Of a DNA stretch of 34,781 nt, positions 1 to 34,781 are shown piece after piece. Made by a program: the position numbers and the translations under genes. The DNA is from a bacterium (GTDB taxonomy: Bacteria; Calditrichota; Calditrichia; RBG-13-44-9; J042): positions 1 through 34,781 of the forward strand of contig WFTQ01000003.1 in assembly GCA_015485355.1 (NCBI GenBank), given 5' to 3'. The notes under the pieces are model-generated. The model was given only the letters and a program-made list of their open reading frames with translations. It was not told the DNA's origin and ran no database searches. Every line of letters begins with the position of its first letter. Position 1 is the stretch's first letter.

Positions 1-40
1 GCGGTAGGTGGGCTTCGGCGGCGGAGGGGAGGAGAGGAAG

Positions 41-2311
41 TTAAGCAACGCCTTCGGCTTCCTGGGCATCCAGAACGGCGATCGCGGTCATATTGACGAC
101 ATCCATTTCGTTGTAATCGCCGATCTGGAGGAGGTGCACCGGTTTGCGCATGCCCATCAGAATGGGACCGATGGTCTCGGCATTTCCCAGTCGGTCCAGC
201 AATTTATAGGCTACGTTTCCCGCCTCCAGATTGGGGAAGACCAGCACGTTGGCGCCGCCTTTGCCGGCCAGTTCGCTGAAGGAATAGATGTCGTCCAGGA
301 TTTCGGGAACCACGGCGGTGTCGGCCTGCATCTCGCCATCGATGATGAGTTCCGGTTCCCGGTGTTTCACCATTTCGGTGGCCTGGCGCACTTTCGCCGC
401 TAAGGGGTGGCGGCTGCTTCCGAAATTCGAAAAGGAGAGCATGGCCACGCGGGGTTGGTAACCCAGGCGGCGTACTTCTCGGGCGCTCAGGATGGCGATT
501 TCGGCCAGGTCTTCGGCGCTGGGTTCAATGTTCACGGTGGCATCGGCCAGGAACAGGGTGCGATCTTTCCATACCAGCATGTACAATCCGGCCACTTTAT
601 TTACTCCGGGGCGCACACCGATGATCTGCAGGGCTGGTCGGATGGTGTCCGAATAGTGCTGGGTGAGGCCGGAGACCAAACCATCGGCGTCGCCCATTCG
701 AACCATCATGGGGCCGAAAAAATTGGGTTGCCGAATCAGTTGGCGGGCTTCCCGCCGGATCATTCCTTTTCGTCGCCGCAGCTGGTAGAGGCGGTCGGCG
801 TAATCCTCCAGCCGGGAAAATTCCGGGGGATGAACGATCTCCACCGCCCGTGCAAGGTTCAGGTGCAATCGATCCAGTTTCTCTTCGATGATCCTTCGGC
901 GACCGATCAAGATGGGATGAGCCATGCCCTCGTCCAGTACGATCTCGCAGGCTTTCAGGATGGTGTCGTGTTCGCCTTCGGGATAGACGATGCGCTTGGG
1001 GCTACGTTTGGCCTTATTGATGAAGACGCGGGTCACTTTTCGGGACATTCCCAGTCGGGCCTCCAGTTTTTCGCGGTATTGCTGCAGGTCAATCCGGATG
1101 CGAGCCACGCCGCTGTCCATGGCGGCCCGGGCCACCGCGGTGGCTTCCCACAGCAGGACGCGCGGATCAAACGGTTTCGGGATGATGTAGTCGGGACCAA
1201 ATTCCAAATAATCCAGGCGGTAGGCCTTCAGCACGGAGTAGGGCACCGGTTGTTTCGCCAGATCGGCCAGTGCCCGGGCGGCGGCCACCTTCATGGCCTC
1301 GTTGATCTGCCGCGCCCGCACATCCAGGGCCCCTCGAAAAATAAAAGGAAAACCCAGCACGTTGTTCACCTGGTTGGGATAATCGCTGCGACCCGTGGCC
1401 ATGATCACATCATCGCGGGCCGCTTTCGCCTCCTCGTAGGTGATCTCCGGATCCGGATTGGCCATCGCAAAAATAATGGGCCGATCGGCCATGGCACGCA
1501 CCATCTCCCGGGTCAATAGATTGGCCACCGATACCCCGACGAATACGTCGGCACCTTCCAGGGCTTTCGCCAAAGGGAGATCCCCGTCTTCAACGGCGAA
1601 AAATGCCTTGTAGGGGTTCATCCCCTCCCGGCGGTCCCGGTAGATGACCCCTTTGCTGTCGAACATCACAATGTTTTCCTTCCGAACTCCCAATTCCATG
1701 TAAAATCGGGCACAGGCTATGCCCGCAGCACCGGCCCCCATAAACACCACCTTGATCCGATCCATTTTTTTGCCCACCAATTCCACCGCATTGATTAATC
1801 CGGCACCGGAAATGATGGCCGTGCCGTGCTGATCATCGTGAAATACGGGAATGTTCATCTCCCGCTTCAATGTCTCTTCGATGTAAAAACATTCCGGGGC
1901 TTTAATGTCTTCCAGATTGATCCCTCCGAAAGTGGGCTCCAGAAGCTTCACCACCTGAATGAATTCGTCCGGGTCCCCGGTGGCCACTTCCAGATCGAAG
2001 ACGTCGATATCGGCAAAACGCTTGAATAATACGCCCTTGCCCTCCATGACCGGTTTTCCCGCCAGGGCGCCGATGTTCCCCAGGCCCAACACAGCCGTCC
2101 CGTTGGTGACAACGGCCACCAGATTTCCCTTGGCCGTGTACCCATAGGCCTCTTCGGGATTCTCCTGGATTTCCCGACAAGGTTCAGCCACACCCGGGGT
2201 GTAGGCCAAGGAAAGGTCCTTCTGGGTGTAGCAGGGTTTCGTGGTGATGACCTCGATTTTGCCCGGCCGTCCTTTGCGATGATAGGCCAGGGCTTCTTCA
2301 CGGGTGATCAT
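41..2311 (-). CDS. maeB: NADP-dependent malic enzyme with C-terminal phosphotransacetylase-like domain
   Basis: Oxidatively decarboxylates malate to pyruvate in the cytoplasm. The 756-aa product has the MaeB layout: N-terminal malic domain (about 15-150) with YTPGVAEPC and probable catalytic Tyr37, a DDQHGTA metal-site motif, an NAD(P)-binding domain with the Rossmann motif FMGAGAAG, then a phosphate acetyl/butyryltransferase-like domain (about 430-750). In E. coli MaeB the last domain is regulatory rather than an active acetyltransferase; that is family knowledge, not visible here. I chose ATG 2311 because AAGGAG lies 7 nt upstream; an in-frame upstream ATG at 2377 has no such site. A 30-aa ORF overlaps the start (ATGA), so translation may be coupled. 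No terminator is visible in the 40 nt left of the stop. Confidence 0.95.
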
Positions 2312-2400
2312 GGGGATGCTCCTTCTACTTTGATGGCGGAGAATTTGACGACAAGAAAAGAATGTTTTGTAAACCAACGCATGAATGCTTCTGTGGACAT
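2308..2400 (-). CDS. possible 30-aa leader peptide or small protein coupled to maeB
   Basis: This ORF begins at ATG 2400 and ends in a TGA that overlaps the maeB ATG as ATGA. A strong Shine-Dalgarno-like stretch, GGGGAGGTGAT, sits upstream, but the spacing from GGAGG to ATG is about 13 nt, rather long. The peptide is basic and aromatic, with Trp-Phe and a hydrophobic Phe-Leu-Val-Val stretch and no run of one amino acid typical of attenuator peptides. I do not recognise it. It could be a real small protein, a translational-coupling leader, or chance. Confidence 0.25.
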
Positions 2401-3345
2401 GGGTTGGTAATCACCTCCCCGTTACTGGGTCGCCTTCAACTTATATCGAATTGTCGCCGGACGCAACGGGAAATTGTGAAAGATTTATCAAATAGGGCGC
2501 CGGGAGAATAGACCGCCCCGGAAAAGAGGGGACCGTCTGAAAAAAGGAAACGCTTCCGGCGCCGGCGGCGCACCGGGAAAATGGGCGCGGAAGGACTCCG
2601 GGACGGGAGTTGTGCAGTATCGACTGATTCCCCGAAAAACCGCCAGGTGATTACCCATCCAGAAAAAATTCGTTATATGCTCTCCGGGAAGCGAAAAGTT
2701 GGGGAGCGTGCTTCTCAGGTTGAAGGGGGTGTACGGTGCCCGAATGATGGCACCAGGATTCGGAATACCGAATGGAAAATTGACCTTCCCGATCCTCAAC
2801 AACTTGGGGAAAAGTGTGTCCCGGTTGCAACGGCCGGACATATACCGTGCCTTTAATCCGGTTGCCGGATATTGCCTCGGTGAAAGGGTCGGAACGGCAA
2901 CCCGATGGGCTGAGGCACCGGATTCCGGTGCATGATACGGAATGGAACGGCGGAATTTTTTTGTTTGTTTCCATGCCGATGGGTTTTCCCCGTTCGAAGG
3001 ATGCCGCTGTTGGAATAAGGGGGTATCATCGCTTTACAACCATCGGCTTTGCGCTTAAATGAATCGGGTTTGGTGGGTAACAAATGCGGTCCCGGTTTCG
3101 TTCCCATGGCCCTCTGTCGCAACTCCTGCTCCAATTTTCCATGGGGACGGGATGTGGAGGTTGATGCCGAGAGTGCCATTGTGGGCATGCCGGGCAACGG
3201 CCCTTGCTGCGGGACAGAAACGAGCGCAGCCGCTTTTCGATTCGTTCCCATTGAATTTTCAAACTGGGCGATTTTGTTAGGTGTCACATTCATCCCACCT
3301 GATTTTCACTTAATTGATTTTTTTAAATTAACATGAGGAAGGCGT
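2401..3345. other. 945-nt gap without a convincing gene
   Basis: Several overlapping ORFs exist on both strands, but none has a good ribosome site, recognisable domain or protein-like composition; they are rich in Pro, Gly and Arg, as expected from GC-rich noncoding DNA. The stretch holds small inverted repeats built on CCGG: GCACCGGATTCCGGTGC at 2915-2931 (a 17-nt perfect palindrome around one T), and another of the form ATCCGG-TTG-CCGGAT near 2860-2875. An AT-rich tract just before 3346 probably carries the protease promoter, but I cannot place -35 and -10 hexamers with confidence. Confidence 0.5.
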
Positions 3346-6300
3346 ATGAAAGCAATTGGATGGATGGTGTTGGGTTGCTTGATGGGTGTATCCCTGGCGG
3401 GGGCTCAGGCCCCGCTGCCGCAATTTTATTATTACCAGGGTCAGCCGTATTACCTGGAGGTCAAATCGGATCAGATTCATTTGCGTTTTTCTGCCGGTTT
3501 TGATGGAAACGCTGTGGACAGCTTTTTAAGCCGGGAGCTGGGAAGCCTGTTGAAATCGTGGGCCCGCACGGTATCGGAACGGGATGTTTTGATTGAGCTG
3601 ACCGATCGGCTGGACACGACCCCGTTGCAACAACTCCTTCAATCGTTGAATGCCGATCCGGAGGTTCTGATCGCTGCTCCGGTATACCTGCACGGCAAGG
3701 TTCGCCAGGTGGTGACCAACGAATTTATTGTCGGTTTTCAGCCGGGGACATCGGCGGCGGAAATTGAAACCCTCAATCAAACCTATGGTGTAACCGCCTC
3801 CCGGATCAATGCGAATGGATTGTATTATTTGCAGGCACCCCCGGGAGTGGATGCCATGACCATTGCCAATCAGTACACCCAGGAGGCCATTGTGGCTTTT
3901 GCGGAACCCAATTTTATTTATCCTCATGGGGATCTGCTTCATGCCACGGTGAATGATCCCCTGTGGCCGTCTCAGTGGGCGCACAAAAACACGGGGCAAA
4001 GCGTAGCTACCGGAGCCTCCGTGGGGGCCTCCACCGTAAACGGCTCCCCGGATGCGGATATGGATGTGGATCTGGCCTGGGATGTGACCACGGGCGATCC
4101 CTCAATTATTGTGGCGATTGTGGATACCGGAACGGACTTGGATCATCCGGACCTCCAGGCCAATATTGTGGGAGGTTATGATCCCACCGAAAATGACTTT
4201 GTCCCCAATGACGATACCGAGGGTCATGGAACGGCAACGTCGGGTGTAGTGGCGGCCGTTGGCAACAACGGGATTGGCGTGGCCGGTATTGCTTACAGCT
4301 GTAAAATCATGCCCATCCGGATTTTCGACGACAGTGGCAGCTCCAGCGATCAGTGGATTGCCGATGGCATCAATTGGGCCTGGCAGAACGGGGCCGACGT
4401 GTTGAGCAATAGTTGGGGAGGCGGTTCGCCTTCCACTTCGATCGAGACGGCCATCAGCGACGCCAAAACCAAAGGCCGGGGCGGAAAGGGATGCGTGATT
4501 TTGTTTTCCAGCGGCAACGACGGGCACGATCCGGTAAACTATCCCGCTTATCTGACCGATGTCATTGCCGTTGGGGCGACTTCCATGTTCGACGAGAAAA
4601 AGAATCCCGGTAGTGGAGATCAACAACATTGGTGGGGAGGCAACTTTGGGCAGGATCTGGACCTTGTCGCTCCCACCATCGTTTATACCACCGATATTGC
4701 AGGCACCGACGGGTACGCTTCCGGGGATTATTACGATACTTTTAACGGTACGTCGGCCTCCTGCCCCAATGCCGCGGCGGTGGCCGCCTTGGTGTTGTCT
4801 GTGGACAGCAATTTAACCGCTGATCAGGTCCAGGATATTCTACAAAAAACAGCGGATAAGATTGAACAATATCCGTACAACTCCGCCGGTTGGAATCGCC
4901 ATGTGGGGTATGGGCGGGTGAATGCTTATAAGGCCGTCCTGGCGGCGCAGGGCCAGGATGCCACCCATCCCGTGGTGCAACATACCCGATTGCAACCCAC
5001 CAGCAATACCGCGGGGCAGGTGGTGCAGGCCACCATAACCGACGATACCGGCCTGGCAGGAGGAACGCTTCAACCCAAGTTGTTTTATCGATTGGATACC
5101 GGCGGTGGCTTTGGAAGCTGGCAGGAAGTGACCGATACCGATGGCCCTTCGGGTAATGTCTATCAGTTCATCATTCCGGGACAATCCCACGGCACCCAGA
5201 TTGAATACTACATTGTGGCCTACGATAATTCCCCGAACCAGAACAAAGTCACCTATCCCTTTGGCGCGGATGTCACCGGGGTGCGCGGGAATGCGGCCAC
5301 ACCGTTCACCTTTCGGGTCGACAATTTCACCGCCCTGTCTTATAGCGGTACGGGCCCGACCTGGGGTATTTTCGGAGGGACCGTGTCGGCTACCCTATCG
5401 GTGCCGGACAATTTTGTGATCGCCGATCTCGACCTGAAGGTCAGTGGTACCGGGAATACCGGCTCCATCTTGATCGGGCTGGAAGCGCCTTCGGGTACTC
5501 GCTCCGGGCCGTTCGTGAACAACGGTGGCAGCGGTGGCTGGTCCAACACCAATATGGATGATGATGCTTCGACTCCCTTGAGCAACGCATCCAATCCCTT
5601 TACCGGCGATTTTATTCCCGATAACGCCTTATGGGTGTTTGATGGCCAAAACGCCGCCGGTACCTGGACCCTGCGGGTCTACGTCGATGGGTTGTTGAAT
5701 TCCGGTGAAATTACCAGCTGGACGCTGACCTTCAACTCTGATGAAGTGCCCGATCAGGGCTTGCCGGTCTTTTTGAATAGTTTCCAGGCGCGGGTACAAG
5801 ACGGGGAAGTGGTATTGCGCTGGGAAACAGCCTCCGAAATGAACAACCAGGGTTTTGAAATCTGGCGATCCGATGGGAATGAAGAGAACTATCGATTGAT
5901 TGCCGATTATCAAACTCACCCGGCCTTGCAAGGGGCGGGCAATTCGAATCAGTCCCTCCAGTACGAATATCGGGATGCCCTGGTGCGGATGAACGAGACG
6001 TATTATTACCGACTGGCGGATGTGGATTTTAATGGCAATCGCACCTTTCATGGTCCCCTACGGGTGAAAGTGGTGGAAACCGATATCGACCTTCTTGATC
6101 AAACGGGTTTACCCCGGAACTATCAATTATCCCCGGCCTATCCCAATCCCTTTAATCCGGTCACTCGATTGCGGTTTGCCATCCCCCCTCATTCCCGGTC
6201 GGAAATGGAGTATGTACGCCTGCTGGTCTTCGACAACCTGGGACGAAAGGTCAAAACTTTGTACGAGGGGAACCTGGCACCGGGTTATTATCAAACACGC

Positions 6301-6408
6301 TGGGATGGCCGCAGCGATACCGGCCGGCCGATGGCTTCGGGAACGTACTACATTCTTCTGCTCGCAGAATACCAGCGATTGTCTCAAAAAGTCGTTCTAC
6401 TGAAATAG
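3346..6408 (+). CDS. secreted subtilisin-like (S8) serine protease with P-domain and T9SS C-terminal sorting domain
   Basis: A 1020-aa exported protease. A signal peptide (about 1-20, ending near AGAQA) is followed by an inhibitor-like propeptide (to about 200). The S8 domain shows the catalytic triad Asp260 (IVDTGTDLDHPD), His294 (GHGTATSG) and Ser470 (GTSASCP), with oxyanion Asn391 (SSGNDG). Residues about 661-796 resemble the proprotein-convertase P/Homo B domain. The last 100 residues carry the AYPNPFNPVT motif and a FlgD-like Ig fold ending in VVLLK, the type A sorting domain that directs T9SS substrates across the outer membrane. The start has AGGAAGG directly upstream. It appears to be monocistronic. 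The substrate is unknown; a nutrient-scavenging extracellular or surface-attached protease is likely. Confidence 0.93.
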   Translation: MKAIGWMVLGCLMGVSLAGAQAPLPQFYYYQGQPYYLEVKSDQIHLRFSAGFDGNAVDSFLSRELGSLLKSWARTVSERDVLIELTDRLDTTPLQQLLQSLNADPEVLIAAPVYLHGKVRQVVTNEFIVGFQPGTSAAEIETLNQTYGVTASRINANGLYYLQAPPGVDAMTIANQYTQEAIVAFAEPNFIYPHGDLLHATVNDPLWPSQWAHKNTGQSVATGASVGASTVNGSPDADMDVDLAWDVTTGDPSIIVAIVDTGTDLDHPDLQANIVGGYDPTENDFVPNDDTEGHGTATSGVVAAVGNNGIGVAGIAYSCKIMPIRIFDDSGSSSDQWIADGINWAWQNGADVLSNSWGGGSPSTSIETAISDAKTKGRGGKGCVILFSSGNDGHDPVNYPAYLTDVIAVGATSMFDEKKNPGSGDQQHWWGGNFGQDLDLVAPTIVYTTDIAGTDGYASGDYYDTFNGTSASCPNAAAVAALVLSVDSNLTADQVQDILQKTADKIEQYPYNSAGWNRHVGYGRVNAYKAVLAAQGQDATHPVVQHTRLQPTSNTAGQVVQATITDDTGLAGGTLQPKLFYRLDTGGGFGSWQEVTDTDGPSGNVYQFIIPGQSHGTQIEYYIVAYDNSPNQNKVTYPFGADVTGVRGNAATPFTFRVDNFTALSYSGTGPTWGIFGGTVSATLSVPDNFVIADLDLKVSGTGNTGSILIGLEAPSGTRSGPFVNNGGSGGWSNTNMDDDASTPLSNASNPFTGDFIPDNALWVFDGQNAAGTWTLRVYVDGLLNSGEITSWTLTFNSDEVPDQGLPVFLNSFQARVQDGEVVLRWETASEMNNQGFEIWRSDGNEENYRLIADYQTHPALQGAGNSNQSLQYEYRDALVRMNETYYYRLADVDFNGNRTFHGPLRVKVVETDIDLLDQTGLPRNYQLSPAYPNPFNPVTRLRFAIPPHSRSEMEYVRLLVFDNLGRKVKTLYEGNLAPGYYQTRWDGRSDTGRPMASGTYYILLLAEYQRLSQKVVLLK

Positions 6409-6576
6409 ACGCCGGGGAAGCTCCGCCGGGAAGGGTACTTTGTTGCGATCCCCCCGGTGGTGTCCCCTTAACCTCCTGGGGTTGATTAACACCGTTTACC
6501 GTTTTCATCCGTATCCGGTGGTTGCCTGTTCTTTGCCGGTGGGGGTTCGAACCCGTTCATGCCCCGGGGTAGCGAA

Positions 6577-6606
6577 AACCGGCCCGTTTAGCCGGCACGG
6601 CCGGTT
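6577..6606 (-). terminator. probable intrinsic terminator of the Rrf2 gene
   Basis: The arms AACCGGCC (6577-6584) and GGCCGGTT (6599-6606) are perfect 8-bp complements around a 14-nt loop. Read on the minus strand, the stem ends in TTTT, a short U-tract. It lies about 50 nt past the Rrf2 stop codon, in the convergent gap with the S8 protease. The U-tract is short, hence the moderate confidence. Confidence 0.4.
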
Positions 6607-6657
6607 CCACGGCATCGGTGGAAAAGGGGGGAATGTTGACCAACGTTTTTGGGGTAA

Positions 6658-7098
6658 TCAGATCGAATCCGACAGCCGGAGATGAAATTCCTTGATCTCG
6701 CGGCTGGTCTTTGCCAGCGTGGCATATTCCAATGTTTGTTCCAAACGGTCCTTTAATCCTTCCCATTCTTCATGCAGGGGGCAGGGACGATCATCGCCGC
6801 ATCCGGGTAGTCCCAGAATGCACTCGGTGAACAGCGCCGGACCGTCTATGGCAACAATGATATCCTTCAGGGTAATCTGATCCGGCGGACGGGCCAGCTT
6901 GATGCCGCCGTTGGGACCCCGAAACGAACTCATAATCCGATTCTGGGTTAAAATGCGTAATATTTTGGTCAAAAAATGAAAGGAAATGTCCAATTTTTGG
7001 GAAATTTCACGGATGGGGATGTATTCTCGTTCCTTCGACTCCATGGCCACGTATAGAGAGGCCCGGATACCGTACATGCAGGTTTTGGAAAAAATCAT
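6658..7098 (-). CDS. Rrf2-family transcriptional regulator, probably Fe-S-cluster-binding (IscR/NsrR type)
   Basis: A 146-aa cytoplasmic DNA-binding protein. An N-terminal winged helix-turn-helix (about 1-70) has typical Rrf2 features: an opening like MIFSKTCMYGIRA, the helix EISQKLDISFHFLTKILRIL, and the wing GPNGGIKLAR. A cysteine cluster follows, Cys93-x6-Cys100-x5-Cys106 with His109 in CPLHEEW, matching the Fe-S ligand region of IscR/NsrR-type members. It may therefore sense iron-sulfur status, NO or oxidative stress; which one cannot be read from sequence. The upstream DNA is AT-rich, and a perfect 25-nt inverted-repeat element lies 111-135 nt upstream and could be its target. It is not next to isc/suf genes in this window. 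Confidence 0.9.
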   Translation of the reverse strand: MIFSKTCMYGIRASLYVAMESKEREYIPIREISQKLDISFHFLTKILRILTQNRIMSSFRGPNGGIKLARPPDQITLKDIIVAIDGPALFTECILGLPGCGDDRPCPLHEEWEGLKDRLEQTLEYATLAKTSREIKEFHLRLSDSI

Positions 7099-7208
7099 GA
7101 CACCCCCATATTTAAGACAATTTTATACGAAATATCGGGCGATCGCGGGGGAATCTCAAGAGAAAAAAATATTGCTCGGGTCGTTAATTTAGGAAACGAT
7201 ATGATATT

Positions 7209-7233
7209 CGGAAATATTGGTTCAATATTTCCG
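7209..7233. promoter_or_regulatory. perfect 11-bp inverted repeat with 3-nt spacer (operator candidate)
   Basis: The arm CGGAAATATTG is followed by GTT and then by its exact reverse complement. It lies between the Rrf2 gene (start 7098, minus) and the candidate RNA transcript on the plus strand, and overlaps the -35 hexamer of the plus-strand promoter candidate. The size and symmetry fit a dimeric repressor site, such as an Rrf2-type operator, although an RNA hairpin is also possible. Assignment to the neighbouring Rrf2 protein is inference. Confidence 0.5.
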
Positions 7234-7245
7234 CGTTTGTAACTT
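7217..7245 (+). promoter_or_regulatory. promoter candidate for an unannotated plus-strand transcript
   Basis: TTGGTT (7217-7222) and TAACTT (7240-7245) are 17 nt apart. The -10 match is modest. The perfect inverted repeat at 7209-7233 covers the -35. The only plus-strand end signal nearby is the strong terminator at 7404-7439. Confidence 0.3.
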
Positions 7246-7251
7246 TTGGGA

Positions 7252-7439
7252 AAGGAGAGAATCCAACGGAACAGGGGTTAAAAGCGGTGTCGGGGTCGAA
7301 GGCCGGTTTTTCTTGTGAGGAAGGGTTTTTTGCGGTAACGGTACGGAAAACGGGTTGTGCAGATGGTGAACGGGTACCGCTGTTCCCCAACAAAAACCTC
7401 CCGGAAGCGGGTCCGAGAAAGGGGCTCGCTTCTTTTTTT
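7252..7439 (+). ncRNA. candidate small RNA or short transcript ending at an orphan terminator
   Basis: No gene precedes the terminator at 7404-7439 on the plus strand, because the nearest gene, Rrf2, runs the other way. A transcript from the promoter candidate would be about 190 nt. It contains further pairing segments (GCGGTA near 7335 with TACCGC near 7376) and a purine-rich AAAGGAGAG near 7252 that is not followed by a well-spaced ATG, GTG or TTG. A GTG-started ORF at 7287 runs through the terminator, so I do not believe it. I do not recognise an Rfam class. Both ends are predictions. Confidence 0.3.
7404..7439 (+). terminator. strong intrinsic terminator with no upstream gene
   Basis: The 5' arm GAAGCGGGTCC (7404-7414) pairs with 7422-7432 (GGGCTCGCTTC) over 11 positions, two of them G-U, around a 7-nt loop. 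Seven T residues follow directly (7433-7439). This is the best-formed terminator in the window, and it sits 780 nt before the next plus-strand gene. Confidence 0.7.
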
Positions 7440-8220
7440 ATGGGGACTCCCTTCGTGTTGAAATATCTCGGGTAGAGGTGTATCGTCCAGGGAATGAAGT
7501 TGGATTTCGGCTTGAAGGTACGCGGGGTTTCGAGCCGCAGGCCGATGGGGAAACGGCTGTTATCACACCTGTCATTGCGGGAAGTGGTGGCGGCCTCCCT
7601 GGATCGTCCCGGGGGATTTCTTCAATATGTCTGGTCGATTCAATCAAGCTGTCCGGTTGATGGTTAAATTTGGGGCCGGCCTTCGCCGGATGCGGCCCTA
7701 CCGGGAAAACGTCCCGGGTAGTGTCTATTTCGCCTATGATTCTCTGTCGGGTGTGCTCCACATCCGCGATCGCGGTACCGATTTCTATGGTCTGTTTGGG
7801 GGCCGACCGATTGCCTTCGGCCCATCTGGAAGGCGGCTACGCGGATATCGGATTTCAGGCCGGTCGTCTGATGGAAATTCCCGGGGCCTGTCGATTTTGC
7901 GGGAAGGAATGGGGCAGAGGACTGAACAACCGGACGTGCGATTGCTCGGCGGAAAAATCGGGAAGGTGGCGGGGGCGGTGGTTCATACGACGACCCCTCC
8001 GCAAAAAGTGACTCGGGGGATTCGTTTTCCCGGGAAAAGGATAGGTACCCTCGAAAAACCATCCCATGGTTTTGGGAAGATGAGGGATGACTTTCGTGGA
8101 TACTCCATAGGACCCGCATTCGGTAAGGAGGGGAATGGTGATCTGAAATTTTCTTTGTACGAAATGCTAAACAAATGGTGTGGCAACCGATAATCAATAA
8201 AAAACATAAGGGGCATCGTC
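7440..8220. other. 780-nt gap without a convincing gene
   Basis: Two long ORFs overlap on opposite strands here (7627-8193 and 7664-8197). Their products are rich in Gly, Arg and Pro, have no ribosome site and no recognisable domain, so I treat both as chance. The last 60 nt become AT-rich and carry the ribosome site AAGGGG of the GWxTD gene. I could not place a confident promoter. Confidence 0.45.
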
Positions 8221-9576
8221 ATGGCAAGGATGTCGGCCTGGGGAGGCAGGGAGGCCGGACGACGACCCACCGCATTGAGGGCATTTCCACATTGTCTAAC
8301 CGTCATTGTCCTGTTGGGGATGACCGGTTGGTTTACGGCCACGGATGCCGTCTGGAAAAAAAATGAGTTAAAGGTGGCCACACCCGCGGTTCATATCGAT
8401 TACGGGGTGAGCTTCGACCCGGCCGAAGATGGTGCGCGATTATGGTGTGCTATTTCGGTGAAGCCTCAAAATTTCGTTTTCCGGCGCTGGCAAAATCGCT
8501 TTCTGGCCGATATGGAGCTGGAGTGTTCAATAGTGAAATCGGGGAAAGGCGTGCTGGCCACACGATTTTTTCGGGATTCTCTGTTGGCGGGCGACTATCA
8601 GCAGACGCATGAGACCGATGAATATCGCCTGTATCAATTCCGGGTACCCGTAGAGGAGGGAGCCTATCGTCTGCGGGTGGTGGTCCGGGATCGAATTTCG
8701 CAGAAGGAAGCCGTCTGGGAAGAGGCTTTTGAAGTGCATCCCCCGGATCGGCGGCTGGCGGTGAGTGATCTTCAGATTGCCCATCGAGGGGTGCTCTTCG
8801 ACCAAAACAATCTCAAATATTCCCGGGGGGTGGTGTTATATCCGGAACGGCTTTTTGGCGCTCCGGAACCCCAGTTGTTTTACTATTTCGAAATCTACTC
8901 CTGGAAACAAAACGAATTCGGCCGGGTGGAGATTCAGGTGCAGCTGCGAACTCCGGATAATCGCCGTATTCCGGTGTTGCATCGAAAACATCCCTTAAAA
9001 GTGAGTCCGTTTCCTGTGTTCGGTTCCGTGGCTACGGATACCTTGAGGCCCGGGAAATATTTCCTGGTAACCACGGTGAAATCGGCCGATGGCCTGGTGA
9101 CGCTGCAAAAGGCCAAATCGTTCTGGGTGTTTCAGAATCCGGCGGATTTGCGTTTTCGGGATTATCCGGCCGTGCTGGCGGAACTGGGATTGATTGCCGG
9201 CCGGGAAGAAATGACGTATTTAAAGAAAATTCCTCGGAGTTTGCGGCAACAAGCCGTCGATCGATTCTGGAAATTGCGCGATCCCACTCCCCATACCCCC
9301 GCGAATGAAGTGATGACCGAGTTTTATCGACGGGTGTTGTTTGCTCGTCTGTATTTCGAGGGGGGAAAATGGAACGCGCGGAAGTTGTCCGATCGAGCCA
9401 AAGTCTATATCGTGTATGGACGGCCGGATAAGGTATTGCGCAATTCCAATCCGTTACTTCGGAAGAATGTGGAAGTATGGATCTATCAGCGATTGGATAT
9501 TCAGGCTATTTTCCTGGACGAGTATGGGTTTGGAGACTATCGGCTGGTGGAACCATTTTCGCTTTTGCAGGAATGA
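8221..9576 (+). CDS. GWxTD-domain-type protein, exported or membrane-anchored
   Basis: A 451-aa protein. An N-terminal hydrophobic stretch (about 25-42, after an Arg-rich segment) suggests a signal peptide or anchor. Two beta-rich regions follow (about 50-310), then a C-terminal segment with LSDRAKVYIVYGRPD and the ending EVWIYQ...FLDEYGFGDYRLVEP, which is the layout of GWxTD proteins. The signature itself is degenerate: the usual Gly-Trp-x-Thr-Asp reads as Asn-Ala-Arg-Lys-Leu-Ser-Asp. These proteins are common in Calditrichota, Acidobacteria and related phyla, and their function is unknown. ATG 8221 has AAGGGG 7 nt upstream. It stands alone, convergent with the beta-barrel gene. Confidence 0.75.
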   Translation: MARMSAWGGREAGRRPTALRAFPHCLTVIVLLGMTGWFTATDAVWKKNELKVATPAVHIDYGVSFDPAEDGARLWCAISVKPQNFVFRRWQNRFLADMELECSIVKSGKGVLATRFFRDSLLAGDYQQTHETDEYRLYQFRVPVEEGAYRLRVVVRDRISQKEAVWEEAFEVHPPDRRLAVSDLQIAHRGVLFDQNNLKYSRGVVLYPERLFGAPEPQLFYYFEIYSWKQNEFGRVEIQVQLRTPDNRRIPVLHRKHPLKVSPFPVFGSVATDTLRPGKYFLVTTVKSADGLVTLQKAKSFWVFQNPADLRFRDYPAVLAELGLIAGREEMTYLKKIPRSLRQQAVDRFWKLRDPTPHTPANEVMTEFYRRVLFARLYFEGGKWNARKLSDRAKVYIVYGRPDKVLRNSNPLLRKNVEVWIYQRLDIQAIFLDEYGFGDYRLVEPFSLLQE

Positions 9577-9852
9577 CGGTTTTCACCGCAGGATGCGCAT
9601 CGGCGATGGGGTTGGAGGCAGAGGCTGACCGCTTGTCCTCCCGGGATTTCGATGATCCCCCTTTTCCGGAGCCCGTTTTCATTAAACCATAGGGGAAAGG
9701 GGTGAAGGCGTCGGGTGGTTCCGGGGGAAGCGCGCCAAGAGGATGGCGGACATAACGTAGAAGGCGTTTCGGCCAGCCGTCGGGTAACGGCTGCTTGTCC
9801 CACCGATTTGCACCCAATCTGTTCGGAACGGGTTGTTAAAGCAGATGGGCGT

Positions 9853-11064
9853 TCAGAAATAATACTCCAGCTTCAGGAACAGGCTTTCGGGGAAATACCA
9901 GTATTCATCCAGGAAATTGCCGCGAAAACGTTGAATGCCCAGCGAAAGAGTGGAATTTTCTGTGGCCGAATAACGGATCAACAAGAGGGTGAACAGGCTG
10001 TGATCGTTAAGGTTTGCATTGTAGGAAAAGATCAGAGAAATCAGCGGATGGATTTGATACATCACCTGAGTAAAAAGATACCGGCGGTTCAGGTTCAAGA
10101 TTTCGCCGCGAAACAGGCGTCCCAGTTCGTATTGCAAGGGATCGGTTTTCCCTTCGCCATTGTATTGATATTCCAATAGGGCATACAGTTTAGTGGTCAA
10201 TTGATAGTCGATGCCCAGGACGTAGCGCACAAAGCCGTTTTGAGGATTTTGGGAAGCAAGGGAGAGGATGCCTTCCCCGCGAATGCCGGCCTTCCACAGG
10301 TTGCCGGCAAAGTCGCCCCCCAGCACGTAACGGCGATCAAACCAGCCCCCCATCAGGGAGAGATCGAAGGTGCGGTAGTTGGTGCGGAACCGCAAGGCGG
10401 CGTTGCCCGAACGGTCGGTTCCCCGAAAATTGTACACCAACGTCAGATCGGTGAAATTACCCAGATACCATTTGAAGGTGATTGCATCGGCCCCATCCTT
10501 TTCGATTTTGTCGAAGCTGGCCGGGTTGATGGGATTGAACAGATCGGTGGGGTTCCAGATGCGGCCGGTTCCCCAGGCGATGCGTTGGCGCCCCAGGACG
10601 ATGCGCCCGAAAGGCAATTCTTGCACCAGGTACAGCCGGTCGATGTAGTGAATTACCGTATAGTGGGTTTCCCGAACCGGATTCCAGCTCATATCCACGG
10701 CTTGCCGATTGGTCCTGTCCGTATTCAGGGGAATCCACAGAGGGTTGCGGGAGTACAGGGGATCGATTTCGTATTCCAGGGAAAGGCGTGTCGCTTCCCC
10801 CAGGTACAGGGTTGGGCGTAAGCGGATGCGGGTGAGTTCGATAACGTTGGTTTCGGGTAGTCGATAAAATCGGGCCAGGGCAGTGGCCATTGTCTGATAA
10901 ATGGGGAGGGTAATGACGTAGCCGGTGAACTCCCGATCCACCCATGCCCGGCCGGGTGCGGAAAATCCGGGCCATAAGCCCAGTACCAGTAAGCACAAAC
11001 CGAAAAGCTTTCCCGAAGACAACACGGTGGATCGTTTCGGGGAAAGTGGGTCTGAAGCCTTCAT
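9853..11064 (-). CDS. outer-membrane beta-barrel protein, last gene of the Lol-like export operon
   Basis: A 403-aa protein with a signal peptide (hydrophobic 21-35, cleavage near APGRA) and many alternating amphipathic strands (for example FDLSLMGGWF, LYALLEYQYN, LFTQVMYQI). It ends in LEYYF, an aromatic C-terminus typical of proteins inserted by BAM. The segment GRQRIAWGTG followed by IWNPTDLFNP recalls the DUF1302/alginate-export kind of barrel; I am not certain of the family. Its ATG overlaps the stop of the upstream ATPase (ATGA), so translation is probably coupled. In this setting it is likely the outer-membrane receiver or exit of the ABC/LolA-like system; that role is inference. Confidence 0.75.
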   Translation of the reverse strand: MKASDPLSPKRSTVLSSGKLFGLCLLVLGLWPGFSAPGRAWVDREFTGYVITLPIYQTMATALARFYRLPETNVIELTRIRLRPTLYLGEATRLSLEYEIDPLYSRNPLWIPLNTDRTNRQAVDMSWNPVRETHYTVIHYIDRLYLVQELPFGRIVLGRQRIAWGTGRIWNPTDLFNPINPASFDKIEKDGADAITFKWYLGNFTDLTLVYNFRGTDRSGNAALRFRTNYRTFDLSLMGGWFDRRYVLGGDFAGNLWKAGIRGEGILSLASQNPQNGFVRYVLGIDYQLTTKLYALLEYQYNGEGKTDPLQYELGRLFRGEILNLNRRYLFTQVMYQIHPLISLIFSYNANLNDHSLFTLLLIRYSATENSTLSLGIQRFRGNFLDEYWYFPESLFLKLEYYF

Positions 11065-11759
11065 CCCTCCGCCGAAGCCTGTGCTTTGATTGCCATGATC
11101 TGACCGTCGCGTAGCATCACCAGGCGTTTTCCCCGGGAGATGACCAGGGGATCGTGGGAAGAAAACACAAAGGTGATCTGTTTTTCCCGGTTCATCCGAT
11201 ACATCAAATCCATCAGGGCTTCTCCGGTTTTGCTGTCCAGATTGGCCGTGGGCTCGTCGGCCAACACCACGGAAGGTTCCGTCACGATGGCCCGGGCCAC
11301 GGCTACCCGTTGCTGTTGCCCGCCGCTCATTTCGTTAGGCCGTTTGTCGGCCAGCTCCCCCACGCCCAGCTCTTCCAAAATCGCAAGGGCTTTTTGCCGA
11401 CGGGTGGTTTCCTCCATGCCCAGTAACATCATGGGGAACTCCACGTTCTCCAGGGCGGTGAGTACGGGGATGAGATTATAGGCTTGAAAGACAAAACCGA
11501 TCTTTTCCAGGCGCAACCGGGAGAGCTGACTGCGGGTCTTTTGATACAGCTCTTCGCCTTCGAAAAATACTTTTCCCGCTGTGGGACGATCCAGCGCACC
11601 CATTAGGTTGAGCAGAGTGGTTTTGCCCGAACCCGAAGGACCCGCAATCACCAGAAACTCGCCCTTCTGCACGGTGAGATCAATTCCGCGCAATGCATGC
11701 ACCGGTATGCCGTTTTCCTGATAAATCTTTTCCAATCTTTCCGTCCGGATAATTTCCAT
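11061..11759 (-). CDS. ABC transporter ATP-binding protein, LolD/MacB type
   Basis: A 232-aa ATPase with all motifs intact: Walker A GPSGSGKT (40-47), Q-loop Gln92, signature SGGQQ (from 145), Walker B VVLADEP (Asp168, Glu169) and H-loop His202. The sequence around FQAYNLIPVLTALENVEFP is typical of the LolD/MacB/FtsE group, which drives extrusion of lipoproteins, lipids or peptides rather than classical substrate pumping. ATG 11759 has GAGGT upstream and lies 13 nt after the permease stop; an in-frame upstream start at 11804 would overlap the permease. The stop overlaps the barrel gene by 4 nt. It partners the two FtsX-type permeases upstream. Confidence 0.93.
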   Translation of the reverse strand: MEIIRTERLEKIYQENGIPVHALRGIDLTVQKGEFLVIAGPSGSGKTTLLNLMGALDRPTAGKVFFEGEELYQKTRSQLSRLRLEKIGFVFQAYNLIPVLTALENVEFPMMLLGMEETTRRQKALAILEELGVGELADKRPNEMSGGQQQRVAVARAIVTEPSVVLADEPTANLDSKTGEALMDLMYRMNREKQITFVFSSHDPLVISRGKRLVMLRDGQIMAIKAQASAEG

Positions 11760-11772
11760 GGATTGACCTCGC

Positions 11773-12987
11773 TTAAATATACCGAATTGCCGCCACGGGT
11801 TCAAAAGCCGTGGCCCTGAGAGCCGGATAAACGGCTCCCAATAGGGTTATACCGGGGATGATGGTAACGGCGTTAAGCACCACATTGATGTTGAGAACAG
11901 GGTAAATTCGGGTCCCCACCCCGAAAGACATTAGACTTTCGGAGAACATGCTCAGATCGATTCCCGAATGTGCCAGAGGAATGTAGATGATCAGGCTTAC
12001 AATCAGCCCAATGAATGTGCCTAAGAATCCCAGTTGTGCGGCCTCCAGCAGGATCATGCGAAATATGCGTCCCTTACTCATGCCCAGAGCCATCAGCACA
12101 CCAATTTCCTGAATCCGTTCCATTATGGCCATGAGCATAATGTTGAGAATGCCGAACACAATGGCCACACCGATTATCCCGTAATACACCATCATGATTT
12201 CTTCGTAGATGGACATGTAATAGACTAACAAAGGAATGATTGCTTTAAAGTTCAGGACTTCGTAATCTGTTCCCAGTTGGGATTGTAAACGCGATTGAAT
12301 CGTTTCCAGCGATTCCAAATTGTTGATTCGAATGACGACTTCTGAAATCCGGTCTCCCAGATTCAACATTCGTTGGGCGGTGGCGATGGGAATGTAAATA
12401 TAGGTGCGATCGAAAGTACTGCTGGTGGTCTGGAAAATCCCGACGATGCGAAACACTTCGGAGCCGATGGTTCCATCCAGGGCAGAGGCCATGGCCACCA
12501 CTTTATCGCCCAATTGCACTTCCAGCTTTTCGGCCAGTGTTTTACCGATGATGATTTCCCGTTCTCGGCCGGTTAAATAGCGGCCTTCCAGGATGTGTTG
12601 GTGGATGAAGGTGATTCGGGATTCGCGATCGGGCTCGATGCCCACGATGTGGACTCCCGCGGCATTGGTGGCGCTGGAAAGCAGGCCGAAAGACAATACC
12701 CGACGGCTATAGGCTTCGATGCCCGGCTGGCGTGAAAGCACCTCTTCCACCCGCCGGGCCTCGGGTAAATAATTTTTCACCGAAGGGTCCGTCCGAAAAC
12801 CCATGCGATGAATCTGTAAATGGCCGATATGCGAACCGATTCGGTTGTCCAGCATTTGTCGAACGGTACCCAGATACAGCGTATCGGTCAAAATCATCGC
12901 CGCCAGCCCCACCACTATGGAAATCAGCACAATCAATGAACGGCGCTTGTTTCGCCAGAGGTTCCGCCAAGCAATTTTCCAGAGCAT
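11773..12987 (-). CDS. FtsX-like ABC permease, second of a pair (LolC/LolE or MacB-like)
   Basis: A 404-aa inner-membrane protein with the MacB periplasmic core plus FtsX topology: the basic start MLWKIAWRNLWRNKRR, a first transmembrane helix (about 17-37), a large periplasmic domain (about 40-270), then three C-terminal helices (starting near VYYGIIGVAIVFGIL, AAQLGFLGTFIGL and VVLNAVTIIPGI). The ending YPALRATAFEPVAAIRYI is the conserved FtsX tail. The gene follows its paralogue by 27 nt. Two different permeases and one ATPase suggest a heterodimer, as in LolCDE. No Lol-type hook residues can be assigned with confidence. Confidence 0.92.
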   Translation of the reverse strand: MLWKIAWRNLWRNKRRSLIVLISIVVGLAAMILTDTLYLGTVRQMLDNRIGSHIGHLQIHRMGFRTDPSVKNYLPEARRVEEVLSRQPGIEAYSRRVLSFGLLSSATNAAGVHIVGIEPDRESRITFIHQHILEGRYLTGREREIIIGKTLAEKLEVQLGDKVVAMASALDGTIGSEVFRIVGIFQTTSSTFDRTYIYIPIATAQRMLNLGDRISEVVIRINNLESLETIQSRLQSQLGTDYEVLNFKAIIPLLVYYMSIYEEIMMVYYGIIGVAIVFGILNIMLMAIMERIQEIGVLMALGMSKGRIFRMILLEAAQLGFLGTFIGLIVSLIIYIPLAHSGIDLSMFSESLMSFGVGTRIYPVLNINVVLNAVTIIPGITLLGAVYPALRATAFEPVAAIRYI

Positions 12988-13014
12988 GGTTCTTTTTCCC
13001 GTTCGTTGAATGCA

Positions 13015-14244
13015 TCAGGTATAACGAATCCCTTTCAGGGGTTCCAATTGCATGACCTTGTACAAAGGATACAGCGTTGCCAACATGGCGATGGAAAAAA
13101 TGTATTGGAACGATTGAACAAAGACCCGGACTTCCACTGTGGAATAAATTTTAGGCGCAAAGCCGTATTCCAGACTGATGCGGGCCAGTTTTTCTCCCAG
13201 GGGAATGGGATGGAGAACGACCAGATAATTGGCCAGATACCCCAATAGTAGTCCCAGGGCAATGCCCATCAGTGTGAGGTAGAACGATTCAACAAACACG
13301 ATTTGCACCAGCCGTAAATTGCTGAGCCCCAGGGAGAGCATTACGCCGAATTCCCGGAAACGCTCGGTAACGGACATCAACAAGGTATTTAGAATGCCGA
13401 AAGCCACCACGATAACCAGGATGATTAAAAACAGCAAGCCCCCGATGTTATCCAGCTCGATGGACTGTTTCAGGTCGGGCAGCACTTCGTCCCAGGAACG
13501 AACCGTCAGTCCCTGAGGTTGCAGGAACGCTTGTAACGAAGCCCGGGTGGGGGGAAGGTCATTTAATCGTTTCAAGTTTATCACCAGGGCATGAAGGCGA
13601 TCGGGCATGGTCAACAATTCTTGAAGGGCTTTCAATCCCATGATCGCCGTATATTGATCCAGATCGGCGGAACCCGTTTTAATCACGCCCACAATGCGAA
13701 ACTTCATATTCCCCAGAGAACCGTCGAATCCTTGACTTAAGACGACGATCGTGTCTCCCACCCGGCCTCCCAGATTTCTTAACAGCGTTTCTCCTACAAC
13801 GACTTCCAGGGCGGAGTCGGAGGACAGGTAGCGCCCTTGCCTGATTTTGGTGTGCAATCGGGTAACGGTTGTTTCCCGTGGGGGATCGATTCCCATTAAC
13901 GTTAGTCCTACCGAATTGCTTTGGAGGCCGGCCAATCCTTCGGCGTACAGGCGGGGCGCCCATCCCGTTATCGCCGGTTGGTGCGTCACAAGATCAATCA
14001 ATTTCCGGGTCGACCGAAAACTTTTGTGCAAACCCGGATTGTCCAGAAATTCCGGATGTTGAATTTGCAGGTATCCACTGAATTGTTCGGCGGTCATGCG
14101 GATGGTGGCGGCGTAGGTGCCGAATTGCATGCCCCGGGTGATGGCGAACAGAAAGGTGGCGAAAGTCACGGCCACCAGGGTGACCATAGTGCGCCGGCGA
14201 TTCCGCCATAAATTGCGCCAGCTTATTTTAAGAAAAACGCCCAT
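13015..14244 (-). CDS. FtsX-like ABC permease, first of a pair (LolC/LolE or MacB-like)
   Basis: A 409-aa paralogue of the next gene with the same layout: MGVFLKISWRNLWRNRRR, transmembrane helix 1 (about 20-40), periplasmic core, and three C-terminal helices (starting near IGGLLFLIILVIVVAFGIL, FVESFYLTLMGIALG and FQYIFSIAMLATLYPL), ending in LEPLKGIRYT. ATG 14244 lies 2 nt after the TGA of the LolA-like gene. An upstream in-frame start at 14370 would overlap that gene by over 100 nt, so I rejected it. Likely forms the transmembrane half of the exporter with the second permease. Confidence 0.92.
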   Translation of the reverse strand: MGVFLKISWRNLWRNRRRTMVTLVAVTFATFLFAITRGMQFGTYAATIRMTAEQFSGYLQIQHPEFLDNPGLHKSFRSTRKLIDLVTHQPAITGWAPRLYAEGLAGLQSNSVGLTLMGIDPPRETTVTRLHTKIRQGRYLSSDSALEVVVGETLLRNLGGRVGDTIVVLSQGFDGSLGNMKFRIVGVIKTGSADLDQYTAIMGLKALQELLTMPDRLHALVINLKRLNDLPPTRASLQAFLQPQGLTVRSWDEVLPDLKQSIELDNIGGLLFLIILVIVVAFGILNTLLMSVTERFREFGVMLSLGLSNLRLVQIVFVESFYLTLMGIALGLLLGYLANYLVVLHPIPLGEKLARISLEYGFAPKIYSTVEVRVFVQSFQYIFSIAMLATLYPLYKVMQLEPLKGIRYT

Positions 14245-14246
14245 GG

Positions 14247-14996
14247 TCAGCCGCCTCTTTCCAGTTCCCGGAAAGAGAAGAGACGATCGGGGATGGGAAT
14301 ATCGAACTGAATATCCAGAATGCGGATTTCGGTGTAGCGACCGGCCCGCCGATCGTTGTACATGACCCATCGAGTGGGAATCCTGCGCCGGTGCAGCGTG
14401 CGGTAATCCGAAAAAAGCATATGGCGCACCAGACGATCCCGTTCGTCATAATACTCGACCCGCGCCGGCAAAACGTCGCTTTGACGCACCCAGTAGATCA
14501 ACTTCCCCCATACCACCGGAGCCTCCGGCTTGGGCGTGAGCAGAATCTTCCAGCAGAGCACGCCGTTGACCGGCTCTTCTCCCAATAATTTCATGCGATA
14601 GTCCCGGCTTAAGCTGGATTCCCGTACCAGATCATCATTGGTAAAGTCTGAACCGTTCCAGGATTGCATCAGCATGGATGGAGGAATCTTGATGATGGTT
14701 TCGGTGTTGCGCAAATAGTTCCAGATCTCGTTTTTAATTTTAAGGGTTTTATTGCCGGCTTCCTTGCGGGGGGCCTTGATAACGATCAGGGCCTTTTCGG
14801 TTCCCACCCACCAGCTTTCCATCTTCAATGTGCGGGTATAATCCGGGGTCACCACTGTCATCTCGATGAGGGCGTGGGAGGTTTTGCCCCGAATCTGATT
14901 TTCCGCCTTACGGACGATGTCCTCCACCGCTTGTCCGCTTACTTGTAGTCGGATCGCCAGGAGGAGGCTCAGAAATAGGAGGAGTCGGGTTCGCAT
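14247..14996 (-). CDS. LolA-like outer-membrane lipoprotein-sorting protein (periplasmic carrier)
   Basis: A 249-aa exported protein: signal peptide 1-21 (basic MRTR, then LLLFLSLLLAIRL), then a half-barrel LolA-like fold. The segment MLMQSWNGSDFTNDDLV, followed by DYRMKLLGEE, matches the family annotated as outer membrane lipoprotein-sorting protein (LolA_like) rather than LolA itself. Such proteins carry hydrophobic ligands through the periplasm next to ABC or RND exporters. It is the first gene of the operon, and the promoter and operator candidates lie directly upstream. The ribosome site is GGGTGA, close to ATG 14996. The cargo is unknown and could be a lipoprotein, lipid or hopanoid-like molecule. 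Confidence 0.85.
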   Translation of the reverse strand: MRTRLLLFLSLLLAIRLQVSGQAVEDIVRKAENQIRGKTSHALIEMTVVTPDYTRTLKMESWWVGTEKALIVIKAPRKEAGNKTLKIKNEIWNYLRNTETIIKIPPSMLMQSWNGSDFTNDDLVRESSLSRDYRMKLLGEEPVNGVLCWKILLTPKPEAPVVWGKLIYWVRQSDVLPARVEYYDERDRLVRHMLFSDYRTLHRRRIPTRWVMYNDRRAGRYTEIRILDIQFDIPIPDRLFSFRELERGG

Positions 14997-15012
14997 CGTA
15001 TCACCCTTTGAT

Positions 15013-15027
15013 TGAACGATTGGTCAA
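15013..15027 (-). promoter_or_regulatory. candidate TetR operator, site 1 (exporter side)
   Basis: The minus-strand sequence TTGACCAATCGTTCA matches site 2 (15123-15137, plus strand) at 13 of 15 positions, in inverted orientation. It also lies in an imperfect 16-bp palindrome (15012-15027, 12/16 symmetric). It starts 2 nt downstream of the exporter -10 hexamer, where a bound repressor would block initiation. Confidence 0.55.
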
Positions 15028-15029
15028 AA

Positions 15030-15058
15030 AAATTAAAATAAGGGAATCGGATTGTCAA
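15030..15058 (-). promoter_or_regulatory. promoter of the LolA-like/ABC exporter operon
   Basis: On the minus strand, TTGACA (15053-15058) and TAATTT (15030-15035) are separated by 17 nt. The -35 is a perfect consensus. The predicted transcription start falls within operator candidate site 1, giving a leader of about 25-30 nt before ATG 14996. Confidence 0.6.
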
Positions 15059-15085
15059 CCTCCAAAATTATTTTTTGTATGATAC

Positions 15086-15114
15086 TTGAAATCGGATGTG
15101 ACGATGCTTATAAT
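15086..15114 (+). promoter_or_regulatory. promoter of the TetR-family gene
   Basis: TTGAAA (15086-15091) and a perfect TATAAT (15109-15114) are 17 nt apart. An in-frame TTG that would extend the TetR ORF lies in this -35 element, which argues for the downstream GTG start at 15155. Confidence 0.7.
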
Positions 15115-15122
15115 AGCATTGG

Positions 15123-15137
15123 TTGACGATTCGTTCA
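15123..15137 (+). promoter_or_regulatory. candidate TetR operator, site 2 (regulator side)
   Basis: TTGACGATTCGTTCA matches site 1 at 13 of 15 positions on the opposite strand. It lies 8 nt past the TATAAT of the tetR promoter and 17 nt before the GTG start, so binding here would give autorepression. Confidence 0.55.
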
Positions 15138-15154
15138 TAAAGGGGAGGATCTCG

Positions 15155-15748
15155 GTGGAGGGCGGGAAACGCGCCCGGATGCGCGCGCTCACGCGTCAAA
15201 AAATTTTGCAGACCGCTCTGGCATTATTCGCCGAGCGGGGCTATTTTGGCACAACGATCGATTTGATCTCCAAACGATGCCGGATTTCCAAGGGGCTGAT
15301 CTATCACTATTTCACCAACAAACAAGATATCCTGGTGGCGGTCCTGGAAGAAGGCCTCCGCGCGGGATATGATTTATTAAAGGGTCTGGAAGACATTCCC
15401 GATCCCTTTCAACAGTTTGCCGTCATGATCGAACGCTCTTTTGACGAAATGCTCCGCAACGAGGCTTACTGGCGGTTGTATTTCCATGTGTTACTTCAAC
15501 CGGGGGTTCTGGAGTTGTTCGCTCAACGGTTGACCGCGTTCTACCAGGAATCGATTCAGTATTTCGTGCTGCTGTTTCGGCGGATGAACGTTACCAATGC
15601 CGAAATCGAAGCCCGCTTGCTCACGGCGATGCTCGACGGGTTGGGATTGCACTATTTTCTGGTGGGGCGGGACTTTCCCCTGGCGGCGGTCAAAAATGCC
15701 ATCATTCAGCGCTATTCTCGCCCCTTGGACGGGAATGTTGATCGTTGA
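15155..15748 (+). CDS. TetR-family transcriptional regulator divergent from the exporter operon
   Basis: A 197-aa repressor-type protein. The N-terminal helix-turn-helix (about 14-60) reads ILQTALALFAERGYFGTTIDLISKRCRISKGLIYHYFTNKQDIL, here cited only as the typical TetR pattern with its invariant GLIYHYF-type recognition segment. The C-terminal ligand domain (about 65-195) is hydrophobic and family-specific; the effector cannot be read from sequence. I chose GTG 15155 because GGGGAGG lies 6 nt upstream and the promoter sits further upstream. Divergence from the export operon and the paired 15-bp sites suggest it represses both itself and the exporter, with a lipid-like or toxic ligand as inducer. 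That is inference. Confidence 0.9.
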   Translation: MEGGKRARMRALTRQKILQTALALFAERGYFGTTIDLISKRCRISKGLIYHYFTNKQDILVAVLEEGLRAGYDLLKGLEDIPDPFQQFAVMIERSFDEMLRNEAYWRLYFHVLLQPGVLELFAQRLTAFYQESIQYFVLLFRRMNVTNAEIEARLLTAMLDGLGLHYFLVGRDFPLAAVKNAIIQRYSRPLDGNVDR

Positions 15749-15866
15749 GGCCAACGCGCCGTGCCGCCCCCGGCGCTGATAATACCTCGCCTTCGCGGGC
15801 CGCTGCCTTGATGGCAATGGGCCACTCAAAGACGAAACCGTTGACAGAAGATCAGAGGAAACAATT

Positions 15867-16289
15867 ATGTATCGAATCCTTTCCCATACCGCGGACATCG
15901 GGCTGGAGATAGCGGCGGACTCGCTGGAAGAACTGTTCCGGGAAGCGGCCCGGGGGTGGAAACATCTGGTGCTGGAACATTCACCCACCCGTTCTCAGGA
16001 AGAACAAAGCCTCCGGTTGGCTTCCCGGGATCTGGACGACCTCCTGGTCCGATGGTTGGGGGAGCTGAATTTCTGGCTGTGCACCCGTTTCTGGGTGTTG
16101 CACCAGGTAGAAGCATTGCACCTCTCCCCACGGGGGGGGCAATGGCATCTAAGGGCCCGCCTTTCCGGGGAAGCGTTCGATCCGGCTCGTCACAACATCC
16201 ACTTCGAAATTAAAGCGGTGACCTACCACCAGTTGCATATTGAACAGGAAAACGGAACGTTTCGTACCCGGGTGATTTTTGACATCTGA
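15867..16289 (+). CDS. archease (RtcB-activating protein)
   Basis: A 140-aa cytoplasmic protein of the archease family, which speeds guanylylation and multiple turnover of RtcB RNA ligase. It shows the N-terminal HTADIG motif (7-12, with conserved Asp10), the central ARLSGEAFDPARH, the EIKAVTYHQL segment and the C-terminal VIFDI with a terminal acidic residue, all archease hallmarks. ATG 15867 has GAGG 8 nt upstream. It precedes rtcB by 271 nt on the same strand; a weak hairpin and a separate rtcB promoter lie between, so the two genes are paired functionally but may be transcribed separately. Confidence 0.92.
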   Translation: MYRILSHTADIGLEIAADSLEELFREAARGWKHLVLEHSPTRSQEEQSLRLASRDLDDLLVRWLGELNFWLCTRFWVLHQVEALHLSPRGGQWHLRARLSGEAFDPARHNIHFEIKAVTYHQLHIEQENGTFRTRVIFDI

Positions 16290-16300
16290 AAGGGAAAAAC

Positions 16301-16317
16301 AAAGCGGTGTGCTTTTT
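16301..16317 (+). terminator. weak terminator candidate after archease
   Basis: AAAGC (16301-16305) pairs with GCTTT (16311-16315) around GGTGT, followed by two more T. The hairpin begins 11 nt after the archease stop. The 5-bp stem is short; if the flanking A-rich and T-rich parts pair too, it becomes somewhat longer. Confidence 0.3.
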
Positions 16318-16493
16318 CCGGAAAGGTCGGCGTGTCAGACGGATATTGCCGGAAAATCTTCTTCCGCAGCGGAAAGTCGGAACCCCGGAACCGTCTTCAA
16401 CCGGAACCCAAAAACCGCCGGCATTCGAATTGTGGCCTCGGACGGGAAAAACCTTGTAGGTTTTATCGTAAAAGGATGTGAAAAAGACGGGCT

Positions 16494-16521
16494 TTGGTAA
16501 GCCGCAAAAATTCGGTATATT
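16494..16521 (+). promoter_or_regulatory. promoter candidate for rtcB
   Basis: TTGGTA (16494-16499) and TATATT (16516-16521) are 16 nt apart. The predicted start gives a leader of about 33 nt carrying the rtcB ribosome site (AAAGGGGG and AAAGG). Confidence 0.5.
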
Positions 16522-16560
16522 CAAAGCATAAGAAAGGAAAACGAAAGGGGGCGAAAGGCC

Positions 16561-18024
16561 ATGACCACACTGACTTACCGGGAGGTAAAAATTGAACAGA
16601 TAGATGAGGTGACCTGGGTTATTCCTCCGGTCAGGGGGATGCGGGTACCGGGAAAGATTTATGCTTCGCGGAAGATGATGGAATCGATTATCAAAGAAGA
16701 TGAAAGCATTCAGCAGGTGATGAATGTGGCCACCCTGCCCGGCATTCAAAAGTATTCGATTGCCATGCCCGATATCCATTGGGGGTATGGGTTTCCCATC
16801 GGGGGGGTTGCGGCCACCGATGTGGAAGATGGGGTCATCTCTCCGGGTGGGGTTGGTTATGACATCAATTGCGGGGTGCGACTGGCACGGACCAACCTCA
16901 CCTACGAATCGGTGCAATCCCGATTGGAAAAACTGATTCAGACGTTGTTTCAGAATGTGCCCACGGGTGTAGGGGCCCATGGTGCCCTGAGGAAACTGTC
17001 GCGTCAGGAGATCAAGCGGGTGTTACGGGATGGGGCCGCCTGGGCCGTGGAATACGGTTATGGCCGTCCCGAGGACCTGGAGCGTACCGAGGAGCAGGGG
17101 CGTTTGCAGTCGGCGGATCCGGACGCGGTGAGTCAGCGCGCCATTGAACGCGGGCAGGATCAGGTGGGAACGCTGGGGTCCGGCAACCATTTTTTAGAAG
17201 TCCAGGTGGTGCAGGAGGTGTACGATCAGGCGGCCGCGCAAGCCCTGGGGCTCTTTCAGGGACAGATCGTGGTGATGATTCATTGCGGTTCCCGTGGGTT
17301 GGGTCACCAGGTGTGCGAGGACTATTTGCGAGTGCTGGCCGATGCCACCCGCACGTACGGCATCGTTTTACCGGATAAACAATTGGCCTGTGCTCCCATT
17401 CAATCCCGCGAGGGGCGGCGTTACCTGGGGGCGATGGCCGCGGCGGCCAATTTCGCCTGGGCCAATCGGCAGGTGATTATGGGGCTGGCCCGGAAAAGCT
17501 TTATGGACGCCCTGGGCATCTCGGAAAAGGAACTGGGATTCCGGCTGGTGTACGATGTCTGTCATAACATCGCCAAAGTGGAAGAACATCGAATCGACGG
17601 AACGGTTAAAAAGGTGTGTGTGCATCGCAAGGGAGCCACCCGGGCGTTTCCACCGGGACACCCGTTAACCCCGGCGGTATACCGGGCGGTAGGCCAACCG
17701 GTGCTGGTGCCCGGAGATATGGGCAGGTATTCTTTTGTTGCCGTGGGTACGGAGCGGGCCATGGAAGAGACTTTCGGCAGTACCTGCCATGGCGCCGGTC
17801 GGGTGAAAAGCCGGCATCAGGCCCTCAAGGAGGGCAAAGGCAAAGACCTGATAGGAGAAATGCGCAAGCAAGGCGTGATCGTCCAGGCCCGTGGACGGCG
17901 CACCGTGGCCGAGGAAATGCCTTACGCCTACAAAGATGTTTCCGAAGTGGTCGATGTGATGCACAAAGCCGGCATCAGTAAGAAAGTGGTGCGGTTGAAA
18001 CCGGTGGGGGTGATCAAGGGGTAA
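16561..18024 (+). CDS. rtcB: RNA-splicing ligase RtcB (3'-phosphate/5'-OH RNA ligase)
   Basis: A 487-aa GTP- and Mn2+-dependent ligase that joins RNA 2',3'-cyclic phosphate or 3'-phosphate ends to 5'-OH ends, in tRNA splicing or RNA repair. Family motifs are intact: DIHWGYGFPIGG, DINCGV with metal-ligand Cys104, SGNHFLEVQ with His210, HCGSRGLGHQ with His241, and STCHGAGR with His410, equivalent to the histidine guanylylated in Pyrococcus RtcB (His404). Length is normal for the family. The neighbouring archease is its known activator. No tRNA introns or toxin genes are visible in the window, so its role here (repair or processing) stays open. Confidence 0.96.
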   Translation: MTTLTYREVKIEQIDEVTWVIPPVRGMRVPGKIYASRKMMESIIKEDESIQQVMNVATLPGIQKYSIAMPDIHWGYGFPIGGVAATDVEDGVISPGGVGYDINCGVRLARTNLTYESVQSRLEKLIQTLFQNVPTGVGAHGALRKLSRQEIKRVLRDGAAWAVEYGYGRPEDLERTEEQGRLQSADPDAVSQRAIERGQDQVGTLGSGNHFLEVQVVQEVYDQAAAQALGLFQGQIVVMIHCGSRGLGHQVCEDYLRVLADATRTYGIVLPDKQLACAPIQSREGRRYLGAMAAAANFAWANRQVIMGLARKSFMDALGISEKELGFRLVYDVCHNIAKVEEHRIDGTVKKVCVHRKGATRAFPPGHPLTPAVYRAVGQPVLVPGDMGRYSFVAVGTERAMEETFGSTCHGAGRVKSRHQALKEGKGKDLIGEMRKQGVIVQARGRRTVAEEMPYAYKDVSEVVDVMHKAGISKKVVRLKPVGVIKG

Positions 18025-18133
18025 CCCATGGCCGGAGGGAGAAGGAGTGGCTTTGTGCGGGGTGGATGAAAAATCCTTTGGGGAAAGAGCGGATTCCGGT
18101 TATTTTAATGGGGATCAACAAAAGGTTGGGTGA

Positions 18134-19069
18134 TTGGGTAAAAGGCTTCAACATGTTTTCGAATATTTAGCGTACCGTGGGCTGGAGAAGCTGGTTTTTC
18201 TTTTACCCTGGACGTTGCTGGAAAAAGTTGCTTTCGGCCTGGCCTTTATTGCTTACCGGCTGGTGAAAATCCGTCGACAGGTCACCTTAGACAATTTGCG
18301 ACAGGCGTTCCCGGAAAAATCCTTCCGGGAACTGGACGCCCTGGCTTATGCCAGTTACCGCCATTTTTGTTGGGTTGCCCTGGAATTTTTAAAATTAGGA
18401 CGGCTGGGATTCGACCAACTGGAAACGATGGTGCAGCTGGAAACGCCCGGCTGGCTGGAGGAATATCTGCCTCAAAACAGGGGATTGATCATGGTCTCCG
18501 GGCATTTTGGGAATTGGGAGATTGCCGGAGCCTATTTTGCTTCCTGCTGGCCTCATCAGGCCACGGTCATTCAAAAACGACAGAATAATCGCCGGGTGGA
18601 TCGCCACATGGCCGATCTCCGCCGACGCTGGAACATGGAAGTGGTTTACGTTCGCAACGCTGTAAGCAATTGTTTACGAGCGTTGGCAAAACAAAAACTG
18701 GTGGGGCTGCTGGCCGACCAGGATATCGGGCATCGGGGGGTGTTTGTTCCCTTTTTCGGTCGCCGGGCATCCACACCGCCGGGCGCCGCCATCCTGCATT
18801 TGAAAAGCGGCGCCCCTCTGGTATTCGCTTATGCCTATCGACGAGAACGCCATTCCTTCCGCCTGGGATTGGTGGATTTATCCCTTCCGAAAAAAGAGCG
18901 TACCGGCAACATGAATGAGGACATTAAAACGGTCCTTGCTCGATACAATCGGGTGCTGGAGCGCTTCGTACGAGAGCATCCGGAACAGTATTTCTGGATG
19001 CATAAACGCTGGAAAACGGCGCCTCCCTCGGAAAACGTGCCCCTTAAAACCGCGGTGATCCGATCCTGA
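18134..19069 (+). CDS. LpxL/HtrB-like lipid acyltransferase
   Basis: A 311-aa membrane-associated enzyme of the lysophospholipid/lipid A acyltransferase family. It has a hydrophobic N-terminal helix (about 15-40), the catalytic HX4E motif HFGNWE (His124, Glu129), the conserved QKRQNNRRVD region, the D-Q-D motif in LLADQDIG and the FFGRRASTPPGAA segment, and ends near QYFWMHKRWKT, as LpxL proteins do. It probably adds a secondary acyl chain to lipid A or a related lipid; the acceptor is not certain. I used TTG 18134 as start because no ATG or GTG fits and the family N-terminus begins there; the ribosome site is weak. It follows rtcB by 109 nt, with no clear functional link. Confidence 0.87.
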   Translation: MGKRLQHVFEYLAYRGLEKLVFLLPWTLLEKVAFGLAFIAYRLVKIRRQVTLDNLRQAFPEKSFRELDALAYASYRHFCWVALEFLKLGRLGFDQLETMVQLETPGWLEEYLPQNRGLIMVSGHFGNWEIAGAYFASCWPHQATVIQKRQNNRRVDRHMADLRRRWNMEVVYVRNAVSNCLRALAKQKLVGLLADQDIGHRGVFVPFFGRRASTPPGAAILHLKSGAPLVFAYAYRRERHSFRLGLVDLSLPKKERTGNMNEDIKTVLARYNRVLERFVREHPEQYFWMHKRWKTAPPSENVPLKTAVIRS

Positions 19070-19568
19070 ATTTCCCTTCCGCCGCAGGTTCGGCGAGGCG
19101 ATGAGAAAGGGATGCCCGGAATTTTTCCCTAAGTACCGGAAACCCGATTGACCCTGTCATCGTTGCCCGACAGGAATTCGCCCCCTGATTTGGTATTCCC
19201 GGAAGGGTGTGCCGGACGTCGCCCCAAATCCGCCGGCCCTGATTTTACGTGGTCCAACCTATGCCGGAAATCTTTGACCCATTCGGTTGTTGGTTCGCCC
19301 TTTATGTCCCGGTCTCAATCGCCGGGGCGCACCACCCTTATGGGGTTGGAGGGCCTTTTCAGGATTTGAAAGGCCTGGCTGCCGGAATCCGGTAAAATCC
19401 TCGGATTCTTTTGCCAGTCTCTCCATTACTGCACCGGAGTCCCTATTTCCCGCCGTCGGAGGTGCAGGCGTTTTCTTCTAACGTTTAGGGAAAACCGCAA
19501 TCGTACGAAGGCATGGAAGGATGAAACTCTTCGGCGGTTGGGGCGGCGGATCCAGGGTGGATGAGTTT

Positions 19569-19580
19569 AGTATTATAAAC
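19569..19580 (-). promoter_or_regulatory. operator-like element A upstream of the XRE-speD operon
   Basis: On the minus strand this reads GTTTATAATACT and matches element B (19661-19672, plus strand) at 11 of 12 positions in inverted orientation, 80 nt away. It also lies in a local inverted repeat, TTTAGT-n7-ACTAAA. It is upstream of the -35. Confidence 0.4.
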
Positions 19581-19609
19581 TAAAATTTTAGAAAAAAATG
19601 AAATTGGCG

Positions 19610-19638
19610 TTGAATCTTAAATTCCGTTGTTTTATATT
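19610..19638 (+). promoter_or_regulatory. promoter of the XRE-speD operon
   Basis: TTGAAT (19610-19615) and TATATT (19633-19638) are 17 nt apart, in the most AT-rich part of the window. The predicted start near 19645 leaves a leader of about 54 nt that contains element B. Confidence 0.55.
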
Positions 19639-19660
19639 TGGTCGCTTTAATAAAAAAAAT

Positions 19661-19672
19661 GTTTATTATACT
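19661..19672 (+). promoter_or_regulatory. operator-like element B upstream of the XRE-speD operon
   Basis: GTTTATTATACT, an inverted near-copy (11/12) of element A. It lies between the predicted transcription start and the TTG start codon, where a bound regulator would block elongation or initiation. Confidence 0.4.
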
Positions 19673-19698
19673 GAAACTTTCAAGCGATTGGAGCGGCG

Positions 19699-20223
19699 TT
19701 GATATTAGGCCCTAAAATACGGCGTTTACGGCGGTTGCGGGGATTGACCATCGAAGAAGTGGCCGAAAAGGCGGATTTGACGAAAGGCTTTATTTCTCAA
19801 CTGGAGCGGGATAAAACGGTGCCCTCTATCACCACCCTGAAACAGGTGCTGGACGTGTTGGGGGTGGATATGGCCACGTTTTTCAGCGACCTGGAGGATC
19901 GGGAAAAAAACATTTACACCCGAAAAGAGCGGGTGGTGGAAAAGAAGGGCCAATCCTACCGGGTCGAGAATTTGATTCCCAAGCTGAAATATCTGGAAAT
20001 GGAACCGCTGTTGCTGACCCTGGAAGCCCAGGCCGAATATAGCGAGAATTTCGGAGAGGACGAAGGTTTTGGTTATGTGGTGCGGGGACGACTGGAGTTG
20101 ACCGTCGATAAAGAAAAGCGCATTGTGAACCGGGGAGATTGTTTTTATATCTTTTTCGACAACAGATTGGTGGTCAAGAATTTAACCAAAAAACCGGCGG
20201 AAATTTTAATTGTGAATTATTAG
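19699..20223 (+). CDS. XRE-family regulator with C-terminal cupin domain, likely controlling speD
   Basis: A 174-aa regulator. The N-terminal helix-turn-helix (about 5-65) reads [17 protein letters not shown] followed by [17 protein letters not shown], typical of the SinR/PuuR group. The C-terminal half (about 105-174) is a cupin-like barrel containing [13 protein letters not shown] and NRGDCFYI. The usual metal-binding histidines of cupins are missing, so it more likely binds a small ligand without metal. The start is TTG 19699, with GGAG 5 nt upstream. It precedes speD by 17 nt. PuuR-type relatives sense polyamines; sensing of a polyamine or SAM-derived compound is inference from the neighbour. 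Confidence 0.87.
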
Positions 20224-20240
20224 CAGAGGAGGATGGGAAA

Positions 20241-20651
20241 TTGAAGGCACTGGGACGTCATATTCTGGCGGAGTTTTTTGAGTGTGATGCCGACATCCTG
20301 AACGATCGGGAGCGCATCGTGATGTATATGAAGCGGGCGGCCCTGGAAAGTGGTGCCACAATCGTGACCGCGGCGTTTCACGAGTTCAATCCTCATGGGG
20401 TGAGTGGTGTGGTGGTGATCGCCGAATCGCACCTGGCTATTCATACCTGGCCGGAGTATCGTTACGCCGCCGTGGACGTGTTCACCTGTGGCGATACGGT
20501 CGACCCCTGGGTGGCGGCACGAGCGTTGCAAGAATACCTGAAGGCGAAAAGTGTCTCCACCGTGGAAATAGCCCGGGGGGAGTTGAAACTGGACGGCGTC
20601 TTACATCACAAACCCGTGGAAGTGGCGGCCGTCAGCTCCGCATCCACTTGA
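20241..20651 (+). CDS. speD: S-adenosylmethionine decarboxylase proenzyme, short bacterial/archaeal type
   Basis: A 136-aa pyruvoyl enzyme that decarboxylates SAM to supply aminopropyl groups for spermidine synthesis. The proenzyme cleaves itself between Glu62 and Ser63 (in [12 protein letters not shown]), turning Ser63 into the pyruvoyl group; His68 and Cys83 are also in place. This numbering equals that of Thermotoga maritima SpeD and supports TTG 20241 as the start; GGAGG lies 8 nt upstream. It is the second gene of the XRE-speD operon and is followed by a strong hairpin. No spermidine synthase gene is in the window. Confidence 0.95.
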
Positions 20652-20684
20652 CTGACCACCGCCGTCGCCAATCCGGTGGTTTAG

Positions 20685-20725
20685 CAAAAGCGCCGCCCCA
20701 AAAGAAAGGCATTGCGGCGCTTTTG
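20685..20725 (+). terminator. terminator of the XRE-speD operon
   Basis: CAAAAGCGCCGC (20685-20696) and GCGGCGCTTTTG (20714-20725) form a perfect 12-bp stem with a 17-nt loop, 34 nt after the speD stop. The stem end supplies TTTT, and ACTTTT follows. Confidence 0.65.
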
Positions 20726-20935
20726 ACTTTTCGTCCATCGATCTCTTCTCCAGTCCGCCCCTTCGGCCCCTTTCAAGCCGCTTCCCTCTGATCGTGGTTC
20801 GGTTCCCAAACCGGGCAAAGGGGAATTAACCTTCGATAAGGCCGGCCCCACCGGTTGAGTGGAATTTGCAATTCATGGCTGGTTTTTTACGATTATTGTG
20901 TATATTCTTGTTTAAGGATAAAACGGGGAAGAGCC

Positions 20936-22360
20936 ATGGCGATAAGATCCTATTCCGTGGACGATCACATTCAACAAATTTTTGACCTGCAGCGGATATA
21001 TCGCTGGAAAACAGCCCAGAGCGATGCCCGAACCCGAATTGCAAAGTTGAAACGCTTACTGAAGGCGGTGGAGGCCCGGGCGTCGGAAATCGAAACCGCC
21101 CTTTACAAAGATCTGTACAGGCATCCTGTGGAGAGTAAGACGATTGAGATTTTCCCCTTGTTGAAAGATCTCCGGTACATCATCCGCCACTTGCGCCGCT
21201 GGATGAAACCCCATCGTGTACCCACTGTGCTGCCTTTTCTGGGGGCTCGTAGCTACATTCAGTACGAACCTCGAGGGCAGGTGCTCATCATGGCGCCCTG
21301 GAATTATCCCTTTCAATTGGCCGTATCGCCGATGGTTGCGGCGCTTGCCGCCGGAAATTCGGTCATGATCAAGCCTTCGGAAATGAGTCCTCATACTTCC
21401 GAATTCCTGAAACAGTTTATCGAGGCTCTTTTTCCTCCGGAAGAGGTGGCCGTAATCACCGGAGGAGCCGATGTGGCTCAGACCCTCATCGGCCTGCCTT
21501 TCGATCATATCTTTTTTACCGGAAGCACCCAGAAGGGCAAAGTGGTCATGGAGGCGGCCGCCAAACATCTGACCTCGGTGACATTGGAGCTGGGCGGAAA
21601 ATCACCGGCCGTCGTTGCCCGGGATGCCGACTTGTCTCAGGCGGCCCAGCGAATCGCTTTTGGAAAATTCATCAATGCGGGGCAAACCTGCATTGCACCC
21701 GATTATGTGCTGGTACCGGAGGAGCAGGAGGAACGCTTAGTGGCCGCCCTGAAAAGGGCGGTGGAAAAATTCTATGGTCCCCCGGAGCAATTGCCACAAA
21801 ATCCGGACTATGCCCGCATCGTTAACGAGGGGCACTGGACGCGTTTGATGACTCTGCTGGAGGAAGCCCGGAAAAAGGGAGCGCGTATCTATTTTGGTGG
21901 CGGTGGGGATGCCCGGCAGCGCTTTCTGGAGCCTACCGTCGTGGGGCTGTTGCCGGAAAATGCGACCTTATTACAGGAAGAAATTTTTGGCCCTATTCTG
22001 CCCCTGGTTTCTTATCGAGAGCCGGCGGAAGCGGTGGAGTTTATTCGAACACGACCCAAACCGCTGGCCATGTATATTTTCAGTCGAAACCGACAGACCA
22101 TTCGCCATCTCATCCAACACACCAGTGCCGGCAGCGTGGTGGTTAACGAAACCCTGATTCAATATGGAAACATCACCCTGCCTTTCGGCGGGGTTAACCA
22201 CAGCGGTATGGGCAGCTATCATGGATTTCACGGCTTTCGTACCTTTTCCCATGCCAAGCCCGTCATGATTCAATCGCGCCTCTCTTTTATTTCCCTGATT
22301 TATCCACCCTATACGCGGCGGGTGAAAAAGCTGGTCGAGGTAATGACCCGATTGTTTTGA
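20936..22360 (+). CDS. aldehyde dehydrogenase (class 3 / fatty-aldehyde type)
   Basis: A 474-aa NAD(P)-dependent enzyme oxidising aldehydes to acids. Key residues are present: Asn123 in APWNYPFQL (oxyanion), Lys146 in IKPSE (cofactor), the FTGSTQKG glycine motif, Glu218 in ELGGKSPA and nucleophile Cys252 in GQTCIAPD. The short N-terminus, the motif PFGGVNHSGMGSYHG and the basic, hydrophobic C-terminus (KLVEVMTRLF) resemble class 3 enzymes such as ALDH3/CoaE-like fatty-aldehyde dehydrogenases that associate with membranes. ATG 20936 has GGGGAA upstream; in-frame extension to 20855 adds residues without a ribosome site. It is monocistronic and convergent with the SDR gene. The true substrate is unknown. 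Confidence 0.93.
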   Translation: MAIRSYSVDDHIQQIFDLQRIYRWKTAQSDARTRIAKLKRLLKAVEARASEIETALYKDLYRHPVESKTIEIFPLLKDLRYIIRHLRRWMKPHRVPTVLPFLGARSYIQYEPRGQVLIMAPWNYPFQLAVSPMVAALAAGNSVMIKPSEMSPHTSEFLKQFIEALFPPEEVAVITGGADVAQTLIGLPFDHIFFTGSTQKGKVVMEAAAKHLTSVTLELGGKSPAVVARDADLSQAAQRIAFGKFINAGQTCIAPDYVLVPEEQEERLVAALKRAVEKFYGPPEQLPQNPDYARIVNEGHWTRLMTLLEEARKKGARIYFGGGGDARQRFLEPTVVGLLPENATLLQEEIFGPILPLVSYREPAEAVEFIRTRPKPLAMYIFSRNRQTIRHLIQHTSAGSVVVNETLIQYGNITLPFGGVNHSGMGSYHGFHGFRTFSHAKPVMIQSRLSFISLIYPPYTRRVKKLVEVMTRLF

Positions 22361-22569
22361 GAAAGACTGGGGCCGGCCGCCGCCAAGCCGATCCTCAGGG
22401 ATGCGATGGAAATGGTTTGGCCGGTGTCCCAGAAATCGGATGGGGGGTCCTGCACCGGGGAACGGCTATCCTCGGGAGGTTGAGCGAAACCGATCCGGTC
22501 AAAGGGACCACGGCGTTCCGGTAAGGACAACCGAAGCGAGACGGGAATCAGCGGGTGGCAGTCCGGGGG

Positions 22570-23337
22570 TTAGAATCCGTAAACTAAAAAGCCGCCGTCC
22601 ACCGACAGGCATTGCCCCGTGATATAGGAAGCTGCGGGTAAACAAAGGAAAGCTACCGCGGCGGCCACCTCTTCGGGTCGGCCGATCCGGCCCATAGGGG
22701 TTCTGCTTCGTACCCGCTCCAGGTAGTCTGGACGCGTGAGAACCGGTTCCGTCAATGGCGTTTGAATGTACCAGGGGGCCACGGCATTCACCCGGATGTG
22801 ATCGGCAGCCCATTCCACGGCCAGGTTGCGGGTTAATTGGATGACCGCGGCTTTGGCCATGGCGTACGGCGGACCACTACTGACATGGATTAACCCCGCC
22901 ACGGAAGTGACATTCACCACACAACCGGCCTGGCTGGATTTTAAAAAGGGATGGGCTCTGCGGCACATGTCCCACACCTGGTGTTGATTAACGTCCAGCA
23001 ACGAGCGATATTCTTCTTCCCGATATTCTATGGCTTTTTTCCGAATGTTGGTGCCCGCGTTGTTAACCAGGATGTCCAGTTGGCCCCAGAGCTGGGAGAT
23101 GGTATCGAAAATCAATTGTCGATCTTCCGGGTGGGTCACGTCTGCGGCCAGTCCCTCCACCCGCCGGCCTTCCTGCCGCCATTGCCGAAGGAGCTGACGG
23201 ATGCGCTGTTCATCCCGGGCTACAACAAACACTTCGGCACCGAAGTTCAGCAATTCCTGAACGATGGCCCGTCCAATGCCTTTGCTGCCCCCGGTGACCA
23301 GGGCTTTTTTACCTTCCAGCCTCCAGCGATGATCCAT
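22570..23337 (-). CDS. short-chain dehydrogenase/reductase (SDR), classical type
   Basis: A 255-aa NAD(P)-dependent oxidoreductase with TGGSKGIG (cofactor loop), DVTHPED, NNAGTN, the catalytic Ser in VTSVAG, and YAMAK (Tyr and Lys of the active site), ending with the usual [12 protein letters not shown]. It is closest in appearance to tropinone-reductase-like and 3-oxoacyl-ACP reductase-like SDRs; the substrate cannot be assigned. ATG 23337 has GGAGG 5 nt upstream; the longer form from 23421 lacks a site. It follows acnA by 91 nt on the same strand and may be cotranscribed with it. Confidence 0.92.
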
Positions 23338-23428
23338 AATGCCCTCCGACCATGCCCCGACCGCCTCTTGTGACAAAAAAATTCGTGGGCCGGCCTCGAC
23401 AGGCATCCGGCCCCATTCCACACAGAAA

Positions 23429-26179
23429 CTAACGCTTTAGAAATTGACGCAATACGGTCTGCAAAATGCCGCCGTTGCGATAATACTCCAGTTCCACCGG
23501 GGTGTCCAGACGTACCAGAACGTTGAACGTCGTTACCACACCGTCTTCCCTTTCGGCCCGCACCGTGACTTCTTTCCCCGGTTCCAGGTGCGGAAGACCT
23601 TCGATATGGTAGACCTCTTTTCCGGTTAATCCCAATCGTTCTCGATTATCCCCCGATTTAAATTGCAGGGGTAATACGCCCATTCCAATTAGATTGCTGC
23701 GATGAATGCGTTCAAAGCTTTCGGCTAACACGGCTTTAACGCCCAATAGGGCCGTTCCCTTGGCGGCCCAATCGCGGCTGCTGCCGGTGCCATATTCTTT
23801 ACCGGCAATCACTAAAAGGGGAATCCCCGCCTCTTTATACTTCATCGCAGCGTCGTAGATGAACGTCTGCTCGCCGGTGGGGAAATAGATGGTGTAACCC
23901 CCTTCTACCCCGGGCACCAGTAAATTTTTCAATCGAATGTTTCCAAAGGTGCCGCGCATCATCACTTCGTGGTTGCCGCGACGGGAACCGTAGGAATTGA
24001 AATCCTTGGGCTGCACACCTCGGGCCATCAAGTATTGCCCGGCAGGGCTGTCCACCGGGATAGCGCCTGCAGGAGAAATATGATCGGTGGTGACCGAATC
24101 GCCCAGCAGCACCAATACCCGGGCGTGGTGGATGTCCCGAAGCGGTTCCGGTTCCAGGGTCATCTCTTCAAAGAAAGGTGGTTTTTTAATGTATGTGGAT
24201 CGGGGATCCCACTGGTAAATTTCGCTTTCCGGCGCGTTCAAGGATTTCCAGTTCTCATCCCCCTGGTACACCGCGGCGTATTTTTGGGTGAACATTTCCG
24301 GGGTCACGGCCCGATTCATGGCTTCGCGGATTTCGGCCATACTGGGCCAGATGTCTTTTAAATAAACGGGTTGGCCGTTTCTGTCCTTTCCCAGGGGATC
24401 TTTCTCGAAATCCAGGTACACATTCCCCGCCAGGGCATAGGCCACAACCAGGGGTGGGGAGGCCAGATAATTGGCCCGGACCAGAGGGTGAATGCGTCCT
24501 TCGAAGTTGCGATTGCCGCTGAGCACTGCGGCGGCTATCAGGTCTTTTTCTTGAATTTCCCGGGCCACTTCCTCGGGCAGAGGACCACTGTTGCCGATGC
24601 AGGTGGTGCATCCGAATCCCACCAAGTAAAACCGTTGCTTTTCCAGGGCTTCCAGCAAGCCCACCCGTTGAAGATAATCGATCACCACCCGGGATCCCGG
24701 AGCCAGGCTGGTTTTTACCCAGGGTTTCGTGGTTAATCCTTTTTCCAGTGCCTTTTTAGCCACCAATCCCGCGGCAAGCATCACCGAAGGATTGGAGGTG
24801 TTGGTACAACTGGTGATGGCGGCGATGACCACCGCTCCGTGGTTCAGGACCGCCTTCTTTTCCGCAGCGACGGCCCCGGCCGCACTCGAAGAGCGGCTCC
24901 CATTATGGCCGGCACCCCCTTCTTCATCACACTGGTTGGTGAGTTTGACGGCTTCGGGCGATTTATGAAACAGCTCTTTCAAGGCGGTTTCAAAATGGTG
25001 TTTCATGTGACGTAAGGGAATGCGATCTTGAGGGCGCCGCGGTCCCGCCAGACTGGTTTCGATGGTGGAAAGATCCACCTCCACCACATCGGTGTAAACC
25101 GGATTGGGCGTATCGGCCGTCCGGAAAAGCCTCTGTGCCTTGGCATACTGTTCCACCAGTTGCACCTGTTCTTGCGGGCGCCCGGTCATGCGCAGATAAT
25201 CCAGGGTCGCTTCGTCGATGGGAAAGAACCCCAGGGTGGCCCCGTATTCCGGGGCCATGTTGGCGATGGTCGCCCGGTCCGGAAGGTTTAGATGAGCCAG
25301 CCCTTCACCAAAAAACTCCACAAATTTGCCCACCACCCCTTTCTTTCGCAAAATCTCGGTGATGGTCAAAACCAGGTCTGTGGCCGTAACACCCTCTCGA
25401 AGTTCACCCGTTAGACGCACGCCGATGACTTCCGGCAGCAGCATGTAATAGGGTTGCCCCAGCATAACGGCTTCCGCCTCTATGCCACCTACGCCCCATC
25501 CCAGAACACTGAGCCCGTTGATCATGGTGGTGTGAGAGTCTGTGCCCACCAGGGTGTCCGGATAAGCCATCCAGCCCCCTTCTGTTTCCCGCGGCATCAC
25601 CACAGTGGCGAAATATTCCAGATTCACCTGATGAACGATGCCCGTCCCCGGAGGCACCACGCTGAAGTTGTGAAAACCGTTCTGAGCCCATTTGAGCAAC
25701 AGATAGCGTTCCTGGTTGCGTTCAAATTCCCTTCGGGTATTGATCTGGAAAGCCTCGGGAATGCCGAAGACGTCGATTTGCACGGAATGATCGATCACCA
25801 GATCGGAACGCACGATGGGGTTGATTTTCTGAGGATCGCCCTGGAATCGGGCCATGGCATCGCGCATGGCCGCCAGGTCGACGACGGCCGGTACACCGGT
25901 AAAATCCTGCAAAATGACTCGGGCCGGCATAAAGGGAAACTCCCGGGAGGGAACCTTGCGGGCGTCGTATTGCAAAACGGATTCAATGTCTTCTCGGGTG
26001 ACCAATCGGCCGTCTTCGTTACGCAGGGCATTTTCCAGCAACACCCGGATGGAGAAAGGCAGGCGGTCCAGGGACACCAGGCCGGCCTGTTCTAATTTGG
26101 GGAGACGAAAATAACCATAGCTCCGTTCTCCCACCGAAAGTTTGTCGAAAGTACCAAAACTATCCTGAAATAAACGCAT
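23429..26179 (-). CDS. acnA: aconitate hydratase A (aconitase, AcnA/IRP type)
   Basis: A 916-aa cytoplasmic [4Fe-4S] enzyme interconverting citrate and isocitrate in the TCA cycle. The cluster ligands are Cys458 in [10 protein letters not shown] and Cys524/Cys527 in [10 protein letters not shown]; their 66- and 3-residue spacings match E. coli AcnA. Other AcnA marks are [27 protein letters not shown] and [15 protein letters not shown] in the swivel domain. About 20 residues of Gly/Ser/Ala-rich sequence with Lys (near 425-445, containing [14 protein letters not shown]) look like an extended linker. ATG 26179 has AAGGAG about 11 nt upstream; the ATG at 26248 is less likely. It is divergent from the ppiD-like gene. 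Confidence 0.95.
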
Positions 26180-26330
26180 GGTTTGTTCCGCTCCTTTTGC
26201 TTTAGCTATCTTTGTTTGGCGTTCAAAAATAAAAAATAAATTGGGCATTTGGTATTGGTTTATGGAAATTTTCCCCCGCCTGAGACGTAAATCTGTTAAC
26301 GGAGAGGGGGGAAGGCATCTTTTATTTGAT

Positions 26331-26359
26331 TTGATTTTTCAAGAGGACACGTTTAAATT
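26331..26359 (+). promoter_or_regulatory. promoter candidate for the PpiD/SurA-like gene
   Basis: TTGATT (26331-26336) and TAAATT (26354-26359) are 17 nt apart, in the divergent region shared with acnA. The leader would be about 57 nt and contains the AAAGGAG ribosome site. Confidence 0.5.
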
Positions 26360-26422
26360 TTATGGTTTATAGAACAAAAAATGCCATGAAGAGAAATTTA
26401 AGGGAAAGGAGATGACCGCCTT

Positions 26423-28225
26423 ATGATGACCAAAATGCGCGAGATGAGCTTTATTTTTCTCTGGATTCTGGTGTTCGCCTTTCTGGGATTGATGGTGTTG
26501 GAGTGGGGGGCCGATATTACCGGGCGCTCCCGCCAGGAAAACATTGTGGGTAAGGTGGATGGACGGAAGATTACGATCGAAGAATTCAACCAAATCCTTC
26601 AAAATGCCTACGAAAGTGAACGGCAACGCCTGGGAAAGGAACTGGAAGATGCGGATTATAAACGCATACAGGATCAGGTGTGGGAAAACTTTGTGCAGCA
26701 AATATTGCTGGATAAGGAAATCGAGCGTCTGGGAATCATCATTACCCGCCGCGAAATTGCTTATCACAGCGTGAATAATCCGCCCCAGGTATTTCAGCAA
26801 ATCCCTCAATTGCAAACCGACGGCCGGTTTGATCTGGAAAAATATCGGCAAGCGTTACGCGATCCGCAATTCGAAGCGAATGTCGTAACGTTTGTTGCCC
26901 AGAATTTGCCCTATCAAAAGCTGGTCGATCGGATCAACGCATCGGTCATGGTAACCGAAGAGGAAGTAAAGGATCAGTTCATGCGGGAGACCATGCGGGC
27001 ACGTCTGGAATATGTGGGGGTACCCATTTCCCGGATCGATTTCCAGGGCATTCAGGTAAGTGAAGCGGAAGCCCGGGAGTATTATGAAAACCATAAGAAA
27101 GAGGAGTTTAAGGTTGAAGAGAAACGGGTATTAAGGTATGTTCTCTTTCCTACACTCCCGTCGGCACAAGATACCGCCAATGTATACCGACTGGCGGAAG
27201 AGATTTTAGAGGAAGCCCGGGCGGGCGCCGATTTTTCCAAACTGGCTGATGAATATTCCGAAGACCCTTCGGTAAAGACCAACCATGGCGACCTGGGCTA
27301 TTTTAAAAAATCCGACATGGTACCCGAATTTGCCGAGGCGGCTTTTGCAGCCAAGCCGGGCGAAATCATCGGGCCGGTGCGAACTCAGTTTGGGCTCCAT
27401 GTGATCAAGGTAGTGGATAAAAAAAGGGAAGACGGGATCGATAAGGTGCGCGCCTTTCACATTTTACTGAAATTTTCGCCCAGCGCCCTCACCATCGAGG
27501 ATGCCCGGGATGAGGCCGGTCTGTTTGCCGAAATCGCCCAAGAAGAAGGATTTGAAGCGGCGGCCCGCGAGATGGAGCGGGAGATTCAAACCACCCCCCC
27601 GTTTGTGAATCGCAATTTTATTCCGGGCCTGGGACAGCTGGAAGGGGCCGTAAAGTGGGCCTTCAAGGCCGAAGTGGAAGAGGTTTCGGAAGTGTATCGT
27701 ACGGCCAATGGGTATGTGGTCTTTCAAATGGCGGAAGTGCAGCCCGAAGGGTATCGTCCCTTTGAAGAAGTCAAAAACATCTGTAGAAATCGGGTCATCA
27801 GCGAACGCCGCAAGGCATTGGCTCGTCAGTTTGCCGAAGCAATTGCAGAGCAAGTGGCCGCCGGAAAACCCTTTGCCGAAATCGCCCGGGCGGATACCAG
27901 CGGCAAGGTGGTTCATGATTCCACCGGATTTTTTAAATATGGGGCTCCCATTCCCAAATTAGGCCGCTCCCTGGACATCAATGCCGCCGCTTTCAGCCTC
28001 CCCGTGGGCAAGGCCTCGGGACTGCTGGAGGCCGACCAAGGGTACTATTACATCCGGGTGGTGGAACGGACCGATTTTGATGAAAAGAGCTTCGCCGAAC
28101 AACGAGAGTTCATTAAGCAGCGGCTGCTGCAACAGAAACAATTCCGGGTCTTCCAGGCCTGGTACGAACAGCTGAAGGCCCGGGCGGAAATCGAAGACTT
28201 TCGCTACCGATTCTTTAGAGGGTGA
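26423..28225 (+). CDS. PpiD/SurA-like peptidyl-prolyl cis-trans isomerase, membrane-anchored
   Basis: A 600-aa periplasmic folding factor. One N-terminal transmembrane helix (about 9-29, FIFLWILVFAFLGLMVL) anchors it; a SurA_N-type chaperone region follows (about 40-200, GKVDGRKITIEEFNQ). A parvulin domain (about 225-335) shows ADEYSEDPS, NHGDLGYF and FGLHVIKV. A second, degenerate parvulin-like repeat starts with RAFHILLKF (about 345 on) and lacks the usual active-site motifs. This layout is PpiD, which helps outer-membrane and secreted proteins leave the Sec channel. AAAGGAG lies upstream of adjacent ATG codons at 26423 and 26426; spacing (12-15 nt) slightly favours neither. It appears monocistronic. 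Confidence 0.9.
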   Translation: MMTKMREMSFIFLWILVFAFLGLMVLEWGADITGRSRQENIVGKVDGRKITIEEFNQILQNAYESERQRLGKELEDADYKRIQDQVWENFVQQILLDKEIERLGIIITRREIAYHSVNNPPQVFQQIPQLQTDGRFDLEKYRQALRDPQFEANVVTFVAQNLPYQKLVDRINASVMVTEEEVKDQFMRETMRARLEYVGVPISRIDFQGIQVSEAEAREYYENHKKEEFKVEEKRVLRYVLFPTLPSAQDTANVYRLAEEILEEARAGADFSKLADEYSEDPSVKTNHGDLGYFKKSDMVPEFAEAAFAAKPGEIIGPVRTQFGLHVIKVVDKKREDGIDKVRAFHILLKFSPSALTIEDARDEAGLFAEIAQEEGFEAAAREMEREIQTTPPFVNRNFIPGLGQLEGAVKWAFKAEVEEVSEVYRTANGYVVFQMAEVQPEGYRPFEEVKNICRNRVISERRKALARQFAEAIAEQVAAGKPFAEIARADTSGKVVHDSTGFFKYGAPIPKLGRSLDINAAAFSLPVGKASGLLEADQGYYYIRVVERTDFDEKSFAEQREFIKQRLLQQKQFRVFQAWYEQLKARAEIEDFRYRFFRG

Positions 28226-28404
28226 AGAACCGATAACCGTATCGGTCAGCCGCCGCTCGCCTTTCGGTAGCGATGCAGGCAGCGGCTTTACCCTGTTGAT
28301 GCGCCGCCTCGGCCGGAAACAGAGTCCGGCGGGGCCACTTTTATGGAGATGCCTTTCCCCTGTGGTGGATTTTTTTACGGGGTTACCGGTACGAAAGCGA
28401 TTGT

Positions 28405-28429
28405 CCCGTTTCTTCAAAACAGAAACGGG
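28405..28429 (+). terminator. hairpin with 9-bp perfect stem between ppiD-like and DUF1015 genes
   Basis: CCCGTTTCT (28405-28413) pairs perfectly with AGAAACGGG (28421-28429) around a 7-nt loop, followed by TTTGATTC. It could terminate the ppiD-like transcript (180 nt past its stop) or form part of the DUF1015 leader. The U-tract is weak. Confidence 0.4.
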
Positions 28430-28469
28430 TTTGATTCATCGAAATGTTTTGGCGGGAAAAAAATACCTC

Positions 28470-28502
28470 GTAGCTCTGGCAAGGCCAGGGGTGCGGAGCT
28501 AC
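28470..28502 (+). promoter_or_regulatory. two-stem leader element just before the DUF1015 ribosome site
   Basis: GTAGCTC (28470-28476) pairs with GAGCTAC (28496-28502). Inside, TGGC (28477-28480) pairs with GCCA (28484-28487) around AAG, leaving an unpaired purine-rich strand of about 8 nt. The element lies about 20 nt before the GGAGG of the next gene. I do not recognise a known riboswitch class. Confidence 0.35.
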
Positions 28503-28536
28503 CGTTTTCGGCTCAAACTGAATGGAGGAGAAAGAG

Positions 28537-29784
28537 ATGGTTACCGTTCGACCGTTTAAGGGGTTGCGCCCTCGAAAAGAATTGGCTGCCCGTGTGGCTG
28601 CACCGCCTTATGATGTGTTGAGTTCCGAAGAAGCGCGGGAAATGGCGAAAAATAATCCCTATAGCTTTTTACATGTCAATAAGCCCGAAATTGATCTGGA
28701 ACCGGGAATTGACCTATACGATCCCCGCGTCTACCGGAAAGGGGCGGAAAACCTGAAGCGCCTGATTCAAGAAGGCGTGATGGTTCAGGACCAAGAACCT
28801 CGTTTTTACGTTTACCAACAAGTGATGGGGCGGCACCGGCAGGTGGGATTAGTGGCCTGCGCTTCGGTAGAAGAGTATGAAGCGGGTTTGATCAAAAAGC
28901 ACGAACATACCCGTCCTGAGAAAGAGGATGATCGGGTCCGTCACATCGATCATTTGAATGCACAGGTGGGGCCGGTGTTTTTGACCTATCGGGCCAGGGA
29001 GGAGATAGATCGCCTGATGGAAGGGATTGTTGCACAGGAGCCGGAATACGATTTTACCGGCGAGGACGGCGTTCGCCACACCCTCTGGGTGGTTTCGCAT
29101 CCGGAGCTCATTGCACGAATTCAGCAAGCTTTTTGTCGGGTGGAAGCTCTTTACGTGGCCGATGGCCATCATCGCTCGGCCGCGGCCATGCGGGTGAAGC
29201 GGAAACGACAGGCCGAAAATCCCCATCATACCGGGGAAGAGGAATACAATTATTTTCTGGTGGTTATTTTCCCCCACAATCAGATGCAGATCCTGGATTA
29301 TAATCGGGTGGTGCGGGATTTGAAGGGGTTGAAGCCGACGGAATTTTTCGAAAAGCTCCGGGAAAAATTTCTGATGGAAGAGCAACCCCCGGGACAGGTC
29401 TATAAACCCAACAAGCCCCATACTTTTGGGATGTACGTCTCGGGTAAATGGTATAAACTGACCGCGCGGCGGGGCACTTTTGATGAGCGCGACCCTGTTC
29501 AACGATTGGACGTGAGCATTTTACAGGAAAATATCCTGAGACCCATTCTGGGTATTCAGGACCCCCGGAAGGATAAACGGATTGATTTTGTTGGAGGCAT
29601 TCGGGGGATGCAGGAACTGCAAAGGCGGGTCGATTGTGGGGATTGGGCCGTGGCGTTTGCCCTTTATCCCACCGCCATAGGGGATTTGATGGCCATTGCC
29701 GATGCCGGGAAGGTGATGCCGCCCAAGTCCACCTGGTTTGAGCCCAAGCTTAAAAGCGGTCTGGTCGTTCATTTACTGGATTGA
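28537..29784 (+). CDS. DUF1015 family protein of unknown function
   Basis: A 415-aa soluble protein matching the DUF1015 family throughout: N-terminal RPFKGLRPRKELAARV and APPYDVLSSEEA, central KKHEHTRPEKEDDR and HLNAQVGPVF, then VADGHHRSAAA (Asp209-Gly-His-His-Arg213), ending near GKVMPPKSTWFEPKLKSGLVVH. The family has no established activity that I can name. The DGHHR motif recalls the ParB/sulfiredoxin-fold serine kinases, so a phosphotransfer role is conceivable; that is a guess. ATG 28537 is chosen because GGAGG lies upstream; the ATG at 28522 is inside that ribosome site. The gene is preceded by a structured leader and is convergent with the response regulator. Confidence 0.9.
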   Translation: MVTVRPFKGLRPRKELAARVAAPPYDVLSSEEAREMAKNNPYSFLHVNKPEIDLEPGIDLYDPRVYRKGAENLKRLIQEGVMVQDQEPRFYVYQQVMGRHRQVGLVACASVEEYEAGLIKKHEHTRPEKEDDRVRHIDHLNAQVGPVFLTYRAREEIDRLMEGIVAQEPEYDFTGEDGVRHTLWVVSHPELIARIQQAFCRVEALYVADGHHRSAAAMRVKRKRQAENPHHTGEEEYNYFLVVIFPHNQMQILDYNRVVRDLKGLKPTEFFEKLREKFLMEEQPPGQVYKPNKPHTFGMYVSGKWYKLTARRGTFDERDPVQRLDVSILQENILRPILGIQDPRKDKRIDFVGGIRGMQELQRRVDCGDWAVAFALYPTAIGDLMAIADAGKVMPPKSTWFEPKLKSGLVVHLLD

Positions 29785-29796
29785 TCCGGGCCGGCG

Positions 29797-29816
29797 AAAA
29801 ACGGTTTTGGGAACCG
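29797..29816 (-). terminator. terminator candidate for the response-regulator gene
   Basis: Read on the minus strand, CGGTT pairs with AACCG around a 5-nt loop and is followed by TTTTT. It lies about 150 nt past the response-regulator stop in the convergent gap with DUF1015. The 5-bp stem is short. Confidence 0.35.
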
Positions 29817-29968
29817 GCACAGAAACCACCTATGTCCCTGCCGGCAGAAACGGTAACCGTCTGCGGTCTTAGCACCGGAGGAAGGTGGTACCCGTGGTGC
29901 TGAAGGCGACTTTTTCAGAGAGTGCCGGCCGAAAATCACAACCTCTCATTGCGGGAGCGATGGGCCCA

Positions 29969-31078
29969 TCAAAGCGATTGATTGGCAATCAACGATACAA
30001 TCGCTCGCAGCTGTTTTTTGATTTCCAAGCGTACAAACCCGGTGTTCATACGGGGAGTGCCGATGACCGACAGGTAAGCATCTTCTTCCGGGAGGGCGAT
30101 AAACAGATAAATGTGCTTTCGAAAAATGCCTTCCCAGAAAAGGATTTCCTTGCCAAAAACGTTACGGGTGGCGTTTTCGATTCCGGAGATCAGGTCGCCC
30201 AGTCTGTCCCCCAATTCCGAAACGCGGTCCACATTCCCGGAAAAACGGCCCAGATAAAAGATGGGGAATCCGGCGTGAGTATGAATGAAAATATGTTCCA
30301 CCCCTTCGGATTTAAACACTTTGTCCAGCAGTTGCTGAAGCCGGCGCTGACGCTTCCGTTTTTCCCGCTCCTGCTCTTCTTGAACCAGATGGGATTGTTC
30401 GTCTTTGAGCCGCAAGCTTTCCAGTAGCAGGTTTTGCCAGCTTTTGTGGATGGTTTCCCGTGGAGGGAATTGATTGCGCAGGACAGAAAACTCACCCCCA
30501 TCCCAGCTCATGATGTAATAAAACGCCTCTTCGCCTTCCAGACGATCGGTTTCGGCGTGGACGATATTGCCTTCCTGGAAGTAAATCGTACCCGTTTCGT
30601 TTTGCCGTCGCACCCGCAGGGCGGTTGTCAGCCGACCCAGGCAGTTCAGCTGGATGATGTCGCTCAGCTGAAAGTCCGCCACACTGCCGCGGAAGCCTCG
30701 CTCTTCCTTCAGCGCATCCAGAATTAATTGGCGGATTTCATTGATTTCGAAAGGCTTTTCGATATAATGAAAACAGCCTCGTTCAGTGGCCGCTTTGTGC
30801 ACGTCGGAAGAGCCGTAAGCCGTCATGATGATGACTTTGGTCTGAGGGTACGTTTCTTTGATCTTGACCAGTAAGTCCAGACCCGAAACCTCGGGCATGC
30901 GCACATCGGTAATGACCAGGTCCACGGGAACCTGGTTCAAAACCTCGATGGCTTCTCGGCCGGAATTCACCGTAATGAGTTCGAATTTATCGCTGTCTTT
31001 GGAAAGCTTTTTCGAAAGCGTCCAGGTCAGGTCTTCTTCATCGTCAACCAGCAGGACACGTTTTTGTGGACCAATCAT
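29969..31078 (-). CDS. response regulator: receiver, DUF4388 (PATAN-like) and Roadblock/LC7-like domains
   Basis: A 369-aa cytoplasmic signalling protein. The receiver (about 6-120) has the acidic pair Asp12-Asp13, phospho-acceptor Asp58 in VITDVRMP, the Thr in IIMTAYG and the Lys in YIEKPF. A DUF4388 domain follows (about 128-225: GSVADFQLSDIIQLN, GTIYFQEGNIVHAE, AFYYIMSWDGGEFSV). A charged helical linker (226-250) leads to a Roadblock/LC7-like domain (about 250-369), a fold that binds Ras-like GTPases such as MglA. There is no DNA-binding domain, so it probably acts by protein contacts, for instance in polarity or motility. No GTPase or kinase gene is adjacent. ATG 31078 has only a weak AAGG site. 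Confidence 0.85.
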   Translation of the reverse strand: MIGPQKRVLLVDDEEDLTWTLSKKLSKDSDKFELITVNSGREAIEVLNQVPVDLVITDVRMPEVSGLDLLVKIKETYPQTKVIIMTAYGSSDVHKAATERGCFHYIEKPFEINEIRQLILDALKEERGFRGSVADFQLSDIIQLNCLGRLTTALRVRRQNETGTIYFQEGNIVHAETDRLEGEEAFYYIMSWDGGEFSVLRNQFPPRETIHKSWQNLLLESLRLKDEQSHLVQEEQEREKRKRQRRLQQLLDKVFKSEGVEHIFIHTHAGFPIFYLGRFSGNVDRVSELGDRLGDLISGIENATRNVFGKEILFWEGIFRKHIYLFIALPEEDAYLSVIGTPRMNTGFVRLEIKKQLRAIVSLIANQSL

Positions 31079-31285
31079 AAGCCTTGTTTTGTTTTTAGTA
31101 AGTACTGGTAATCGGCACAAGTGGCGAACTCTTAATGGCCGGAGCGAAACTCATTTTTCCGGTTCCCCATCCCGGCGGACGGGGGCGGTCAGTTTCAATG
31201 ATGCCCCCGCGGACGAGAGGGCTATCCATTCAGGAAATAATGCTGTTTTACGGTCGTTGGTTTTTGGGATTCGGACCCATGGATC

Positions 31286-32446
31286 TTACAAGAGGGTCTG
31301 GATGGCCTCCACTTGATCCAGGCGTTCCCAGGTAAACGAGGGTTCTTCTCGTCCGAAATGCCCGTAAACGGCGGTGGCCCGGTAACGAGGCTTCAGCAGA
31401 TCCAGCGTCCGGATAATGCCGCCGGGTCGCAAATCGAACACCTGCTGTATGATTTCCACAATCCGGGATTCGGGGATTTTTCCGGTTCCGAAGGTTTCCA
31501 CCATGATGGAGACCGGGTCTGCATGTCCGATGACGTAGGCCACCTGCACTTCCAGACGATCGGCCACGCCGGCGGCCACCAGGTTCTTGGCCACGTAGCG
31601 GGCCGCATAGGAGGCCGACCGGTCGACCTTGGTGGGGTCTTTCCCGGAAAAGGCGCCGCCGCCATGGCGTCCCATCCCGCCGTAAGTATCCACAATAATT
31701 TTGCGTCCCGTTAATCCTGTATCGGAATGCGGCCCCCCAATCGTCCAAATCCCCGTGCCGTTGACAATGTAGGTGGATTCCTTGCGCTGGAAGGGCAATT
31801 CCACCTCCTGCAGCAAGGGTTGAATAACGGCCTGATAAACCGTATCGGCCACGGTGTTTCGATCGACGGCCGGGTCATGGGGTACGGCGACCACGATCTT
31901 TTCGATGGCCACGGGCTTCCAGTCTTGATAGCGCACCGTGACCTGGGTTTTTCCGTCGGGCCTCAGGAAGGGAATACTGCCTTTTTGCCGGGCGGTGTCG
32001 ATGGCCCGAATGATACGATGGGCCAGGGAAATGGGCATGGGCATAAACTGGGGCGTTTCGTTGGTGGCGTAACCAAACATCATTCCCTGATCGCCCGCTC
32101 CGCCGTGATCCACTCCGATGGCTATTTCCGGCGATTGTTTATGAATCTTTACGATGACCTCGCAACGATCGTCGAACAGCAGCGAGCGGTCCCGATATCC
32201 GATCTCCCGGATCACCCGCCGGGCGATACCTTCGTAATCAATGACCTGATCCTCGGGGATGGAGACCTCCCCCGCCAATAGGGTGGTGTTCGTAGTGACC
32301 AGCGTTTCCACGGCCGCGCGATTGTGGTGGACCCGGCCTTCCAGACGATAAATGGCATCGACGATTTCATCAGAAATGGCATCGGCGATCTTATCCGGAT
32401 GCCCGGCTGATACCGACTCTGACGTGAACAAAAAATCTTTACTCAT
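31286..32446 (-). CDS. metK: S-adenosylmethionine synthetase
   Basis: A 386-aa cytoplasmic enzyme making SAM from methionine and ATP. Signatures: ESVSAGHPDKIADAISDEIVD (N-terminal His-Pro-Asp-Lys), the GAGDQGMMFGYA hexapeptide region, and GGGAFSGKDPTKVDRSA with the C-terminal substrate loop. Length is as expected. ATG 32446 has GGAGG 8 nt upstream. A 13-codon ORF (32443-32484) ends by overlapping the start as ATGA. It shares a strand with the response regulator 207 nt downstream. Its product feeds SpeD, encoded 11 kb away. The 5' leader is long and structured. Confidence 0.97.
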   Translation of the reverse strand: MSKDFLFTSESVSAGHPDKIADAISDEIVDAIYRLEGRVHHNRAAVETLVTTNTTLLAGEVSIPEDQVIDYEGIARRVIREIGYRDRSLLFDDRCEVIVKIHKQSPEIAIGVDHGGAGDQGMMFGYATNETPQFMPMPISLAHRIIRAIDTARQKGSIPFLRPDGKTQVTVRYQDWKPVAIEKIVVAVPHDPAVDRNTVADTVYQAVIQPLLQEVELPFQRKESTYIVNGTGIWTIGGPHSDTGLTGRKIIVDTYGGMGRHGGGAFSGKDPTKVDRSASYAARYVAKNLVAAGVADRLEVQVAYVIGHADPVSIMVETFGTGKIPESRIVEIIQQVFDLRPGGIIRTLDLLKPRYRATAVYGHFGREEPSFTWERLDQVEAIQTLL

Positions 32447-32604
32447 TCAATTTCCCTCCGGGTGCGCTTGCCTCTTGGTGGCATACAGGCCGGGGACAAG
32501 CTTCGATCCCGGCTCTGCGATTCCTCCCCATCCAGGCCCGGATGACCCCGACAGGGATGACTCTGATTTTCGGTTTCTTTTCATAAAAAATCACCCCAAA
32601 TTAC
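32447..32604 (-). promoter_or_regulatory. structured metK 5' leader, possible SAM-responsive element
   Basis: From the predicted start at about 32604 to the ATG, the leader is about 158 nt. It has a GC-rich hairpin, GCCGGG with CCCGGC around a 13-nt loop (about 32490-32515), a small hairpin CATCC/GGATG next to it, and two direct copies of GTCATCC. I could not match the SAM-I core, so no class is named. metK leaders are a classic place for SAM riboswitches; this is what makes the region suspicious. Confidence 0.3.
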
Positions 32605-32610
32605 CGGCAA

Positions 32611-32638
32611 AATATAAAGAACGCTCCCGGGGCTTCAA
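32611..32638 (-). promoter_or_regulatory. metK promoter candidate
   Basis: On the minus strand TTGAAG (32633-32638) and TATATT (32611-32616) are 16 nt apart, in the divergent region shared with nfo. Confidence 0.5.
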
Positions 32639-32762
32639 AGGTGAATTTTTTTCGAAAACGGTTTTATATGAACGAAATCAGTGCCTGGGTGGAAACCTTT
32701 TGAAACGATGCCGGGAATGCCGAATATTCAATTTGGGGTCAGCCAATCGGGAGGATAACGGT

Positions 32763-33656
32763 GTGAGCGACGCGTTTGGTTCAGTACCGCCGCTGGGTGC
32801 ACATACATCCATTGCGGGCGGCGTGTTCCAGGCCATCCGTGCGGGCCGGGAGATTCGTGCCGATGTGGTACAGATATTTTCCAAAAACCAGATGCAATGG
32901 CGGGGGCGCTGGTATTCCACCGAAGAACTGGAAACGTATTTCCGCCTGATCGAGGAAACGGGCATTCGGCCGGTGACCATTCACACGGCTTACCTGATCA
33001 ATCTGGCCAGCGTCAAGGAACCGGTCGCCCGCCGCTCTTTCGAAGCCTTTGTAGACGAACTGTTGCGGGCGCACACCCTGAAGGTGCCGTTCCTGGTGTT
33101 GCACCCCGGATCCCACCTGGGTGAAGGGGAACCCAAGGGCGTCCAAACGGTGGCTCGTCAGCTGAGAAGAGGGTTCGAAGCCTCCGGGGTGGACTCGGTC
33201 ACCGTCTTGCTGGAATCCACCGCCGGACAGGGAACCAACCTGGGATATCGTTTCGAACATCTGCGGGACATCATTGCGGCCTCCGGATGCGAAGAGCGGT
33301 TGGGGGTGTGCCTGGACACTTGCCATTTGTATGCTGCGGGTTATGATTTACGCACCCCTGAAGCCTGGGAGCAAACCTTTACCCGGTTCGATGCCCTGAT
33401 CGGACGAGAAAAATTGCATGCTTTTCATCTGAATGACTCCCTGAAACCACTGGGAAGCCGGCGGGATCGTCATGCTCGCATCGGACAGGGAGAATTAGGA
33501 CGCTCCGCCTTTCAGGTGCTGTTGAATGATCCCCGGCTTGAAGCCGTCCCCATGATCCTGGAAGTTCCCGGGGGGAATGCCGCTTATGCCGAAGACCTGC
33601 TCCTGTTGCGCCGGTGGATTCGAAAACATACCGAAAGTAACGGCACCACTCCGTGA
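32763..33656 (+). CDS. nfo: endonuclease IV (AP endonuclease, Nfo)
   Basis: A 297-aa zinc-dependent enzyme that cuts 5' of abasic sites in base-excision repair. Typical AP2-family motifs occur in order: LGAHTSIAGGVF, IFSKNQMQW, TIHTAYLINLAS, LVLHPGSHLGEG, LLESTAGQG, CLDTCHLYAAGYD, AFHLNDS, RDRHARIGQGE and ILEVPGG. These supply the His, Glu and Asp ligands of the trinuclear zinc site. I chose GTG 32763, because GGGAGG lies 8 nt upstream and the family starts there; the in-frame extension to 32352 would run back through metK. It is divergent from metK and probably monocistronic. Confidence 0.95.
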   Translation: MSDAFGSVPPLGAHTSIAGGVFQAIRAGREIRADVVQIFSKNQMQWRGRWYSTEELETYFRLIEETGIRPVTIHTAYLINLASVKEPVARRSFEAFVDELLRAHTLKVPFLVLHPGSHLGEGEPKGVQTVARQLRRGFEASGVDSVTVLLESTAGQGTNLGYRFEHLRDIIAASGCEERLGVCLDTCHLYAAGYDLRTPEAWEQTFTRFDALIGREKLHAFHLNDSLKPLGSRRDRHARIGQGELGRSAFQVLLNDPRLEAVPMILEVPGGNAAYAEDLLLLRRWIRKHTESNGTTP

Positions 33657-34275
33657 AAGCGATAACCCTATCCATAACAACATTGTAAGCCGGTTTCTTG
33701 TGATGCGGGTGTTTTCATTCTTGGTAAAGAAGACCTCGGGCGGGTCCCCGCGGAATCATTCTGCGGATGAACCCGGTTCAGCGGGAAAAGGGGTAGAGAA
33801 AGGGGCATGGGAGGGATAAAAAACTCCGGAAGAGGGCTTTGGGATAAAGGGGGTATGGAGATTCCCGAAAATTTTGCCGAAGACATTCGTGCCCGTTCCG
33901 GATGACCCGGAATTTGCCGGGTGGCTGATGAGAGGAAACGGCCGCACAGGGCCCACCTGCGATGAAACCTCCCGGGTTGCTACGGCATTTAATAGAAGCG
34001 CTCGTATCACTGAATTGTTCTCCCTATTGGCCGATGATATCGACCCTGGTAAGAAAAGGGAAGATGCGGGAACCTGCTCCGGGGCCGGTGAAAGCCGGAG
34101 CTGAATCGATACCGGTTTCAAACGACGAAAAGGGCATTGGGGAATGTGAAAAAGTAATTATTCATCTTGATTGAATTTGTCCGAAAACATATATTTACAA
34201 GATAAAGACAAACAAAACAGTAAGGAGGTGACCGGCAGCTCGGACTGATACGGAAGCGAATTTAATCAGCGGTTG
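33657..34275. other. 619-nt gap with SprA-like promoter and an unusually long Shine-Dalgarno sequence
   Basis: No supportable gene up to about 34160. A small inverted repeat TTCCGG-n5-CCGGAA lies at 33896-33912. The right end holds a promoter (34167-34195) and, at 34221-34231, TAAGGAGGTGA, complementary to the 16S rRNA 3' end over 11 nt but 45 nt before the ATG. Confidence 0.5.
34167..34195 (+). promoter_or_regulatory. promoter of the SprA-like gene
   Basis: TTGATT (34167-34172) and TATATT (34190-34195) are 17 nt apart. The predicted start near 34202 leaves a leader of about 74 nt. Confidence 0.55.
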
Positions 34276-34781
34276 ATGAGATTGAACATTTTCGGGAAGA
34301 AAGCTTATTTACAATACCTCCTGCTGTTTGCCACTGCAATCAGCTTTTCCCGGCTTGAGGCACAGGGGTTGGTGCCACCGGCTGCTCCCCCCGGAGTGGT
34401 TTCCCTAAGCGTTCCCGTGTTCAGGGGATTGGAGCGTTTCTACATCGATTCCACGCTTTTCCAAAGCAAATTCTCAAATTTTCGCCGCATCGTGTCTTTC
34501 GATTCTTCCCAGGAGTATGTGGATATTCGGGAAATCATTTACGGTAAAGATTATTTGCTGCCGGTCCGGATGTCCCTGGAAGATTATATCGGCGCCCAAC
34601 TGGCTTATCGCAATCAACAGAGCTTGCGCCATACCGTACTGAAATACCTGGAGCGGGTGGTTCGGCGGGGGGGCGGCGGCATCGAGCTCAACATTCCCGT
34701 ACGCATTCGCAGCAAGGCCTTCAAACGCATCTTTGGCGGCGATCAGGTGGGTCTGACGGTTTCTGGAAACATCTCTTTCGA
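34276..34781 (+). CDS. sprA: SprA-like T9SS outer-membrane translocon protein, N-terminal fragment (cut by window end)
   Basis: The open frame runs from ATG 34276 to the window end (168 codons) without a stop. A signal peptide is clear: MRLNIFGKK, then a hydrophobic LLLFATAISF and a likely cleavage after RLEAQ. Later segments, DYLLPVRMSLEDYI and ELNIPVRIRSKAFKRIFGG followed by VGLTVSGNISF, resemble the N-terminus of SprA, the giant beta-barrel through which T9SS cargo leaves the cell. The protease at 3346-6408 would be such cargo. TTG 34273 is an equally possible start; neither has a ribosome site at normal distance. The assignment rests on only a small part of a protein normally over 2000 aa. 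Confidence 0.6.
   Translation, partial: MRLNIFGKKAYLQYLLLFATAISFSRLEAQGLVPPAAPPGVVSLSVPVFRGLERFYIDSTLFQSKFSNFRRIVSFDSSQEYVDIREIIYGKDYLLPVRMSLEDYIGAQLAYRNQQSLRHTVLKYLERVVRRGGGGIELNIPVRIRSKAFKRIFGGDQVGLTVSGNISF

Follow-up and report, generated by a model that had tools for sequence, protein, structure and literature searches.

Small RNAs can act without Hfq, or in bacteria where no obvious Hfq exists, as described for IsrR and GibS (PMC9410917, PMC7366714). IsrR of Staphylococcus is reported as a C-rich, Hfq-independent sRNA regulated by Fur (PMC9410917), and GibS of Bacteroides thetaiotaomicron as an intergenic sRNA from a group without obvious Hfq or ProQ (PMC7366714). For Calditrichaeota, Table 1 of a 2022 review that counted Rfam-derived annotations gives one sRNA (PMC9029176), and our literature search found no report on small RNAs in Calditrichota or Caldithrix (judged by titles for Caldithrix). 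The candidate RNA described here resembles IsrR in being intergenic, in having a C-rich stretch for Shine-Dalgarno pairing as well as an intrinsic terminator, and in acting without Hfq, the pairing and the Hfq independence being proposals in our case (PMC9410917). With GibS it shares a conserved unpaired seed directed against translation initiation regions, again as a proposal here (PMC7366714). The arrangement differs from both: the three C-rich regions described for IsrR are located within or beside upstream stem-loops, and its terminator is poorly conserved (PMC9410917), whereas the candidate has one such stretch, which abuts the terminator, and these two parts are conserved while the rest is not; the seed of GibS lies in the 5' portion (PMC7366714), whereas the conserved and putatively unpaired part of the candidate is at the 3' end. 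Unlike the Fur-regulated IsrR, the candidate RNA showed nothing that ties it to iron.

The window, i.e. the whole stretch of 34,781 nucleotides that was analysed, belongs to a Calditrichota genome of 3.44 Mb and carries an intrinsic terminator on the plus strand at 7404–7432, with arms 7404–7414 and 7422–7432 that form an 11-bp stem (12 bp with G7403-U7433) around a loop of 7 nt, and with a T7 tract at 7433–7439, as read from the sequence. The RNA fold of 7403–7440 has an energy of -20.2 kcal/mol (z -3.97), and 0 of 200 shuffled sequences were equally good. Under a strict rule (at least 11 unbroken pairs, at least 6 G-C pairs and at least 6 T out of 7) it is the only terminator in the window on either strand, and 1000 dinucleotide shuffles of 7099–7660 yielded none (one strand). 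A laxer rule found 4 terminator-like sites in 6500–8200 versus 2.3 expected, a near-chance number, so the terminator is notable for its strength and not for its presence. The preliminary description of an 11-bp stem followed by seven T is exact, and folding, strict scan and shuffles agree on it. It was also right that the terminator ends no annotated gene: the element is intergenic, no recognised plus-strand gene ends there, and the gene to the left (6658–7098), which encodes an Rrf2 protein, is a minus-strand gene. The distance from rrf2 to the next recognised plus-strand gene (8221–9576, GWxTD domain) is about 1.1 kb. Judging from the sequence, a plus-strand RNA probably ends at this terminator.

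The evidence for a function beyond termination comes from the one other genome found in the same genus, a sister species represented by a Calditrichota MAG (G001). BLASTN of 6601–8300 against the first 3,500 bases of the sister contig returned three blocks, namely 6662–7175 (rrf2 and 77 upstream bases) with 80% identity, 7380–7438 with 92%, and a weak one at 7574–7770 with 67%, while 7176–7379 gave no significant BLAST alignment. The second block is a conserved island on the plus strand (55 of 60 columns identical, G001:C14:1550–1609), located at the orthologous position beside rrf2, and we propose it as the functional 3' part of the RNA. A search with 7200–7445 in 60 genomes matched 2 of them, the genome studied here and its sister, and none of the other 58. 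As a neutral yardstick we used fourfold-degenerate sites of 11 ORF pairs in nearby genes, some of them overlapping, where 594 of 1238 positions are identical between the two species (48%; range 38–66%); the non-coding island is thus above the neutral expectation (92% vs 48%, in one relative). The 8 other aligned blocks of the sister contig are 67–83% identical each.

The differences within the island comprise one G-to-A change in the stem, 3 of the 7 loop bases, and a one-base difference in the length of a C run. The stem change turns a G-U pair into an A-U pair, and pairing is kept in the sister, so the hairpin conservation in relatives that had been suggested as a check is found, in one relative. 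Only two sequences enter this comparison, and they show 0 double-sided changes of the stem. Both species have the same 14 nt, AACAAAAACCUCCC, before the stem and the same first stem bases; this 14-nt stretch (AACAAAAACCTCCC, 7389–7402, plus strand), unchanged in the sister, is the proposed seed, which would pair with mRNA. It includes ACCTCCC (7396–7402), which is complementary to Shine-Dalgarno sequences.

Identity as high as that of the island is not unique. Among the 60-column windows of the other aligned blocks, 189 of 11,496 (1.6%) reach 55/60; these windows fall into 7 clusters, of which the rrf2 operator region (7079–7103) accounts for one while the others lie at or in genes, and the strongest (60/60) covers the end of an HTH frame and the start of an S-adenosylmethionine decarboxylase frame. 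In conservation the island is therefore on a par with the most conserved coding and regulatory stretches. This control tempers any claim of uniqueness and leaves the contrast with the adjoining intergenic DNA standing: between rrf2 and the gene remnant at 7574 there are two strongly kept stretches, the rrf2 operator region and the island. Weaker terminator-like sites inside coding frames or 6S RNA are 86–98% identical to the sister. Two conserved stretches elsewhere in the window deserve mention in their own right. The segment 20224–20293, from the stop of an HTH/cupin frame (20223) to the start of the S-adenosylmethionine decarboxylase frame, is identical to the sister in at least 60 of 60 columns and forms a leader or start region of unusual conservation. 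The GWxTD gene as a whole is 73% identical, yet its first part and the bases upstream of it (8197–8280) reach 57/60 columns.

In the fold of the last 65 nt ACCUCCC is unpaired in both species, and the first four bases of AACAAAAACCTCCC, AACA, join a weak 4-bp hairpin; in longer folds CCUCCC is partly paired with upstream G-rich sequence. The region 7240–7442 as a whole is not unusually stable (z -1.11, 26 of 200 shuffles equally good). The preliminary description had outlined a transcript of about 190 nt at 7252–7439 with a promoter at 7217–7245, and these limits found no support. The promoter candidate (TTGGTT-17-TAACTT, plus strand) is not conserved, and its score under a simple matrix of the E. 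coli type, 4.9 bits, is below the mean best score of shuffled sequences; the best score in 7176–7385 is 6.1 bits, while the best of the shuffles averages 6.9, and 129 of 200 shuffles reach at least 6.1. The possible 5' part of the transcript, 7252–7379 on the plus strand, is likewise not conserved and has no significant BLAST alignment with the sister. With the promoter at chance level and 7176–7379 devoid of a significant alignment, neither the 5' end nor the length of 190 nt is established. The best promoter candidate of the sister (1392–1422) scores 9.5 bits, with 27 of 200 shuffles equally good, and would give an RNA of ~183 nt, possibly by coincidence. Another candidate in the genome studied here, 7097–7126, has a raw score of 8.1 bits; it covers the rrf2 start together with the operator, and the sister, with a best score of 5.9 bits there, does not share it. 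A stretch shared by both intergenic regions, TGTAACTTTT, was discarded as weak, since shared stretches of that length or more turn up in 68 of 1000 shuffles. A 5' part that changes freely would fit either processing of the RNA or a 5' half that is dispensable.

The neighbouring regulator gene (6658–7098, minus strand) encodes a protein of 146 aa with an Rrf2 family match of 102.6 bits, 92% identical to its sister counterpart, with three C-terminal cysteines spaced C-x6-C-x5-C (by eye). Its earlier designation as an Fe-S-type Rrf2 regulator is right as to the family; the protein scores far below the NCBI cut-offs for IscR, RirA and NsrR, although it has the three cysteines. Upstream of the gene lies a likely rrf2 promoter, TTGAGA-17-GATATT (7131–7159, minus strand), in the block conserved in the sister, although its consensus match alone is not above chance. 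It is overlapped by an operator-like palindrome, TATTTAAGAC-N6-ATACGAAATA (7109–7134), identical in the sister. Palindromes of the form TTTAAGAC-N6-GTCTTAAA were seen by eye in front of rrf2 homologues at nine other loci of the class (L004, L005, L007–L010, L013, L014, L020), with looser versions in some other rrf2 loci and none seen in L006, L011, L019 and L021. A matrix built from ten palindrome sites, including the one in the window, scores 25.8 bits at 7109–7134 in both species; the next best score is 4.7 bits elsewhere in 7099–7450 and 2.6 bits elsewhere in the corresponding region of the sister. These patterns point to a probable Rrf2 operator conserved in the class, and its overlap with the predicted rrf2 promoter fits autoregulation, which is probable as well. 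The supposed link between the RNA and an Fe-S or iron regulator finds no support, as the operator-like site lies over the predicted promoter of rrf2 itself and the next best site scores 4.7 versus 25.8 bits; an RNA start near rrf2 could still place 7109–7134 at the promoter of the candidate RNA. The perfect 11-bp inverted repeat at 7209–7233, CGGAAATATTG-GTT-CAATATTTCCG, was not found in the sister; it was rejected as an Rrf2 operator, being not of the Rrf2 type and present in this genome only. A second rrf2 locus of the sister and its counterpart piece in the genome studied here contain only 9–12-nt matches to the element.

Searches for relatives of the element place it within the genus. No Rfam family matched at gathering score in the window, and with the E-value limit raised to 10 here and 5 in the sister, the matches to other Rfam families were at chance level. 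6S RNA (RF00013), a ~180-nt non-coding RNA conserved in the genus and akin in size to the guessed 190 nt, was rejected as the identity of the element, which lacks an Rfam match, since 6S RNA is encoded elsewhere in the same genome (G000:C22:16987–17168); the copies of the two species agree at 96.7%. Of 40 genomes, 18 contain a 6S RNA that passes the Rfam cut-off, and in the genus it lies close behind an upstream frame (L040, L042; by eye); because it follows the end of that frame so closely, no promoter consensus could be learned from it. Possible copies of the element elsewhere in the genome were dismissed: a search up to E 10 gave 5 matches, all short, and the two best of these fall within coding frames. 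A one-mismatch match to a 17-base pattern in one member of the class was dismissed as well, because it is antisense within a 384-aa frame and has no terminator after it. A two-sequence covariance model, whose innermost pair fits only the sister, was run over 60 genomes, and its non-founder matches begin at E 0.0013; the 10 next-best, taken with 40 upstream bases, hold none of the tested seed strings (0 of 10) and by eye are ordinary terminators or unrelated DNA. The Hfq family PF17209 was over the cut-off in 0 of 40 genomes of the group, with a profile that finds 5 of 14 control genomes, and the genome studied here has no PF17209 match at E 0.001. Two weak Hfq-like matches below the cut-off occur in one genus of the class, inside larger frames (G033:C69:5155–5313 in a 240-aa frame and G017:C1:3913621–3913752 in a 228-aa frame).

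In the mechanism that we propose, a plus-strand non-coding RNA would end at the terminator, and its working part would consist of a largely unpaired CCCCAACAAAAACCUCCC stretch, then the terminator hairpin, then the U-tail. The hairpin would end and protect the RNA, while the AAAAACCUCCC stretch would pair with GGGAGGUUUU-like Shine-Dalgarno regions of some mRNAs and block their translation with no need for Hfq. The exact complement GGGAGGTTTTT occurs 6 times per genome, the element included, and the reversed control 4 and 3 times. The 5 non-self exact matches here and those of the sister include no orthologous pair. In the sister, 2 of 5 lie 11 and 16 nt before an ATG, in front of a YbjQ-family gene (site GGGAGGTTTTTATG) and of a cold-shock-domain gene (site GGGAGGTTTTTGTTCTATG, with 14 complementary nt), respectively. 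Of the 5 matches in the genome studied here, 0 stand before an ATG that opens a frame of 60 aa or more, and 2 stand before a TTG with a long frame, as does 1 of the 5 in the sister. The genome studied here has no close orthologue of the cold-shock gene of the sister (best 56%), and the cold-shock orthologues in two genomes of the same family are without an exact match. One start site with GGAGGTTTTAGCATG is common to orthologues in both genomes, with proteins 98% identical. The shorter GGAGGTTTT lies at most 8 nt from an ATG 15 and 17 times in the two genomes, with one site counted twice, so such matches may be generic. On this sequence evidence the start-site matches are leads and not targets.

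Several other explanations of the locus have to be weighed. One is that the terminator stands alone: it would halt divergent or pervasive transcription coming from the rrf2 promoter region, and the RNA itself would be inert. This explanation requires nothing beyond the terminator, which points away from rrf2 at a distance of 282 nt from its start here and 412 nt in the sister, and it fits the lack of a supported promoter or conserved target. A bare terminator, on the other hand, needs pairing and a U-tract and not an invariant stretch of 14 nt upstream, and the one other strong gene terminator compared (L033), located 10 bases past a 668-aa frame, is less conserved together with its 25 upstream nt (78%, n=1). 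We therefore regard this as a serious possibility, albeit one that we are inclined to doubt. The island might also serve the gene downstream, either as its leader or attenuator or as the 5' portion of a regulated mRNA, given that the sister has an intact plus-strand gene 426 nt past the terminator (starting at L032:2036). That gene encodes 1138 aa (L032:2036–5452) with glycoside-hydrolase-type Pfam hits, and its counterpart in the window is a frameshifted remnant of a large glycoside-hydrolase-like gene, outside the RNA, recovered as three tblastn pieces in more than one frame with 45–65% identity (7575–7888, plus strand). The island has thus stayed intact here beside a decayed gene and is not tied to that gene; assuming that the loss occurred in the lineage studied here, the island outlasted the gene, which argues against a leader function, as do the long distance and the lack of a match to any Rfam riboswitch or leader family at the element. 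A leader is accordingly unlikely.

The conserved DNA could instead be a protein-binding site, or a terminator for the minus strand, where a weaker hairpin (7420–7397, 9 pairs, 4 G-C) is followed by T5. In the sister this hairpin is reduced to 8 pairs and the T-run starts two bases after the stem, no minus-strand gene is recognised to the right before 8221, and the pattern of changes, with the loop free and the pair kept, fits a plus-strand RNA, which makes this explanation distinctly improbable. Slightly below it we place a very short protein-coding mRNA that ends at this site, one of the two options, small RNA or very short gene, offered by the preliminary description. The Shine-Dalgarno-like AAGGAGA (7252–7258) and plus-strand frames of 33–62 aa speak for it; but there is no ATG, GTG or TTG at normal spacing after AAGGAGA, two of the frames run through the terminator, the island carries a one-base length change, and no reading frame is common to the two species, the best tblastx match (E 0.076) being on the opposite strand. 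Of that proposal, the unannotated plus-strand RNA is retained, with a 60-nt 3' end that is conserved as opposed to the DNA to its left, and the short gene is disfavoured.

Taken together, these features make a genus-restricted sRNA candidate credible. Of the explanations weighed, the one that we favour, at evenly balanced odds, is a trans-acting sRNA whose last ~60–65 nt are the functional part and which would pair with Shine-Dalgarno sequences without Hfq. The fuller proposal, a genus-specific, trans-acting and minimal 3'-end riboregulator in a phylum without recognisable Hfq, with an invariant anti-Shine-Dalgarno stretch fused to the terminator and a replaceable 5' half, is advanced only tentatively. 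Little is known of small RNAs in the phylum Calditrichota, and the candidate, if our prediction is correct, would provide a defined and testable regulator where Hfq is not found. It would also show that a comparison of two genomes from one genus can tell the functional part of an RNA apart from the sequence around it.
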